Source of the DNA: an uncultured Clostridia bacterium
GTDB lineage: Bacteria; Bacillota; Clostridia; Oscillospirales; Acutalibacteraceae
DNA: 64,000 nucleotides
Direction of reading: 5' to 3'
Assembly (NCBI GenBank): GCA_947166625.1
Contig: CAMVEX010000005.1
Span: forward strand, 62,001-126,000
Positions 1 through 64,000 of the stretch are shown in pieces. A program made the translations under genes and the position numbers. The notes beneath the pieces were generated by a model that saw only the letters and a list, made by a program, of their open reading frames with translations, did not search any database and was not told the DNA's origin. Within the stretch, counting starts at the first letter, position 1; every line of letters begins with the position of its first letter.

Positions 1-1
1 C

Positions 2-397
2 GAACGCCTGCTTTCCCCGCTCAAGGTTTTCCATATCAAGGTGCATACTCTCGCTATGATGATGACTCTGGCGCTCAGATTCATACCCACTCTCATTGAA
101 GAGATCGAAAGGATCATGAATGCCCAGAAGGCGAGAGGCGCCGATCTTGAGAGCGGCGGGCTTATCCGCAGAGCGAAGGCACTGATCCCGGTCTTTGTGC
201 CGCTGATGGTGTCTTCATTCAGAAGGGCTTATGAGCTGGCGTTCGCAATGACCTGCCGCTGCTATACGGGAGGAGACGGGCGCACGAGGATGAAACAGAT
301 GAAGCTCGGTCTGCGCGATTTTATTGCCCTGACCGTCTGCCTCGCGGTCCTCGCGGGCATAATAACCCTCAATCATTTCTTCCCGAAAGTTATCTGA
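2..397 (+). CDS. ecfT: ECF transporter transmembrane protein EcfT (3' part)
   Basis: EcfT is the membrane scaffold of energy-coupling-factor transporters; it joins the two EcfA ATPases to a substrate-binding S component for vitamins or metals. The 5' end lies before the window; about 131 C-terminal residues are visible in an open frame from base 2. They include the coupling-helix motif AQKARGAD, whose Ala-Arg-Gly contacts an ATPase, a second motif in the form CRCYTGGDGRTRMK, and a last membrane helix ending at FFPKVI. Both motifs are typical of the family. Twelve bases separate it from truA, so they are probably co-transcribed; ecfA genes would be expected just upstream. The substrate cannot be told from this subunit. 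Confidence 0.9.
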   Translation, partial: ERLLSPLKVFHIKVHTLAMMMTLALRFIPTLIEEIERIMNAQKARGADLESGGLIRRAKALIPVFVPLMVSSFRRAYELAFAMTCRCYTGGDGRTRMKQMKLGLRDFIALTVCLAVLAGIITLNHFFPKVI

Positions 398-415
398 TCT
401 ACGGAGAGAATGAAT

Positions 416-1150
416 ATGCGTAATCTTTTGCTTACAATTTCATTTGACGGCTCCGCTTATCACGGCTGGCAGGTGCAGCAAAATGCGGTTACCGTCCAGC
501 AGACTTTGCAGGATGCGTGGGAGAGTATCTGCCGTTCAAGAGATAATGTGGTCGGATGCTCGCGCACGGACGCGGGAGTTCACGCGAATATGTATTGCTG
601 TAATATACGGACCCAAACCGGGATCCCGTGCGAAAAGCTTATCGGCGCTCTCAACGCCGTTTTGCCGCGGGATATCGCGGTTTCCGCGTGCCGCGAGGTC
701 CCTTATGAATTCCACGCGAGATATGATTGCAGGTCAAAGGAATATATCTATCGCATTCTGAATTCTCCCTTCCGCGATCCGTTTGAGAGTAAATATTCGT
801 TTCATTACAAATATCCGCTTGATGAAAAATTCCTTGATTCTCAGGCAAAGCAGTTTATCCGCACGGCTGATTTCTCCGCCTTCTGCGCCTCAGGCAGCAG
901 TGTGGAGAATACGGTGAGGACCGTCACGCAGGCCGAGGTCACAAGGCAGGGAGATATAGTTACCTTCCGTGTGTCGGCAAACGGCTTCCTCTACAATATG
1001 GTGAGGATAATGGCGGGCACCCTCATTTACATCGCGTCGGGCAAGATCCCGTCGGATTCGATAGAGGATATAATTCTTTCAAAAGACAGAAACCGTGCGG
1101 GCATCACCGCAAGACCCGAGGGTCTGTTTCTCAATAAAATCATCTACTGA
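416..1150 (+). CDS. truA: tRNA pseudouridine synthase A
   Basis: TruA isomerises uridines 38-40 in the tRNA anticodon stem to pseudouridine in the cytoplasm. The protein is about 244 residues, the usual size. The catalytic Asp lies in the motif GCSRTDAGVHA near residue 52, and the family motif YHGWQVQ is near the N terminus. An ATG at 410 is also in frame, but GGAG at 403-406 is only three bases from it and nine bases from the ATG at 416, so 416 is preferred. It follows ecfT closely, a gene pair common in Firmicutes. Confidence 0.95.
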   Translation: MRNLLLTISFDGSAYHGWQVQQNAVTVQQTLQDAWESICRSRDNVVGCSRTDAGVHANMYCCNIRTQTGIPCEKLIGALNAVLPRDIAVSACREVPYEFHARYDCRSKEYIYRILNSPFRDPFESKYSFHYKYPLDEKFLDSQAKQFIRTADFSAFCASGSSVENTVRTVTQAEVTRQGDIVTFRVSANGFLYNMVRIMAGTLIYIASGKIPSDSIEDIILSKDRNRAGITARPEGLFLNKIIY

Positions 1151-1162
1151 GAGGTGACAGGG

Positions 1163-2323
1163 GTGGCAAATACAACAGTAGATTTCCAAAAAGAGCGAAG
1201 CAGAGCGCTCACAAAAAAGATCCTGAAAAGGCTCAGGATACCTTTGATCATCATAATAATTTTGCTGATCGCCGCATTGATCTATCTCGCTATGGGCGAG
1301 GTAAGGCGTTCAAATATCGCAGATACTTTCAGAGCGATTCCCAAGACTTTCTCCGGCAGTGACGGCTTCCCGTATAATGAGGATGAGCTTTCGCTCGACA
1401 GAGTGATGCTCATTGGCGACAAGCCGCTGATAGTCAGCGATTCGGGAGTTGAGGTCATCTCAAATAATGCCGATAAACTCCTTGAATTCCATCTCAACTG
1501 GGGAGATACAAGGGTCAGTTCATTTAACGGCAGAGCTCTGGTTTACAGCAACACTTCCACAAAGGCATATCTGCTCAGCCGTACCGTTCAGCTCGCTTCC
1601 TATGACGAAGAGAATCCCGTGGTTACGGGCAATGTCGCCGAAAACGGAGCGGTCGCCCTGTCATATTCCACCGAAGGCGCGCAGAGCGTAGTCAAGGTTT
1701 ATCGCCCGTCGGGCAAGCTCCAATGGCAATGGCAGTGCAAAAAGGAATATGTTTCGTCCCTTTCGCTTACCGGAGGAGGCTCCAAAATCGCAATTTCGGC
1801 TCTCGGGGTGGATAATGCCGAGGTCTATTCAAGGATCATCCTCTTCAAAACGGGCAAAACTGAGCCTCAGTTTGATACGGAGCTCAAGGGCACGGCAGTC
1901 CTCAAAATCATTTGCGCCAGAGAGGATAAGATAATCGCCATAGGTGATAACAGGACGGTCATATTCAGCTCCGACGGCGAGATAAAGGGAGAAATGAAAT
2001 ATGCCGACAACGCGCTCTGCTTTACGGACAGCGACAGTAGCGGCAACACTCTCATCTGCTATAAGGAATTCGGCGGTTCAAAGGTAAAAGCCGTCAGGAT
2101 CCCGCCGGTCGGCAGGGTAAAATCGTTTGAAATTGATTATATGCCCGAGAGCGCCGATATAAGAGGAAGCCTCATCGCTTTCGCTTCGGGCAACACGGTC
2201 GAGGTCTATACCTCGGGCGGCGCCGTGAAACGCACCTACGAATGCAAACAGGATGTCAAGACGGTGCTGCTCTCAAATTTGGGCATTTACACTCTCGAAA
2301 ACGGCTCCGTATGCCGCTATTAA
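1163..2323 (+). CDS. DUF5711-type membrane-anchored beta-propeller-like protein
   Basis: Function unknown. A basic N-terminal segment is followed by one membrane helix (about residues 25-45, rich in Ile and Leu) and then a roughly 330-residue extracytoplasmic region of short beta-strand repeats (for example ALVYSNTSTKAYLLS and KIIAIGDNRTVIFSSDGEIKG) that reads like an irregular beta-propeller. Length and layout match the DUF5711 family of Clostridia, assigned from memory of its pattern. The upstream frame opens at GTG 1154, but GAGGTG at 1151-1156 is correctly spaced for the GTG at 1163, chosen here. It sits between truA and a CvpA-like gene in one run of genes. Confidence 0.7.
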   Translation: MANTTVDFQKERSRALTKKILKRLRIPLIIIIILLIAALIYLAMGEVRRSNIADTFRAIPKTFSGSDGFPYNEDELSLDRVMLIGDKPLIVSDSGVEVISNNADKLLEFHLNWGDTRVSSFNGRALVYSNTSTKAYLLSRTVQLASYDEENPVVTGNVAENGAVALSYSTEGAQSVVKVYRPSGKLQWQWQCKKEYVSSLSLTGGGSKIAISALGVDNAEVYSRIILFKTGKTEPQFDTELKGTAVLKIICAREDKIIAIGDNRTVIFSSDGEIKGEMKYADNALCFTDSDSSGNTLICYKEFGGSKVKAVRIPPVGRVKSFEIDYMPESADIRGSLIAFASGNTVEVYTSGGAVKRTYECKQDVKTVLLSNLGIYTLENGSVCRY

Positions 2324-2373
2324 GCGTGATTTAAGTTAAATCCATCCGGATATTTTGCGAAAGGAGGATCGGC

Positions 2374-3048
2374 TTGCAATATCTCGAATATGTAATTACC
2401 GCGGTTCCTTTCCTTATTTTGGCTACGGCTGTGATAGCGGGCAGAGTGCGCGGATTTGCGGGGATAGTTTTTTCCACCGCCGCGGTGATAGTCTGTATGA
2501 TCCTTGCGCGCAGCTATGCCGCTCCTCTCGCAGAAGCGGTCACTTCAAAGATTATCCACGAAAGGCTTGTCGGTAATATTGCCGAGAAGCTCATTGAGGG
2601 CCTTGCGGGCGGCAAACAGACTCTCGGTCAGATTTTACCCGCCGCGCTCGGCTCTGCTGCGGCTGATTCGGGGATCGCTCTTGATTCTTCATTCGCGGCG
2701 CAGTCCGTCAACAAGATCAGTGAAGCAATTTCGCTTTCCGCCGAATCATACATCATCATTCCGCTTCTCACAGCCGTATTTTTCGTGCTTGTATATGCTG
2801 CGGCGAAGGCGTTGAGCAGAGTATTTATCAGATTATCCGATCTGATTCTCAAGCTTCCGTTCATAAGGCAGGCCAATAACTGGCTCGGCGCCGTGTTGGG
2901 CGCTTTTACCGGAATTATTCTCGCGGCGATATCGGTGCTTATCCTTGTCAGCCTCTCAAAGCTGATGCCGGATACCGCATTTGCGCAGGCAGTGCAAAAA
3001 GCGAGTCTGATAAATCTTATCTATGAAAAAATTCAGATGATTATTTAG
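2374..3048 (+). CDS. CvpA family membrane protein
   Basis: A 224-residue integral membrane protein with about four hydrophobic helices (near residues 5-25, 28-48, 125-147 and 175-198), as in the CvpA/colicin V production family. Members influence envelope processes, but no biochemical activity is established. The start is a TTG with AAGGAGG at 2361-2367, six bases upstream, which decides it. The neighbours, a DUF5711 gene and pgsA, suggest a membrane-biogenesis operon. CvpA proteins are recognised mainly by size, helix pattern and a conserved small-residue helix (here LNNWLGAVLGAFTG-like, near residues 167-181). Confidence 0.75.
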   Translation: MQYLEYVITAVPFLILATAVIAGRVRGFAGIVFSTAAVIVCMILARSYAAPLAEAVTSKIIHERLVGNIAEKLIEGLAGGKQTLGQILPAALGSAAADSGIALDSSFAAQSVNKISEAISLSAESYIIIPLLTAVFFVLVYAAAKALSRVFIRLSDLILKLPFIRQANNWLGAVLGAFTGIILAAISVLILVSLSKLMPDTAFAQAVQKASLINLIYEKIQMII

Positions 3049-3063
3049 TCAGGAGGAACAATT

Positions 3064-3711
3064 ATGAAAAAAATCATCAAAGAATATTTTACGGGGTGTT
3101 TTACCGTCCCCAATCTGTTATCGTTTTTGAGAATTCTTATGGTGCCCGCTTTTGCGGTGCTGTTTCTCAGGGGAGAATATATTTGGAGCATAGTTATACT
3201 TGCCCTGTCGGGGCTCAGCGATTTCTTTGACGGTAAGATAGCCCGTAAATTCAATCAGGTCAGCGCCCTCGGCAAGGTGCTCGACCCCGTAGCGGATAAG
3301 CTTACTCAGATAACCATCGCCGTCGTCTTTTATATCACATTTGCCCGCGCAGAGGATTCTACGGTCAAGGCGTTCAGTTGGATATTCCTTATCTTCCTTG
3401 TCAAAGAGGCCGTGATGATAGTCGGCGGGGCGATTATGATAGCGATCGGGCTTAAACCCGGCGCAGCCGAGATGCCCGGCAAAGTGGCGACCTTCGCGTT
3501 TTATCTTATAATGATCTCGATTATGGCATTCGGCCCTGAGATCGGCATTCTGCGAAATGCTCTCTTTACTTTCCCGACACCCGTGATGTATGTGCTTGTC
3601 AGCATCAGCGTCGTGCTTACCATAGTAGCATTTTGCAGCTATATTCCCGGCGTTATCAGAATGCTCAAAGAAAAAAACGCCAAAGCAAACAATGAAAGCA
3701 AAGCCGGATGA
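3064..3711 (+). CDS. pgsA: CDP-diacylglycerol-glycerol-3-phosphate 3-phosphatidyltransferase
   Basis: Catalyses the committed step of phosphatidylglycerol synthesis in the membrane: CDP-diacylglycerol plus glycerol-3-phosphate gives PG-phosphate plus CMP. The CDP-alcohol phosphotransferase signature D-G-x2-A-R-x8-G-x3-D-x3-D is complete, spanning DGKIARKF to GKVLDPVADK around residues 59-82. Several membrane helices follow. An AGGAGGA site precedes the ATG. The C-terminal tail is Lys/Asn-rich. It lies between the CvpA-like gene and clpE on the same strand. Confidence 0.93.
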   Translation: MKKIIKEYFTGCFTVPNLLSFLRILMVPAFAVLFLRGEYIWSIVILALSGLSDFFDGKIARKFNQVSALGKVLDPVADKLTQITIAVVFYITFARAEDSTVKAFSWIFLIFLVKEAVMIVGGAIMIAIGLKPGAAEMPGKVATFAFYLIMISIMAFGPEIGILRNALFTFPTPVMYVLVSISVVLTIVAFCSYIPGVIRMLKEKNAKANNESKAG

Positions 3712-3751
3712 TCGGCTTGAGGCATAAACTTTTACAAATGAGGAAATTTTA

Positions 3752-6037
3752 ATGAAGCAGGTTTTATGTTCAAAATGCAAGAAGCGCCCGGCTATGTTTT
3801 TTATGACAAAGATCGAGGGCGAAAAGACCACTCAGGAGGGTCTCTGCCTCAAATGCGCCATGGATATGAATATCGGGCCCATCAAGCAGATAATTGAATC
3901 CATGGGTATTTCCGAGGATGAGCTGGACGAAGTGAGCGAGCAGTTCAGCGAAATGTTTGAAAACGGCAATTTCGAGCCGGGCGGTGCGGGTACAATGCCG
4001 TTCATGCAGAATTTTGCCGCTATGCAAAACAGCGATAATGATCCGTCCGACGAGGGCGGAAAAGATACCGGTACCGAGAAAAAACACAGATTCGGCAGGA
4101 AAAACAAGGCCGAAGATGAAAAAAAGAGAAAGTATCTCACCCAGTTTTGCACCGATTTGACTCAAAAGGCGCGTGACGGCAAGATAGACAGGATCATCGG
4201 GCGCGATAATGAGATTTACCGTTCCATTCAGATCCTCTGCAGGCGCACCAAAAACAATCCCTGCCTTATAGGCGAGCCGGGCGTGGGTAAGACTGCGATA
4301 GCTGAAGGGCTTGCGCTCAAAATAGCTTCCGGAGAGGTGCCCGCAAAGCTGAAGGATAAAGAGATCCAGATGCTCGATATTGCGGCTCTTGTGGCAGGCA
4401 CCCAGTTCAGAGGCCAGTTTGAGAGCAGGATCAAGGGCCTTATCGACGAAGTCAAGGCTCAGGGAAATATAGTCCTTTTCATCGACGAAGTCCATCAGCT
4501 TGTCGGTGCGGGCGAATCCGAAGGCTCGATGAATGCCGCGAATATTCTCAAGCCCTCGCTCTCAAGGGGTGAGATCCAGATAATCGGCGCCACCACCTTT
4601 ACCGAATATCGTAAATATATCGAAAAAGACGCCGCTCTTGAGCGCCGTATGCAGCCCGTCAAGGTTGAGGAGCCGTCGATTGAAGATACCGTTCAGATGC
4701 TTCTCGGCGTAAAGGAATATTATGAGAATTATCACAAGGTCAGGGTCACGGACACTCTTGTTGAAAAAACCGTCCGCCTGAGCGAGAGATATATAAATGA
4801 CAGATTCCTTCCCGATAAGGCGATAGATCTGCTTGACGAAGCCTGTACCTGCGCAAATCTGCGCAACAAAGCGATAAGCGATTATGAGGAGGCCCTCTCT
4901 GATATTGAGGAGCTTGAAGAGAAAGAAACAGCGCTCGAAGAGGCGGAGGGCGAAGCGGATTATGAAGAGATAGCCAAGGTCAAATCCGAGCTTCTCAGAA
5001 AGCGCGAAGAAATAAAGGATCTGGAAGAGAAAGCAAACGATAATTTTGTCACCGAGGATGATCTTGCGAGAGTTATCCAGCTTTGGACAGGCATCCCCGC
5101 AAGCAAGGTAATAGAGAGCGATTTGAAAAAGCTCAGCGCCCTTGAGAGCAATCTCAAAGCTCACCTCATCGGTCAGGATGAAGCGGTCGAGCTTGTCTGC
5201 AACGCGATCCGCAGAGGCAGAGTGAGCATCAATCCGCGCCGCCGCCCGTCATCATTCATTTTTGTCGGGCCCACCGGTGTGGGCAAGACCGAGCTCGTAA
5301 AGCTTCTCGCCAAAGAATTGTTTGAAACTCCCGAAACTCTTATCAGGCTCGATATGAGCGAGTTTATGGAGAAACACTCCGTTTCGAGGATCATCGGCTC
5401 GCCTCCGGGCTATGTCGGCTATGACGAAGCCGGTCAGCTTACCGAAAAGGTGCGCCGCAAACCTTACAGCGTCGTGCTTTTTGACGAGATAGAGAAGGCG
5501 CATCCCGATGTAATGAATATCCTGCTCCAGATACTTGATGAAGGCAGGATCACAGACGCGCAGGGCAGGCAGGTCAGCTTTGAAAATACGATCATCATTA
5601 TGACCTCGAATGCCGGCAGTGACCGAGCTGGCGGTGCGCTCGGCTTCGGAAAGACCAAAAACGAGGCTTCAAAGGAGCGCTCGCTCAAGGCTCTGAATCA
5701 GTTCCTTCGCCCCGAATTCATCGGCAGGGTGGATGAGGTGGTCGTATTCAACGATCTCACTCAGGATGATTATAAGAAGATCGCGGCTCTGCTTCTTGAT
5801 GAGCTTGTCGATCCTCTAAGGGATAAGGGCATAACCCTGAAATATGACGATGCCGCGGCTCAGACCATAGCCGCCCTTTCGGCGGACGGCACAAGAGGCG
5901 CGAGAGATATACGCTCCTGCATACGCAAAAATGTTGAAGACGCTATCACCGGCGAGATAGTGGCGAGGGTCGATTCTCCGCTTAAATCCGTCAGCGTTAC
6001 CGCAAAAGACAATGAAATAATTTGTAAGTTCAAATAA
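3752..6037 (+). CDS. clpE: ClpE-type AAA+ unfoldase with N-terminal zinc finger
   Basis: A Hsp100 unfoldase that would feed substrates to ClpP. Order: a four-Cys zinc motif (C-x2-C at residues 6-9, C-x2-C at 32-35), a linker with acidic and basic stretches, AAA1 with Walker A GEPGVGKT (174-181) and Walker B FIDEVH (243-248), a coiled-coil middle domain (about 375-430), AAA2 with Walker A GPTGVGKT (506-513) and [11 protein letters not shown], and a Clp D2-small C-terminal domain. GALGFGKT resembles the ClpP-docking L/V-G-F loop. The zinc finger in place of double Clp-N repeats marks ClpE rather than ClpC. The ATG has GAGGAAA upstream. A CtsR operator would be expected but none was recognised. 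Confidence 0.9.
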
Positions 6038-6055
6038 ATTGAGAGAGGTGTAATT

Positions 6056-8080
6056 ATGGCGCATTTCCTGTTTTCCGCTTTTGCGGATGAAGCTTCCGGC
6101 TCTGTCAAAGAGCAGATAGCCGCTTGTAAAAAGAACGGTATCGAGTTTATCGAGCTTCGCAACTGCGACGGAAAGAATATTTCCGATTTTACCGTTGACG
6201 AAGCGAAGGAACTCAAAAAAATCCTCGATGAAGGCGGAATGAAGGTTTCTTCGATCGGCTCACATTACGGCAAGATCGAGATCACGGATGATTTCGGCCC
6301 TCATTTTGAGGCATTCAAAAATACCGTAGAGGTCGCTAAAATACTTGAAGCCAAATATATCCGTATGTTCAGCTTCTATTTCACCAAGGGCGAGAGCTTT
6401 GAAGAATACCGCGACGAAGTGTTTGCCCGCCTTACCGCAATGGCGGATTATGCAAATGAGCGCGGGATCCTCTGCTGCCACGAAAATGAGAGAGGCATTT
6501 ACGGCGATATTCCTTCAAGGTGCCTTGAGATCGCGGAGCATTTCGGCGACAGACTCGGCTGTATCTTTGACCCTGCCAATTATATTCTCAACGGCTCCGA
6601 TACAAAGAGCGGCTTTGATTCGCTTTTCCCGTATATCACCTATATGCATATCAAAGACGGTCTTTACAAGGAGGGGATAGTTGTCCCCGCCGGCGAAGGC
6701 GATGGGAATCTGCCCTATATCCTCAAAAAACTGGATGAGAAGGAAGGAGTATTCTTCCTCAGCGTCGAGCCTCACCTCAGGACTTTTGACGGCCTGAAAG
6801 ATCTCGAAGTAAACGAGCAGCTCGCTCTTAAGATGAATTCAAAATACATATACGATAACAATGAGGCTTCCTTTGCCGCTGCCTGCTGCGCGGCTCATAA
6901 GGTAGTTGAGGAGGAGGTCCAGCCTGTTAGGCTCGGTATCATCGGATGCGGCAATATGGGCTCATCCCATATCCACGACCACGCGCTGGGACGCCATCAC
7001 GAGATCAGGATCACCGCCTGCGCGGATATCATCCCCGAAAGAGCGGAAAAAATGAAGGAGCATCTGCCCTTTATCAAGACTTTCGATTCAGCCGAGGCTC
7101 TTATTGACAGCGGCGAGGTCGATGCCGTTCTCATAGCAACTCCCCACTATTCTCACCCCGTTATCGCGAAATACGCTTTTTCAAAGGGTCTTCATGTACT
7201 TACGGAGAAGCCCGCAGGTGTTTACACGAAGCAGGTCAGAGAGATGAACGAGGCCGCCGCGGCAAGCGGAAAGGTCTTCGGAATTATGTATAATCAGCGC
7301 ACAAACTGCGTTTACAGAAAGGTTCGCGAGCTTGTTCAGAGCGGCGAGCTCGGCGAAATGAAGCGTGTTAGCTGGATAATTACGGATTGGTATCGTACCC
7401 AGGCGTATTATAATTCCGGCGGATGGCGCGCTACCTGGGCAGGCGAAGGCGGCGGAGTCCTCCTTAACCAGTGCCCCCATAATCTTGACTTATGGCAGTG
7501 GATCTGCGGAATGCCCTGCAAGATAAGAGCTGTCTGCCACGAGGGCAAATGGCATGATATAGAGGTCGAGGATGATGTTTCGATCTATGCCGAATATCCC
7601 AACGGAGCCACAGGCACCTTCGTTACCACTACGGGCGACTGCCCCGGCACCAACCGCCTTGAAATCACGCTTGACGGCGGCAAAATCATAGTTGATGACG
7701 GCTTAAAAATCAGCCTTTACCGCCTCAAAGGGCTCACAAGCAAACACTGCGCCGATTCCGAAAGCGGCTTCGGTAAGCTCGAGGGCGAATGGGAAGAGGT
7801 CGAAACCGACGGCAGAAACGCTCAGCATCGCGAGGTCGTCAGCAAATTCGCCGCGGCTATCCTCAGAGGGGAGCCCCTTGTCGCAAAAGGCGAGGAGGGC
7901 ATAAACGGCCTCACCATTTCAAATGCGGCTCATCTTTCATCATGGCTCGGCAAAGATATACTCCTTCCGATAGATGAAGATCTGTATTACAGCGAGCTTC
8001 AGAAAAAAATCACCTCCGGCAAAGCGGAAAAAGAAACCGTCACCGGAAGCGTACAGGGAGATATGTCATCAACATTCTGA
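6056..8080 (+). CDS. Fusion: sugar-phosphate isomerase/epimerase TIM barrel plus Gfo/Idh/MocA oxidoreductase
   Basis: One 674-residue frame joins two enzymes usually made separately. Residues 1-265 form an AP-endonuclease-2 type TIM barrel, with metal-ligand candidates in CCHENERG (141-144), FDPAN (172), MHIKD (198) and SVEPH (238). After a short linker, residues 291-650 form a Gfo/Idh/MocA dehydrogenase with the dinucleotide motif GIIGCGNMG (294-302) and the catalytic EKPAG (384-388). It could oxidise and isomerise a sugar, polyol or inositol-like substrate; the substrate is unknown. It has a GAGAGGTG ribosome site and is followed after 12 bases by a second oxidoreductase. No frameshift or stop is seen at the junction, so the fusion appears genuine. 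Confidence 0.85.
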   Translation: MAHFLFSAFADEASGSVKEQIAACKKNGIEFIELRNCDGKNISDFTVDEAKELKKILDEGGMKVSSIGSHYGKIEITDDFGPHFEAFKNTVEVAKILEAKYIRMFSFYFTKGESFEEYRDEVFARLTAMADYANERGILCCHENERGIYGDIPSRCLEIAEHFGDRLGCIFDPANYILNGSDTKSGFDSLFPYITYMHIKDGLYKEGIVVPAGEGDGNLPYILKKLDEKEGVFFLSVEPHLRTFDGLKDLEVNEQLALKMNSKYIYDNNEASFAAACCAAHKVVEEEVQPVRLGIIGCGNMGSSHIHDHALGRHHEIRITACADIIPERAEKMKEHLPFIKTFDSAEALIDSGEVDAVLIATPHYSHPVIAKYAFSKGLHVLTEKPAGVYTKQVREMNEAAAASGKVFGIMYNQRTNCVYRKVRELVQSGELGEMKRVSWIITDWYRTQAYYNSGGWRATWAGEGGGVLLNQCPHNLDLWQWICGMPCKIRAVCHEGKWHDIEVEDDVSIYAEYPNGATGTFVTTTGDCPGTNRLEITLDGGKIIVDDGLKISLYRLKGLTSKHCADSESGFGKLEGEWEEVETDGRNAQHREVVSKFAAAILRGEPLVAKGEEGINGLTISNAAHLSSWLGKDILLPIDEDLYYSELQKKITSGKAEKETVTGSVQGDMSSTF

Positions 8081-8092
8081 GGGGGATGCCTT

Positions 8093-9097
8093 ATGAAAGT
8101 TGCAGTGGTCGGCTGCGGTAATATTTCCGCAAATCATTTTCACGCGCTCAGCGGGATCAAAGATGCGGAGATCGCCGCCACCGTCGATATTAAGAGAGAA
8201 AGGGCCGAGACGAAGGCTTCCGGGACCGGAGCGGCGGTGTTTACGGATTTTGATGAAATGCTCGGGGCGGTGAAGCCCGATTGCGTCCATATCGCCACCC
8301 CGCATTATCTTCATACTCCCATGGCTGTCAAGGCTCTTGAGAGCGGAGCGAATGTTTTCCTCGAAAAACCCTGCTCGGTTTCTCTTGATGAAATAAATGC
8401 GCTTATAAACGCTCAGACAAAAAGCGGAAAACAGCTCGGCGTGTGTTTCCAGAATCGTTACAATAAATGCGTAAGACGGGCAAAAGAGATCATTGACGGC
8501 GGCTCGCTCGGCCCCGTCAGAGCGGCAAGAGCTTTCGTTACCTGGAGCAGAGGCGGCGATTATTACGGCGATGACTGGCACGGTACCGCCGATAAAGAAT
8601 GCGGCGGAGTTCTGATAAACCAATCTATCCATACCGTCGATCTGCTGCTTTATCTGTGCGGTGATTGCGAGGCTCTCGAAGCCCATGTTTCAAACGATCA
8701 CTTAAAAGGCGTTATCGAGGTCGAAGATACCGCAAGCGTCAGAATGGAGCTTGACGGCGGCAGGATCGCCCTGCTCTATGCTACCACCGCCTATTCGCTC
8801 AACAGCGAGGTGATGATCGAGCTTACCTTTGATGATGCGGTTCTGAGGCTCGAGGGCGAGCGCCTTTATAAGATTTCAGACGGCAGTTATGAGCTGCTTG
8901 TTGATAAACAGGATAAAGAATTTGTCGGCAGGGATTACTGGGGTCACAGCCACAAGCTCATTATCGAAGATTTTTATTCCTGCCTCAGAAACGGCAGACC
9001 GTTTTCGATAGACGCCCGCGAGGGCGGTAGAGCCGCAAAGGTTGTAGCCGCAAGCTATCTCTCATCGGCGTTAAATGAAAGAGTTGAGGTGAAATGA
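8093..9097 (+). CDS. Gfo/Idh/MocA family oxidoreductase
   Basis: A 334-residue NAD(P)-dependent dehydrogenase. The N-terminal Rossmann motif is VVGCGNISANHF (residues 4-15), the catalytic-loop Lys lies in LEKPCS (about 92), and the C-terminal half is the usual GFO_IDH_MocA beta-sheet domain, including the H-T-V-D motif near residue 182. It is clearly related to the C-terminal half of the preceding fusion protein but is a separate gene. The stop overlaps an in-frame ATG of the next gene (ATGA at 9094-9097), so translation is coupled. Substrate unknown; with its neighbours it suggests catabolism of a sugar acid or cyclitol. Confidence 0.88.
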   Translation: MKVAVVGCGNISANHFHALSGIKDAEIAATVDIKRERAETKASGTGAAVFTDFDEMLGAVKPDCVHIATPHYLHTPMAVKALESGANVFLEKPCSVSLDEINALINAQTKSGKQLGVCFQNRYNKCVRRAKEIIDGGSLGPVRAARAFVTWSRGGDYYGDDWHGTADKECGGVLINQSIHTVDLLLYLCGDCEALEAHVSNDHLKGVIEVEDTASVRMELDGGRIALLYATTAYSLNSEVMIELTFDDAVLRLEGERLYKISDGSYELLVDKQDKEFVGRDYWGHSHKLIIEDFYSCLRNGRPFSIDAREGGRAAKVVAASYLSSALNERVEVK

Positions 9098-9099
9098 TA

Positions 9100-9948
9100 A
9101 TGGTGCACGAAAATCTTAAGGGCAGAGTGGCGGTCATCACCGGCGGCGGCGGAGTTCTTTGCAGCGGATTTGCAAAAACTCTCTCTTCGCTCGGAGTAAA
9201 AGTCGCAGTGCTCGATTTAAGGGAAGAAGCGGCGCAGAGCGTCGTTGATGAAATAACCGCGGCGGGCGGAACTGCCATAGCGGTCGGGTGCAATGTGCTT
9301 GAGGCAGAGTCGCTCGAGCAGGCAAGGCAGAGGATCAATGCAGAGCTCGGCAAGTGCGATATACTTATCAACGGAGCCGGGGGAAACAATCCCAAAGGCA
9401 CTACCTCAAAAGATATTTTTGAGGACGGCGACCTCGATAATAAGATCGACGGTGTCAAAACCTTCTTTGACCTCGACGCGAGCGGGATCCAGTTCGTATT
9501 CAATCTTAATATTCTCGGCACTCTGTTGACCACACAGTGCTTTGCCAAGGATATGGTCGGGCGTGAGAATGTAAGTATTCTGAATATTTCCTCAATGAAT
9601 GCTTTCTGCCCTCTCACGAGAATACCCGCGTATTCGGCTGCCAAAGCGGGCGTTTCCAATTTCACTCAGTGGCTTGCGGTCCATTTCGCAAAATCCGGTA
9701 TAAGAGTCAATGCCATCGCTCCGGGTTTCTTTGCCACAAATCAGAATCACAGCCTGCTTTTCAATGAAGACGGCTCCCTTACTCCGAGAAGCGAAAAAAT
9801 CATCGGTCATACCCCGATGGGCAGATTCGGCGTGCCGGAAGATCTTGCGGGAGCACTCGCTTTCTTCTGCGATGAAACTTATTCGGGATTTATTACGGGA
9901 GTTATCCTCCCGATTGACGGCGGATTCAATGCGTATTCCGGCGTTTGA
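9100..9948 (+). CDS. SDR family oxidoreductase, D-mannonate oxidoreductase-like
   Basis: A short-chain dehydrogenase of about 282 residues. The glycine-rich cofactor motif reads TGGGGVLCSGF, the catalytic residues are Ser in NISSMNAF and Tyr/Lys in YSAAK, and the C terminus has the family motif PIDGGF. The G-G-G-G-V-L-C variant resembles the SDR subgroup annotated as D-mannonate (fructuronate) oxidoreductase in Firmicutes; that assignment is from memory and tentative. An ATG at 9094 overlaps the previous stop, but GAGGTG at 9086-9091 is better spaced for the ATG at 9100. It ends a three-gene oxidation operon. Confidence 0.85.
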   Translation: MVHENLKGRVAVITGGGGVLCSGFAKTLSSLGVKVAVLDLREEAAQSVVDEITAAGGTAIAVGCNVLEAESLEQARQRINAELGKCDILINGAGGNNPKGTTSKDIFEDGDLDNKIDGVKTFFDLDASGIQFVFNLNILGTLLTTQCFAKDMVGRENVSILNISSMNAFCPLTRIPAYSAAKAGVSNFTQWLAVHFAKSGIRVNAIAPGFFATNQNHSLLFNEDGSLTPRSEKIIGHTPMGRFGVPEDLAGALAFFCDETYSGFITGVILPIDGGFNAYSGV

Positions 9949-9966
9949 TTTTACGGAGGTGTTATC

Positions 9967-11454
9967 TTGAAAAAGTTTATTCTTTCGACAGTTTCCGTCA
10001 TCCTTACGGTTTCTCTGTTTATCTGCTGCGCCCCGGTCAGCCTTGCCGATGATTCGGCTCTGCCCGATCCGGCGGCTCCCTTCAGGATTCATGTTACCGT
10101 AAACGGCGACGCAAAAACAGAAAAAGGCTTTTGCTGGTACACGGCTGATGAGACCGATTCCCTCGTCGAGATAGAGGGTGTTGACGCGGCAAACATCGCT
10201 TATGAAGATGTGTTTGAATGGGAAGGCAATTATTGCCACAAGGCAAAAGCAACCGGCCTTGAGCCCGGCAGAGAATATACCTACACCGTCGGCAGTAAGG
10301 ATGTCAGAAGCCCCGAGGGCAGATTCGTCACCGACGACGGGGATGACAGCATCAATTTTATAGCTGTCGCCGATGTTCAGGCAAGCTCCGCCGAGAATTT
10401 TGAAAAGGGCGCCGATACCGTAAAAGCGGCTTTGGCGGCGATGCCCGATGCGGAATTTATCATCAACGCCGGTGATTTTACCAATGATTCCACCAATGAG
10501 GAATGGGATCTTTACGCGAAGTCTTTTGATCCGATAAATCTTTCAAACACCCTTGTCCCCGTTGCGGGCAACCATGACGGCCTCGGTGTGTGGGATTGGT
10601 TTGACAATATGTTTTCTCTTGATACGAGCGAAAGCGTTCAGACGAGAAACGGCGTGAATTATTCGTTTGATTACGGCAACGCCCATATTGCCGTGCTCAA
10701 CACCAACGATCTGCTTTCGATCTCGCTCGCCCAGCTCAAGTGGCTCAAAAACGATATGAATTCCACCGATAAGGATTGGAAGATCGTGACAATGCATAAA
10801 ACCCCATATACCCTCGGTAAAGACGGCAAATGGCCCGACGCCCTTTATCTTCAGAAGTCGCTTACCAAGGCGGCGGATGAATGCGGAGTCGATCTCATTT
10901 TGAGCGGCCACGATCATCAGTATCTGCGCACAAAACCCCTCAAGGGCAACAAACTCTCGGACGACGGGACGACCTATGTCCTTCTCGGCACCGCCGGCTC
11001 AAAGAGATATGAGGTGCGCAAATTCCTCGCTGGCTCATTTATGAAGACCGAATTTATCAACACTCTCATCATTCAGAAAAACGGCTACGGAAACTACTGG
11101 AACGGCTCCGATTTCAACGATACAAAGCCCGAGAATATCGGCGGCTGCTTCAATACGATAAATATCAAAGGCGGAGAGCTCACCTTCAATTCATATATTC
11201 TCTCCGATGAGATGACCGATGAAAACGGCGAGAGGCTCGTTACCAATACCGATACCTTCACTCTCACCAAAGAGACGGGTAAAAACAAGGCGACTTTCTC
11301 CGGCGATAACACCACGAGCGAGCTTGAATACGCCCTCGGCGTCATTCCGAGTCTGGGCGCTCTCGCTGCCTACGCATTCGGCATCTGGCTCCCGAAATTC
11401 CTTTTCATCGTGCCGAGAATTCTTGAGAGCGTAATAGTTGACGATACATTTTGA
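9967..11454 (+). CDS. Exported metallophosphoesterase, purple-acid-phosphatase-like
   Basis: A 495-residue protein with a signal peptide (cleavage probably after VSLA, near residue 27), a fibronectin-III-like N-terminal domain (about 35-120) and a calcineurin-like phosphoesterase domain with NAGDFTND, AGNHDG, MHKTPY and SGHDHQY. The first metal motif reads VADVQ, with Gln where D-x-H is usual. The C terminus has a hydrophobic stretch (AAYAFGIWLPKFLFIV) that may anchor it. The TTG start is set by GGAGGT at 9955-9960. It is followed by a second member of the same family. Likely role: phosphate release from extracellular phosphoesters. Confidence 0.85.
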   Translation: MKKFILSTVSVILTVSLFICCAPVSLADDSALPDPAAPFRIHVTVNGDAKTEKGFCWYTADETDSLVEIEGVDAANIAYEDVFEWEGNYCHKAKATGLEPGREYTYTVGSKDVRSPEGRFVTDDGDDSINFIAVADVQASSAENFEKGADTVKAALAAMPDAEFIINAGDFTNDSTNEEWDLYAKSFDPINLSNTLVPVAGNHDGLGVWDWFDNMFSLDTSESVQTRNGVNYSFDYGNAHIAVLNTNDLLSISLAQLKWLKNDMNSTDKDWKIVTMHKTPYTLGKDGKWPDALYLQKSLTKAADECGVDLILSGHDHQYLRTKPLKGNKLSDDGTTYVLLGTAGSKRYEVRKFLAGSFMKTEFINTLIIQKNGYGNYWNGSDFNDTKPENIGGCFNTINIKGGELTFNSYILSDEMTDENGERLVTNTDTFTLTKETGKNKATFSGDNTTSELEYALGVIPSLGALAAYAFGIWLPKFLFIVPRILESVIVDDTF

Positions 11455-11486
11455 CCGATAAAGTTATTTTCAGGGGGTGCGACCTT

Positions 11487-12929
11487 ATGAAAAAATTGCT
11501 CGGCATTTTCCTCGCGGTCCTTATGATCGCCTCGATGAGCAGCGTCGGATTTGCCGCAGATTCCGAGGAGTGGAATGAATATTGGAAAACGGACGAGGCT
11601 CATTCGGGCGTTACCGTATTTCCTGGCGGCGATGAGACGCAGAGGCGCATATCGTGGTACAGTGATACCGACGCTCTGCCCAAAGTTACCCTGACCGACT
11701 CCGAGGGCAAATCGGAAATCTTTGAGGGCAGATGCTTCAAAACCTATGACGGCGCTTATGCCGACAAGGTCACCGTCACCGGCCTCAAAGAGGGCGAAAC
11801 CTACACCTACACCTGCACGAGCGGAGATTACACCTCCGAAGTTTATACGATAAAAACACCCTCCGGCAGCGATTTCACCGCTCTCTATCTCACGGATATC
11901 CATATCTCCGAAGGCGAGGAGCAAAACGAGGGCGAGGATTCCCTGCGCGATGATTCGTTTATTTTCAATGAAGTTTTGGAGGCGGCGGGCAAAAACGCCG
12001 AGCCGGATATCATCCTCTCCGCCGGCGATCAGGCAACGCAAGGCCTTGAGAGTGAATACAGAGCCCTCGCGGCGTCTCCCGCTTACAGAAACACTTCGTT
12101 CGCTCCCGTTATCGGCAATCATGACCGCAAGGGAGTGGCATATAAGTATTTCAAAAATGTGCCCAATGAAGATACCTCAAATATCTGCGGCTCATATATC
12201 GGATTTGATTACTGGTTTGTGAAGGGCGACACTCTCTTTATGGTGATGGAGAGCAATAACGGCAGCGGTATCGACCACAGATCGTTTATGAGATCCGCCG
12301 TAAACGCCAATAAAGATGTCAAATGGCGCGTTGTCATGATGCATCACGATCTTTACAGCGGCAGGATCCCTCACCGCGAAAGCGAAAACAAGCTTCTCAG
12401 ACTTATATGGGGTCCGCTGTTTTCCGAATTCGATATCGACCTTGCTCTGCTCGGCCACAGCCATTATTACACCGTATCAAATGTAATTTATAATAATAAG
12501 GTAACGGCTGAGATAAAGGGCAACGATGTGCTGACGAATGCTCCGGGTACCGTGAGCATGGTGTCGGGCTCGCTCAATCATCCGAGAAACGACCCTCCCG
12601 AAGAGCTCGGGCTGAATGACACCGCTGGCTATTATTACGCTCAGCAGGGCGATCAGGTGCTTTACAGCATGATCGATTTTACCGAGGATGAGATTTGCGT
12701 CAGATCATATTCGCTCGATACGGGCGAGCAGTTCAATTCGCTCACTCTCAAAAAGGATTCGCAAAAGGGCGGCCATCCCCAAAAGAGCGCGCCGTTTTAT
12801 CAGCCTGCGGTGAATTTTATCGGCACGGTCTATCAGTTTTTCAATAATATAAGCGTTTATGACAGACTTAAGGAATCGGGATTTGAGGTCGGCCTTTTTG
12901 AGGTGCTTTTCAATACAAAGAATCCCTGA
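11487..12929 (+). CDS. Exported metallophosphoesterase, second copy
   Basis: A 480-residue secreted protein with a signal peptide ending at GFAA, an FN3-like N-terminal region and a metallophosphatase domain with YLTDIHIS (canonical D-x-H first motif), SAGDQAT, IGNHDR, MMHHD and LGHSHYY. The upstream frame opens earlier with a TTG at 11451 that overlaps the previous gene, but AGGGGGTG at 11472-11479 points to the ATG at 11487. It resembles the preceding gene in domain order, so the pair probably arose by old duplication, though it lacks that gene's C-terminal anchor-like segment. A glycerophosphodiesterase gene follows, suggesting a phosphate- or glycerol-scavenging group. Confidence 0.85.
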   Translation: MKKLLGIFLAVLMIASMSSVGFAADSEEWNEYWKTDEAHSGVTVFPGGDETQRRISWYSDTDALPKVTLTDSEGKSEIFEGRCFKTYDGAYADKVTVTGLKEGETYTYTCTSGDYTSEVYTIKTPSGSDFTALYLTDIHISEGEEQNEGEDSLRDDSFIFNEVLEAAGKNAEPDIILSAGDQATQGLESEYRALAASPAYRNTSFAPVIGNHDRKGVAYKYFKNVPNEDTSNICGSYIGFDYWFVKGDTLFMVMESNNGSGIDHRSFMRSAVNANKDVKWRVVMMHHDLYSGRIPHRESENKLLRLIWGPLFSEFDIDLALLGHSHYYTVSNVIYNNKVTAEIKGNDVLTNAPGTVSMVSGSLNHPRNDPPEELGLNDTAGYYYAQQGDQVLYSMIDFTEDEICVRSYSLDTGEQFNSLTLKKDSQKGGHPQKSAPFYQPAVNFIGTVYQFFNNISVYDRLKESGFEVGLFEVLFNTKNP

Positions 12930-12952
12930 ATAGGATAAAAGGAAGGTTTGCA

Positions 12953-13696
12953 ATGCTTATAATCGCTCACAGAGGGGCGAATAAATACGCTCCGCAAAAC
13001 ACTTTGGAAGCGTTTGATAAAGCAATAGAGCAACAAGCCGACGGCGTTGAGACCGATGTGAGGATCACCAAAGACGGTCATCTTGTGCTTTGTCATAATT
13101 CGACCATCAAGGCAACGTCGGACGGAAAAGGAAAAATCAGAGAAAAATATCTGGGCGAGCTTTTCAATTATGATTTCGGCTCCTGGTTCGGCTCAAGATA
13201 TGAAAATACCTCCATCCCCACGCTCGATGAATTCCTGCGCAGGATGAAGGAAAAGAATGTCGGCCTTATTGATATCGAGCTCAAGGCTGATAAGCTCGGC
13301 AAAGCCATAGTTGACCGGGTGATCGCCAAGGTGCGCGAATACGGTCTTTCGGGCAAGGCGATGATTTCAAGTTTCGACGCCGCCCTTCTGAGATATTCCA
13401 AAGAAACCGATTCCGAAATAAAAACCGGCTACCTCTATCCTTATTTCAGCAGCACTCTCAGGAGCAAGATCTTCGATCAGGTCCAAAACGCCAAAAAGAA
13501 TTCGTTTGATTTCCTCTTGCCCCACAGAAGCTTTCTGAACGGGGAGCTTGTGAAATCGGCCCACGATAACGGCATTAAAGTGATGCCCTGGACCGTGAAC
13601 GATATAAATCTGATAAATAAATATGCCCTCTGGGGTGTTGACGGGATCATCACCGATTACCCCGATATAATGCGAAACAAACTCAATTCCCTTTGA
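12953..13696 (+). CDS. Glycerophosphodiester phosphodiesterase (cytoplasmic type)
   Basis: A 247-residue GDPD that would split glycerophosphodiesters to glycerol-3-phosphate and an alcohol. The N-terminal IAHRGANKYAPQNTLEAF holds catalytic His and Arg, VETDVRITKDG gives the metal-binding Glu and Asp, and VLCHN gives the second catalytic His. C-terminal WTVN and DGIITDYPD are typical. No signal peptide is present, so it probably acts inside the cell. Ribosome site AAGGAAGG. It is the last gene of the + strand run and ends in a shared terminator. Confidence 0.93.
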   Translation: MLIIAHRGANKYAPQNTLEAFDKAIEQQADGVETDVRITKDGHLVLCHNSTIKATSDGKGKIREKYLGELFNYDFGSWFGSRYENTSIPTLDEFLRRMKEKNVGLIDIELKADKLGKAIVDRVIAKVREYGLSGKAMISSFDAALLRYSKETDSEIKTGYLYPYFSSTLRSKIFDQVQNAKKNSFDFLLPHRSFLNGELVKSAHDNGIKVMPWTVNDINLINKYALWGVDGIITDYPDIMRNKLNSL

Positions 13697-13707
13697 TTTT
13701 CAATATG

Positions 13708-13739
13708 AAAGACACGCAGTATTTATGCGTGTCTTTTTT
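13708..13739. terminator. Bidirectional intrinsic terminator
   Basis: An 11-bp stem (AAAGACACGCA / TGCGTGTCTTT) with a 7-base loop and a T-run on the + strand and the matching A-run for the minus strand. It lies between convergent genes and can serve both. Confidence 0.9.
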
Positions 13740-13742
13740 CTC

Positions 13743-14918
13743 TTATTTTGTTTTGCCGTTTTTGTTTGATAATTTCATTCTTTTCTTGAAAAGAGCCTTG
13801 AATTTTTCCCTGCCCTTTTCGGTAGCGAGATCGTCGCTGCTTATCTCTCCGTTCCATACCGCCGTCATAAGAGCTATATATGCTTCGCCGAGGGCGGTTG
13901 TCAGCATTCCCGCCGTCGCGCTTGATACCGCGGTCCCCGCGACGGAGCCCGCCCCGGGAATCAGCTTGAGAAAATTGGAAAACATCGCCTTGCCTATAAA
14001 AGTCGTTCCGCTTGTGCCTATGGCAGATGAAACGAATCCGATAAGCATACTCTTGCTTATGTTGATACCGAATATCGCGGTGATCGTCGCTATCATGGCA
14101 ACCTGGGTCGGTATCAAAACTGCACAGTCGGCAAGCGGAATGGGTATTATGCATTCACCTATCGCCGCTGCCGTTGCCGTAGCTACTGCCGCCTGTGCCC
14201 TGTATTTTTTTGCTTCAAGATCCACTATTTGTAGATTCTGAAGCGTATCCTGAAGCTCGTCGGGAAGCGCTTCGCTCATTATTTTTACCAGCGTGTCAAG
14301 CCCGTATGATTTTATTATAATATCGTCGTCTATCTCATAATCGGCGGCGAGCACCGGCACCGCCTGCACGATATCGAGATTTTCATCCAGGATTATGCGC
14401 TTCATTTCCTCCGCCTTTTTCTTTGAAAAAGACTGGGTAAGGACTATTATGACCGGCACGCTCGTCTGCCTGTTTGATTTCCCGAAATCACGAAGCCACT
14501 CGATTTCTTCGGGCTCAATGCGGTTTGAGGCGGTGTTGATACAATACCAGATGCAATGCACGGCGTTGTTTATATCTTTTGATTCAACGCCCGCTTTTAC
14601 TGTTTCCAGAATTTCTTCCTTTACCTGCTTCTGGGCGTCCTTTCCGAGCTCAAATCCTCTTGTGTCGTATATCGACAGAGGCACTCCCTCTTTTGTGATT
14701 TTTCTCATATGAGCCGTGACGGGTTTTCCCATACCGGTTTCGGCGAGATTCTCTCTGAAAATGCTGTTGATGAGAGTGGATTTGCCGACGCCCGTCTTGC
14801 CCGCCACCACTATATTGAGGCGATTCATATTCTTTATTTTATCGTTGAATACTCTGATGCATTCCTCGACGGCTTTGTTAAGGTCAAGGCCGGGAATGTT
14901 TGAGAGAAGATCAGCCAT
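13743..14918 (-). CDS. GTPase with C-terminal DUF697-like membrane domain
   Basis: A 391-residue protein. The G domain has P-loop GKTGVGKST (residues 40-48) and DTRG (85-88), while the usual N/T-K-x-D is replaced by LTQSF. The C-terminal third has hydrophobic Ala/Gly/Ile-rich helices, as in the YcjF/DUF697 group of membrane-associated GTPases of unknown role. The frame extends upstream to 15008, but AAGGAGGAGC directly before the ATG at 14918 fixes the start. It overlaps the end of tsaD by eight bases, so translation is coupled to that operon. Confidence 0.85.
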   Translation of the reverse strand: MADLLSNIPGLDLNKAVEECIRVFNDKIKNMNRLNIVVAGKTGVGKSTLINSIFRENLAETGMGKPVTAHMRKITKEGVPLSIYDTRGFELGKDAQKQVKEEILETVKAGVESKDINNAVHCIWYCINTASNRIEPEEIEWLRDFGKSNRQTSVPVIIVLTQSFSKKKAEEMKRIILDENLDIVQAVPVLAADYEIDDDIIIKSYGLDTLVKIMSEALPDELQDTLQNLQIVDLEAKKYRAQAAVATATAAAIGECIIPIPLADCAVLIPTQVAMIATITAIFGINISKSMLIGFVSSAIGTSGTTFIGKAMFSNFLKLIPGAGSVAGTAVSSATAGMLTTALGEAYIALMTAVWNGEISSDDLATEKGREKFKALFKKRMKLSNKNGKTK

Positions 14919-15945
14919 TTTGCTCCTCCTTGTAAAAAGGTTTGTCAATGGGCATTGTCGCGTATGAATTGAGATCGAGCCCCGCCGTGTTTCCCGAGAG
15001 ATATTCATAATATCCCTGGGCGCCTACCATCGCCGCATTATCTCCGCAGAGATCGAGAGAGGGCAGATAAAGCCTGTATCCTTTGCCGCCGCAGAGGGCT
15101 TTCATTTTTTCTCTCAGGCGTGAGTTGGCGGAAACGCCTCCTGCCAGAGCGATCTTATCAAATCCGAATTCCTCGGCTGCCTGTGAAACTTTATCGCAGA
15201 GGATTTCCGCTACCGTTTCGATGCAGGAGGCGCCGAGATCGGGGATATTGATTTCTTCACCTTTTTGCCCGGCGTTGTGAATGGTATTTATGATCGCGGT
15301 TTTAAGCCCCGAAAAGCTGAAATCATATTTGCCCGAATCCACCTTGGGGTGGGGGAATTTATAAGCGTGCGGATCGCCTTCCCGGCTGATAATATCGAGA
15401 TTCTTTCCGCCCGGATAATCAAGGCCCATTGCCCTTGCCGCTTTATCCATACACTCGCCCGCGGCGTCATCCCTCGTTTTTCCTATCACGGTGAAATCGG
15501 TATAATCGTTTACGGCGACTATGTGGCTGTGTCCGCCGGAAACCACCAGACAGAGAAACGGAGGCTCAAGCCCGGGAGAGGTGATGTAATTCGCCGCGAT
15601 GTGAGAGCGCAGATGATGAACGGGTATCAGCGGCTTCCCCGATGAGTATGAGAGACCTTTTGCAAAATTGGTGCCGACAAGCAGCGCCCCTATCAGACCG
15701 GGAGCGTAGGTGACGGCTACAGCGTCTGTTTCGGCAAGCGTTACGCCCGCTTCATCGAGAGCGGCTTTGACCACTCCGCTTATCGCCTCGGCGTGCATTC
15801 TCGAAGCTATCTCCGGCACCACTCCGCCGTAGATGATATGGCTTTCAACCTGTGATGATATTATATTTGACAATATCCGTCTGCCGTCTTCAACAACGGC
15901 GGCGGCTGTTTCATCGCAGGAGGATTCTATCGCAAGTATTTTCAT
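14911..15945 (-). CDS. tsaD: tRNA N6-threonylcarbamoyladenosine transferase TsaD
   Basis: TsaD transfers the threonylcarbamoyl group to A37 of ANN-decoding tRNAs. The 344-residue protein has the ASKHA fold motifs: ESSCDET at residues 7-13, metal-binding HHLRSH (His111 and His115), the phosphate loop VSGGHSH and C-terminal CGDNAAM with the last metal Asp. Length is normal. It lies four bases after rimI and overlaps the GTPase gene; the rimI-tsaD pairing is classical. Confidence 0.96.
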   Translation of the reverse strand: MKILAIESSCDETAAAVVEDGRRILSNIISSQVESHIIYGGVVPEIASRMHAEAISGVVKAALDEAGVTLAETDAVAVTYAPGLIGALLVGTNFAKGLSYSSGKPLIPVHHLRSHIAANYITSPGLEPPFLCLVVSGGHSHIVAVNDYTDFTVIGKTRDDAAGECMDKAARAMGLDYPGGKNLDIISREGDPHAYKFPHPKVDSGKYDFSFSGLKTAIINTIHNAGQKGEEINIPDLGASCIETVAEILCDKVSQAAEEFGFDKIALAGGVSANSRLREKMKALCGGKGYRLYLPSLDLCGDNAAMVGAQGYYEYLSGNTAGLDLNSYATMPIDKPFYKEEQNG

Positions 15946-15949
15946 TATA

Positions 15950-16402
15950 TTATTCCTCTGTATTGAATCTGAGAGTGTAAATTATCGCGTCTTCCACAGG
16001 TTTTGAGTAAAAATTCTTTCTTATTCCCTCTTTTGCGAATCCGAAAGATTCATAGAGGCTGATCGCGGCGGCGTTGCTCTGCCTCACCTCAAGAGTGATG
16101 AATTCGCATCCTCTGCCCTTTGATCCGCTTATCGCTGATCGAAGAAGGAGCCGCGCAATGCCTTTGCGCCTGAAGCAGGGAAGCACGGCGATATTTGTGA
16201 TATACGCCTCTCCGGCGGTTTCGATCACGCCGATATACCCGACTGCGCCGTTATTACCCTTCGCAGTAAGGAAAAACGAATCTCTGTTGCCGGCGTGGTA
16301 GAGAATATCATCAAGCGCCCACGGAGAGGAAAAGCATTCTTTTTCTATTTTTTCCACTTCCGGCGCCTCGTCCGCCGTCATCGGATGAATAGTGTATTCC
16401 AT
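15950..16402 (-). CDS. rimI: Ribosomal-protein-alanine N-acetyltransferase RimI
   Basis: A GNAT acetyltransferase of 150 residues that acetylates the N terminus of ribosomal protein S18. The acetyl-CoA loop is FRRKGIARLLL, preceded by ITNIAVLP, and the C-terminal NFYSKPVEDAIIYTL matches the RimI pattern. It lies between polA and tsaD with gaps of two and four bases. TsaB, often found beside RimI and TsaD, is absent here. Confidence 0.92.
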   Translation of the reverse strand: MEYTIHPMTADEAPEVEKIEKECFSSPWALDDILYHAGNRDSFFLTAKGNNGAVGYIGVIETAGEAYITNIAVLPCFRRKGIARLLLRSAISGSKGRGCEFITLEVRQSNAAAISLYESFGFAKEGIRKNFYSKPVEDAIIYTLRFNTEE

Positions 16403-16404
16403 AA

Positions 16405-18981
16405 TCAGTTCTTTGCCTCATACCAGGTCTTGCCTATTCCTACATCGGCAGGCATTTTTACCCTGAGCTGAACCGCATTTTCCATTTCCCGTTTCAAGAT
16501 CGCGGCGACCGCTTCTGCCTCGTCTTCGGGAGACTCCACTATGAGCTCATCGTGCACCTGCAAAATGAGCTTCGCCTTGAAGTTCATTTTTTCGAGAGCT
16601 TCAAAAACCCTTATCATGGCTATTTTGATAATATCGGCGGCAGTGCCCTGGATCGGCATATTCATCGCCATTCTTTCGGCTCCCGCTCTGACATTTCCGT
16701 TTGATGAATTTATCTCGGGCAGATAACGGCGGCGGTTATATACCGTTTTGACATATCCGTCCTTTCTCGCACCCTCGATCACTCTTTTCATATAATCTCT
16801 GACGGAGCTGAAATGCTCAAGATAATTTGTGATATATTCCTTGGCTTCGGGCACGGAAACGCCGATATTTTTTGAGAGAGAGAATGCACCTATTCCGTAA
16901 ACTATGCCGAAGTTTACCGCCTTTGCCCTGCTTCTCATCAGCGGAGTTACCATCATAAGAGGCATATTGAATACTTCGGAAGCGGTGATCGCGTGAATAT
17001 CAGCGCCGTCATTAAAGGCGGAAATCATGTTTTTGTCATTCGCCATGTGAGCGAGCACTCTGAGCTCGATCTGCGAATAGTCCGCATCAACGAGCATACA
17101 CCCTTCTTTTGCCCTGAAAAATTTGCGCATCTCTTTGCCGAGAGGGGAGCGCACGGGAATATTCTGCAAATTCGGCTCGCTGGATGAGATCCTGCCCGTC
17201 CTCGTTTCGGTCTGATTCAGAGAAGAATGGACCCTTCCGCCGTCTCCTATGACCTTGAGAAGCCCGTCGCAATAAGTGGATTTGAGCTTAGCGAGAGTGC
17301 GGTATTCGAGGATATTTGCCACTACGGGATATTCGCCCGCAAGCGATTCGAGCACCTCTGCGTTTGTGGAATAGCCGCTCTTGGTCTTCTTTTTGGGCGG
17401 TATCCCCATTTTTTCAAAGAGCGCCTCGCCGAGCTGTTTTGTAGAATTCAGATTGAATTCATATCCCGCCTGATCGTATATCTCTTTGACAAGCGCGTCT
17501 ATCTTTTCGCCGAGTTCGGCCCCGAATTTTTCTATGCCGGCGGCGTCCGCCTCAAAGCCCTCGCGCTCCATCGAAGCGAGCACTCTCGCAAGAGGCAGCT
17601 CGATGGTTTCAAGCAGCTCGCGCTGACCGTTGCCGTCTATGATTTTTTCAAGCTCGTCAAACGCCGATTTAAGGTAGGCTGTCAATACCGGCGTCTCGGG
17701 GTTTTCCTCGCCCATTACCCCGGCGTATTCCTCGATTATCCTTTTGAGTGAATAATCCGATGAGGGATTTATCACATAGGCCGAGAGCATCGCGTCGCCG
17801 CAGATATTATTTATATCGATATCCACCCTGTAATCATAAAAGAATGAGTAGAGCGCTTTAGAATTGTATGTGTATTTTTTGATTTCTTTGTCAAAGAGGA
17901 ATTCCGAGCAGAATTCAACATATCCGTCGTTATCGGGCTCGACCGCCGCCACACCGTTTTGAGTTACAAAGTAAAAAATCCCGTCCTCAAAAGTGAAATA
18001 TGCCGCGCCGTCCTTTTTGAAGCCGTTGAGCAGCAGCTTTGTATCGTTGACGGAATAAAGCTCCCTGTTGATCTCCTCCTGCTTTTTATCCTCTCTCACG
18101 ATCTTTACATTTTCAAGTTTAAGCCGTTCTATCATCTTAAACATCTCAAGCTCCGAGAGGATCGCCGTCAGTTTATACGCGTCCCTTTCTCCCGGGATAT
18201 ATGCCGAATAATTTTTATCGACCGGCGCTTCGGTGCTTATGGTGCCGAGTTCTCTGCTGAGATATGCCATGTCTTTGTCATTTGCCAGCTTATCGTGAAC
18301 ACCCTTTTTGATATCGAGAGAGTCGAGATTATTGTAAATATCGTCTATCGTGCCGAATTTTGAAACGAGATCTTTAGCGGTTTTTTCGCCGATTCCGGCA
18401 ACTCCTGGGATGCAGTCAGACGAATCGCCCTGCAACGCCTTTATATCTATCAGGAGCGACGGCGAATCTACCAGATAATCCTCTTTGATTTTCGCTTCGT
18501 CATATTTTACCGTGACGGCATTTCCCATTTTTGTTGAGGCGAGCAAAACATTTACATTGTTTCTTACAAGTTGGAGGGAATCCCTGTCGCCGGTCGCGAT
18601 ATAGCAGAAATCATTCTCCCCGGCGGCTCCGGCGAGGGTGCCGAGAATATCATCTGCCTCCCATCCGGGAGCCTCGAGCAACTTGTATCCCATCGCCCTG
18701 AGAATATCTTTGAGAATCGGCATCTGTGAGGCGAGCTCATCCGGCATACCGTGGCGGTTTGCCTTGTAGCCGTCATACATCTTATGCCTGAAGGTCGGCT
18801 CTTTTACATCAAATGCCACGGCGACCGCGTCCGGCGTAACCTCCGAGGTGAGTTTGAGCAGTATATTCAAAAACCCGAATATGGCGTTTGTATAATATTT
18901 TCCGTCCTTTGTTGACAGCAGCTTTACTCCGTAAAACGCGCGGTTTACAATGCTGTTTCCGTCGATTGCAAGCAGTTTCAT
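16405..18981 (-). CDS. polA: DNA polymerase I
   Basis: An 858-residue repair and Okazaki-processing polymerase. The N-terminal 5'-3' exonuclease domain (1-290) has FDVKEPTFRH and GWEADDILGT. The middle 3'-5' exonuclease-like domain (about 310-460) lacks the catalytic acidic residues: the D-x-E site reads YFTFEDG and the N-x-x-x-D site reads YNSKALY, so proofreading is probably lost, as in Bacillus Pol I. The polymerase domain is intact: motif A DYSQIELR (about 633), motif B RSRAKAVNFGIVYG (about 682-695) and motif C QVHDELIVE (about 809). First gene of the minus operon, with a clear promoter upstream. Confidence 0.96.
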   Translation of the reverse strand: MKLLAIDGNSIVNRAFYGVKLLSTKDGKYYTNAIFGFLNILLKLTSEVTPDAVAVAFDVKEPTFRHKMYDGYKANRHGMPDELASQMPILKDILRAMGYKLLEAPGWEADDILGTLAGAAGENDFCYIATGDRDSLQLVRNNVNVLLASTKMGNAVTVKYDEAKIKEDYLVDSPSLLIDIKALQGDSSDCIPGVAGIGEKTAKDLVSKFGTIDDIYNNLDSLDIKKGVHDKLANDKDMAYLSRELGTISTEAPVDKNYSAYIPGERDAYKLTAILSELEMFKMIERLKLENVKIVREDKKQEEINRELYSVNDTKLLLNGFKKDGAAYFTFEDGIFYFVTQNGVAAVEPDNDGYVEFCSEFLFDKEIKKYTYNSKALYSFFYDYRVDIDINNICGDAMLSAYVINPSSDYSLKRIIEEYAGVMGEENPETPVLTAYLKSAFDELEKIIDGNGQRELLETIELPLARVLASMEREGFEADAAGIEKFGAELGEKIDALVKEIYDQAGYEFNLNSTKQLGEALFEKMGIPPKKKTKSGYSTNAEVLESLAGEYPVVANILEYRTLAKLKSTYCDGLLKVIGDGGRVHSSLNQTETRTGRISSSEPNLQNIPVRSPLGKEMRKFFRAKEGCMLVDADYSQIELRVLAHMANDKNMISAFNDGADIHAITASEVFNMPLMMVTPLMRSRAKAVNFGIVYGIGAFSLSKNIGVSVPEAKEYITNYLEHFSSVRDYMKRVIEGARKDGYVKTVYNRRRYLPEINSSNGNVRAGAERMAMNMPIQGTAADIIKIAMIRVFEALEKMNFKAKLILQVHDELIVESPEDEAEAVAAILKREMENAVQLRVKMPADVGIGKTWYEAKN

Positions 18982-19010
18982 AAAATCACTCCAAGTCCGA
19001 TTTGATATGT

Positions 19011-19040
19011 ATTATAACATATTTATGCCATAATACTCAA
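19011..19040 (-). promoter_or_regulatory. Sigma-A promoter of the polA operon
   Basis: Reading the minus strand, TTGAGT is followed after 18 bases by TATAAT, ending 30 bases before the polA start codon. It is the only good -35/-10 pair seen close upstream. Confidence 0.7.
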
Positions 19041-19223
19041 TCTCTTTATAAAAAATATCTGTAACAGATTATTTTCATTGATAATTGAGATCATTGATTT
19101 TTTCAATATATTTCAACATATTTCAACATTTTTCAAAAGCGTCAAAAGCCTTATAAATCGGCGATTCCGGCTGTTTGATGTGAAAAAGGCGTGAAAAAAA
19201 TGTGAAAAAATTTAAAATAATAC

Positions 19224-19252
19224 TTGATTTTTCACAAAACTTGTATTAAAAT
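19224..19252 (+). promoter_or_regulatory. Sigma-A promoter of the zinc-finger gene
   Basis: TTGATT, a 17-base spacer, then TAAAAT. Transcription would start near 19259, exactly before a small hairpin (ACAATA/TATTGT, 19261-19277) that would then sit at the mRNA 5' end. This gives a leader of about 260 bases. Confidence 0.75.
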
Positions 19253-19519
19253 AACGAAGTACAATATAGGGTATTGTATATAAGTGTTTCCTACAACATA
19301 TCCAAAGGAGGCGAAAAGGAGTTCATCGAGGGATGAATTACAACTGAATCATTTCAACTATCGGTTTTGCTTAAGTGATAACACTTCTCCGGCACCATAC
19401 AAAATAAATGGAAAATATTTTGTAATTTTTTGCTCACACCGTCGGTTTAGCTGACCGACACAAATCTTTTTTGATATCGATATCTGAAAAGAACCTTTAT
19501 TAGGAATAACCGAAGGGAA
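19253..19519 (+). promoter_or_regulatory. Long structured leader, possible cis-acting RNA
   Basis: Between the promoter and the gene there is no long open frame but much structure. A 5' hairpin lies at 19261-19277. Two Shine-Dalgarno-like runs follow (AAAGGAGG at 19304-19311, AAAAGGAG at 19314-19321), then hairpin TTCATC/GATGAA (19322-19337) containing the ATG of a four-codon frame ATG AAT TAC AAC TGA (19333-19347). Next comes the left arm of a long inverted repeat (19358-19387), an ACAAAAT/ATTTTGT hairpin followed by six T (19399-19431), and GTCGGT/ACCGAC (19441-19459) followed by a T-run. The last two look like weak terminators. TCGGT at 19361-19365 could pair instead with ACCGA at 19454-19458. 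It matches no riboswitch class I recognise. Confidence 0.5.
19358..19387 (+). repeat. Left arm of 27-30 bp inverted repeat
   Basis: Complementary to 20407-20436 on the far side of the gene. Over the core 27 bases there are three differences from a perfect inverted repeat, each compatible with a G-U pair in RNA. Three further pairs extend it inward. Confidence 0.85.
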
Positions 19520-19528
19520 ATGATTGAC

Positions 19529-20368
19529 ATGAAGAAAGTAATTGCAGTTATATTAGCATTGGTACTTGCGCTTTCAGTTTCTGCAATCGCATTCGCTGAA
19601 GATGGGACAACCGCTACTACTGCTAAGGTTTGTCCTGTTTGTAAAATGGAATTTGATAATTCTATTGATTACAACAAGCATCTTGAGGATTATCATAAGA
19701 CAAAGTTTGAAATCGGTACCGATCCCGAGACCGGTGAAACCATTTATCATTCATACTTTGTTTGCCAGACATGCGGTAAGAAATATGAAAACCCCGACGC
19801 ATACGTTGCCTGCCTTAACAGCCACATCAGAAATGATGAATTCGTATGCCAGATTTGCGATGCCCGGTTTAAGGACTATGATAAGTACAACGAGCATGTA
19901 AAGACTCACTACAGCGTAGTTGACCATAAATGGTCACAGTATATCAAACTCTCGCTGCCCGAGCTGATGGATAAATTCTTCGGCTATATGCAGACCAGCG
20001 GAGTTATGACCACCATTCTCGATCTCTTCTGGGATCTCTATAACAGAGTGATGGAATATATTGTTAACGGCGTAGCGGGTTCAGGTGAAGGCGAAGCCGA
20101 AGTTGCCGGCGCGGTTGATAAACTCGACGCAGCAATCGGCGGCCTCAAGCTCCCCGAACTCCAGCTTACAGGCATTAAAGACTTTATGAATGCTATCAAG
20201 CAGAAGATTAAAGATTTCTATGCCAACAACCAGGAAACCGTTGTAGAAGAAGTTACTAATGCAGAAGCTCCTGTAGAAACCGGTTCCGCAACTGCCGGAA
20301 TAGCAGTGTTTGCTGTTATCTCAGCTGCGGCTGCAGCAGCCTATGTTTGCTCCAAGAAAAAGGCATAA
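19529..20368 (+). CDS. Exported protein with three classical C2H2 zinc fingers
   Basis: About 279 residues. An ATG at 19520 is also in frame; GAAGGGA is better spaced for 19529 (numbering below counts from 19520). A signal peptide ends near AIAFA (residue 27). Three fingers follow with C-x2-C-x12-H/C-x3-4-H spacing: C38, C41, H54, H59; C82, C85, C98, H102; C110, C113, H126, H130. Each has the aromatic residues at the canonical core positions (F45/Y51, Y89/Y95, F117/Y123). A helical region follows (140-240), then PVETGS (251-256), a hydrophobic segment and CSKKKA, resembling a sortase-type or membrane C-terminal anchor. It is transcribed alone, with its own promoter, leader and terminator. Function unknown; extracellular zinc binding is inferred. 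Confidence 0.8.
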   Translation: MKKVIAVILALVLALSVSAIAFAEDGTTATTAKVCPVCKMEFDNSIDYNKHLEDYHKTKFEIGTDPETGETIYHSYFVCQTCGKKYENPDAYVACLNSHIRNDEFVCQICDARFKDYDKYNEHVKTHYSVVDHKWSQYIKLSLPELMDKFFGYMQTSGVMTTILDLFWDLYNRVMEYIVNGVAGSGEGEAEVAGAVDKLDAAIGGLKLPELQLTGIKDFMNAIKQKIKDFYANNQETVVEEVTNAEAPVETGSATAGIAVFAVISAAAAAAYVCSKKKA

Positions 20369-20401
20369 TCTTTGATGATTATGCCGGAGCGTGATCACGC
20401 T
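20362..20401 (+). other. Stem-loop over the stop codon and adjacent palindrome
   Basis: GGCATAATC/GATTATGCC (20362-20385) is a perfect 9-bp stem with a 6-base loop that contains the stop codon of the zinc-finger gene. It is followed by the perfect 14-base palindrome AGCGTGATCACGCT (20388-20401). TGCCGGAG (20382-20389) is also complementary to CTCCGGCA (19387-19394) in the leader. Confidence 0.7.
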
Positions 20402-20406
20402 ATTCT

Positions 20407-20436
20407 GGAGTGTTATCACTTAAGCAGAGCTGATAG
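20407..20436 (+). repeat. Right arm of 27-30 bp inverted repeat
   Basis: Pairs with 19358-19387. It lies between the stop codon and the terminator, so both arms are inside the predicted transcript. Confidence 0.85.
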
Positions 20437-20446
20437 ATCATCACAT

Positions 20447-20482
20447 TGCCCCTGCCTTTCGGCGGGGGCATCTGCTTTTTTT
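20447..20482 (+). terminator. Intrinsic terminator of the zinc-finger gene
   Basis: A 10-bp GC-rich stem (TGCCCCTGCC / GGCGGGGGCA, one G-T pair) with loop TTTC, followed by TCTGC and seven T. It separates this unit from the pilus operon. Confidence 0.92.
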
Positions 20483-20692
20483 ACTCAGGTCGATGACCGG
20501 TTTTGCGTATGTTGCGTATAATATAATGAAACAGAGAAAAGCGGCAGGATACACATCAAATCAAATATGAACTTTGGTTTAATTCTTTGAAGGTTAATAA
20601 TTATTCAATATAGAATTTGTATATTATTCACAAAAAATTATAAAAAATTTCTTGATTTGTCCGCAAATTAAAATATTTTTTCCAAAAAACTA

Positions 20693-20721
20693 TTGATTTT
20701 TTGCATTTTCCATATTATTAT
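20693..20721 (+). promoter_or_regulatory. Sigma-A promoter of the type IV pilus operon
   Basis: TTGATT, 17 bases, TATTAT, in an AT-rich stretch about 75 bases before pilT. The gap 20483-20692 holds nothing else that I can identify beyond AT-rich sequence. Confidence 0.65.
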
Positions 20722-20733
20722 AAATGTGTAAAA

Positions 20734-20763
20734 GTGCACCCGTGTGATCCGGTCAGGGTGTGC
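20734..20763 (+). promoter_or_regulatory. Leader hairpin before pilT
   Basis: GTGCACCC and GGGTGTGC form an 8-bp stem (two G-U pairs) around a 14-base loop in the short pilT leader. Its place suggests control of the pilus operon. It does not match the c-di-GMP riboswitch consensus I know. Confidence 0.4.
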
Positions 20764-20795
20764 CGAGCATATTTTAGTTATAGGTTGGTGGATTT

Positions 20796-21848
20796 GTGTT
20801 TACTTTTGAAGACTATATCAACAAGGCATTCAGCAGAAACGCGTCAGACGTTCATATCTGTGCAGGCTACTTCCCTTCAATGAGAGTTGACTCTCATGTT
20901 ATACCCATTACCGAAGAAAGTTTATATCCCGATGAATGCGAAAAGCTCGCGTTCGGTATAATGAACAATCGCCAGAAGGATGTTTTTGAGAAGAACGGCG
21001 AGGTTGACTTCGCTTATGAGAAGCCCGGTATTCCGAGACTTCGTATAAACGTATATCAGCAGTCGGGCTCCGTAGCTCTCGCTGCCAGACTTCTGAATGA
21101 CCATATCCCTCATATCCAGGATCTCGGTCTTCCCGAGCAGATCCTTCAGATGCGTGATAAGCGCCGCGGCCTTGTCCTCGTTACGGGCATCACCGGCTCC
21201 GGTAAATCCACTACCCTCGCTTCGCTCATTCAGTCGATGAATGAAAGATATGATCATCATATTATTACCATAGAAGAGCCTATCGAATACATTTATCCCC
21301 GCGGTAAATCCATTATCAACCAGCGTGAGATCGGCTCGGATTCATTGAATTTCGGCAACGCTCTTCGCGCCGCCCTCCGTCAGGACCCTGATGTTATCCT
21401 CGTCGGCGAAATGCGTGACCTTGAGACCATTACGACCGCTATCAGCGCCGCTGAAACCGGCCACTTGGTTCTCTCGACCCTTCATACCGTTTCCGCCGCA
21501 GGCGCGGTTGACCGTATTATAGACGTTTTCCCCGAGCATCAGCAGCAGCAGATCCGTTCACAGCTTGCGGATGTTCTCGAGTGCGTTCTTTCTCAGCAGC
21601 TTATTCCGAGAATCAACGGCGGCAGAGCTGTCGCGACCGAGCTTATGATCGCAAACTCCGCTATCCGTAACCATATCCGTGAAGGTAAGACCTTCCAGAT
21701 CCCCAACACCATGGCGACCTGCAAGAAGCAGGGTATGCACATGATGGATGATTCGATCTATGATCTCTATGTAAGAGGTAAGATCTCCGGCGATTACGCA
21801 TTATCCTATGCGGTTGACCGCGAAGAAATGAGCAAAAAGATCTATTAA
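20796..21848 (+). CDS. pilT: Type IV pilus retraction-type ATPase PilT
   Basis: A 350-residue hexameric ATPase of the PilT/GspE family. Walker A GITGSGKST (131-139), Asp box ITIEEPIEY (157-165), Walker B DPDVILVGEMRD (197-208), His box AAETGHLVLSTLHT (218-231) and AIRNHIRE (289-296), the retraction-motor signature, are all present. The GTG start follows a weak GG-rich site. It opens the pilus operon. No PilB extension ATPase is encoded in this window, so it must be elsewhere or this enzyme must do both jobs. Confidence 0.93.
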   Translation: MFTFEDYINKAFSRNASDVHICAGYFPSMRVDSHVIPITEESLYPDECEKLAFGIMNNRQKDVFEKNGEVDFAYEKPGIPRLRINVYQQSGSVALAARLLNDHIPHIQDLGLPEQILQMRDKRRGLVLVTGITGSGKSTTLASLIQSMNERYDHHIITIEEPIEYIYPRGKSIINQREIGSDSLNFGNALRAALRQDPDVILVGEMRDLETITTAISAAETGHLVLSTLHTVSAAGAVDRIIDVFPEHQQQQIRSQLADVLECVLSQQLIPRINGGRAVATELMIANSAIRNHIREGKTFQIPNTMATCKKQGMHMMDDSIYDLYVRGKISGDYALSYAVDREEMSKKIY

Positions 21849-21850
21849 TT

Positions 21851-22340
21851 TGTAATTAGCAATGTTAAATGAGTAATTATGGGTCACCCTTCGGGTTCCT
21901 GATTATGATCATTGTTTTGTCGTGTTGTAATGGATAATGCTGTTCTTACAAAATCCAAAGATTTCGCTCTCAGAATTATTAAGCTTCATCGTTTCCTGAC
22001 GGTTGAAAAAAGAGAGGATGTTTTATCCAAACAGATTTTACGCTCAGGGACGAGTATAGGAGCGAATGTTAAAGAATCCACCTGTGCTCAGAGTAAAGCG
22101 GATTTTTATGCAAAGCTCTATATTGCTTTTAAAGAAGCGGCTGAGACCGAATATTGGCTTGAATTGCTTCATGAGTCAGGTTTGATTGATGATAAAGCGT
22201 TTCAAAGCATATATTCCGATTGTCAGGAATTGTTGAAATTATTAAGCTCCATTACCAAGACGCAAAGAACCGATTAATCCGGAGCAAAGCGACCCGAAAT
22301 TACTAATTACTAATTTCTAATTACCGATTACTAACTACTA
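21851..22340 (+). mobile_element. Small element A with a four-helix-bundle gene
   Basis: The gap between pilT and pilC is filled by a unit with similar inverted ends. The left end has TAATTAGCAAT-type repeats, then GGGTC..TTCGGGTTCC (to about 21900). The right end reads CCGGAGCAAAGCGACCC followed by degenerate TAATTAGTAATT runs (22278-22340). The single gene inside is a 23S-IVP-family protein. The ends are imperfect, so the borders are approximate. Confidence 0.55.
21930..22277 (+). CDS. Four-helix-bundle protein, 23S rRNA intervening-sequence family
   Basis: About 115 residues matching the IVP/S23 family (PF05635-type): LRIIKLHRFL, the signature SKQILRSGTSIGANVKES, a central FYAKLYIAFKEAAETEYWLELL and a C-terminal helix LLKLLSSITK. 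Members are small helical proteins often found inside 23S rRNA inserts or repeat-flanked cassettes; the distantly related Avd protein binds nucleic acid in diversity-generating retroelements. The frame can be extended to a TTG at 21912, but the ATG at 21930 aligns with the copy at 23644. No Shine-Dalgarno is visible. It sits between pilT and pilC without disrupting them, so it is a passenger, not a pilus gene. Confidence 0.8.
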   Translation: MDNAVLTKSKDFALRIIKLHRFLTVEKREDVLSKQILRSGTSIGANVKESTCAQSKADFYAKLYIAFKEAAETEYWLELLHESGLIDDKAFQSIYSDCQELLKLLSSITKTQRTD

Positions 22341-22352
22341 AGAGGTGATTTG

Positions 22353-23570
22353 ATGCCTGATTTTAATTATGTCGGTTTGAATAACGATACCGGTAAGCAG
22401 GTCAAAGGTACCATTGCCGCCGATAATGAGCAGGAAGCCCTCGATAAGATCAAAGCCAAGGGTTTGACCCCTATGGAAATCAGCCAGGCTACTGCCATGA
22501 CGAAGTCCGTTTCTGTCGGCTTTGGTCAGGCGAAGCCCAAACCCCGTGATATGTCTGTTTTTTGCCGTCAGATGGTCTCTGTTCTCTCCGCCGGCGTTTC
22601 TATGAGTAAGGCTCTTGAAATGCTCGGCAACCAGACCGAGAATAAGACCTTGCAACAGGCTATAGTCGGCTGTCAGCAAAAGATAGAAGCCGGTTCATCT
22701 ATGCACGAAGCCATGCAGGATTATAAGTGTATGCAGGGCATTTTTGCAACGATGGTCGCTGCCGGCGAAGAATCCGGCTCGCTTGAGGTGTCTTTCACAA
22801 GAATGGCTGAGAAATTTGAAAAGGACGCAAAGCTCAAAGCCCTTGTTAAAAAATCGACCATGTATCCTATGGTGCTCGGTATCGTCCTCGTTGTAGTTGT
22901 TGTCGTAATGCTTCAGTTCATCATTCCGAAGTTTACCGATTTCCTCGGCCAGCTCGGCGGTGAGCTTCCGGGTATTACTAAGGCGATAGTCGGCGCTTCC
23001 GATTTCTTTAAGAGCCATGTTGTGCTCATTGTTGGCATTGTTGCCGCGCTTGTAATAGGTATTAAGTCCTTCAAAAAGACGAGTGTAGGGCGTCACTTCT
23101 TTGATAATATTATGCTCAGAGCGCCGCTTTTCGGTGAACTGACGAGGAAGACCGCCTGTGCCAATGTCGCCCGTACTCTCGCGACCCTTATATCCACGGG
23201 TATTTCAATTATTGACGGTCTTGATATAGTCGCAAGTACGATGTCAAATATTTTCTACAAAGAAGCGCTTGAAAGGGTTAAATTAGAAGTTGCACAGGGT
23301 ACTCCGCTGAGCGATGCGCTCGAAGAAACAAAGCTTTTCCCGCCGATGATCACTCAGATGACCCGTATCGGTGAGGAGACCGGTCAGCTTGTTGAAATGT
23401 TTGACCGCGCGGCGAATTACTTTGATGAAGAAGTTGAAGCTGCGACCCAGTCCGTTACCGCCGCTATCGAGCCTATGGTTATCGTCGCTATGGCGGGCAT
23501 AGTAGGCACCATGGTCATTGCGCTCCTCATGCCCATGATGAGCATGTACGATTCGCTCGATTCAATGTAA
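22353..23570 (+). CDS. pilC: Type IV pilus inner-membrane platform protein PilC
   Basis: The 405-residue platform protein that connects the motor ATPase to pilin assembly. Two T2SSF domains are visible (about 65-190 and 265-395), each with the Gly-Glu motif (AAGEESGSLE, RIGEETGQLVEMF), and three membrane helices (about 170-190, 225-242 and 375-395). N-terminal FNYVGLNNDTGKQVKGTI is typical. AGAGGTG is spaced for the ATG at 22353 rather than the TTG just before it. It is flanked on both sides by repeat-ended elements. Confidence 0.95.
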   Translation: MPDFNYVGLNNDTGKQVKGTIAADNEQEALDKIKAKGLTPMEISQATAMTKSVSVGFGQAKPKPRDMSVFCRQMVSVLSAGVSMSKALEMLGNQTENKTLQQAIVGCQQKIEAGSSMHEAMQDYKCMQGIFATMVAAGEESGSLEVSFTRMAEKFEKDAKLKALVKKSTMYPMVLGIVLVVVVVVMLQFIIPKFTDFLGQLGGELPGITKAIVGASDFFKSHVVLIVGIVAALVIGIKSFKKTSVGRHFFDNIMLRAPLFGELTRKTACANVARTLATLISTGISIIDGLDIVASTMSNIFYKEALERVKLEVAQGTPLSDALEETKLFPPMITQMTRIGEETGQLVEMFDRAANYFDEEVEAATQSVTAAIEPMVIVAMAGIVGTMVIALLMPMMSMYDSLDSM

Positions 23571-23581
23571 TCGCATTGAAT

Positions 23582-24070
23582 AATCAGCAATTAGCAATTA
23601 GCAGTTAGCAATTGCGGGTCGTCCTGCGGACTCCGAATTATATATGGACAACATAATTGTAGTTAAATCTAAAGGGTTTCCCTTGCGAATCATAAAACTG
23701 TACAGGTTTTTGAGCGAAAAAAGTGAATTTGTTTTGTCAAGGCAGATTTTAAAATCCGGCACAAGTATTGGTGCCAATGTTAATGAGGCGATTTGTGCTC
23801 AGTCTGAGTCTGATTTTTATGCCAAAATGTATATTGCTTAAAAGGAAGCTCAGGAGACTAAGTATTGGCTTGAATTGCTTCACGAAAGCGGTTATATAGA
23901 CACCGCCGCTTATGAAAGTGTCTATGATGATTGTCTTGAGATAGTTAAGATATTGAGTTCAATCACCAAGGCGCAAAAATCAAAATAGCATTAGTATGTG
24001 AAAAGCAATAATATTTTTTCGCCGGAGGCGACACCCTTAATTGCTAATTGCACATTGCTAATTGCTAATT
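23582..24070 (+). mobile_element. Small element B with a decayed four-helix-bundle gene
   Basis: The left end has repeated CAATTAGC units then GGGTCGTCCTGCGGACTCCG (to about 23634). The right end, read inverted, has AATTAGCAATTAGCAATGTG, more AATTAGC, then GGGTGTCGCCTCCGG (24021-24070). The content and order match element A. The outer 38 bases of the right end (24033-24070) recur identically at 25353-25390. Confidence 0.65.
23644..23988 (+). pseudogene. Four-helix-bundle (IVP family) gene with internal stop
   Basis: A close homologue of the gene at 21930: LRIIKLYRFL, SRQILKSGTSIGANVNEA, FYAKMYIA, then a TAA at 23839-23841 where the other copy has TTT (Phe). The same frame continues afterwards with KEAQETKYWLELLHESGY and ILSSITKAQKSK to a stop at 23986-23988. 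The full 115-codon frame is therefore kept except for one nonsense codon, so inactivation looks recent. It lies inside element B between pilC and the first pilin. Confidence 0.8.
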
Positions 24071-24164
24071 CTCTCGGTTATTCCTTCCCAAGTCAAAAGG
24101 GGGGCTTCGGAAGATAACATAAACAGGCGTAAAAACCTAAAAACTAATATGGAGGTAATTCCAA

Positions 24165-24614
24165 ATGTTAAAAGCAAAACTTGATTCCGTTCGCAAGAAC
24201 AAGAAGGGCTTCTCCCTTGTTGAGCTCATCATCGTTATTGCTATCATGGTAGCTCTTATCGCTGTTATGGCTCCCGCGTTCGTTAAGTATGTTCAGAAGT
24301 CAAGAGACGCTGCTCTTGCAACTGCTGCTGAAGATTATGAGAAGACCGTTCAGACCTTCTTTGGCGATCCTGATTGTGAGTATGCTATTCCTGACAACGC
24401 ATCAGTTGTGATTTCTGTGGTTGGCAAGAAACTTAGCGTTGTCCCCACTGGTCTTACTGAAACTAAAGATGGCGTTACCCTTGCTGATGCAATCCTTAAG
24501 GCTGCTGGTGCTGATACATCAAAAGCAATGGGAACTACAACAAATAAGTACACTATTACCATTAAAAATGAGGCAGGCAATGCTGTTGTCACAATGGTAA
24601 AAGCTGATTCCTAA
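24165..24614 (+). CDS. Type IV pilin, major type
   Basis: A 149-residue prepilin. A 15-residue basic leader ends in KNKKG, cut before FSLVE by the prepilin peptidase. Glu5 of the mature protein is present, followed by the hydrophobic alpha-1 helix to about residue 45. The C-terminal domain (about 90 residues) is small with no Cys pair. GGAGGT precedes the ATG. Its mature N-terminal 35 residues differ at only three positions from the second pilin at 25410, while the C-terminal domains are unlike. Strong hairpins follow in the mRNA. Confidence 0.92.
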   Translation: MLKAKLDSVRKNKKGFSLVELIIVIAIMVALIAVMAPAFVKYVQKSRDAALATAAEDYEKTVQTFFGDPDCEYAIPDNASVVISVVGKKLSVVPTGLTETKDGVTLADAILKAAGADTSKAMGTTTNKYTITIKNEAGNAVVTMVKADS

Positions 24615-24638
24615 GCTAGCGTTAATTTTTAATCAATC

Positions 24639-24740
24639 GAGCATAGTTTAGTAAAAGGGGCTATGCTCATTAGGCTCAATTGAGTCTTAATCAACTAACT
24701 CATTATCACGCCCCGGTTCCCCTTGCCGGGGCAGATAATG
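24639..24740 (+). other. Two strong mRNA hairpins after the first pilin
   Basis: GAGCATAG/CTATGCTC (24639-24668) is a perfect 8-bp stem. Then CATTATC plus GCCCCGG pair with CCGGGGC plus GATAATG (24701-24740), a 14-bp stem with one small internal loop. No T-run follows either, so they may stabilise or process the pilin mRNA rather than end it. The gap 24615-24923 otherwise holds an element end and two REP palindromes. Confidence 0.6.
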
Positions 24741-24820
24741 ATTAAAATTAGCAATTAGCAATATGCAATTAGCAATTAATTGCATATTCCCAATTCCTAA
24801 TGTTAGATCAATAAAGGTAG

Positions 24821-24839
24821 GGGCGACAACTTGTCGCCC
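24821..24839 (+). repeat. REP-like palindrome 1
   Basis: GGGCGACAA-C-TTGTCGCCC, perfect 9-bp arms, preceded by GTAG and followed by GGGTG, which gives it a + orientation. First of two direct copies upstream of the transposase remnant. Confidence 0.8.
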
Positions 24840-24868
24840 GGGTGAAAATCACCGACACATCACAGTAG

Positions 24869-24887
24869 GGGCGACAATCTGTCGCCC
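24869..24887 (+). repeat. REP-like palindrome 2
   Basis: GGGCGACA-ATC-TGTCGCCC, preceded by GTAG and followed by GGGTA, same orientation as copy 1, 48 bases further on. Confidence 0.8.
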
Positions 24888-24923
24888 GGGTATAGAAACA
24901 CCTACACATCGCGGGATATTAAT

Positions 24924-25253
24924 ATGGATTTATTGCCCAAACGCAAACGGAACAGATTAAAACATTTTGATTATTCGCAAAATTCCGCTTACCATATTAT
25001 CATCTGTGTTCGGGACAAAGCTCCTATTTTATCTTCAATTGCAGCAGATGACATAACTGATGACCGGACGGTTGAATTGACGCAAATCGGTAAAATCGTT
25101 GACAAATATATTAACGAGATACCAAAACATTATGAACATGTAAGTGTAGCAGATTATGTGATAATGCCAAATCATATACACTTGATGTTATTGGTTGAAA
25201 ATCCGGAAACTCTGTCCGGCGGGCGACAGGTTGTCGCCCCTACAGACGCTTAA
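24924..25253 (+). pseudogene. REP-associated tyrosine transposase (RAYT, Y1_Tnp), 3'-truncated
   Basis: A 109-residue frame that starts like a RAYT: KRNRLKHFDYSQNSAYHIIICV, then VADYVIMPNHIHLMLLV with the H-x-H metal site of HUH single-strand transposases. It ends in SGGRQVVAPTDA, which is translated from REP copy 3. The catalytic Tyr helix expected 40-60 residues further on is missing, so the gene is probably inactive. REPs flank it in the arrangement known for RAYT loci, two direct copies before and one inverted after. Family known from Gammaproteobacteria REP systems and also found in Firmicutes. Confidence 0.8.
25221..25239 (-). repeat. REP-like palindrome 3
   Basis: GGGCGACA-GGT-TGTCGCCC followed by CCTAC, i.e. 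inverted relative to copies 1 and 2. It forms the last codons of the truncated transposase frame. Confidence 0.8.
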
Positions 25254-25409
25254 TTAAAGATTCGTCAGTCACATATTCAGCGGAGTTGTATTAAAATTAA
25301 TAATTTAGCATTTGCATTGGCAAAAGGCATATAATGCGGAGCCCGAAGGGCGACCCTTAATTGCTAATTGCACATTGCTAATTGCTAATTGAATAAAGGG
25401 GTAATTATT

Positions 25410-25901
25410 ATGATCAAGAGGTTCAAAAGAAACAAAAAAGGCTTTTCCCTCGTCGAGCTCATTATCGTAATCGCGATAATGGTTGCTCTCGTCGCCGTTA
25501 TGGCGCCCGCCTTTGTAAAGTATGTTCAGAAATCCCATGATGCTGTTGTTCAAGCTGCTGCCGAATCATGTCTTCAGTTTGTCAAGGCAGAAATGGGTGA
25601 CGGTACCTTCACTGGAGTCGGGAAAATGGAGATTAAAGGTGTTGCTGGGGCAAATGGTAAGAAGTATATCAATATTGAATGGAAAGCTAATGACAAAGGT
25701 ATCAATACTATGCAGTATATGCCAGGCGATACTTTGGCTCAAGATAAGGGATATGACGAATTTATCAGAGGCTGCGGTGTTGATGATAATAAACAAATTA
25801 AATCCGATTTGGTATATGAAATTGAGATTTATGATAATTCAACTGTTAGTGGACATCCCGATTTGCAGGCAAGTATGTCGGTCGTAGGTGGAGACAGTTA
25901 A
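25410..25901 (+). CDS. Type IV pilin, second copy
   Basis: A 163-residue prepilin with an 11-residue leader ending KRNKKG, cut before FSLVE. The alpha-1 helix is nearly identical to that of the first pilin (three changes in 35). The C-terminal domain is different, with an Asp/Asn-rich stretch and a VVGGDS end. The open frame can be extended to a TTG at 25389 inside the element end, but AAAGGGG at 25395-25401 supports the ATG at 25410. Codon choice shifts from C/G-ending in the conserved helix to more A/T-ending in the variable domain, suggesting a mosaic gene. Confidence 0.9.
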   Translation: MIKRFKRNKKGFSLVELIIVIAIMVALVAVMAPAFVKYVQKSHDAVVQAAAESCLQFVKAEMGDGTFTGVGKMEIKGVAGANGKKYINIEWKANDKGINTMQYMPGDTLAQDKGYDEFIRGCGVDDNKQIKSDLVYEIEIYDNSTVSGHPDLQASMSVVGGDS

Positions 25902-25964
25902 AGAGTTTGGGTGTCGGTTTGTTGCCGGACAAAACATAACAACTTATTGCGAAATTATATCGTA

Positions 25965-25983
25965 GGGCGATAATCTGCCGCCC
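25965..25983 (+). repeat. REP-like palindrome 4, degenerate
   Basis: GGGCGAT-AATC-TGCCGCCC after CGTA; imperfect arms. Pairs with copy 5 as an inverted doublet in the gap between pilin 2 and pilD. Confidence 0.6.
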
Positions 25984-26011
25984 GACCCAAATGGACACAT
26001 AAATTGTAAAC

Positions 26012-26030
26012 GGGCGACATATTGTCGCCC
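26012..26030 (-). repeat. REP-like palindrome 5
   Basis: GGGCGACA-TAT-TGTCGCCC followed by CCTACG, inverted relative to copy 4, ending 14 bases before the pilD start. The 4/5 pair resembles a BIME (paired inverted REPs). Confidence 0.75.
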
Positions 26031-26044
26031 CTACGGGAAACAAT

Positions 26045-26857
26045 ATGCTTAAAGAAACTGCCGACATTTTAATGACGAATGCCCCGGTATTCGTGTATAT
26101 ATTCGTTTTTCTCTATGGTATCGTTTTCGGCAGCTTTCTCAATGTGTGTATTTATCGGCTGCCTGTCGGCGAGAGCATTGTCAAGGTCAATTCTCATTGT
26201 ATGACCTGCGGCAAACGCCTTCACTGGTATGAATTGATCCCGCTTTTCAGCTGGATCTTCCTGCGCGGCAGATGCCACGGATGCCATTCAAAAATCAGCG
26301 TTCAATATCCGCTTATTGAGGCGGCGAACGGCCTGCTTTTTGTGCTTTGCCTTGCCGTAAAAGGGCTCACGCTTGATATGCTCCTCTGCCAGGCGCTTAT
26401 GAGCGCGCTCCTCGTCCTCTCGGTCATAGATGCGCGCACCAAAGAGATCTCCAACGGCATCAATATTTTTATAGCCGTGATCGGTCTGATGAGGGCCGTT
26501 GTCACGATAATTCCCATCATAAAATCCGGCGGATCGGTGCTTGATGTTGTCCTCGGCCCGGTGGTCGTTTCCGGAGTTTTGCTCCTTATCCTCATCATTT
26601 CGGGAGGCGGAGCCATAGGCGGCGGAGACGTAAAACTTATGGCGGCGGCAGGCCTGTTTTTAGGGCTGAAATGCACCCTTTTGGCGCTTGTCATCGGGTG
26701 TATAGCGGGCTCGGTCATCCATGTCGCGCTCATGAAAATACGCCACCTCGGCAGAGAGCTCGCAATGGGTCCTTATCTGTCCCTCGGCATCGCCGTAGCT
26801 GCGCTTTGGGGCAGCGAAATAACCGCGTGGTATCTTCATATACTCACCGGCGCATAA
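26045..26857 (+). CDS. pilD: Prepilin peptidase / methyltransferase PilD
   Basis: A membrane aspartic protease that cuts prepilin leaders and N-methylates the new Phe1. The 270-residue protein has the GSFLNVCIYRLP start, two C-x2-C zinc pairs (C52/C55 and C77/C80) in the cytoplasmic loop, and the catalytic Asp residues in VIDARTKEI (D129) and GGGDVKLM (D195), with about eight membrane helices. No clear ribosome site is seen because a REP palindrome ends just upstream. It serves the five or more prepilin-like proteins of this operon. Confidence 0.94.
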   Translation: MLKETADILMTNAPVFVYIFVFLYGIVFGSFLNVCIYRLPVGESIVKVNSHCMTCGKRLHWYELIPLFSWIFLRGRCHGCHSKISVQYPLIEAANGLLFVLCLAVKGLTLDMLLCQALMSALLVLSVIDARTKEISNGINIFIAVIGLMRAVVTIIPIIKSGGSVLDVVLGPVVVSGVLLLILIISGGGAIGGGDVKLMAAAGLFLGLKCTLLALVIGCIAGSVIHVALMKIRHLGRELAMGPYLSLGIAVAALWGSEITAWYLHILTGA

Positions 26858-26892
26858 TATATAATTCGGGGAATTTTTCCCCTTTTATATAT
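26857..26892 (+). terminator. Hairpin after pilD, possible partial terminator
   Basis: Outer stem ATATATAA/TTATATAT and inner GGGG/CCCC with loop AATTTTT, beginning at the pilD stop. Beyond it come AAAATTTTATTTT. It may end or attenuate transcription between pilD and pilM. Confidence 0.45.
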
Positions 26893-26924
26893 AAAATTTT
26901 ATTTTGATTTAGAAAAACTCGCAG

Positions 26925-26967
26925 GCGGTAAAAGCAGTAACGCTTTTCACTCTGACCGTTACACCGC
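26925..26967 (+). other. Spacer RNA fold with two exclusive pairings
   Basis: GCGGT (26925) pairs with ACCGC (26963-26967). Inside, AAAAGC/GCTTTT (26930-26947) and GTAACG/CGTTAC (26937-26962) are mutually exclusive stems. It lies in the 261-base pilD-pilM gap, which also has a terminator-like hairpin and REP copy 6; no gene is seen there. Confidence 0.35.
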
Positions 26968-26996
26968 AAAACGTTCAAATAAACATAACGTCGTAG

Positions 26997-27015
26997 GGGC
27001 GGATATCATCCGCCC
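26997..27015 (+). repeat. REP-like palindrome 6, variant
   Basis: GGGCGGAT-ATC-ATCCGCCC after GTAG and followed by GTAAG. Compared with GGGCGACA the arms carry paired changes on both sides, so the hairpin is kept. Confidence 0.7.
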
Positions 27016-27118
27016 GTAAGTGAGAAACAATTTCGGCATGGCAATCATTGCGATTCAGCGAAGGAAACCGATGCCGATTGTATAGAGTCCAAATTTATCA
27101 GCAAAGGATGATCGAATT

Positions 27119-28951
27119 ATGGCTGCAAAAACGCTGAACATTGAAGTCGGCAAACGACTCGTCAAAATCTGCGTATCCGAAAAGAGAGGCAAGGGCTACT
27201 CCGTAAGCGAGAGCTTCACCTTCCCCACTCCCGACGGTTGCGTGCTTGACGGTCAGGTTATCAGTGAAGTCACTCTGGGCGATAAGCTCATGGGCGAGCT
27301 GAGCAACCGCGACATTAAAGCGACCGATGTATTCTTCTCGATTGCTTCATCCAAGATTGCTACCCGTGAGGTTACGATGCCCGCGGTCAAGGATGATCAG
27401 ATCAAGAGCATCGTCGAGACCAACGCATCCGACTATCTTCCGATTGATACATCAAAATACGCAATTGACGCCATTCTCCTTGAGAGAACCGAGGAGGAAT
27501 GCAGAGTCCTCGTTATCGCGGTGCCCAATGTCATCGTAGAGAGTTACATTGCTCTTGCCGATTACACCGGCCTTGTGATCCAGGCTCTCGATTTCAGCGG
27601 TAATTCACAGTTCCAGGTCCTCAGAGGAATCGCGGGCGACGGCGTGAATATGTATGTCAACGTTGATACAGATTCGTCATCCGTTACTTTTGTTGAAGAC
27701 GGTCAGCTCCTGCTCCAGAGATTCCTTCCCATCGGCGGCGACGAAATGATAGTCCGCTACATGGGCCTCAAGAGCATGGAAGACAGCGAATATATTTCAG
27801 CTCTCGGCGCTATCAGCGAAACAGCTGACGATATCAGACCTACCGTCCATGCCGAGCGCAAAAAGCCCGATGAGGATGAGCACGATAACGGCGAAGCGGT
27901 AGTCGAAGAAGACGCTTCCGCATACGGAGTCGATAACTTCGGCCATCACGATGATGAAGATGAAGATGACGGCGCCGCAGAGGTCGAGGATGACGAGCCC
28001 GCAGACAGCGGCAACTCCTCAATGTGGGGCATCAGAAACGACGAGCCCGAATACACCGAGCGCGAAGAGAATCCTTTCCCCGAGCTCGATGACTCCCTCA
28101 CAAGAATAGTCGGCGGTATCATCAGAAGCGTTGACTTCTTCCAGGGAAGCAAATATACAGAGAAGCAGATCGAAAAGATCGTAATCACCGGCAGCTGCGG
28201 CCACCTCAGAGGCCTTAAGACAAGGATCTTTGAGTCGATCGGCGCAGATACATACTGGCTCGAAGAAATCAAGGATATCAAAAGCCTTGCCAATTCGATA
28301 GACGATATCTCGATCTATATCAACTGCCTCGGCGCAAGAGTTGCTCCGCTCAACCTTCTCCCTGCCGATTACGTAGCAAGGACCGGCAAGAAGAAATCCG
28401 GTGGCATCAACGGCGATAACTTCGGTATCGTAGCTATCGCGATATGCGCTATACTCGCTCTCGCGGTCAGCGGTTGGCTCATAGGCAACAACCTTATCAA
28501 GAAATCAAAGCTCGATAAGGTCAATGCTCAGATAGACCAGCTCGCCTACGCGGAAGAGGAATATCAGGAATATGTCCTCTACAAAGCGGGCGATAAGGAT
28601 CTTCAGGGATTTGTTGACGGCTACTACACCCATAACGCCGAAGCAAAAGCTTTCCTTGAAGAGATGGAAGCAAAGATGCCCAGTGATATCTCGCTTCTTA
28701 CAGCGAATTTCACAAACGACGGAGTCAGCCTTAATGTTACCGTCCCCGGATTTGAAGAGGCGGCAAATGTAATCAGACAGTTCAGGTCTTTTGAATCCAT
28801 TGACGTTATTACAGTCAGCTCAATAGCAAAATCTTCCGATGCAGAGGGCGGCGGAAGCAGCGCTTCATTCTCAATCAGCTGCAATTACAAAGTGGTTGAG
28901 ACAACTACCGCGGCTCCCGAAACCACAGCGGCAGAAACAACGGCAGCGTAA
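27119..28951 (+). CDS. PilM-PilN fusion, type IV pilus alignment protein
   Basis: A 610-residue protein. Residues 1-400 are an actin-like PilM (LNIEVGKRLVKIC, FSIASSKIATREV, VITGSCGHLRGL) interrupted by an acidic Asp/Glu-rich insert (about 241-316). After GARVAPLNLLPADY comes one membrane helix (about 434-458) and a periplasm-like region (460-590) that looks like PilN. The tail is Thr/Ala/Glu-rich. In Gram-negative systems PilM and PilN are separate and bind through a PilN tail; here they are covalently joined. AAAGGA precedes the ATG. The pilO-like gene follows 13 bases later. Confidence 0.8.
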   Translation: MAAKTLNIEVGKRLVKICVSEKRGKGYSVSESFTFPTPDGCVLDGQVISEVTLGDKLMGELSNRDIKATDVFFSIASSKIATREVTMPAVKDDQIKSIVETNASDYLPIDTSKYAIDAILLERTEEECRVLVIAVPNVIVESYIALADYTGLVIQALDFSGNSQFQVLRGIAGDGVNMYVNVDTDSSSVTFVEDGQLLLQRFLPIGGDEMIVRYMGLKSMEDSEYISALGAISETADDIRPTVHAERKKPDEDEHDNGEAVVEEDASAYGVDNFGHHDDEDEDDGAAEVEDDEPADSGNSSMWGIRNDEPEYTEREENPFPELDDSLTRIVGGIIRSVDFFQGSKYTEKQIEKIVITGSCGHLRGLKTRIFESIGADTYWLEEIKDIKSLANSIDDISIYINCLGARVAPLNLLPADYVARTGKKKSGGINGDNFGIVAIAICAILALAVSGWLIGNNLIKKSKLDKVNAQIDQLAYAEEEYQEYVLYKAGDKDLQGFVDGYYTHNAEAKAFLEEMEAKMPSDISLLTANFTNDGVSLNVTVPGFEEAANVIRQFRSFESIDVITVSSIAKSSDAEGGGSSASFSISCNYKVVETTTAAPETTAAETTAA

Positions 28952-28964
28952 GGAGGTAAGACAG

Positions 28965-29618
28965 ATGAAAAAGAAATTATCACTTCGTGACATCAATATG
29001 ATTCTTGTCGTAGTCGGTCTCTTGCTCCTTGTGGCTACATACTTCCTTGTATATCAGAACTATTCGGAAAAGAACGCCGAGCTCGATACCCAGCTCACCG
29101 AGCGCGAAGCTCACCTCAAAGAGCTACAGGGCTACTATGACAACCTCAAAGAGTATGAAAAGGGTACGGCAGACGGTAAAGTAAATATCAGCGCAAACCT
29201 CGCTAAGCTTCCCCGTGGCATAAAATCCGAAGATTTCCTTGTTTACATTATGGATTCCACCGCAGAAGTAAACGCCGATCTTTACTCCGTTAACTTCAAT
29301 AATGAAAATCAGATTTCAACTTTCAGCACCGTCATCGACGGCAAAAAGCAGGAGTGCCAGGGTTATCAGGTAAGCTCCAGTTTCTCGGCTCAGATGAATT
29401 ATGAACAACTCAAGAGCTATCTTGACTATGTCTATAATGAGAGTGAAAATATTACATTTGTCGATTCTTTTGCCGTGACTTACAATGCGGAAGCGGCAAA
29501 GCTCGATACAAATTTCAGCCTCTCAAAGTATTACATCACTTTCAATGGCAGCGAATATGTTCCCGTTGCTGTTCCCGATGTTGCGATCGGTGTAAGTGAT
29601 CCGTTCCACACCAGATAA
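28965..29618 (+). CDS. PilO-like pilus alignment protein
   Basis: A 217-residue protein with a short cytoplasmic start, one membrane helix (about 11-29, ILVVVGLLLLVATYF), a coiled-coil (35-65) and an extracytoplasmic alpha/beta domain. Layout and position after PilM-PilN fit PilO, which forms the periplasmic or cell-wall-side ring with PilN. The open frame runs further upstream, but AAGGAGG at 28950-28956 supports the ATG at 28965. Confidence 0.78.
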   Translation: MKKKLSLRDINMILVVVGLLLLVATYFLVYQNYSEKNAELDTQLTEREAHLKELQGYYDNLKEYEKGTADGKVNISANLAKLPRGIKSEDFLVYIMDSTAEVNADLYSVNFNNENQISTFSTVIDGKKQECQGYQVSSSFSAQMNYEQLKSYLDYVYNESENITFVDSFAVTYNAEAAKLDTNFSLSKYYITFNGSEYVPVAVPDVAIGVSDPFHTR

Positions 29619-29647
29619 AAAATATCCCGAAAGGAGGGAAGAGCGCC

Positions 29648-31147
29648 ATGAAACGAAGAAACTTCAATAACAAGGGCTTTTCCCTTGTCGAACTTATAGC
29701 GGCGGTTGCTATTCTTGCGGTCGTGGTTACTCCGCTCCTGCATTCGTTTGTAACATCAACGAATATTTCAAGGCGCGCTACCCGCATAACCGAAGCGACC
29801 CTCGCCGGCAAAAATATTCTTGAGGCGGTCGATGCCAGACCGATTGCCGAATTCCAAAAGATTACGGATACAAACCTCGCCGCTGAATTACTCGGCAACG
29901 GAGGAGATACTGTTGATATTACCCCGATCGGCGAATTTGATGTCGGCGGAGATATCGTCCCCGACGATGAAGGCGGATTTGACATTGCTCTTCAAAATGT
30001 CAGGGCCGGTAATGCGTATTATGACGCGAAGGTCGAATTCAGCCGCGGCGACAATCAGCCTTATTATGCGGATTCCAACGGAAACAGGGTTGATTCCACT
30101 TCATACGGCATCTATGAGATAAACAGCGAGAGAATCGCTAAATACAGCAGTATGGACGGCGTATTCTGCCAGCAGTATCTCAAGACGGATAATCCAGATT
30201 ATCTAGCCGATGAAGCATTCAAGACCGAAGTGGAACTGAATAAGGATACCATGTATCCCAAGTATAAAAACCGCAGCCGCTATATCAGTATGCAGGTTTA
30301 TAAAGATTCGGAAGGTCTCGTTTGGGCGAGAGTTACCTATACCTACACTTTTGAATACTACGGGCGCGATGCTTCCGGCGCGAGGACAGATAGCACCAAT
30401 TTTTGGCAGAAGATTTTCAATTATTCGCTTTTTCCCGGTGGTTATGAGCCACGCAATAAAGACGGATCTGTTAACATCTACTTCATGTATTATCCGGACT
30501 ATTATGCCGATTATACGGATGATGCTCATTATACCGTTAAAGCGCGTAAGGATACTATCGACATTTATAATATTGCCGAGAGCGGCTATGACGTAGATCT
30601 TAAGGTGTTCCTCTATAAGCAAAAACCGGTCAATTATTACAGCGATAATTATGAGCCGCTTGATACTACCGGAGTAATTTATAAGGCAGATCTTACTATG
30701 TTTAAGCCTGATGATTATGAAATCACCGAAGGCGAAGACAGAAAGACACTTGTTTATACGAATGTAGATGAGGAATTCTACAGAGGTCCGGCAGGCGAAT
30801 ATATCCAGCTTGACCCCAGTAATTTCAGATTTATACTTGCTCAGGCTTATTATGACGGATTCGATCCCGATGATCCCGATTATAATCCGGAGGAAGAGGG
30901 GGCTCCGCAAATAAATTATCCCATTGAGACTCCGCCTCTTGAGATTGATCTCGATCTTGTCCGCAAAGATGAAGAAATCAGAATATATAATATAAAAATT
31001 ACGCTTTATCCGCAAGGATCCTTTGTTCCTTCCAAGGAGACAAAGACAATAGTCATTGACGGCAGAGATTACGAAGTCGATGACACTTCCGGCTCGACCT
31101 TTACCGGCGAACCAATTTATGTGGTTGAGGGCAGTAAAACTCCCTGA
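29648..31147 (+). CDS. Large minor-pilin-like protein (PilV/PulG type)
   Basis: 499 residues with a 10-residue leader ending NNKG before FSLVE, mature Glu5 and the hydrophobic helix AAVAILAVVVTPLLHSFV. The rest (about 440 residues) is far longer than in ordinary minor pilins and is rich in Tyr and Asp, with many short beta segments; its fold is not recognised. AAAGGAGGG precedes the ATG. As a minor pilin it may sit at the tip and carry a functional domain outward. Confidence 0.82.
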   Translation: MKRRNFNNKGFSLVELIAAVAILAVVVTPLLHSFVTSTNISRRATRITEATLAGKNILEAVDARPIAEFQKITDTNLAAELLGNGGDTVDITPIGEFDVGGDIVPDDEGGFDIALQNVRAGNAYYDAKVEFSRGDNQPYYADSNGNRVDSTSYGIYEINSERIAKYSSMDGVFCQQYLKTDNPDYLADEAFKTEVELNKDTMYPKYKNRSRYISMQVYKDSEGLVWARVTYTYTFEYYGRDASGARTDSTNFWQKIFNYSLFPGGYEPRNKDGSVNIYFMYYPDYYADYTDDAHYTVKARKDTIDIYNIAESGYDVDLKVFLYKQKPVNYYSDNYEPLDTTGVIYKADLTMFKPDDYEITEGEDRKTLVYTNVDEEFYRGPAGEYIQLDPSNFRFILAQAYYDGFDPDDPDYNPEEEGAPQINYPIETPPLEIDLDLVRKDEEIRIYNIKITLYPQGSFVPSKETKTIVIDGRDYEVDDTSGSTFTGEPIYVVEGSKTP

Positions 31148-31186
31148 CACCTTATATGAGAACATTCGGTATATTCGGAGGTTGCT

Positions 31187-33694
31187 ATGAAAAACATAAT
31201 GAAAAACATAAGGAGTAAAAAGGGCTCCGGCATTATGACGGTTATGCTCGCCGTTCTGTTTTTGACGGCATTTGGCTCTCTTGCCCTTTATCTCACATAT
31301 ACTTCTTTTCAGGTTGCAGTCTCCGACCGTTACAGTAAAGAGGTAACATATAACGCAAACACCTGTATGGAAGAGGTAAAAGCAGGTATGCAGGATATAG
31401 TTTCGGAAGCGATAGAGAATACATATCGCGATGTTATGCCGGATTATATCAGCAGCGCTGCGAATATTTCAGACAAGTTTGCCAAAAGCTTTTTCAAATA
31501 TGTTGTATCCGCCGGAGGCGATGATCCGGACACAAGGATTTTCTACGGAATAACCGAGACTGCGGCAACAGATGTTGATACAGGAGAAAACTATACAATT
31601 TACGGAAACGGGAAATATAATACCGAAGCTCTCGAAGAGCTTGTTAAAGAAAAGAGAGGATACACCTGTGATATTACCACAGTAGCGCCTGACAGTGAGG
31701 ATTCAACAAAGGGTGTTGTCGAAATCATCTATGAGAAAACCGATACCTACAAGAGATCGCCGGTAGGTCTTCTTCTTAAGGGAATCAAACTGACTTTCAT
31801 AGGTAAAGGCGGCAGGCGGTCTTCGATCACTGCGGATATCAAAATAGGCATTCCCAATATCGGTTATCTTCTTACTCAGTATTCAATTCAGGGCATTCCT
31901 GAGTTCACATTTATCTGTAACGGTACTCTTCGCCAGACAGAAGTAGGTTCAACTGCTAACGGAACTACGATTTCGGGTTCGGCTTATGCCGGAGCGATCG
32001 AACTTGCCAATGATTCAAAGATGACAATTCAGAGCAATTCAACCATGATTTGCAAGGGCGACATCACCGTTAACGGAGGTACGGTCGCCGATAGAGATTC
32101 AAATCCCAGATTGTTGCTTTCAATGAATTCCACACTTTGGGCGGGCAATATTGAAATAGGTTCCTACAGTTCCGCAAGGCTCCTCGGGAAAACTTATGTT
32201 GCAAACGATCTTGTGTTTAACGGTGACGAATCTTATGCTTATCTTGACGGTGAGTATTACGGATTCGGAAGCAGCACGACCGATCCTACTCGAAGCAGTT
32301 CAATTATTTCAAACCGTAAGGGAGCGCAAATTTATCTTGAAAGACTTGACCGCCTTGTTTTATCCGGTGTGAGTTTTATCACGAACTTTGACAGAGCCGG
32401 TTCAATAGGTGATCTCGGTGATGATGAAAGTTCAGCGTCTTACGGCTCTAATTCAGCGGCCGTAAGGATGGGCGAATCCTTCTCGGGTAAGCTCAATCAG
32501 AAGATTTACATTGCACCCTATGGTTCCGTTTCGGGCTACAAGAAGCAGTATGTCAGCCTCGGAAGCGACAATAATATTGAAATAAACAATACAGGTCACT
32601 ATATTGAAACCGACGCAACCGGAAATCACAGATATTTTGAGCTTGTTCCTCAGGGTGAAGGAGAGGACGTCACCTACATAAGGCATTATCTTCCCGATGA
32701 GGAATATAACCCCAATTATGAAGAATTTCCGCTTGAGCCCGGCGAATCCAAGGTCACAATCCTTACGGAGGATGAATTCAGAAGCATTCACCACTTCGCA
32801 TTTAATACGGATATTATACCCGATCTCAACAGACCTTTCTCTGATTACGGCATCACATTGAAGCCGATTTACAGATGGTTCAATAACGATGTCCTTGTAT
32901 ATTTCTTCCTTGAGTTTGATTCGCAGCTCAATGCAAACAGATATTTCATCGATTATTTCAATGCCACGATTAACAGCGGTACAAATAATATCTCTGAAAT
33001 GCTTGACAGTTATCTGCTGAGTGTCAACACATATTCACTCGGCGTCAGAGCGGTTTCCAAAAAGACCGCAGGTGCGTTTTATTCAAACTTTGATGCTAAC
33101 CATGCGCTCACAAATCCGGTAACTCTCAGTGAAAACGAGATTGCCGCCCTGCGTACTGACGCGGAATTTGTCGAGAGCGTATTCAACACTTATTGCAAGA
33201 CCTTGACTAATGTTGATGTAGAAACCGATGCTACCAATCCGTTTGACTATTACATTGACAGAGAAAAAATCACTTCCGAATTTGAAAATAATGAGCGTAA
33301 GTTCTTCTACACCAGAGATAAGAATACAGCGGTTATTTCAAACGGAGACTTCACCTTTGACGGCTCAAATCCGGATCTTTGTCTTATTGTGGCGATAGGT
33401 AATGTAGTTGTAACTGATGATTTTAACGGCCTTATTCTCTGTACCGGAGACGTTATCATAAGAGATAAGACAGATATTTCCAACAATTCAGAAAGTGTTC
33501 TCGCTGCGTTTACCGCAGATACAGAGCCTGATGTCAGAAACGGACTCACATTCACTAAAGTAGCCGGCGATGCACAGATGAAGGATTATTTCAATATTGA
33601 TATTGCAGAGCAATATATGGCTTCCGAATCCGGTGCGGGCGATGCGTGGAATATCGCGGATCTCGTTACTTTCGCAAAATGGAGCAGAGACTGA
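31187..33694 (+). CDS. PilX-like minor pilus protein with long beta-rich region
   Basis: 835 residues. The N terminus (RSKKGSGIMTVMLAVLFLTAFG) resembles PilX/GspK-type proteins with a class III-like cleavage after KKG or S, but Glu5 is absent. From about residue 240 to 420 there are regular short repeats (NGTTISGSAYAGAIELAND; LLSMNSTLWAGNIEIG) that suggest a beta-helix. An Asn/Tyr-rich C-terminal part follows, with another such run near 735-790. GGAGGT precedes the ATG. It is probably a large subunit of the pilus initiation or tip complex; this is inferred from context. Confidence 0.7.
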   Translation: MKNIMKNIRSKKGSGIMTVMLAVLFLTAFGSLALYLTYTSFQVAVSDRYSKEVTYNANTCMEEVKAGMQDIVSEAIENTYRDVMPDYISSAANISDKFAKSFFKYVVSAGGDDPDTRIFYGITETAATDVDTGENYTIYGNGKYNTEALEELVKEKRGYTCDITTVAPDSEDSTKGVVEIIYEKTDTYKRSPVGLLLKGIKLTFIGKGGRRSSITADIKIGIPNIGYLLTQYSIQGIPEFTFICNGTLRQTEVGSTANGTTISGSAYAGAIELANDSKMTIQSNSTMICKGDITVNGGTVADRDSNPRLLLSMNSTLWAGNIEIGSYSSARLLGKTYVANDLVFNGDESYAYLDGEYYGFGSSTTDPTRSSSIISNRKGAQIYLERLDRLVLSGVSFITNFDRAGSIGDLGDDESSASYGSNSAAVRMGESFSGKLNQKIYIAPYGSVSGYKKQYVSLGSDNNIEINNTGHYIETDATGNHRYFELVPQGEGEDVTYIRHYLPDEEYNPNYEEFPLEPGESKVTILTEDEFRSIHHFAFNTDIIPDLNRPFSDYGITLKPIYRWFNNDVLVYFFLEFDSQLNANRYFIDYFNATINSGTNNISEMLDSYLLSVNTYSLGVRAVSKKTAGAFYSNFDANHALTNPVTLSENEIAALRTDAEFVESVFNTYCKTLTNVDVETDATNPFDYYIDREKITSEFENNERKFFYTRDKNTAVISNGDFTFDGSNPDLCLIVAIGNVVVTDDFNGLILCTGDVIIRDKTDISNNSESVLAAFTADTEPDVRNGLTFTKVAGDAQMKDYFNIDIAEQYMASESGAGDAWNIADLVTFAKWSRD

Positions 33695-33751
33695 TTTAAT
33701 AATAATTCCAATTAATCTTATATTTCTACAGCAGAAGGGAGGGTGGTCTTG

Positions 33752-34291
33752 ATGAGAAAAAATACTAAAGGTATATCTTATGTTGAGCTTGTTATAGTTA
33801 TGGGAATCCTTGCTGCTTTGATCGGCATCTCATCTATCAGCTTCAGCGCTGCTTGGCGCGCGAGGGCTAGCAAAGCTGCGAATTCGGTTGACGCTATGCT
33901 TTCTCAAAGTAAGATCAATGCCTTGAGCGGAGAGGATAATTACCTCAAAATTTTATATCGTGAAAAGGATACCTCTCGTGATATAAATGAAAGCGCTTAT
34001 TATGCGGAGCTTTACCGCGTAGGCTCATCAACTCCATACAAATCCGAAAACATAGGAAGCGGCCGTTTAAGAATTTTGTTTGGTGAAGGGAAGACCGATA
34101 TTGAGCAAAATAAAGCTGTGTTAATCAAGTTTAACAGCAAAAACGGTGCCGTTGAATATTCGGGAATAGAGGATATTTCCTCGTCGGATACTCCTGCTTC
34201 TGCACCCGATAAAACTCAGATATATTTCATTTTCGGCAATCAGTATTGTGTCAATCTGTGGCGAGCCACAGGCGAACACAATATAAGCTAA
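33752..34291 (+). CDS. Minor pseudopilin, GspH/FimT-like
   Basis: About 179 residues. The leader MRKNTKG is followed by ISYVELVIVMGILAAL: a prepilin motif with Ile instead of Phe at mature position 1 but with Glu5 kept. The globular domain is small with GspH-like length. GTG and TTG codons upstream are in frame, but GGGAGGG at 33737-33743 fits the ATG at 33752. It is followed after 14 bases by another pseudopilin. Confidence 0.82.
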   Translation: MRKNTKGISYVELVIVMGILAALIGISSISFSAAWRARASKAANSVDAMLSQSKINALSGEDNYLKILYREKDTSRDINESAYYAELYRVGSSTPYKSENIGSGRLRILFGEGKTDIEQNKAVLIKFNSKNGAVEYSGIEDISSSDTPASAPDKTQIYFIFGNQYCVNLWRATGEHNIS

Positions 34292-34305
34292 GGAGGTGGT
34301 GCTCT

Positions 34306-34938
34306 ATGAAATTCGTTAAGAATAAGAAGGGCTTCACTCTTGTCGAGCTCATCATAGGCACCGCGATCCTCGGTATTATCGGCCTTACCACAGCGATGCT
34401 TATGACCTCGGGGACTAATATGTACAGAAATGTTCACCGCGGCAGTACGGTGTTATTCAAGTCTCAAGTTGCCGCCACCCAGCTTCAGGAGGCAATCGTA
34501 GATTGCAAATATCCGTTTTCCGTGTATGCCGATTCGCTGTTTATCTGCGATAAGGCTGAGGAAGACGAGGAGAATGAATTTACAATTCATATTTACAAAT
34601 ATGATGAGGCTCTTCACGAAATCGATCTTGTAGATCATAAGTATACATTCACAGGCGATGTCATTTCAAAATCGGATTCCGCTGATGAAGCGATTCCCTT
34701 CTGTTTCAATGTCGGCTCGATCCAATACACTCCCCAGTATTCCAGCGCAGACGGGAATATGGCGTATGCCTTGAAATTTGATTTGGTTATCCAAAAATTT
34801 GGGCTTGATTACACAAGAAACGAAATCCTGTCACTCAGGAACCATCCGACGCTTGTTCGCGGCGCAAGCGCAGGAGATACCGAAGCAAAGCTCGCTCAAG
34901 AGATGGTAGCGGTTTTGAATTCGGAGAAGGAGGACTGA
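34306..34938 (+). CDS. Minor pseudopilin, PulG/PilW-like
   Basis: 210 residues with leader MKFVKNKKG cut before FTLVELIIGTAILGIIG. The helix continues to about residue 45, followed by a globular domain of beta strands. The AAGGAGGTGG before the ATG at 34306 rules out the longer open frame from 34246. Its stop is two bases before the start of the giant secreted protein, so the two are translationally linked. Confidence 0.86.
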   Translation: MKFVKNKKGFTLVELIIGTAILGIIGLTTAMLMTSGTNMYRNVHRGSTVLFKSQVAATQLQEAIVDCKYPFSVYADSLFICDKAEEDEENEFTIHIYKYDEALHEIDLVDHKYTFTGDVISKSDSADEAIPFCFNVGSIQYTPQYSSADGNMAYALKFDLVIQKFGLDYTRNEILSLRNHPTLVRGASAGDTEAKLAQEMVAVLNSEKED

Positions 34939-34940
34939 AA

Positions 34941-37900
34941 ATGAAATCTTCTAAAATCACAAAAATTACCTCCGCATTGTTGGCAACCGCAATTATCGGA
35001 ACTACGTTTTTCGCTTATTTCCGTGTTCCTGCGGGAGCTTCCACATCTCTTAACAATATTGAGAATATCAAGGCCGCGAAACAAAACAGCGGTGCTCCTT
35101 TCAAAATTGTAGAGATCGCTCCTTCAAGCGAATACGGTACTATGGGGTATTATGTACCGGGTCAGGAGGGTCCGGTTGTTCAAAACTGGCTTTCCACCAT
35201 ATCAAATATGGACGATGCTTCGGAGAGAATCAGCTATGCGAATAATGTTATTCTCGCTCCCCTTGAGGAGAAAAAGCTTCTCTCCGCCACCGATCAGACT
35301 CCTCTCACCAAGACAGGCGTCTATGATGAGCATTATCCCTGGGAATCTGATTTTATCAGCGAAGAGTATTATAAATCTGAGAATGCTACCCGTATGCAGC
35401 TCTCCCAAAATGAAAAGTTTGCGACTAAGGGCGAACCTGTTAGATATACTCAAGAAGATTCTGACAATGGTGTTTCCAAGGTTGGTTATTACTTTGATAT
35501 GGGTCATAATTACACCCTTGCTCTTGAAGATAACCTCTTTAATTTCAAAGATTGGTATCATAAGGCAAAAGATAACTGGAATGATGATGATGAATTCCAC
35601 CAGATGACCCATACCGGGAGCAGCAGTTTTACTCCTACAGAGGAAACTATTGATGAGACCGATGCCCTTACAATCACAATAACGAATGATGATGAGAGTT
35701 ACATCAAAACTAAGGGAGAAAATGATAAGTCTGCCTTAACTTTGGAAAATGGAGTAAATTATGACTTGTTCTTTAAAGTCGATTTGTTTCCAGAGGCTAA
35801 AAATCAAGATCAAAGCGAGTATTTCGATCTTGAAGCAAAATTAAAACTTAATGGATATGTCGTTGAAGCCCTTATTGGCGGAGACGATGGAGACGAAATC
35901 ACCTATTCCGATCCTGAGTTTGGTGAAATTGAAGAATTTGAGATTGAAGATACAGGATGGTATTCATATTCATTTACAGCTCATGGAGATAAACTGGTAT
36001 TTGAATTTGGAGCTGAAGGTACCGGAAAAGTTTCATTTTCTGATATCCAAGTGTATAAGGACACAGGTGCTACCCATGTTCAGAATGTCACTCAGTTCGG
36101 CTACGGTGAATCGCCTGAAACTTACGGCGATAACCTCTTTAATCCGACTGCGTGGTATTCCAATGCCCGCTCAAAGGAGCTCTCAAATAAAACTGCCGGT
36201 GATACACTTACTTTCGACAGCGAAGAAAAGATAATTACTGTTTCCTCCGATGGTGAAGGCAGTTCAAACGATATTTATACAGGCTACGGCACCAGAGACG
36301 CTTACTTTATGAATGCCGATCCGGGTGCGACCTATGAAGTCACTTATGATGTCAAGGTTACCGGCGGCAACGCTCAGTTCCATATTTTCCCCGTTAAATC
36401 GGGTCTTTCGAGCTATGCTACCTTGACGGGTCTTGAGAATTCCGTTTCACCGAGCGGCTTGAGGAAGAATTCTAACGGCTGGTTTGCTCACAGCTATTCC
36501 GGTACCGTAAGCGAGCGCCTTCTCTTTAAGGTTGATGACGAAACGATGTTCCTTAAGCTTCGTTTCGGAGTTTCCACGGCGAATACCACCGCTGTTTATT
36601 CAAATATCAGGGTCAGGAAGCTCAGCAGCGAGCCTGTCTATTACTATGATGTTGAGCCAACAGGTCTCTATTATCAATACAGCAATTCCAACAGAAATCT
36701 TCCTCCCGAGGGTACCATACTCTACACCCTCGAAGGCGATAAATATGTCTATGCCGGTGTTTACAGCCCGACCGAGCGTTTCGGCTTCCACATGATCACC
36801 GGTAAGGATTTCTATTCGCTTGATGTCAAAGCGGGGACTTTCCCCTCAACTGTCAGAGACGCGGATCATCCTTATTACGCCCTTGCTGACGGCTTTGTGG
36901 TAGCAGGAGATAAACCCGCCTATTTCGTCGAGGGCGACGGCGAGCTCACCTATGTCGGTATGGATGAAAACGGTATCGGTAACGGCAACTATAAAATCAC
37001 TGCAGGCACCCGCGATCTCATTATTAATTCAACCTCTGTATTCTATACCGGCGGATTTGTGAATAACAACTGGTTCAAGTATAAGGTACTCGATGCCGAT
37101 GATAAGACCGTTGACAGTAACGGAAACACCGTCGATACTTACACCTTCCCCATCGTTGTTGAGGTTTATTCTCCTTCGGATCCGGGCCTTGCGGATGAAC
37201 TTAGATATGCAGATTTGATTGTTATTTCCGCAGGTCTTGATCTCTACGCCGGTGCAAACGCCGCATGGACAAGGGGCTTCACAAGCGATTTCCCGGATGC
37301 GAATACCATCCCCGATATTATCCGCAGCAGAATTACTGCTAAAGATGGCGTCGTGGTCGATCTTGCAGTCCTCTCGACCGCGGGCTCCAATCCCAATCTC
37401 CTCGCCCTTGCTTCCGAGCTCACAAGCGAGCGCACGGTTTCGGGCGGCGTGAAGGGCAGCATCTATGTTTATTCATCGGCTGCCATTTCTCAGTCTGATT
37501 CCCCGGTCAAGGCGATGGCAAACCGCAATTTCTGCACCGCTCCCGGCAAGATAAATTCCGCTTCAACTGAGGGTTCGCCCTATTATCTCGTCTATGAAGA
37601 GATTCAGAATGAGAATGATGTAAGGCGCAATCTCAGCCCCGGCAACCCGAATTATCTTGTCAATTCAGATGTAAATGAAGCCACCTGTATCCGCTATGTC
37701 TTGAATTATAAGAATCAACGAATCTACAAGGTGCTTGATAAAGTTACCGTGCTCGATATTGAGCCCGCTTCATCCAATCCTTCTCTTACCCTTGAAAAGC
37801 TGAATGCCATGATGCCTACCGGTCTGCAGTATTCAAAGGATGATGTTGAGATTATCGGTATGTCGGTTTCCGAATTCGTTGCCAAAAACGAAGATTTTGC

Positions 37901-40900
37901 GGAAAACTATGATTTGGTCTATATCGGCGCATCTACCGACAATATGTCCCGCGTGTTAAAGAAGGGCGATACCTTTAATTATATCACTACGGACGGCGTC
38001 GAGGGCACCGCCACCATTACAAATTCCGGTAAACCGGATGAAGCTTATCTCGCTCTCGCCGAGGCGGGCAAGGTTCCCTATCTCTATGAGGGTGACCCCG
38101 TTTATAACGATCCCAAGATGAACGGTATGTATTATACCAATGTCGGCGATAAGATCGAAACCGCCAATAAAGAGGCGATCGACAATGATAAGCTCAAAAA
38201 ATGGACTTACTGGATAAATCCCGCTAACTGGGGCAAGATGGCTGATGACCTTTCCAGCCCGCCCTCACTCGGCGGTATGCTTAAAGAGGACTATTTTAAC
38301 CTCGGTGATGAGCTCGGTTTCAGCCTGCTCAAGACCATCTATATCCCCCTCGGCGGTCACGCCACGATGCGTTCCTCGGGCAACGACCTCAACCAGGCGG
38401 CTATGGAGAGACTTCAGAATTATGCCGATACCGGCAGACCGCTCATCATAGATGATAAGCTTGTTTCCAAAGGTATTCACGATTACCTTACAGCCTATAA
38501 CTATGCCGAAGAGCTTGTTCCCGATTATTCACAGGGTGGATATGCGGCTAAATTCCACTGTTATGTGATTCAGGGTGATGTCAATTACGATACGGTTGAC
38601 GATGATATCAAGAATAACAGACTTAATATTATAAATGATTCACCCGATATCTCGTTGAAATATCAGTGGTATTATGATCCCGATGGCTCCGGTCCTGAAG
38701 TTGCTCAGAAAATTGACGGTGCAACAGGCAAGGATTATACTGCTAATGTTTCTACCAGCAGTATGGAGCCCGTAAAAGATTCTAACGGCAATATTGTCTA
38801 TGACACAAAGACCCGTACAAGAAAGATTCTTTGGTGGACAAGGTCTGAAACCTACAAAGTACCGCGTTATAAGACCGTATCAAAGGGTATCGGAGATTAT
38901 TTCTGTGTTGTTGATTTTAACTATCATGGCTTTACTGCAAACGGGAACGCGACCAATAAAGTTAATATAAAGATGGGCGGAACCGACTATTTTGCTGCAA
39001 GACTCTTCGCAAATGTGTATTTTGATAAAAACTGGTTAGGTAATCTTGGTGATTTTCAGAATGCAACATTTTGGGTTGAATTCCATGAAATTACAGAGAG
39101 TCAGTTAGAGGGCGAAGTAGCGACAACATATAATTCCGGTGCAAATATCACCGATTACATTTTGAAAAAGTATAAGGTGAAGTTTGAGTATTGGGATGAG
39201 GAACATGATTGGGGTCTGTTGTGTCAAAACCACGAATGGGCACACGACACATGTGGTAAGATTCCAAGAGTGTTAAGATCACCGACTGATTATGCTAACT
39301 TTGATGAATGGTATTATACAAATGGTAATTCCAAATCATTCTCCGCTTATTGTAGCCATAGAAAGTGTAAAAAGACATTTTACTATAACGGGAATACCAG
39401 TAAGGATTATATAGATTATAATCCGAGTAGCTATGGTTCACACGGACTTGGTGTTGGCTTGGATAACAGAAAACTGACGGCAGCTGATTCTGCAGTAGTT
39501 AGTTATTCTGAAAACGACCTTAATACTCACACCTATAATCAAGCAGGTGTAATCAACAAGGCTTGGAACCGTGCAATATTGAGAATGAAATTTACTGTTG
39601 GTGGTCAGGAAGTAGTTCTTCAATCCGCAAAACCGGGTGGATCACTAGCAACAGTTCTTGTTTCAAGATGTACCGGTCCTGAAACTTCAGATGAAAAGCA
39701 CGATGACTATAATGCGTATCATTTTGGAGAACTCTACGGAGCATACCATTATAAGAATGGAAGTCTTGAGAATACTTATGAGCTTGATAAAAACGGAAAT
39801 AAGAAATCTGAAGAAGGCACAAATATGCCCGAATACATTTATCAGATTTCCGAAGTTGATAAAACTCCCGTTCAGTCCGAGCCTGTTAAATGGCGTGTTG
39901 ATACCGATTCTGAGGCGAGCTCAAGCAACATCGATAACTGCTCATATATGTGGCGTCTGATCGTCGGCGAATACTATGATCACGATACGGTATTCTGCTA
40001 TGATGACGCTATCAGCGACAGAGATAATAATACCTCCAAGCTTGCCAAAGCGCTCAAGACTCCGAGACCGGTAATCAAAATGGTTACCCACGCCGAGGAT
40101 TCATCGGTCGCTCCCGAATACAGCATCGGTGCCGACAGCGAATCCCTTGTAAGAGGCGACAGCGCTATTGAGCTCAGACTTAAATTCTACATCGAAGAAA
40201 CCTCGGGCTACTTTGAGGATTCTAAATACCATGCTTACCTCTACATCGATCAGGACGGAGACGGTAAGTTCGCAAACGGTGAAATGTGGCAGGATGGCGG
40301 CAAATCAAATCTCAGGGTCAAGACTGCGTCTAATTCCGCGCCCAATGAATATACGGTAACCCTTAATCCGTCATTCAAAGGCGTAATTCCGTGGAAGCTC
40401 TATATAGTTGAGGAAAGCGGATCGGACGGTCTCACAAGCGACGGCAGGATCCCGCAGCACATGACCCAGACGGGCTATGCCTATGTGAAACCCGACGCGA
40501 ATGATCCCATAGCCATCAATGCTCTTATGGTATTGCCCGGCGCGTGGAACCCTGCTGAATGGACAGAATACGGCAAGGCATACCTTAATGTTGCGAATGA
40601 AGTAATCGGCAACAACCTGAATGTTTACGGCCAGAAGAAAAAGATAGAATCAAACTACTGGGCAGGCGGAGGCAATGGTAACACCTATATCGGTACCGTT
40701 TTCGCAAGCGATGTGTTTGATCACCTTGAAGGCCCTAACACTCGCCGTATGACCCGTGAAGAGTTTGAAGAGCTCGGCGTCACTACCAAGACCTGGGACG
40801 GTATCGGCGGAGTGGATGATAATGAAGGCTATTATCACCTCGGCTTCGTTGTAAATGAAGGCGATATCAAGATAATGATAACCTGTATCAGTATTCACAT

Positions 40901-42911
40901 GCTGAATGAATTCTACGGCTTGCAGTCCGGCGACGGCTTCGGTGGAGATAAATGGAGATGCCCGGAGGAAGATTGTGAAAACCACAATAAAGATATCCAG
41001 GGTATGTACTGCACGGAGTGCGGCGCAATAAAGACCGAGAATAAAAACGGTGATAAAGACCTGCTTCAGCAGTATAATATGCTCATTCTCGGTTTCGGCG
41101 ACTCCTGGGGCAAGCTGCCCGCGACATTCCTTGATATTCTCGGAATGCAGGTACTCTATCAAGAAGGTCTCTCTAATTATTCCGCTCTTGCTATCAGAAA
41201 TTATATTGACAGCGATAAGAATGTTCTGTTCTGCCACGATACCACCAATAAAACCGTTGACTTCCTCGATCTTTATGCGGATAAGTTAAAGAGAATCGGA
41301 GCCAACATCTGGAGCGGTATCGGCCAGGGAGTAAACTGGGTACTTAACGGAATTCAGTCAATCTTCGGCGTCGGCCCCGACTGGCGAATGGATACAGTTT
41401 CCGAAAAACTTAAGGATACCAAGATTAAAGACGGATACTGGAACAATATAGTCCTGAGAGAGGCTTTGGGCCTTGACCGTTACGGCTTGACAGAAGCAAT
41501 CATAACGAGATCCGAAGCAATAGTAAACGGCGATGTAGATAATGAGAACTATGCTTCGATACTTAAAGATCCGTTTGCAAATGCACCTCTCGGCAGAGCC
41601 CACATGCATAATTACATTTACAACGGCTACGAAACCATAGATCAGAATGCAGATTTTACCGCGAGAGATCTTACCGTCAAGCACATGCTTGAAACAAATC
41701 ACTCAATCGCATGGGTTCCCGGTACTGCACAGGTATATGGCAGAAATACCGAAAATCCCGCACTCAACTATACGGTTGATTCAAACGGGGTCAAACATTA
41801 TGAGGGCGAGCCCATCCTTGATTCGAGCGGAAATATCCACGCTGATTATGACAGATATACTCAGGGCTTCACGGATTATACCATCGCAAGATATATCAAT
41901 CCGAATGATGCCGAGCAGCTCTTCCCGAGCGCAGGCACAGAGAGATTCCCGAGAAATCAGCTTAAGGATGACGATAAGTATCAGGCTCCGTTCTACACAA
42001 GCACCGTAACCCAGGTCAACGGCGGCAAGATAACAAGCTATCCCTATAATATCAATGTCACCAACGACCACGACGGCAAGATAGACGGTTTCCTCCACTC
42101 CGTGGATGATATGAATACACCTATCTCCGTCAAGCTCACACATGAGCAGGTATATCAGTGCAACATGAACGGCGATGATATCACGGTATGGTATGCACTC
42201 AGCGACGGCGACTTCTGGAGCTATAATGAGTCAACCGGCAAATATACCGGTATCAGAAACGACGCTGCGAACGCTTATTATATGTATAGCCGCGGAAATG
42301 TAACTTATACCGGTGCCGGTCATACAAACGAATTTAACGAGTTTGAGGCTAAGCTGTTTATCAACACCCTTGTTGCGGCTTACAGAGATACCTTTACCGT
42401 ACCGAGTGTTGCGTTCAGAGATAAAGAAGATACCAAGAGTAACAAGTATCTCCTTCTGAGCCCCGATATTGACCCGGTAACGGATGCTGAGATTCTCGTC
42501 CCCGAGGATGACATTTATCTTAAGATCTATGATAACAACGTAGGTTCGTCAAAAACTCAGATCACATATTCGACCAAGTTCTACTATATCGATGATAACG
42601 GCAACAAAGTTGATATCACCGATAAGGTAACATTGAGGACCGAAAACGGTGTTCCTTCAACTGTTCCCAAGATGAAACTCCTGCACTTTGCAGTACCCGA
42701 TGTGGTAAAAGATGAATTCTATCTTAAGGATTCAAGCGGTAATTTCGTCCTTGACGGCGAAGGAAACCGTCAGCTTGGTAAGAAGATGTCGGTAAGAGTT
42801 TACTGTGTACCTTCGGTAACGATCAAAAAGGTAAATGAGCCTGCGGAAACCAAGGAAGGAATTCCGAACTGGATTGAAGTTCGTCGTCTTGACTTGAGTA
42901 ACCTCGGCTAA
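34941..42911 (+). CDS. Giant secreted multidomain protein, DUF5057-like, linked to pilus
   Basis: 2656 residues with a Sec signal peptide (to about VPAGAS, residue 34). Two similar carbohydrate-binding-like modules start at DNLFNFKDWYHKA (about 196) and DNLFNPTAWYSNA (about 396). Then come Rossmann/GATase-like pieces (IVEIAPSSEYG, VLDIEPASSNP, LILGFGDSW, VLFCHDTTN) like DUF5057 proteins. Also present are an Ig-like stretch (about 1240-1330, QWYYDPDGSG), an EF-hand-like loop DQDGDGKFANGE (about 1770) and Cys/His clusters including a C-x4-C..C-x2-C knuckle (about 2009-2029). There is no LPXTG and no C-terminal membrane segment. Last gene of the pilus operon, two bases after a pseudopilin; probably a pilus-associated adhesin or assembly factor, by inference. 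Confidence 0.7.
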   Translation: MKSSKITKITSALLATAIIGTTFFAYFRVPAGASTSLNNIENIKAAKQNSGAPFKIVEIAPSSEYGTMGYYVPGQEGPVVQNWLSTISNMDDASERISYANNVILAPLEEKKLLSATDQTPLTKTGVYDEHYPWESDFISEEYYKSENATRMQLSQNEKFATKGEPVRYTQEDSDNGVSKVGYYFDMGHNYTLALEDNLFNFKDWYHKAKDNWNDDDEFHQMTHTGSSSFTPTEETIDETDALTITITNDDESYIKTKGENDKSALTLENGVNYDLFFKVDLFPEAKNQDQSEYFDLEAKLKLNGYVVEALIGGDDGDEITYSDPEFGEIEEFEIEDTGWYSYSFTAHGDKLVFEFGAEGTGKVSFSDIQVYKDTGATHVQNVTQFGYGESPETYGDNLFNPTAWYSNARSKELSNKTAGDTLTFDSEEKIITVSSDGEGSSNDIYTGYGTRDAYFMNADPGATYEVTYDVKVTGGNAQFHIFPVKSGLSSYATLTGLENSVSPSGLRKNSNGWFAHSYSGTVSERLLFKVDDETMFLKLRFGVSTANTTAVYSNIRVRKLSSEPVYYYDVEPTGLYYQYSNSNRNLPPEGTILYTLEGDKYVYAGVYSPTERFGFHMITGKDFYSLDVKAGTFPSTVRDADHPYYALADGFVVAGDKPAYFVEGDGELTYVGMDENGIGNGNYKITAGTRDLIINSTSVFYTGGFVNNNWFKYKVLDADDKTVDSNGNTVDTYTFPIVVEVYSPSDPGLADELRYADLIVISAGLDLYAGANAAWTRGFTSDFPDANTIPDIIRSRITAKDGVVVDLAVLSTAGSNPNLLALASELTSERTVSGGVKGSIYVYSSAAISQSDSPVKAMANRNFCTAPGKINSASTEGSPYYLVYEEIQNENDVRRNLSPGNPNYLVNSDVNEATCIRYVLNYKNQRIYKVLDKVTVLDIEPASSNPSLTLEKLNAMMPTGLQYSKDDVEIIGMSVSEFVAKNEDFAENYDLVYIGASTDNMSRVLKKGDTFNYITTDGVEGTATITNSGKPDEAYLALAEAGKVPYLYEGDPVYNDPKMNGMYYTNVGDKIETANKEAIDNDKLKKWTYWINPANWGKMADDLSSPPSLGGMLKEDYFNLGDELGFSLLKTIYIPLGGHATMRSSGNDLNQAAMERLQNYADTGRPLIIDDKLVSKGIHDYLTAYNYAEELVPDYSQGGYAAKFHCYVIQGDVNYDTVDDDIKNNRLNIINDSPDISLKYQWYYDPDGSGPEVAQKIDGATGKDYTANVSTSSMEPVKDSNGNIVYDTKTRTRKILWWTRSETYKVPRYKTVSKGIGDYFCVVDFNYHGFTANGNATNKVNIKMGGTDYFAARLFANVYFDKNWLGNLGDFQNATFWVEFHEITESQLEGEVATTYNSGANITDYILKKYKVKFEYWDEEHDWGLLCQNHEWAHDTCGKIPRVLRSPTDYANFDEWYYTNGNSKSFSAYCSHRKCKKTFYYNGNTSKDYIDYNPSSYGSHGLGVGLDNRKLTAADSAVVSYSENDLNTHTYNQAGVINKAWNRAILRMKFTVGGQEVVLQSAKPGGSLATVLVSRCTGPETSDEKHDDYNAYHFGELYGAYHYKNGSLENTYELDKNGNKKSEEGTNMPEYIYQISEVDKTPVQSEPVKWRVDTDSEASSSNIDNCSYMWRLIVGEYYDHDTVFCYDDAISDRDNNTSKLAKALKTPRPVIKMVTHAEDSSVAPEYSIGADSESLVRGDSAIELRLKFYIEETSGYFEDSKYHAYLYIDQDGDGKFANGEMWQDGGKSNLRVKTASNSAPNEYTVTLNPSFKGVIPWKLYIVEESGSDGLTSDGRIPQHMTQTGYAYVKPDANDPIAINALMVLPGAWNPAEWTEYGKAYLNVANEVIGNNLNVYGQKKKIESNYWAGGGNGNTYIGTVFASDVFDHLEGPNTRRMTREEFEELGVTTKTWDGIGGVDDNEGYYHLGFVVNEGDIKIMITCISIHMLNEFYGLQSGDGFGGDKWRCPEEDCENHNKDIQGMYCTECGAIKTENKNGDKDLLQQYNMLILGFGDSWGKLPATFLDILGMQVLYQEGLSNYSALAIRNYIDSDKNVLFCHDTTNKTVDFLDLYADKLKRIGANIWSGIGQGVNWVLNGIQSIFGVGPDWRMDTVSEKLKDTKIKDGYWNNIVLREALGLDRYGLTEAIITRSEAIVNGDVDNENYASILKDPFANAPLGRAHMHNYIYNGYETIDQNADFTARDLTVKHMLETNHSIAWVPGTAQVYGRNTENPALNYTVDSNGVKHYEGEPILDSSGNIHADYDRYTQGFTDYTIARYINPNDAEQLFPSAGTERFPRNQLKDDDKYQAPFYTSTVTQVNGGKITSYPYNINVTNDHDGKIDGFLHSVDDMNTPISVKLTHEQVYQCNMNGDDITVWYALSDGDFWSYNESTGKYTGIRNDAANAYYMYSRGNVTYTGAGHTNEFNEFEAKLFINTLVAAYRDTFTVPSVAFRDKEDTKSNKYLLLSPDIDPVTDAEILVPEDDIYLKIYDNNVGSSKTQITYSTKFYYIDDNGNKVDITDKVTLRTENGVPSTVPKMKLLHFAVPDVVKDEFYLKDSSGNFVLDGEGNRQLGKKMSVRVYCVPSVTIKKVNEPAETKEGIPNWIEVRRLDLSNLG

Positions 42912-42947
42912 ATCGCAAATAAACTTATTAAAGAACCTAAACTGATG

Positions 42948-42972
42948 GCGGGCGGTGCAAAGCACCGCCCGC
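42948..42972 (+). terminator. GC-rich hairpin ending the pilus operon
   Basis: GCGGGCGGTGC/GCACCGCCCGC, a perfect 11-bp stem with loop AAA, 36 bases after the stop. No T-run follows, so it may also act as an mRNA 3' stabiliser. Confidence 0.6.
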
Positions 42973-42985
42973 TTGACATATCCGC

Positions 42986-43014
42986 TTGTAAATATGATTT
43001 TAATTTGATATAAT
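42986..43014 (+). promoter_or_regulatory. Promoter of the O-antigen-ligase-like gene
   Basis: TTGTAA, 17 bases, TATAAT, 28 bases before the ATG at 43043. Confidence 0.6.
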
Positions 43015-43042
43015 GATCCCATAATATTTTAGGGGCAGCGAC

Positions 43043-44458
43043 ATGGATAAAATCAAACAGATTTCTAATTACATAAGAAACAACAAAGACAAACCGATAA
43101 ATGTTAAAGAGCTTCTTCTTAATCATTATGAGATAATTCTCACGATACCTCTTCTCGCCTTTATGATAAGCCCGGTCTATCAATTTCTCGGCAATTTACT
43201 TTTTGACAGCGATTATCCTTTCGGCGGATTTTACACATACGGCTATACGGTTGATTATGTGATTTATATGTCGTTTTTCTTTTCGCTTGCAGGCACAATT
43301 CTTTACCTGATAAATCTCAGGAAAGCACATAATAAGCTTCGCGTTTCCGATAATATTCCGCTGGTCTTCTTTGTCGTCGTATGCCTGTTTATAATTGCGT
43401 CAACCTGTATCAACGGATTTACCGCAGCCGCTCTTCACGGAGATCAGTATCGCGACGAAAGTATATTTTCATTTTTATCTTATTTTCTTGCTTTTTATCT
43501 CTGCGGCTCATTGATAAAATCGGACGGCATCAAAAAGCTGATAATATACGCGTTTATTATATCTAATCTGATTATAGATATTGCCTGCCTCTTTAATGAA
43601 TACATTAGGCCCATTAAAATTTGGGAATATTCAGATAAGGATGCGCCGAGCGCTGTATTCTATCAATTCAATCATTACGGCTATTTTTTGATGTTGGCAA
43701 TCATAGTTTCAGCTGCCGTTTTTGTAATTGAAAAAAGCATAAAATCAAGAATTTTAGCGTGCTTTGCTCTTGCGCTGAACAGTTTTATCCTTTCGATGAA
43801 TACAACTTTCGGTTGTTTCTTATCTTGCCTTGTTGGAATGCTTTTTTTGATTATTGCCGATTCAATATTAAAGAAGAGGTTGAGCTTTGCTGCTATGGCA
43901 ATGTTTGCTTTGTTTATTGCTGTTACTTATGTTTCGGGATTGTTTTATCATTCGTTCTTTAATGAATTAAAACTCTTTTTTACGGATATAAAGAGTGTAA
44001 TGGGCACACTCAGCGAAAAGGTGATCGATGTAACAAACGAGAACAAGGTTGCAGTATCATCTGCTGATTCCGCAGGTACGGGCAGATGGGGTCTGTGGCG
44101 AAATACCATAAATTATATCCGCGAAAGGCCGCTTTTCGGCTGGGGAATAGAAGGAATTGCCAATCGCCTTGCGGTTGATTCGGCCAATTTGAATACCCGT
44201 CCGCATAATGAATATTTACAATACGCTGCGTTTTTCGGAATTCCGGCTGCTGCTGCCTATATTATCGGCTGTGTTTCGGTATTTATCCATAATTGGCGTA
44301 AACGCCGCATTGTTACCGGATATACTTTTGTGTGCATCGCTGCATCATTTACTTACCTTTTCTCTGCCGTATTCGGCAACACGATGTTTTACACGGCGCC
44401 TTTCCTGTTTGTTTTTCTGGGGCTTTCGTTCCAAAGAGATAAAACTACGCAAAAATAA
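43043..44458 (+). CDS. O-antigen ligase / Wzy polymerase-like membrane protein
   Basis: 471 residues with about 10-12 membrane helices and a large extracytoplasmic loop carrying RERPLFGWGIEGI and RPHNEYLQYAAFFG, the Wzy_C/WaaL-like motif. It probably polymerises or ligates surface glycan repeat units on undecaprenyl carriers. It is convergent with, and paralogous to, the gene at 44497-45975 (same motif order). It has its own promoter and a shared terminator, so it is a one-gene unit next to the polysaccharide operon. Confidence 0.82.
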   Translation: MDKIKQISNYIRNNKDKPINVKELLLNHYEIILTIPLLAFMISPVYQFLGNLLFDSDYPFGGFYTYGYTVDYVIYMSFFFSLAGTILYLINLRKAHNKLRVSDNIPLVFFVVVCLFIIASTCINGFTAAALHGDQYRDESIFSFLSYFLAFYLCGSLIKSDGIKKLIIYAFIISNLIIDIACLFNEYIRPIKIWEYSDKDAPSAVFYQFNHYGYFLMLAIIVSAAVFVIEKSIKSRILACFALALNSFILSMNTTFGCFLSCLVGMLFLIIADSILKKRLSFAAMAMFALFIAVTYVSGLFYHSFFNELKLFFTDIKSVMGTLSEKVIDVTNENKVAVSSADSAGTGRWGLWRNTINYIRERPLFGWGIEGIANRLAVDSANLNTRPHNEYLQYAAFFGIPAAAAYIIGCVSVFIHNWRKRRIVTGYTFVCIAASFTYLFSAVFGNTMFYTAPFLFVFLGLSFQRDKTTQK

Positions 44459-44482
44459 AAGAGACCCTTTGGGGGTCTCTTT
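44458..44482. terminator. Bidirectional terminator between convergent Wzy-like genes
   Basis: AAAGAGACCC/GGGTCTCTTT, a perfect 10-bp stem with a 5-base loop, flanked by A-rich and T-rich sequence. Confidence 0.88.
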
Positions 44483-44496
44483 CTTATATGCCGTTA

Positions 44497-45975
44497 TTAA
44501 ATATTATCGGTTACGGAATCGGCGGTCAACTCCGTGATCTCTTCGTTATCCGGCTCGTTTTCCGAATTTATTTCGCCATCGTCATCCGTTAAATCGGTAT
44601 ATTGCCCGGATGTATTATTTGCAAGCCCGAGGAAAATAAACATAAACGGAGCGGTGAAGATAAAGGAATTGCCAACAAGCGCGGAGCCTATATAAGCGAG
44701 CGCACCTGTCAGACAGATAACTGTCAAATCATCAACATTTCGCCTTTTGATAAGAGCCTTGATATATACCGCAATTAAGCCAAACAGATATAAAAGCCCT
44801 GCAGGAATTCCGTAATATGCCATATTTTCAAGGTATTCATTGTGAGCTTTGTCCGCGTGAGTCTCTGTTCCGAGCCTTTCTGCCGTTCCTTCAATTCCCC
44901 AGCCGAAAAGCGGCTTCTCTTTGATGTATTTGGCAGTATGAGTCCAGAGAGTCCATCTGAGTGTGCCGGCGTTACCTGCGTCTTCGCTGTCTGTTACGAT
45001 CTTTTTGACATCTCTGCCGAGACCTGCAAATTCGCTGAAGAAGCTCGGGGTAAACAACCCGATCACAAAGATAATTCCCATAAAGACGGCAAACAGCAAA
45101 AGCACGGTAAAGCTGAATTTCCTTCGCTTGTATGATACAGCGATCAAAAGGAAGATAAACGAAACGATTGAAGCCAAAAACGGCCCTAAGCTGTCATTGA
45201 TCGCGAGAATGCCGGTATTCATACACATTATTATAAATGCCGCCACGCGCTCCGCTTTGCTTCTTTTAAGGGCGACGATCCCTGCCGCAAGCGTTATTGC
45301 CATGGCAAGATAATATGCGTAAAAATTATGAGTGTAAAAAATTCCGCATACATAAGCGTCGCCGATTATTGTTACATCGGTGATGTATTTATTTATCAGG
45401 GTCAGAATTCCGATGACCGTGCTTGTTGCGAGGAAAAACCAAATGATAAAATTCTTGAATTTCTCCTTCTTTATGAGCGAGGCGCACAGGTAAAAAATCA
45501 TCATATACCCGATCACCTGCAAAACGCCCTCCGCACGTGAGGTCGTGCCGAGAATGTATTTTATATCGGTCTTGTTTATGATTGTCGAAATGATGATTAA
45601 AGCCGAGTATCCGATAAAAAAGAATAAGGGGATCGAATCCGAATTCACTAGTTTGTGATCCGTCTTTTTGACATAAGCAATATGCGCTATGATCGCGATT
45701 ATCGTAAAAATGGCTCCCAGGAAGAACGCATAATGAATGATAGGGGAGTAATAGTCACCCGCCAGCTCCGCTGTATCGTAAAAATGGAAATAATCCTTCA
45801 GTGACCAATCCTCGGGGTCTTTATACAAAACTGCGAAAGTGATCATATGAACTATCGGGGTCAGCAGATAAATCACCGGCGGAACCATCAGCCAAATTTC
45901 ATGATGCTTTATAAAAATATCGTTGAGCGTATATCTGTCTTCCGTAAGAGATTTGAGTTTGGAATTATCTTGCAT
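44497..45975 (-). CDS. O-antigen ligase / Wzy polymerase-like membrane protein, second copy
   Basis: 492 residues, about 11 membrane helices, with KEKPLFGWGIEGTAERLG and KAHNEYLENMAYYGIPAG in the same places as in its convergent paralogue. The C-terminal tail is acidic (DLTDDDGEINSENEPDNEE) and cytoplasmic. A TTG at 45978 precedes, but AAGGCGG is better placed for the ATG at 45975. It overlaps the flippase gene by 11 bases and is the last gene of the polysaccharide operon. Confidence 0.82.
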   Translation of the reverse strand: MQDNSKLKSLTEDRYTLNDIFIKHHEIWLMVPPVIYLLTPIVHMITFAVLYKDPEDWSLKDYFHFYDTAELAGDYYSPIIHYAFFLGAIFTIIAIIAHIAYVKKTDHKLVNSDSIPLFFFIGYSALIIISTIINKTDIKYILGTTSRAEGVLQVIGYMMIFYLCASLIKKEKFKNFIIWFFLATSTVIGILTLINKYITDVTIIGDAYVCGIFYTHNFYAYYLAMAITLAAGIVALKRSKAERVAAFIIMCMNTGILAINDSLGPFLASIVSFIFLLIAVSYKRRKFSFTVLLLFAVFMGIIFVIGLFTPSFFSEFAGLGRDVKKIVTDSEDAGNAGTLRWTLWTHTAKYIKEKPLFGWGIEGTAERLGTETHADKAHNEYLENMAYYGIPAGLLYLFGLIAVYIKALIKRRNVDDLTVICLTGALAYIGSALVGNSFIFTAPFMFIFLGLANNTSGQYTDLTDDDGEINSENEPDNEEITELTADSVTDNI

Positions 45976-47446
45976 CAATTTCCGCCTTTCCCGAATCGTG
46001 AGATTTCCTCATTTTGAGAATGTTTTTAATGAACTCTAAAATTTTATTTCTGAGTAAAACAGCTATGATTATGATTGCGGCAAGGATGCAATATCTGATT
46101 ACCGTGTGGTTATATGTTAAAAGCATTGCCAATCCGCAAGCGGTAAACGCAAAAGAGATAAGCAAAATTATCTTGCCGTCATAGGGCTTAACACCGTCGC
46201 AGAATTTTTTACATACTCTTATCATAAATAAATAATGACCGAGCGAGTAAATGATATAGCATACTAGAGTTGTATATCCGGCGGCAATATAGCCGTATTT
46301 ATTGATAAAGATGTAATTTAAGATAATATTCAATGCAGCTGCTGCAACGCTTGCAACGGTGATAAAAACACGCTTTTCATAATAGAATGCAAATTTCGCA
46401 AACATATCATAGATAAACATATAATAAACGCTGATCGCAACCGGCGGTATTATCCAAATTGCGTCATAATACTCCGCAGGCGCAAATATTTTAACGGCTT
46501 CGGGGGCGAGAGCGATCAATATCAAATTTACTGCAGATACGCCAATCATTGATATATATGCAACCGATGAAATCCGTTCCGTTTCTCTTGCTTTGATTTT
46601 TTGATAGATCCAAGGACTTAAGGTCTGTGACAAAGCGTTATTCAAAATCGTCATAATTAAAGATATTGAGTAGGCGAGACCGTATATCCCGGCCGCGCTT
46701 TTGTCAACCATTTTTTCAATCATGATTCTGTCTGAACTGCTTAGTATCACCTGAGACAGATAATGAGGCACCAGCGGTATATTAAAAATAAGAGCATATT
46801 TCCAATATTTTGCCGAAAAGAATTTTTTGCCTCGCTTTATGTGAAGGCAATAAAGCGGAACATAGGCAATCAATCCGATTATCAGCCCGCCGAGGATGCG
46901 AGCAGTTACCTTATCATCAGAGATTTTAATAAGCAGTATGGCTAAAGCCGGGCTTAATACGGAAACCGTGAGAGTTACAAACACAAGAGCTTTGTATTTG
47001 TAAAAATTTCTTTGCTCCGCCAGCCAAAATCCGAAAATGCTTGTCGACCAGATTACAACGGGAATCATTATAATCTGATGGATGTTCAAAGAAAGCAAAC
47101 CGGTCAATTTATTTCTGAATACAAAGAGTATTACTCCCCATATTACCATTAAAACTGTAGTCAGGCCCTGCATTGAGGAAGTATATGCTCTGTTATCCTC
47201 ATCGAATTTAACCAGCCCTTGCTGATAAACCCCTGCGCATAAATTCAACGAAAAGATAACGGTGAAAATCTGGATCCATGAATTAAAAACATTATATTGA
47301 CCGTATTCGGCAGTCGAAAGCAGTCTCGTAAAAATCGGCGTTGTGATAACACCTATGCCCTTTTGTAAAACACCGCAAAATAAAGCCCAGAAAGAAGCTT
47401 TAATTTGTATAGGTAAATTATTGTATTTGTTGATTGGATTCCCCAT
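45965..47446 (-). CDS. Polysaccharide flippase, Wzx/MATE-like
   Basis: 493 residues with about 12-14 membrane helices, N-terminal IKASFWALFCGVLQKGIGVITTPIFTRLL and central SDRIMIEKMVDKSAAGIYGLAYS, characteristic of polysaccharide_synt family flippases that move lipid-linked repeat units across the membrane. AAAGGAT precedes the ATG. Together with the two Wzy-like proteins and the priming transferase, this gives a complete Wzx/Wzy-type pathway. Confidence 0.88.
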   Translation of the reverse strand: MGNPINKYNNLPIQIKASFWALFCGVLQKGIGVITTPIFTRLLSTAEYGQYNVFNSWIQIFTVIFSLNLCAGVYQQGLVKFDEDNRAYTSSMQGLTTVLMVIWGVILFVFRNKLTGLLSLNIHQIIMIPVVIWSTSIFGFWLAEQRNFYKYKALVFVTLTVSVLSPALAILLIKISDDKVTARILGGLIIGLIAYVPLYCLHIKRGKKFFSAKYWKYALIFNIPLVPHYLSQVILSSSDRIMIEKMVDKSAAGIYGLAYSISLIMTILNNALSQTLSPWIYQKIKARETERISSVAYISMIGVSAVNLILIALAPEAVKIFAPAEYYDAIWIIPPVAISVYYMFIYDMFAKFAFYYEKRVFITVASVAAAALNIILNYIFINKYGYIAAGYTTLVCYIIYSLGHYLFMIRVCKKFCDGVKPYDGKIILLISFAFTACGLAMLLTYNHTVIRYCILAAIIIIAVLLRNKILEFIKNILKMRKSHDSGKAEIDAR

Positions 47447-47457
47447 ATCCTTTTACA

Positions 47458-48177
47458 TTAGTTGATTTTAAACATTTCTTTTGCGGCTTTTAGATCTTTA
47501 AGATCATCTATTTCAAACCATCTTCCGTTTAATTTACATGCCTTAAAATTACAGAATGGAAGTATGTCATTCAAAGCAACTTCACTCCATTTTTTTACGA
47601 TGCCGCTATTTATATAGTCTGCACATTTATTAAAAAATTTTGTTCCGCTTTCCGATGAAAATTTGTAAATATCTATTGAGGATCCCAAAGCTAGTTCTCT
47701 CTCTATACTTTTTGAGATTTCTACTAATCTATCATCTTCTTCGATCACTTTCATTGATTCATCTATATAGTTTCCTTTGTCAACTATTATAGCATCTGCA
47801 TGCTCACATTCATATAATGTTTTCATAACAGAGAAATCGATAAAAACATCCCCATTCATCATCAAAAAATCATGCCCTTGAAGCAATTTGCTTGCAAGGA
47901 ATGCAGAATACATATTATTTGTGGTAGAATAATCTTCATTCTTTATTATATTAACTGAAGGAAATATGGATAATATATTTTTTTCAAGTAGTTCAGATTT
48001 ATATCCAGAGACAACATAAATATCTGTTATACCTAAACTATATAATATTTCAATTTGATTTATAACAATAGATTTACCGTTAACTTTTATTAGTGCTTTT
48101 GGTATATTATTGGTCAACGGTGCGAGTCTTAACCCCAAACCGGCAGCAAGAATTAAAGCTTTTATAAAAATCACCAT
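47458..48177 (-). CDS. LicC-like sugar/choline-phosphate nucleotidyltransferase
   Basis: 239 residues. N-terminal LILAAGLGLRLAPLTNNIPKALIKVNGK is the NTP-binding signature, MNGDVF gives the metal Asp, and C-terminal WFEIDDLKDL matches LicC/phosphocholine cytidylyltransferases. It may make CDP-choline or another activated alcohol or sugar phosphate used to decorate the glycan. No licA/B/D partner is seen. The DNA is very AT-rich, as in the next gene. The ribosome site is weak. Confidence 0.75.
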   Translation of the reverse strand: MVIFIKALILAAGLGLRLAPLTNNIPKALIKVNGKSIVINQIEILYSLGITDIYVVSGYKSELLEKNILSIFPSVNIIKNEDYSTTNNMYSAFLASKLLQGHDFLMMNGDVFIDFSVMKTLYECEHADAIIVDKGNYIDESMKVIEEDDRLVEISKSIERELALGSSIDIYKFSSESGTKFFNKCADYINSGIVKKWSEVALNDILPFCNFKACKLNGRWFEIDDLKDLKAAKEMFKIN

Positions 48178-48193
48178 CTTTATTAAAATATAT

Positions 48194-49576
48194 TTAGCAT
48201 CTGTATGTATTTGAATAAATGAACTTTGCTATTCTTTTACATGAATGTCCGTCGTCAACATCTCCAATTCTTAAAAGTAAGTTTTTTACGCTATTTTTAT
48301 ATCCTGAATCATCAAAAGTATTTATATTTTTAAATAAAATATTTTTTGAACAGGATAAAGGAAAAGGCAAGTCCTCAATTGGTATATAAAATCCGCGTTC
48401 CTTGTTTTTATAGTAGTTTAAGTCGGGAGCATACAAAAAACAAGGATTACCTTTTATTGCAAAATCAAATATACATGAACTGTAATCTGTCAATAAAATA
48501 TCAGAGCAAATGAGATAATCAGACATATTATCAGAAAGATTACCGTTAATTATTTTTCCGTTATACAATTTTTTTATATCTTCCCAGTCAATCATACTTG
48601 AGACATGATAGTGAAATCTACAAACCAGTATCCAATCTCCGCCAAATTTTCGTGACAAACAAGAAAGAAATTCATCAATTTTTAGTTCGGTCAGCTGAGA
48701 TATTCCACTTCTGAAAAAATTTTTTTGGTCAACAATACCTTTGTTGTTACTTCGAAATGTTGGAGCATAAAGAACTATTTTTTTATCAATTGGTAAATCT
48801 AATCTGTTTTTAATTGTATCTATTTTGTTTTGAGCCTCAAATAATTGATCGTTTCTTGCCATTCCGAGAACTTCAATTTTAGCGTTGTTAAAAGTAATGT
48901 TCTTAAAAATCTTCTCTGTATACTCGTTTCCTACAATAATAGTTAGATCGTTACATAAGAAGTTTAGAACATTTTCATTTCCATACTGATCTCGCCCCAT
49001 TCGTTTTAATGGAGTACCATGCCACAAACTGTAGCACTTCTGATTTTTTTTGAAAATGTACAGTTTTATTCTTTTTTTTATGTTGTTAAAATGTTTACCC
49101 TTATAAAGAGTTATGGCATTGTTACAAAAAATGTTATCAATTAAAACTCTCGAACTTGACATAATATTGAAATATTCAGGACTATTAATTTCGATTGCGT
49201 GGATATAAGAAGGCAGGGTGTCTAATAATTCTTTTTTTACTCCCCAAAAAATTTTTATGTTAGGATATAAATCATGAATTGCTTCAGAAAGTGCTTTCGG
49301 TCCGTCATTGTAATGGCCTTCAAAACTTGTAAATAACCACTGATCTTCGTTAATTGATTTAAATTTATATTTAATATAGTTCAATATTCTCATACTAAGT
49401 CTCACTATTAGTTTTCTATCGTTGAAAATATTATACAATTCGGACAGCTTTTTGTTAACTATACGCCTTAGTACTGATTTGTGCAACGGGCAATCAAAAA
49501 TCGGCAGTAATAAAAATTTAACTATTGTTAAGTTTGTTTTTACAAATATTCTAAAACATCCGCTATCCGTTTGCAA
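48194..49576 (-). CDS. CDP-glycerol glycerophosphotransferase family (TagB/TagF-like)
   Basis: Up to 460 residues. WLFTSFEGHYNDGPKALSEAI, LWHGTPLKRMGRD, VLYAPTFRSN and LTDYSSCIFDFAI are family landmarks of the teichoic-acid-type enzymes that transfer polyol phosphates. The start is uncertain: the open frame reaches a TTG at 49576 inside wecB, but an ATG near 49393 (MRILNYIKYKF) is as likely since no good ribosome site is visible. Very AT-rich (11 G+C in bases 48301-48360). The C terminus DDGHSCKRIAKF resembles the end of WecB. It suggests glycerol- or ribitol-phosphate decoration. Confidence 0.82.
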   Translation of the reverse strand: MQTDSGCFRIFVKTNLTIVKFLLLPIFDCPLHKSVLRRIVNKKLSELYNIFNDRKLIVRLSMRILNYIKYKFKSINEDQWLFTSFEGHYNDGPKALSEAIHDLYPNIKIFWGVKKELLDTLPSYIHAIEINSPEYFNIMSSSRVLIDNIFCNNAITLYKGKHFNNIKKRIKLYIFKKNQKCYSLWHGTPLKRMGRDQYGNENVLNFLCNDLTIIVGNEYTEKIFKNITFNNAKIEVLGMARNDQLFEAQNKIDTIKNRLDLPIDKKIVLYAPTFRSNNKGIVDQKNFFRSGISQLTELKIDEFLSCLSRKFGGDWILVCRFHYHVSSMIDWEDIKKLYNGKIINGNLSDNMSDYLICSDILLTDYSSCIFDFAIKGNPCFLYAPDLNYYKNKERGFYIPIEDLPFPLSCSKNILFKNINTFDDSGYKNSVKNLLLRIGDVDDGHSCKRIAKFIYSNTYRC

Positions 49577-50634
49577 GCATGCCCGTCGCCATACGGATTT
49601 GAAGCCGAAGCCATTTTTTCATATTCGTCTCTGTTTGTCAGCAAATTTTTGAAACTGGTGTAAATGACTTCTTCGTCCGTACCGACGAGTTTCAGAGTGC
49701 CGGCTTTGATGCCCTCTGGTCGTTCGGTTGTATCTCGCATAACCAATACCGGTTTACCTAAAGACGGAGCTTCTTCCTGAATTCCGCCGGAATCTGTCAG
49801 TATCAGATAACTTCTTGCCATAAGATTATGGCAATCAATTACATCCACAGGTTCGATCAAATGAATTCGGTCACAATTTCCTAACTCTTCATCGGCAATT
49901 TGTCTTACCGTGGGATTCAGGTGAACGGGATAAAGCGCTTTGACATCATCGTGCTCATCCAATACTCTTCTGATAGCTCTGAACATATTATGCATCGGTT
50001 GCCCGAGATTTTCGCGCCGATGAGCGGTGATAAATATCAATCTGCTGTCTTTAGCCCAGTCTGATTCCGGATGAGTATAGTCACTTCTGACTGTAGTTTT
50101 TAATGCGTCAATAACCGTGTTTCCGGTGACCCATATTTTTTCAGGGCTCTTGCCTTCATCGATGAGATTGTTTTTTGCTGTTTCGGTTGGAGCAAAATTA
50201 TAGTCTGCAATCAAAGAAACCGCTTGTCGATTGAATTCCTCCGGAAACGGGCTTTGGAGATTGTATGTCCTCAGCCCTGCCTCTACATGGCCTACGGGGA
50301 TTTGAAGGTAAAAACACGCAAGCGCTGTGACAAAGCTCGTGCTCGTATCGCCGTGAACGAGGCAGACATCAGGCCTCTCTTTATCGAGGACAAATCTGAT
50401 TGAGTTCAGGATATTTGTTGTGATGTCAAAAAGCGTCTGCTTTTCCTTCATGATTGATAAATCATAATCAGGCGTTACCTTGAAGATATCAAGAACCTGA
50501 TCAAGCATCTGACGATGCTGACCCGTGACACAGACTACTGTCTGAATATTTTTTCTGCTTTTTAATTCGTTAACCAACGGGCACATTTTTATTGCTTCTG
50601 GTCGAGTGCCGAAGACGAGTAGTATTTTTTTCAT
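49540..50634 (-). CDS. wecB: UDP-N-acetylglucosamine 2-epimerase (non-hydrolysing)
   Basis: 364 residues. FGTRPEAIKMCPL at the N terminus, GDTSTSF, HVEAGLRT, AHRRENLG, LTDSGGIQEEAPSLGKPVLVMRDTTERPEG are all diagnostic. It interconverts UDP-GlcNAc and UDP-ManNAc, the precursor for ManNAc-containing wall polymers and linkage units. Complete length. A 37-base overlap with the downstream frame exists only if that gene uses its earliest start. Confidence 0.95.
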   Translation of the reverse strand: MKKILLVFGTRPEAIKMCPLVNELKSRKNIQTVVCVTGQHRQMLDQVLDIFKVTPDYDLSIMKEKQTLFDITTNILNSIRFVLDKERPDVCLVHGDTSTSFVTALACFYLQIPVGHVEAGLRTYNLQSPFPEEFNRQAVSLIADYNFAPTETAKNNLIDEGKSPEKIWVTGNTVIDALKTTVRSDYTHPESDWAKDSRLIFITAHRRENLGQPMHNMFRAIRRVLDEHDDVKALYPVHLNPTVRQIADEELGNCDRIHLIEPVDVIDCHNLMARSYLILTDSGGIQEEAPSLGKPVLVMRDTTERPEGIKAGTLKLVGTDEEVIYTSFKNLLTNRDEYEKMASASNPYGDGHACKRIADVLEYL

Positions 50635-50708
50635 AAATTACCATAGACTTTTTCTTTTTTGGACTAAAAACAGAGTTATTTTTTGATAATGAATTACTCA
50701 AAAAACAA

Positions 50709-51524
50709 CTAAAAGGATTTCTGCTCCTCTTTAAGTTTTTTCATATTATTTTTTTTATATTTTACCATCTTAAGCGGCATTTTTAAAAAACCGTATTCTT
50801 TAGTAAAAACAATGACGGCGGCAAGGCGGCGAGCCCATAGATGTGAATACCCTTTTTTTATCAGTTTAAATGATAAACTGATAATTTTTTTCTCATATTC
50901 CTCCATCCAACTCCCATTAAAGTGATGAATGGTCAAACTGTTTTCGGTTAATGTTGTTTCTCCGGTTTCCAGATCTTTCGGACACAAGTAGTCTTTAGGC
51001 AAAAGCGTAAAATCTTTGACAGTTTGTAATGTATTATTTTGATTTAATCCGTATTTGAGCAATGTGTTTGTTATGCGCACAACATTGGTTGTCAAATCAA
51101 ATGTGCCGTCTGATTTGATAAAGTGAATATTATCGTATTGCGAAAGCAACTCACCGATAACCGGAATGCTTTTGCCGCTAGCAATCAGACCGGTCGGGAT
51201 TTGAGTATTAGATTCAAATCCGGAAACCGCTTCATAATGAAGCAGTGAATCAAGCGGCTTCAATACTTCAACGTCTGTATCCATATAAATTCCGCCATAG
51301 TCGTATAACACTTTAAGGCGAACATAATCTGTGACAAACGCCCATTTTTTTGCTTCGTATGCTTCGCGCGCGTAATCGCAGGAACTGAAATCAAAATTGC
51401 TTTCGTTCCACTCAATTATTTCATAATCCGGACAGTATTTCTTCCAGCTTGCTATGCACTTTTGTGCCAGTTCGGGTAACGGATTGCCGCCAAACCAGCA
51501 ATAATGGATTATTTTGGGTATCAT
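50709..51524 (-). CDS. Glycosyltransferase family 32 (DXD-containing)
   Basis: 271 residues. MIPKIIHYCWFGGNPLP is the Gly_transf_sug (OCH1-like) start; the nucleotide-sugar DXD motif lies in YDYGGIYMDTDVEVL (near residue 83). Such enzymes transfer hexoses such as galactose or mannose in capsular clusters. CGGAGAAG precedes the ATG. The specificity cannot be read from sequence. Confidence 0.88.
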   Translation of the reverse strand: MIPKIIHYCWFGGNPLPELAQKCIASWKKYCPDYEIIEWNESNFDFSSCDYAREAYEAKKWAFVTDYVRLKVLYDYGGIYMDTDVEVLKPLDSLLHYEAVSGFESNTQIPTGLIASGKSIPVIGELLSQYDNIHFIKSDGTFDLTTNVVRITNTLLKYGLNQNNTLQTVKDFTLLPKDYLCPKDLETGETTLTENSLTIHHFNGSWMEEYEKKIISLSFKLIKKGYSHLWARRLAAVIVFTKEYGFLKMPLKMVKYKKNNMKKLKEEQKSF

Positions 51525-51560
51525 AAACTTCTCCGTTTTTGTCTAAACCTATATCGTTTG

Positions 51561-52511
51561 TTATTTTTTCAAATTTTTAAGTGTGTATAATTTTTTGTGT
51601 AAAGTCGGGCAGAAAGCCAGCAGTGTAAATTTAACAAAATCTTTCAGCGACAACTTGTTTTTAATAACATCTTTCCACATAGGTTTTAATTTATTTTGAT
51701 ACGGTGCAAATATGGATTTATAATCATCGCTTCTGTATGCTTTTGTATTGAAATCATTAGCAGAAAAGAAGTAGCGGTAAACTCCGTCGAGATAACATTC
51801 GGAGAAATTTGCCGAGATATAGTTCAGCATTTCTTCGGCTGCTTCCATCAAATCTCTTGTTTTATCGTTCCAGTTATTTTGGCTTATACTGCCGAAATGC
51901 TTCACATAATGGTATGCAGTTCCCGACATCAAGATTGTAGTTTTACAATTGGCATACCATTTATAAACGGTAGCAAGATCCTCATATAGTTTTCCTTCCG
52001 GGAAGCGGAATTTGTCTGCGATTTCTTTTGTAATAATCTTGCCGCAAGCGGATGTTCCGAATTTTTTCTCATGACACATCTCGGAAAGTGCTTCTGACGA
52101 AGAATAATGCCTGTTGTCCGCTTCTTTTTTCTTGATTACCTTACCGTTTTCGTCCTCATCAACCACATTGCAAACAATCAGAGTATCTTTGTCTAAATGT
52201 GAAGCCATACATTCAAAATAGTTTTTATCTATATAATCATCGCTGTCAACAAATCCGATATAATCACCGGTTGCAATATCAAGCCCGGCATTCCTTGCGG
52301 CTGAAAGCCCTCCGTTTTTCTGATGAATCACTTTTATGCGTGAATCCTTTGCAGCGTATTCGTCACAGATTTTGCCGCAGTTATCCGGCGAACCGTCGTC
52401 AACAAGTATGATTTCGAGATTTTTATAAGTCTGCGCAAGAATACTGTCAACACATTTGCGAAGGTATTTTTCAACATTATATACGGGAACAATAACGGAA
52501 ATAAGATCCAT
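51561..52511 (-). CDS. Glycosyltransferase family 2
   Basis: 316 residues with a GT-A fold: SVIVPVYNVEKYLRKCVDSI, LVDDGSPDNCG and the metal motif FVDSDDYID (about 88-96). The N-terminal 100 residues are close to those of the next gene at both protein and DNA level, while the C-terminal 200 residues differ. AGGTGA before the ATG. It probably adds one sugar of the repeat unit. Confidence 0.9.
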   Translation of the reverse strand: MDLISVIVPVYNVEKYLRKCVDSILAQTYKNLEIILVDDGSPDNCGKICDEYAAKDSRIKVIHQKNGGLSAARNAGLDIATGDYIGFVDSDDYIDKNYFECMASHLDKDTLIVCNVVDEDENGKVIKKKEADNRHYSSSEALSEMCHEKKFGTSACGKIITKEIADKFRFPEGKLYEDLATVYKWYANCKTTILMSGTAYHYVKHFGSISQNNWNDKTRDLMEAAEEMLNYISANFSECYLDGVYRYFFSANDFNTKAYRSDDYKSIFAPYQNKLKPMWKDVIKNKLSLKDFVKFTLLAFCPTLHKKLYTLKNLKK

Positions 52512-52548
52512 AATTCACCTGTCAACATTATTTATTATTCCAGAATAA

Positions 52549-53490
52549 TCAATGCTGCCCTAAGTAAAATCTTTTAAGCGCTGAATAAAACGAAGGTGAA
52601 ACAAAGTAGATATATGTCAGAATTTTTTGAAAACCGTGTATATGTTTTTTACAAGCAGTATAAATTTGTTTTGAACGGGAAAGCAGTTTTTTGGATTCAC
52701 CTCTGTTTTCTTTTGTCCTTGACATATCAGAAACTATAACTCTCAGGCACTTGAATTCCCCTACAAGAGCGTATTCATATAAATCGGTATCTCTATACTT
52801 TTCGGTTCTGCTGTGTGTAGCTGACAGATAATCATTTGCCCTTATCCCTTTGTTGTCAGCTGTTATAGAATTCTGACGGATTCTGTAATTATAGAATGTT
52901 TTATCGATAAATCCAACTACTGTGGTTTTTTCAGCGATAAGATGCATTATTTTAAGATCTTCAAAAAGTTCACCTTCGGGGAATCTGATGTTGTCAAAAA
53001 GTGACTTTTTGTATAACTTGTTACAAACATAAGATTTAACATTTTCGCTCAACAATTCTTTGAGGAATTCATTCTTTGTCAAAGATTTATTACCGTAAAC
53101 CTCAAGCCTGTTTTCAAGTTCAAACTTTTTTACTCCGCAAATTGATAAATCCGAATTGTATTCTTTGATTGCTTCATAAAGCTCCTCATACATATTGAGT
53201 TCAATATAATCATCGCTGTCAACATACCCGATATAATCACCTGTCGCAATATCAAGCCCGGCATTTCTTGCGGCTGAAAGACCTCCGTTTTCCTGATGAA
53301 TAACTTTCACGCGCGAATCCTTCTCGGCATATTCATCGCAGATCTTGCTGCAGTTATCCGGCGAACCGTCGTCAACAAGTATGATTTCAAGATTTGTATA
53401 AGTTTGTGCAATTATACTGTCAACACATTCGTGAATATAATTTTCAACTTTATAGACTGGGACAATAACAGATATCAAACCATTTTTCAA
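52549..53490 (-). CDS. Glycosyltransferase family 2
   Basis: 313 residues; SVIVPVYKVENYIHECVDSI, LVDDGSPDNCS and YVDSDDYIEL. Shares a conserved donor-binding half with the gene at 51561. The C-terminal half (SKKLLSRSKQIYTACKKH region) is its own and would define a different acceptor. No strong ribosome site is visible before the ATG. Confidence 0.9.
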   Translation of the reverse strand: MKNGLISVIVPVYKVENYIHECVDSIIAQTYTNLEIILVDDGSPDNCSKICDEYAEKDSRVKVIHQENGGLSAARNAGLDIATGDYIGYVDSDDYIELNMYEELYEAIKEYNSDLSICGVKKFELENRLEVYGNKSLTKNEFLKELLSENVKSYVCNKLYKKSLFDNIRFPEGELFEDLKIMHLIAEKTTVVGFIDKTFYNYRIRQNSITADNKGIRANDYLSATHSRTEKYRDTDLYEYALVGEFKCLRVIVSDMSRTKENRGESKKLLSRSKQIYTACKKHIHGFQKILTYIYFVSPSFYSALKRFYLGQH

Positions 53491-53522
53491 CGGGCACCAC
53501 TCATTTCAAACCTTTGTAAATT

Positions 53523-54344
53523 CTATTTTCTAAGGAAATTCCTATAAACAAAGTCTCTCATATTATTCGGCATAAAACATACGACTGCATGAGGTATGAT
53601 TGACTTAAGATATTCCGCTTTGGAAAAATAGCCGATTTCCAGCTGCTCTTTTTTCAGCTTTTTAATGCTGTCAAAATATTTTTTTCCGCCTCTTCTTTTA
53701 TAAAAATCCTTTCCGATTCTCATAAAAACATATATGTCTTGAATGTTGTAACACTTACAGTTGTTTCTGATCATTCTGAGCCATAAGTCATAGTCTTCAC
53801 ACAAATGAAAGTCTCTGTAATTCCCTGCTTTTAACACTTCGCTTTTTTTGAACAATATCGAAGGATGTCTGAAAGGATTCCTCTTTTTTGAATAAGCTGA
53901 GATTTCCTCGTTTGTTTCAGGCAATATGACATTGCAAATAACATTTCCGATATTATCGATGAATTCTGAAACATTTGTGCCGACCATACCGATATCGGGA
54001 TCGTTTTTGAAGATTTCAAGTTCTTTTTCGATTCTTTCCGGAAGACAATAGTCATCTGAATCCATACGGGCGATGTATTCGTATGTGCATTCATTTACGC
54101 CCTTTTTAAGTGCCAAACCAAGACCGATATTTTCAGGGATAATAACAATCTTCAATATCTCCGGATATTTCTGCTTGTATTTGTCGATTACTTGATAAAG
54201 CTCGTCTGTTAATTTTCCGTCTTCAACAAGAACAAACTCGCTTGGCTTGATCGTCTGATTAAACATACATCTCATACTTAAATCAAGCCATTCGGGTTTT
54301 TCTTTTGAATATACCGACATCAAGACACTGTATTTGTTTTCCAT
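53523..54344 (-). CDS. Glycosyltransferase family 2
   Basis: 273 residues. YSVLMSVYSKEKPEWL, LVEDGKLTDEL, ARMDSDDYCLPERIEKEL and DYDLWLRM match the GT2 subgroup used in capsule and O-antigen clusters. The open frame extends 18 bases upstream to 54362, but TAGAGG is spaced for the ATG at 54344 (MENKYSV). AT-rich relative to the sugar transferase gene next to it. Confidence 0.9.
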   Translation of the reverse strand: MENKYSVLMSVYSKEKPEWLDLSMRCMFNQTIKPSEFVLVEDGKLTDELYQVIDKYKQKYPEILKIVIIPENIGLGLALKKGVNECTYEYIARMDSDDYCLPERIEKELEIFKNDPDIGMVGTNVSEFIDNIGNVICNVILPETNEEISAYSKKRNPFRHPSILFKKSEVLKAGNYRDFHLCEDYDLWLRMIRNNCKCYNIQDIYVFMRIGKDFYKRRGGKKYFDSIKKLKKEQLEIGYFSKAEYLKSIIPHAVVCFMPNNMRDFVYRNFLRK

Positions 54345-54413
54345 CCGCAAAACCTCTATCAAAATATCAGATGAAAATGGGTAAGCTCATTTCGTTGGAG
54401 AATGAAAAAAATA

Positions 54414-55844
54414 TCACTCCGCCCCTTTTCTTGACATTACCGTAAGTGTCGTTCTCAGCACGCACAGGAAATCAAGATAAACCGAAAAATTGCGGACATA
54501 ATAATACTCAAGCTCAAGGCGCTCGCGGTATTCGATATTGGATCTGCCGTTGCAGCCCCACCAGCCGGTGATTCCGGGCTTGACCTGTTGATACAGCTTC
54601 ATCCCGCCGTGCTGCTCGAGCTCGCCTGCGACCAGCGGGCGCGGCCCCACTATCGACATATCGCCTTTGATAACGTTTATAAGCTGCGGTAATTCGTCTA
54701 TTGAAGTCTTGCGCAGGAATTTACCGATTTTTGTTATGCGCGGGTCATCGGAAAGCTTTTGATTAGCCTCCCATTCCGTGCGGTATTTTTCATCTTTGAG
54801 AAGCTCATTCAGCTTCTCATCGGCATTCGGGATCATTGAGCGGAATTTGTAAATTCTGATGCGTTGCCCGTTTTTGCCGATTCGCTCCTGCCTGTAAATT
54901 ATCTTTGCCTTATCTCCCGAAATAAGGCAGGCGAGCTTTACCGTCAAGGCGACCGGGAGCAAAAAGATCATTCCCAGAATTCCGATGATTATATCCAAAA
55001 TGCGCTTTACTCCGAGATAAACGGTCTGCCCCTGCGTGAATTCATATTTGCCTACATTCAGCGTGTTATAAACGCCTACGGAGCTTATTTTGTAATCCTC
55101 AGCCGCAAAGCCGAGAGTTTCTTTGATATCAAAATGGATCCCGATGTTGTTTTTGATCAGCTGGTCAAAACTCTCTGTCGGAACGACACCGGGATTTATC
55201 GCGATCAGAACGTCTCTTATACCGTGAGAAACGGCATACCGGGCAAAATCATCACCGGGATCTATAAATTCAATATCACCGGATCTGCCGGGGATTTCGC
55301 CGCCCGGCGACCATACGGCCTTTATCTCGTATTCGTCTGCATCGCCGGCTGCCGCGTTTTTAAGGATCTCGTCCCGATTTTCGGCGGAGGTCACAACAAG
55401 AAGATATGATTTTTTAGGTATCGCGGATTTGATTTTTCCTGATTTTATCATCCGTTTCCAAAGGCATTTGACGCCGAGCGAGAGGAAAAAGTAGATGATA
55501 AACATCATCAGAACCGTCTGCCTGGAAAAGATGACTCCGATTTTGAAAATATAAAAAATCACGGAAGCCGCGACAAGATTATAAAATGTCAGGATCAGGC
55601 TTCTCAGTATTTCTTCATAATAAGGACGGGTCAGAATGTGAAGATAAGGATTTGAAAACAGGCAGATCACGGTGTTTGTCAGCGCGATTATCAGTATCAA
55701 AGGCAGCCAGACGTCACTTCTGATAAATCCGAAATCTCCGAATTTGATCCTGTATGATACGATGAATGAGAGGATGAGAGAAATAATGTCGATCAGCAAA
55801 AAATCTATATGCTTGGCTGCTCCGCCGTCCTTTTGCTTTGACAT
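54414..55844 (-). CDS. Priming undecaprenyl-phosphate sugar phosphotransferase (WbaP/EpsL-like)
   Basis: 476 residues. Four to five N-terminal membrane helices and a CoA-binding-like middle domain are followed by a bacterial sugar transferase domain: KRILDIIIGILG, YRQERIGKNGQRIRIYKFRSM, DPRITKIGKFLRKTSIDELPQL, GDMSIVGPRPL, KPGITGWWGCNGRS. It starts each repeat unit by loading sugar-1-phosphate onto undecaprenyl phosphate. The ribosome site GGAGGTG is strong. The gene is GC-rich (42 G+C in bases 54601-54660), unlike genes further down the operon. Confidence 0.92.
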   Translation of the reverse strand: MSKQKDGGAAKHIDFLLIDIISLILSFIVSYRIKFGDFGFIRSDVWLPLILIIALTNTVICLFSNPYLHILTRPYYEEILRSLILTFYNLVAASVIFYIFKIGVIFSRQTVLMMFIIYFFLSLGVKCLWKRMIKSGKIKSAIPKKSYLLVVTSAENRDEILKNAAAGDADEYEIKAVWSPGGEIPGRSGDIEFIDPGDDFARYAVSHGIRDVLIAINPGVVPTESFDQLIKNNIGIHFDIKETLGFAAEDYKISSVGVYNTLNVGKYEFTQGQTVYLGVKRILDIIIGILGMIFLLPVALTVKLACLISGDKAKIIYRQERIGKNGQRIRIYKFRSMIPNADEKLNELLKDEKYRTEWEANQKLSDDPRITKIGKFLRKTSIDELPQLINVIKGDMSIVGPRPLVAGELEQHGGMKLYQQVKPGITGWWGCNGRSNIEYRERLELEYYYVRNFSVYLDFLCVLRTTLTVMSRKGAE

Positions 55845-55874
55845 TATCTCACCTCCGCTTTGTTTTCAATATCT

Positions 55875-56714
55875 TTATCTCTTTGCTCTTCCGTGGTTTT
55901 CGAGGAAGGCTTTGACGCTGCCGCACCAGTCGGTCTGTATCACATCGTAGCCTCTGTCTGCGAGATAGCCCCATCCGCTCTCCGGCGAATCTATTATTGA
56001 AATATCGTCGGTGTGCCCTGCGGAGAGGATTTCACGGTAATTATAAACTATGGCGTTTGCAAAAACTATTTTTTCACGTTTATGCATGGATTTGATATAT
56101 TTCTCGGAATTGACCGGGTCTCTTTCGCTCTTGAAAAGCACCTCGGCGCCGATGCAGTTTATTCCCATTTCATCGAGCCTTTCGGTGATCTCATCCTTTT
56201 TTCTTACTATCGGCATAAACATGAGGTCGGGTGCGTATCGCGCGATCTCGCTGTAATATTTTTGTTCATCCGGAGTTTTTACTATGACCTGCTTCTCTAC
56301 TCCGCATTTTCTTATGCATTCCGTTATGCCCTTTATATCGGTCCAGTATTTGTCTATGTTGATATAGCATCTTCCCTTGAGGAAGGTGAGTATCTCCTCG
56401 AGAGTATTTATGCCGTATTCCGTTTTTGTATTATCCTGATTTACAAATTTAAGCTTTTTGATTTTTGATGATTTTTTGGTGATAAGAAATGAACGCATAT
56501 CGAGATGAGCCCTCTCCATGCCCGGGTGAAAAACAAAGTGTTCCCCGTCTCTTGAGAGAGCGACATCCAGCTCTATCATATCTGCTCCGTGCATCAGCGC
56601 CGCCTTGAATGCGGGCAAAGTGTTGCAGGGAATATCGGCGCCCGATACCCCGCGGTGAGCGCAGACGAGGATCCGGTCTTTTGAATTTTCAAATATGCTT
56701 TTTTCAAAATCCAT
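55875..56714 (-). CDS. Glycerophosphodiester phosphodiesterase-like protein
   Basis: 279 residues. VCAHRGVSGADIPCNTLPAF carries catalytic His and Arg, IELDVALSRDG the metal Glu/Asp and FVFHPG the second His. The frequent P-E-N-T is P-C-N-T here. No signal peptide, so cytoplasmic. It is the first gene of the polysaccharide operon, behind a near-consensus promoter, and may recycle glycerophosphodiesters or act on the glycan's own substituents. It is distinct from the GDPD at 12953. Confidence 0.85.
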   Translation of the reverse strand: MDFEKSIFENSKDRILVCAHRGVSGADIPCNTLPAFKAALMHGADMIELDVALSRDGEHFVFHPGMERAHLDMRSFLITKKSSKIKKLKFVNQDNTKTEYGINTLEEILTFLKGRCYINIDKYWTDIKGITECIRKCGVEKQVIVKTPDEQKYYSEIARYAPDLMFMPIVRKKDEITERLDEMGINCIGAEVLFKSERDPVNSEKYIKSMHKREKIVFANAIVYNYREILSAGHTDDISIIDSPESGWGYLADRGYDVIQTDWCGSVKAFLENHGRAKR

Positions 56715-56736
56715 ATTTTCACCGCCTTCTCTCTAT

Positions 56737-56765
56737 ATTTTAATATATAACAAAAATTATGTCAA
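56737..56765 (-). promoter_or_regulatory. Near-consensus sigma-A promoter of the polysaccharide operon
   Basis: On the minus strand TTGACA, exactly 17 bases, TAAAAT, 22 bases before the GDPD-like start. The best promoter match in the window. Confidence 0.85.
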
Positions 56766-56781
56766 TAACCTGAATTTTATC

Positions 56782-56810
56782 TTGTATTTTTATTTGCGAT
56801 TTGATATTAT
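56782..56810 (+). promoter_or_regulatory. Promoter of iolDE
   Basis: TTGTAT, 17 bases, TATTAT, divergent from the polysaccharide promoter with 16 bases between the two -35 elements, so one regulator could affect both. Confidence 0.6.
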
Positions 56811-56870
56811 ATCCATAATAATGCGGAGCGGTGCAGCCGCTTTGCGCAACTTTTGAGCGGAGGAAGCATT

Positions 56871-58727
56871 ATGAAACTTACAATGTCACAGGCGCTCGTC
56901 AAATTTCTTGATAATCAGTATGTCAGCTTTGACGGCGTCGAAACAAAATTTGTTGACGGTATTTTCGGCATTTTCGGCCACGGATGCGTAGTCGGTCTCG
57001 GTCAGGCTCTTGAGCAGGGCGGCCATAATCTGAAATTTTATCAGGGCCATAACGAGCAGGGTATGGCTCAGGCGGCTACCGCGTTTGCCAAGCAGAATCA
57101 CCGCCGCAAGATAATCGCCTGCACCTCATCGATAGGCCCCGGCGCATTGAATATGGTCACCGCCGCAGGCACCGCCAGCGCAAACAGGATCCCTCTGTTG
57201 CTTCTTCCGGGCGATACTTTCGCCTGCCGCCAGCCCGATCCCGTGCTTCAGCAGATCGAGCAGCCGGCCTCTTACAGCACTACCGCGAATGACGCCTTCA
57301 GAGCGGTATGTAAATATTGGGATCGGATCGTCAGACCCGAGCAGCTTATGACCGCCTGCCTTAACGCCATGAGAGTCCTTACCGATCAGGCGGAGACGGG
57401 TGCTGTCTGCCTTGCCATGCCTCAGGATGTTGAGGGCGAATCCTTCGATTATCCAGATTATTTCCTTCAGAAGAGAGTATGGTATATGGACAGACGCATC
57501 CCCACTCAGCGCGAAATCTCCCTCGCGGCGGATGCGATAATGAATTCAAAGAAGCCCATCCTCATCGTCGGCGGCGGAGTAACTTATTCCGATTCTCAGG
57601 ATGCCGCAGTTGCTTTTGCCGAGAAATTCAATATTCCCATCACCGAGACCCAGGCGGGCAAGGGCTCCATTCCCTGGGATCTTCCGCTCAATCTCGGCGG
57701 TATCGGAGTTACGGGCGGCCCTGCGGCAAATAATGTCGCCAAGCAGACCGATCTTGTTATTTCGGTCGGCTCACGCCTTACCGACTTTACGACAGCCTCC
57801 AAATGGGGGTTCAGAAACCCCGAATGCAAGATGATCGGCATAAATGTCAGCTCATTTGACGCTTTCAAAATGGACGCCGTTTCGGTCGTTGCAGACGCGA
57901 AGCTTTCTCTCGAAGCGCTTCTCGAGGAGCTTGATAAGAGAGGCTATAAATCGGGCTGGGGATGCGAAGAACTCGCCTCGATCAAATCCGATTACTCCGA
58001 TGAGATTGACCGTCTTTACGGCATCGAGCTTGAAAACGGCCTTTCTCAGACGAGAGCTCTCGGTGAAATCAACAAATTCATCGCTGAAGACGCGATCGCG
58101 GTCGGCTCCGCCGGCTCTCTCCCCGGATGTATGCAGAGACTTTGGAAATGCTCAACTCCCGGAACATACAATATGGAATACGGCTTTTCCTGTATGGGCT
58201 ATGAAATCTGCGGCGCCCTCGGCGTTAAGATAGCGAAGCCCGATAAAGAAGTTTATACCATGTGCGGCGACGGCAGCTTCCTTATGCTTCACAGCGAGCT
58301 TTATACCGCCGTCCAGGAAAATCTCAAGATAAATGTAATGCTCTTTGATAATATCGGCTGGGGATGTATAGAAAATCTTCAGAATAATCAGGGAACCGAC
58401 ACCTTCGGCACCAGATTCTGCGCGAGAAATCCCGAGACGGATATGCTTGACGGCGAGCTTCTCAACATTGATTTCGCAAAGATAGCCGAAGGCTACGGCT
58501 GCAAGGGATACAGAGTGACAAATGTCGATGAGCTCAAGGCGGCTCTTGAGGATTCTCTCAAGCAGACTAAGCCCTGCCTGTTTGATATCAAGGTTGCCCA
58601 TAAGAGCATGAGCGACGGATATGATGCATGGTGGAGAGTAGGCGTCGCTTCCGTCTCCGAGAGCGAGAGAGTTCAGGCGGCTTACGAGGATATGCAGGCT
58701 CATATCAAAGAAGCAAGATTATATTGA
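56871..58727 (+). CDS. iolD: 3D-(3,5/4)-trihydroxycyclohexane-1,2-dione hydrolase
   Basis: A thiamine-diphosphate enzyme of myo-inositol breakdown that opens the ring to 5-deoxyglucuronate. 618 residues from the ATG at 56871, chosen because CGGAGGA lies just before it (the frame itself opens at 56853). Features: GHGCVVGLGQALEQ, HNEQGMAQAA with the ThDP-activating Glu, the central TPP domain GGVTYSDSQDAA and the C-terminal ThDP motif CGDGSFLMLHSEL..NIGWGCIENLQ. iolE follows after 18 bases. Confidence 0.95.
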   Translation: MKLTMSQALVKFLDNQYVSFDGVETKFVDGIFGIFGHGCVVGLGQALEQGGHNLKFYQGHNEQGMAQAATAFAKQNHRRKIIACTSSIGPGALNMVTAAGTASANRIPLLLLPGDTFACRQPDPVLQQIEQPASYSTTANDAFRAVCKYWDRIVRPEQLMTACLNAMRVLTDQAETGAVCLAMPQDVEGESFDYPDYFLQKRVWYMDRRIPTQREISLAADAIMNSKKPILIVGGGVTYSDSQDAAVAFAEKFNIPITETQAGKGSIPWDLPLNLGGIGVTGGPAANNVAKQTDLVISVGSRLTDFTTASKWGFRNPECKMIGINVSSFDAFKMDAVSVVADAKLSLEALLEELDKRGYKSGWGCEELASIKSDYSDEIDRLYGIELENGLSQTRALGEINKFIAEDAIAVGSAGSLPGCMQRLWKCSTPGTYNMEYGFSCMGYEICGALGVKIAKPDKEVYTMCGDGSFLMLHSELYTAVQENLKINVMLFDNIGWGCIENLQNNQGTDTFGTRFCARNPETDMLDGELLNIDFAKIAEGYGCKGYRVTNVDELKAALEDSLKQTKPCLFDIKVAHKSMSDGYDAWWRVGVASVSESERVQAAYEDMQAHIKEARLY

Positions 58728-58745
58728 TCCACGGAGGAATTTAAT

Positions 58746-59639
58746 ATGTTAAACAAAGATAAAGTCAAACTCGCTATCGCGCCCATCGCTTGGACCAACG
58801 ACGATCTGCCCGATCTCGGCGCGGAGAATACCTTTGAGCAGTGCGTGAGCGAAATGGCTCTCGCAGGCTTCACCGGCAGCGAAATCGGCAACAAATATCC
58901 CAAAGATGTAGAAACTCTCAAACACAAGCTCGATGTCAGAGGTATGAGGATCTGCAATGCATGGTTTTCATCGCTCCTTCTCTCCGAAGGCTATGACGCT
59001 ACCATCGAGGCTTTTATAAAACACAGAGATTTCCTTTACGCTCTCGGCGCAAGAGTCATCGGCGCTTCAGAGCAGGGCAATTCCATCCAGGGCACTTCAA
59101 AGAGCATCTTCGGCGATAAGCCCGTATATACCGACGAGCAGTGGGAGCTCATCCGCAAGGGCTTCAACGAAATGGGCAGGCTTGCCAAAGAAAAGGGAAT
59201 GTATTTCACCATTCATCATCATATGGGCACCGGCGTTCAGACCGAGGCCGAGATCGATAAGCTTATGGAGATCACCGATCCCGATCTCGTCTATCTCCTT
59301 TATGATACAGGCCATCTCGCATTCAGCGGCGAGGATGCAATAGGCATTCTCAAAAAGTATGTTCACCGTATCAAGCATGTTCACCTCAAGAGCACCCGCA
59401 ACGCGGTCATCGAAGAGGGCAAAAAGAACGGCTGGAGCTTCCTTGACTGCGTGAGAGCAGGCTCGTTTACCGTTCCCGGCGACGGAGATTTCGATTTCAC
59501 TCCCGTATTCGATATCCTTGCCGAGGCTGATTACGAGGGCTGGATAGTTGTCGAGGCGGAGCAGGATCCCGCTAAGGCAAATCCGTTTGAATATGCCCTT
59601 CTCGCGAGAAACTATATCAGAGAAAAAACAGGACTTTGA
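58746..59639 (+). CDS. iolE: myo-Inosose-2 dehydratase
   Basis: 297 residues, a TIM-barrel enzyme that dehydrates 2-keto-myo-inositol to the IolD substrate. [17 protein letters not shown] at the N terminus, [37 protein letters not shown] and [14 protein letters not shown] are IolE signatures with metal-binding His, Asp and Glu. CGGAGGA ribosome site. Other iol genes are not adjacent; the isomerase-dehydrogenase set at 6-10 kb may supply related steps. Confidence 0.95.
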
Positions 59640-59649
59640 TTGACGGTAT

Positions 59650-59688
59650 CCCCGAAATTTTCGCTTGATTATTTCGGGGTTATTTTTT
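59650..59688 (+). terminator. Intrinsic terminator of iolDE
   Basis: CCCCGAAA/TTTCGGGG with a 14-base loop followed by TTATTTTTT. Confidence 0.88.
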
Positions 59689-59723
59689 GCGCTTTTTCCG
59701 AATTGATAAAAATTTTTGTTTTG

Positions 59724-59752
59724 TTGATTTTTTAATTGCGCTGTGATAAAAT
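59724..59752 (+). promoter_or_regulatory. Promoter of the zinc-uptake operon
   Basis: TTGATT, 17 bases, TAAAAT, 30 bases before the PAP2-type gene. Confidence 0.7.
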
Positions 59753-59761
59753 GATTATCAT
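59744..59761 (+). promoter_or_regulatory. Fur/Zur-like palindromic operator
   Basis: TGATAAAATGATTATCAT: contains the perfect palindrome ATGATTATCAT (59751-59761) and overlaps the -10 element, as expected for a metal-dependent repressor of the Fur family. The assignment rests on resemblance and on the zinc-transport genes downstream. Confidence 0.5.
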
Positions 59762-59782
59762 AAAATTAAGTGGGGGATTCGT

Positions 59783-60799
59783 ATGTTCAATTTTATTCCG
59801 CTTGCGGCGACGATCGGCAGTATGCTCGATGAAAAATTCTTCGGGCTCGATACCGCGATTTTTACCTTTTTCGGCAATCTTCAAAACGGGTTTCTTACAA
59901 TAATCGCCAAGATTTTCACCTCATTCGGCGATGAAAATTTCGTGATTCCCGTTGTGGTTTTGGCTCTGCTTCTCTGCCTTTTTAAGAGGACCAGAAAATA
60001 CGGCTTTGCCATCGTAATGTCCGTCGCGATAGGGACGATCCTCACCAATCTCTGGTTAAAGCCCATGGTTTTGAGGGTCAGACCCTACAATACCCTCCAG
60101 CTTACGGATTTCTGGGCGCAGTATAAAAACTGGTATGCCGCGGTCGGCTCGCTTTCCGAGAGCGATTATTCGTTCCCGTCGGGTCACTCCACATCCGCAT
60201 TTGAGATGGCGACAGCCGCCTGTCTCTGCTTCGCAACCGAGAAGAAGGGCAAAATTGCCTGGATTCCTCCCGTCCTCGCGCTCGGCACAGCCTGCTCGAG
60301 AATCTATGTGATGGTGCATTATCCCACTGATGTTATGGCGGGCACCGTAGTCGGCGTATGCGCGGGTGTTGTCGGATTCCTTCTTGCCCTGCTTATCTGC
60401 CGCATCGTTTCAAAAATCGGCTTCCTTGATAAGATAGACCTCGAAAAAGCGTTCAAAAATGGCCTGAATACAAAAGTCTGCTCCGTTTTGATCGTTGTAT
60501 TTCTCTGCATCGTCCTCGGCATTTCTTTCGGCAAGCTTATGACCGAGAGCGATGAGATCAAATGCGCTTATGATCAGGAATATGATTGTAACAATAAGGC
60601 AAGGATCGGAGAAGAAAAATATCCGCCCATTGACGGCAAGAATTATTGCAAGATCCATTGGAAAGAATTAAGCGGCGAGGATTCGCAGGGCGAGGATGAG
60701 CCCGTCAGCGAAGAATCTGCCGGAAACGCCGGTGAGCCCGCGCTCACATTGCCCGAAAACGAGCCTGCCGGGTTCCAATCAACAAACGCGGCGGCGTAA
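59783..60799 (+). CDS. PAP2-family membrane phosphatase with Cys/His C-terminal tail
   Basis: 338 residues, about six helices. The lipid-phosphatase signature is complete: KPMVLRVRP (93-101), PSGHS (132-136) and SRIYVMVHYPTD (172-183), so it may dephosphorylate undecaprenyl diphosphate or a phosphatidyl lipid. A seventh hydrophobic helix (about 233-250) is followed by a hydrophilic tail with C261, C269, C289 and H292, which could bind zinc, then an acidic, Pro-rich end. The tail is not part of ordinary PAP2 enzymes. It is first in the operon leading to the ZnuABC-type transporter. GTGGGGG ribosome site. Confidence 0.85.
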   Translation: MFNFIPLAATIGSMLDEKFFGLDTAIFTFFGNLQNGFLTIIAKIFTSFGDENFVIPVVVLALLLCLFKRTRKYGFAIVMSVAIGTILTNLWLKPMVLRVRPYNTLQLTDFWAQYKNWYAAVGSLSESDYSFPSGHSTSAFEMATAACLCFATEKKGKIAWIPPVLALGTACSRIYVMVHYPTDVMAGTVVGVCAGVVGFLLALLICRIVSKIGFLDKIDLEKAFKNGLNTKVCSVLIVVFLCIVLGISFGKLMTESDEIKCAYDQEYDCNNKARIGEEKYPPIDGKNYCKIHWKELSGEDSQGEDEPVSEESAGNAGEPALTLPENEPAGFQSTNAAA

Positions 60800-60835
60800 A
60801 TCCGCAGTTCATAATACAGCGAAAGGAGGATAAAT

Positions 60836-61132
60836 ATGAAAAGCCTTAAAAAAATTGTCGTTGCCCTGTTGACGGCTCTGCTTGTGCTTGCTTTGTTATC
60901 CTCCGCAGCTTATATCGCCGCAGAATCCGATCACGATTGCTCCGGCGAGGATTGCGCGATTTGTATGCGCGTTGAGGTGTGTGTCCACACACTCAGAAGC
61001 ATAATGAATGCTTTTACCGCCTGCGCGGTATTTGCCGCTGTTTATAAAATTTCGGTTTATCTTGTAAAGGATTTGTTCAGCGCCGCTGATTATGCCGGGG
61101 CGCCTCTTTTCAAAGTCAAACTCCTGAATTAA
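60836..61132 (+). CDS. Small Cys-rich membrane protein of metal-transport operons
   Basis: 98 residues. An N-terminal helix (7-28) is followed by the motif ESDHDCSGEDCAICMRVEVC, with four Cys and one His, then a second hydrophobic segment (about 57-82). Similar short proteins with H-D-C-x4-C-x2-C accompany metal ABC transporters in Clostridia, as I recall; function unknown, metal binding inferred. AAAGGAGG at a good distance. It lies between the PAP2 gene and znuA. Confidence 0.7.
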   Translation: MKSLKKIVVALLTALLVLALLSSAAYIAAESDHDCSGEDCAICMRVEVCVHTLRSIMNAFTACAVFAAVYKISVYLVKDLFSAADYAGAPLFKVKLLN

Positions 61133-61161
61133 ATACTTTTTACGGGGAGCGAAGCGGCCCC

Positions 61162-61215
61162 CGGCTTGTCATACGCATTTTTACGGGTATATTGTATCTG
61201 TCAGCGTATGAGCCG
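61162..61215 (+). promoter_or_regulatory. Imperfect inverted repeat before znuA
   Basis: CGGCT plus CATACGC pair with GCGTATG plus AGCCG (12 bp with a 3-base bulge) around a 27-base AT-rich loop, 64 bases before the znuA start. It could be an RNA hairpin or an operator. No convincing separate promoter was seen. Confidence 0.45.
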
Positions 61216-61278
61216 ACGGCCTGCCATCTCTCCGTATTTTTATACCCATTTTCAAAATTTCAAATCAGGAGATATATT

Positions 61279-62277
61279 ATGAAAAAAGTTATTTCTTTAA
61301 TTATATGTGTTGTGCTTGCCGTCGGGCTTTTTGCCTCGTGTATGGGCGGGGATGACAAAGCGAATGATAATAATTCGGATAAGCTGAGGATAGTGACCAC
61401 CGTTTTTCCGATTTATGATTGGGTGCGCAATATTCTCGGCGACAAGGCTTCGGATGTTGAGCTCACCATGCTGCTTGATGACGGTGTGGATCTTCACAGC
61501 TACCAGCCGACCGCTCAGGATATCGTCAAGATCTCGGCCTGCGATCTGTTTATATATGTCGGCGGAGAATCCGATGAATGGGTCGAGGACGCTCTGTCGG
61601 AAGCCGCAAATGAAGATATGAAAGTTATCAACCTTGTTGAAGCGCTCGGCGATAAGGTCAAAGAGGAAGAAGTCAAAGAAGGTATGGAAGCCGAAGAAGA
61701 CGAGGACCACGAGGATCACGAAGAAGAGAAAGAATACGATGAGCACGTTTGGCTTTCGCTTAAAAACGCCGCGGCTCTCACCGAGATGATTTCAGCCGAA
61801 ATTCTCGCTAAGGATCCCGATAATGCACAGACTTATAAGGCGAATACCGACTCTTATATAGAGAAGCTGAATGCTCTTGATAAGAGCTACAGCCGGGCTG
61901 TTGACAGCGCCGAAATCAAAACTCTCGTTTTCGGCGACCGCTTCCCGTTCAGATATCTTGTCGATGATTATGATCTTGATTATTATGCCGCCTTTGTCGG
62001 CTGCTCGGCAGAGACCGAAGCGAGCTTCAAAACCGTTGTGTTCCTCGCAAATAAGCTTGATGAGCTCGGCATTGACTATGTGATGCAGATCGAGAGCGCC
62101 GACGGAAAGCTTTCGCAATCGGTTATCGATGCCTCGCAGGATAAGAGCAGAGAGATCCTCACTTTGGATTCGATGCAGTCAACGACCTCAAAACAGGTCG
62201 AGGAAGGTGCCGATTATATTTCAATAATGGAAAAGAATCTTTCAATTCTCAAGACCGTCCTCCATTCGGCGGCGTAA
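61279..62277 (+). CDS. znuA: Zinc/manganese ABC transporter substrate-binding lipoprotein
   Basis: 332 residues. Lipoprotein signal with lipobox LFASC, then a cluster A-I binding fold (TTVFPIYDWVRNILGDKA). Metal ligand candidates are His in DGVDLHSYQPTAQD and EHVWLS. A His/Asp/Glu-rich loop (DEDHEDHEEEKEYDEH) is typical of zinc-type proteins. The usual third His site reads FGDRFPFRYL. The start is the ATG at 61279 after AGGAG; the frame runs further upstream without a ribosome site. Followed by znuC and znuB. Confidence 0.88.
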   Translation: MKKVISLIICVVLAVGLFASCMGGDDKANDNNSDKLRIVTTVFPIYDWVRNILGDKASDVELTMLLDDGVDLHSYQPTAQDIVKISACDLFIYVGGESDEWVEDALSEAANEDMKVINLVEALGDKVKEEEVKEGMEAEEDEDHEDHEEEKEYDEHVWLSLKNAAALTEMISAEILAKDPDNAQTYKANTDSYIEKLNALDKSYSRAVDSAEIKTLVFGDRFPFRYLVDDYDLDYYAAFVGCSAETEASFKTVVFLANKLDELGIDYVMQIESADGKLSQSVIDASQDKSREILTLDSMQSTTSKQVEEGADYISIMEKNLSILKTVLHSAA

Positions 62278-62295
62278 TCAAAAGAAGGTGTTATT

Positions 62296-63003
62296 ATGGC
62301 TTTGCTTACCTGTCAGGATCTCTCGCTCGGCTATGATGGGAAAGAGATAGTCGGCGATCTCAGCTTTGAGGTCAACGCGGGTGATTATCTCTGCATAGTC
62401 GGAGAGAACGGATCGGGCAAAAGTACTCTTATGAAAACGATACTTGGTCTGAATTCTCCGATTTCAGGCAGCATTACGGCAGGCGACGGCCTCAAACAGA
62501 CCGAAATCGGCTATTTGCCGCAGCAGACCGAGGTCCAGCGCGATTTTCCCGCAAGCGTATGGGAGATCGTACTTTCGGGCTGTCAAAACAGGCAGGGGAT
62601 GAGGCCGTTTTACAGCAGAGCAGATAAAACTCTTGCCGACGAAAATATAGAGAAGCTCGGGCTTTCTCAGCTTAAAAAGCGATGCTATCGCGAATTGTCG
62701 GGCGGTCAGCAGCAGAGAGTGCTTCTTGCGAGAGCGCTCTGCGCCACATCAAAAATCCTGCTTCTCGATGAGCCTGTTTCGGGGCTCGATCCTAAAGTGA
62801 CCGCCGAAATGTATGAGCTTATAGAGAGGCTGAATAAGGAATCGGGGACCACGATCATTATGATCTCTCACGATATAGATGCCGCCCTCAGATACGCTGA
62901 TAAGATTTTGCATATAGGCAAAAAGATATTTTTCGGACCCGCCCGGGAATATACCGAAGCTTTTGACGGGTTCGGAGCGGCGAAAGGGGGAGCGGATATA
63001 TGA
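62296..63003 (+). CDS. znuC: Metal ABC transporter ATP-binding protein
   Basis: 235 residues with Walker A GENGSGKST (about 37-45), Q-loop LPQQTEVQ, ABC signature LSGGQQQRVLLARAL, Walker B ILLLDEP and switch His in MISHD. AGAAGGTG precedes the ATG. Its last bases overlap the permease start (ATGA at 63000-63003). Confidence 0.94.
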   Translation: MALLTCQDLSLGYDGKEIVGDLSFEVNAGDYLCIVGENGSGKSTLMKTILGLNSPISGSITAGDGLKQTEIGYLPQQTEVQRDFPASVWEIVLSGCQNRQGMRPFYSRADKTLADENIEKLGLSQLKKRCYRELSGGQQQRVLLARALCATSKILLLDEPVSGLDPKVTAEMYELIERLNKESGTTIIMISHDIDAALRYADKILHIGKKIFFGPAREYTEAFDGFGAAKGGADI

Positions 63004-63851
63004 ATTCCTTTGCCGAAAAGCTTGATTATCTCAGCTACCCATTCGTTCAGTATGCGCTCATTGTAGGCGTGCTTATAGCCCTTTGTTCGTCGCTCCTCGG
63101 AGTTACCCTCGTGCTCAAGCGCTTCTCGTTTATCGGAGACGGGCTCTCACATGTCGCTTTCGGCGCTATGGCGATCGCGGCGGTGCTGAATCTCACCGAC
63201 GATATGCCGCTTGTGCTTATTATCACGGTCATCAGCGCGATATTGCTTCTGAGAACGGGCAAAAACGCCAAAATCAAAGGCGACGCCGCAGTTGCGATGA
63301 TATCCGTCGGCGCTTTGGCGATAGGCTATCTGCTGATGAATCTTTTTTCAAAATCGAGCAATCTCTCGGGCGATGTGTGTACCACTCTGTTCGGCTCCAC
63401 CTCGATATTGACCCTTAAAAGGACCGAGGTCGGTATCTGTATTGCTCTTTCTGCGATAGTTGTGATGGTGTTTATCCTGTTTTACAATAAAATTTTCGCC
63501 GTCACATTCGATGAGGATTTCGCGAGCGCCACAGGCATTAAAACAGGCGCATACAATCTGCTTATCGCGGTCGTCGTTGCCGTTATAATCGTGCTCGCAA
63601 TGAATCTTGTCGGCTCGCTGCTCATTTCGGCGCTGGTTATTTTCCCCGCGCTGTCAGCTATGAGAATTTTCAAAAGCTTCCGTTCGGTGACAGTTTGCTC
63701 GGCGGTGATCTCCGTTACCTGCGCCCTGGCGGGTATCCTCATATCCGTATTCGCGGGAACGCCCGTGGGCTCAACCATCGTAGCCGCCGATATAGTTGCT
63801 TTCGCCTGCTCCGCTCTCATCGGAGCCTTAAAGAGAGGTAGTGGAATATGA
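63000..63851 (+). CDS. znuB: Metal ABC transporter permease
   Basis: 283 residues, about eight helices of the ABC-3 family: YALIVGVLIALCSSLLGVTLVLKRFSFIGDGLSHVAFG is the conserved start region, read here in part as LKRFSFIGDGLSH. Overlaps znuC by four bases and the following lipoprotein gene by four bases (63848-63851), so the operon is tightly coupled. Confidence 0.93.
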   Translation: MNSFAEKLDYLSYPFVQYALIVGVLIALCSSLLGVTLVLKRFSFIGDGLSHVAFGAMAIAAVLNLTDDMPLVLIITVISAILLLRTGKNAKIKGDAAVAMISVGALAIGYLLMNLFSKSSNLSGDVCTTLFGSTSILTLKRTEVGICIALSAIVVMVFILFYNKIFAVTFDEDFASATGIKTGAYNLLIAVVVAVIIVLAMNLVGSLLISALVIFPALSAMRIFKSFRSVTVCSAVISVTCALAGILISVFAGTPVGSTIVAADIVAFACSALIGALKRGSGI

Positions 63852-64000
63852 AAAAGATACTGTGTGTTGTTTTTGCCCTTGTTATGCTCGCGTCGCTCAC
63901 TTCATGTGCAGACAATACGGGCTCAAAGGTCGGTACGGTGCAAAACGGCAAAAGTGTTGACGATGTGTTAAACTCTGCCAAAGAAGAAACCGCACCGTCG
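63848..64000 (+). CDS. Lipoprotein, 5' part only
   Basis: The frame starts ATG AAA AAG and is still open at the window end (51 codons). MKKILCVVFALVMLASLTSC is a lipoprotein signal with lipobox LTSC; the following residues (ADNTGSKVGTVQNGKSV) are low in complexity. Coupled to znuB by an ATGA overlap. Its position suggests a second metal-binding or accessory lipoprotein; the sequence seen is too short to assign. Confidence 0.8.
   Translation, partial: MKKILCVVFALVMLASLTSCADNTGSKVGTVQNGKSVDDVLNSAKEETAPS

Follow-up and report, generated by a model that had tools for sequence, protein, structure and literature searches.

A gene for a predicted secreted protein is enclosed, in the window (the whole stretch of 64,000 nucleotides that was analysed), by a long inverted repeat whose arms lie in the predicted 5' and 3' untranslated regions (UTRs) of its message, and comparison of 14 species shows that the complementarity of these arms has been kept with compensatory changes. 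As the predicted stem was kept while its letters changed, it is probable that the message forms a closed loop. We give a probability of roughly 0.62 to the full statement that the mRNA closes through a helix of 27-30 bp between its 5' and 3' UTRs and that this slows its decay. That the pairing reflects real RNA biology is highly probable; that its main role is stabilisation is argued by analogy, and there we see about even odds.

The inverted repeat and its predicted transcript

An inverted repeat around one gene had been reported in a preliminary description of this DNA, and it was readily recovered: two arms of 28 nt (19358-19385 and 20409-20436), 89% complementary and with 1023 nt between them, flank the coding region at 19520-20368. 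The sole departures from complementarity, at arm positions 6, 8 and 10, become G-U or U-G pairs when read as sense RNA, and three more pairs on the inner side, one of them U-G, bring the helix to 30 bp (19358-19387 with 20407-20436); the window sequence agrees with the earlier account on both points. An extra inner match was also described, and is present as CTCCGGCA (19387-19394) and TGCCGGAG (20382-20389). Inspection of 13 leaders by eye found a match of this kind in about six (G000, G009, G026, G028, G064 and G012) and did not find it in G067, G003, G004, G007, G010, G060 and G020; the match is therefore no regular component of the element. The features of the locus are as follows.

19224..19252, plus strand: promoter-like site TTGATT-17-TAAAAT, from the promoter scan
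19260..19278, plus strand: hairpin TACAATA/TATTGTA near the predicted 5' end, from the sequence; a weak consensus hairpin of 5 pairs in the 13-species leader alignment
19304..19314, plus strand: Shine-Dalgarno-like AAAGGAGGCGA, not closely followed by a start codon, 10/11 matches
19358..19387, plus strand: 5' arm of the predicted panhandle, 30 bp with 20407-20436, from sequence and comparison
19398..19424, plus strand: 5' UTR hairpin TACAAAATA/TATTTTGTA, from the sequence; other hairpins here in relatives, by eye
19429..19438, plus strand: TTTGCTCACA, last nine bases invariant in 13/13 aligned leaders
19441..19459, plus strand: 5' UTR hairpin GTCGGTT/GACCGAC; relatives have a hairpin with a different stem at the same place
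19467..19491, plus strand: 5' UTR hairpin around GATATCGATATC, from pairing statistics over 8 pairs
19520..20368, plus strand: gene whose product is predicted to be secreted and anchored at its C-terminus and has C2H2-like zinc-finger motifs; start at 19520 or 19529
20389..20400, plus strand: 3' UTR hairpin GCGTGATCACGC; G061 has GTACAATTGTAC at the same place
20407..20436, plus strand: 3' arm of the predicted panhandle, from sequence and comparison
20447..20470, plus strand: terminator-like hairpin with T run, 10 nt past the 3' arm

The best ungapped helix between the flanks of the window gene scored 29.2, and 100 base shuffles reached at most 16.0. A helix scan of 242 open reading frames (ORFs) from the window and 12 relative loci returned ten with a score of at least 20, seven of them the window gene and its homologues and three of them window ORFs adjoining an AATTAGC repeat. 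These three (22350, 24165 and 24924) were set aside, their high scores coming from that unrelated repeat.

Both arms had been placed inside one transcript, after its promoter and before its terminator, and the predictions agree: a promoter-like site at 19224-19252 precedes the 5' arm, a terminator-like hairpin at 20447-20470 follows the 3' arm, and the same order is found in most of the 14 species. With the UTR limits as predicted, the complementary 5' and 3' UTRs thus belong to one transcription unit. The promoter scan gave 6 sites in the window region against 3.9 expected in shuffles, and the promoter is therefore weak evidence on its own; terminator-like sites in the region numbered 6 against 0.9 expected. 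A permissive promoter scan found some upstream site in all 14 species, and TTGATT-17-TA(A/G)AAT was among the two top-listed sites upstream of the arm in 8 of them; near the arm of G061 there was no convincing promoter. A terminator-like hairpin past the 3' arm was located by script in 13 of the 14 species and by eye, with a longer loop, in G061. A second terminator-like inverted repeat, in the minus-strand reading, lies across the end of the window gene at 20362-20385.

Each predicted transcript was folded over a stretch that began 110 nt upstream of the left core and ended 80 nt past the start of the right core (the core being a conserved 16 bp of the arms, defined below), using the thermodynamics of naked RNA with no ribosomes. 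The helix was part of the minimum-energy fold in 14 of 14, with all 16 core pairs formed in 12 species; G012 and G060 each formed 15 of the 16. The mean pair probability of the core was 0.93-0.999. The earlier suggestion of an mRNA panhandle is thus supported by the predicted folds as well as by the compensated arms in 14 species.

Conservation of the arms and compensatory changes

The core of the arms, GTGTTATCAYTTAAGC (16 bp), was searched for at up to one mismatch in 45 genomes of the same genus. It was present in 18 of these and on both strands in 13; G060, in which the 3' core is altered at two places, is the fourteenth two-arm genome. The genome holding the window (2.49 Mb, 49 contigs) has only two core copies at this threshold, and one further copy in the window, at 3 mismatches, is within chance. 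Both arms flank genes of the window gene's family in 14 of the 45 genomes. As to whether homologues keep both arms or one, both were kept in these 14, and G034 shows the 3' arm only because its contig ends inside the gene. Single core matches were found in G024, G027 and G036, the last of which was rejected as it precedes an unrelated ORF. In G061 the arms enclose two tandem family genes; the arms therefore bracket the predicted transcription unit and not the ORF.

Helix scores of the 13 scored family genes with arms were 25.4-34.3, and the highest among 23 scored family genes without arms was 15.5 (L112, whose own shuffle maximum was 14.2). RNAduplex energies compared with shuffles gave z of -2.8 to -6.6 at 12 arm-bearing single-gene loci (1/60 shuffles as low or lower at L102 and L105) and of -2.2 to 0.6 at six armless loci. 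The two-gene locus L108 was low in both scans (RNAduplex z 0.5, ungapped score 11.6) because only its second gene was considered and the arms were missed.

The core was also searched for in 394 genomes of the order, a set in which G000 is the sole listed member of its genus. Matches occurred in 19 genomes, of which G046 and G257 have one per strand but on different contigs, and no close inverted core pair was found outside G000 at up to one mismatch. With no such pair in the other 393 genomes, the element is either recent or has diverged in sequence past the reach of the search. Eleven left-arm records were labelled Clostridia, Clostridiaceae or Ruminococcaceae (ten MAGs and one uncultured isolate assembly), and the labels of some name goat omasum, water-buffalo rumen, horse faeces or reindeer. 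The genus is thus one of gut-type Clostridia, represented chiefly by metagenomes.

Pair statistics were taken from an ungapped alignment of 14 species by 30 pairs, giving 420 cells, with counts that kinship may inflate. Standard pairs filled 97.1% of the cells and two-sided changes were found at 8 of the 30 pairs; none of 500 shuffles reached either value, or the covariation score of the arms. Where the arms have diverged, then, they have done so with compensation, and the pairing is conserved with compensatory changes across the 14 species, in counts uncorrected for kinship. When the partners were slid by 1-3 columns as a control, 33.3-45.5% of cells were paired and at most 4 pairs showed two-sided changes. 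The number of further pair types was unexceptional, being reached by 59 of 500 shuffles. Whole 3' arms were also permuted among species: the observed 460 paired cells over 37 columns compare with at most 453 in 5000 permutations. The observed count was reached by no permutation for the 11 columns outside the core, by 12 of 5000 for the core and by 35 of 5000 for the outermost six columns; for the inner four columns the permutations were not exceeded (990 of 5000 reached the observed count).

Individual species illustrate these changes. In G064 the pair CTATC/GATAG has become CTGTC/GACAG, with compensation, and in G061 the outer stem is largely altered on both sides. The close relatives G004 and G010 differ in their outer pairs, again with compensation, and G067 has an extended helix, unlike its nearest relative G003. 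Within the core a change from G-C to A-U is compensated, and the constancy of the 16-bp core exceeds what pairing alone needs.

It had been argued from the window that the arms showed only wobble changes. This part stands for the window itself; in the relatives it fails, since A-C and other mismatches occur among the 14 species, and so "only wobble" is not general. Over the 27-bp helix the 14 species have 330 Watson-Crick, 40 G-U, 6 A-C (three in G012 and one each in G007, G004 and G060) and 2 other cells (C-C in G020, U-U at the outer end in G061), and in the 30-pair alignment (420 cells) 6 A-C and 6 other mismatched cells were counted. By parsimony on a protein tree, standard pairs changed 9 times to G-U, 5 times to A-C and 4 times to other mismatches, and there were 5 double changes between Watson-Crick pairs. 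Counted by event, the excess of G-U over A-C (9 vs 5) is not significant (one-sided binomial P 0.21). Given this result and the mismatches of the relatives, the wobble argument is weak alone, and compensation is the real evidence.

Leader elements and the encoded protein

Leaders of 13 species were aligned, G061 being left out. The motif TTGCTCACA was unchanged in all 13; it was not found before the gene in G061, though the arms are present there. A hairpin with a stem of 7-10 pairs follows TTGCTCACA in 12 of the 13 leaders, with stems that differ among species, and for G012 the script placed its best stem at another site. The hairpin around GATATCGATATC (GATATC hairpin) is paired in 98.0% of 101 cells over 8 pairs; its two-sided changes are confined to 1 of 8 pairs, a count reached by 195 of 500 shuffles, and its covariation score was reached by 1 of 500. 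A covariance model of the 13 leaders, searched with strict filters at E ≤0.01 in the 45 genus genomes, found the same 13 genomes once each, a recovery of its own members that follows by construction, and gave no matches beyond them. A search of 18900-20900 against Rfam at a permissive E-value returned 4 weak matches, none at the gathering threshold. The hairpins of the leader, together with an unvarying TTGCTCACA, suggest a further regulatory or binding function.

The Shine-Dalgarno-like site AAAGGAGGCGA has 10 of 11 matches in the window, where 1 of 200 shuffles was as good. Stretches with 10/11 matches also occur in G026, G028 and G060, and those in G004 and G061 are no better than shuffles. 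The stretch lies 26-80 nt upstream of the arm in several leaders; it is strong in G000, G026, G028, G060 and G012, in the last of which an ATG stands close behind it, and elsewhere it is weak or misplaced by the script. 5' stabilisers of the STAB-SD type consist of a strong Shine-Dalgarno sequence in a 5' UTR without a start codon, and AAAGGAGGCGA may, as a hypothesis, be a ribosome-bound stabiliser.

The window protein matches the C2H2 zinc-finger models PF13894 (36.8 bits) and PF00096 (35.6 bits), both above the Pfam cut-offs. Its N-terminus is signal-peptide-like by eye, and its C-terminus has P-x-(D/E)-T-G-S followed by a hydrophobic stretch and then KKKA; the NPXTG anchor model gave 15.0 bits, below its cut-off of 23.5. 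The family of predicted secreted, anchored proteins has a match in 43 of the 45 genus genomes, some with several members. Among the members compared (L109-L134 and the window gene), the C-terminal P-x-(D/E)-T-G-S is common to most, and zinc-finger-like motifs are found in some and absent from others.

Possible roles of the pairing and known systems

If the helix forms in the cell, it would bury the 3' end beside the terminator hairpin and, together with the structured leader, would shield the 5' side; RNase J, RNase Y and 3' exonucleases would then be slowed and a long-lived message would yield surface protein. Abundance of this protein is a guess. In some species a contribution may come from the Shine-Dalgarno-like stretch upstream, which lacks a start codon. 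RNase III would be expected to be drawn to a long, perfect duplex, and this speaks against protection. A more elaborate reading, which we consider rather unlikely, is that of a composite RNA in which the two UTRs are one structure and the coding region an inserted loop, a conserved closed-loop mRNA; the panhandle would gather the terminator, the leader hairpins and the upstream ribosome-binding stretch, and ribosomes or a bound factor could be passed from 3' to 5' without poly(A) or cap.

The stalks around 16S and 23S rRNA, in which leader and trailer pair around a long body, are substrates of RNase III, and the arms described here would give the same leader-trailer pairing with a coding region as the body. 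Processing by RNase III is the main rival explanation, since the B. subtilis enzyme, according to PMC11780869, cuts long-range mRNA duplexes of 10-36 bp; a cut in the core would trim the mRNA to a closed body on a short stem or would start its decay. The helix of 27-30 bp falls within that range, the near-invariant core fits recognition by the enzyme, and the icaR 5'/3' duplex is described in PMC7821165 as cut by RNase III. We nevertheless think this reading somewhat unlikely, as compensation is also seen in outer pairs away from the core and the arms are about 1 kb apart. The B. subtilis substrates, long intramolecular mRNA duplexes like the present one, are defined by mapped cleavage and have up to 505 nt between cuts in the account of PMC11780869, whereas the helix here exceeds that distance and is defined by comparison. 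A switch is a further and doubtful reading: the panhandle would close a large cis-regulatory RNA with parts in both UTRs, and its forming or opening would alter ribosome access or decay in response to a ligand, a protein or a small RNA. A switch would fit the hairpins and the invariant TTGCTCACA of 13 leaders, and likewise the lack of an Rfam family at threshold over 18900-20900; however, the leader model matches only its own 13 of 45 genus genomes, so that no regulon is seen, and in G061 the arms are present although no TTGCTCACA was found ahead of the gene.

Two readings at the DNA level, both raised in the preliminary description, have lost ground. Were the arms two sites for one regulator (looped operators), RNA complementarity would be a by-product of their opposite orientation, and a nearly invariant 16-bp core, with a G/A change at one core position found in both arms together, is what such sites might show. 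Yet the G-U columns are kept in 12, 11 and 8 of the 14 species, so that the two arms, though paired as RNA, are unlike each other as DNA sites; the outer letters vary between species and are often complementary within a species, and the small number of core copies in the window's own genome also makes this reading very improbable. The least credible is a cassette, mobile or invertible, with terminal inverted repeats as its boundaries. Gene neighbours do vary between species groups, with about six contexts among the species, and DNA similarity starts or stops at the arm edges in several relatives; however, in near relatives the sequence outside the left arm is similar, so that similarity runs past the arm and the arms are not the ends of the unit. 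Each of the 14 genomes has one arm pair, the arms enclose nothing but the family gene or genes, and differing terminator-like hairpins follow the right arm. Varied neighbours with a similar left flank are as expected of rearrangement, and not of a cassette ending at the arms.

Closure of the mRNA with slowed decay, the reading we prefer, has partial precedents. The bacterial 5'/3'-UTR pairings named in one review (PMC7821165) are RNAIII, icaR and hbs, short where a size is given there. In B. subtilis hbs a 14-nt interaction between the 5' and 3' UTRs is reported to protect against RNase Y (Braun et al. 2017, via PMC7821165). The two cases are alike as pairings of two UTRs in one Firmicute mRNA; they differ in length (14 nt vs 27-30 bp), in the gene and in conservation, the review describing functional 3' UTRs of the hbs kind as not conserved between close relatives. 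The S. aureus icaR message likewise has a long-range UTR pairing across one coding region, in which a UCCCC motif of the 3' UTR pairs with the ribosome-binding site and represses translation (as given in PMC3868564 and PMC7821165); here, in contrast, 132 nt separate the end of the 5' arm from the first start codon that could be used, and the predicted pairing does not involve the ribosome-binding site. By analogy, the most likely main role would be protection of the ends of a surface-protein message. No earlier report of this element was found in the literature searched, which covered the field in part. A helix of 27-30 bp kept by compensation in 14 species would offer a natural test case for bacterial closed-loop mRNAs, in respect of stability and ribosome recycling, and for asking how a duplex of this length and RNase III can exist side by side.

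Elsewhere in the window, between 21850 and 25400, copies of AATTAGCAATTAGCAATTAA and its complement lie in the intergenic gaps of a cluster that includes members of the T2SSE and T2SSF families. Near these copies are two small ORFs, at 21912-22277 and, shorter and similar to the first, at 23644-23841, whose products look like four-helix-bundle proteins.
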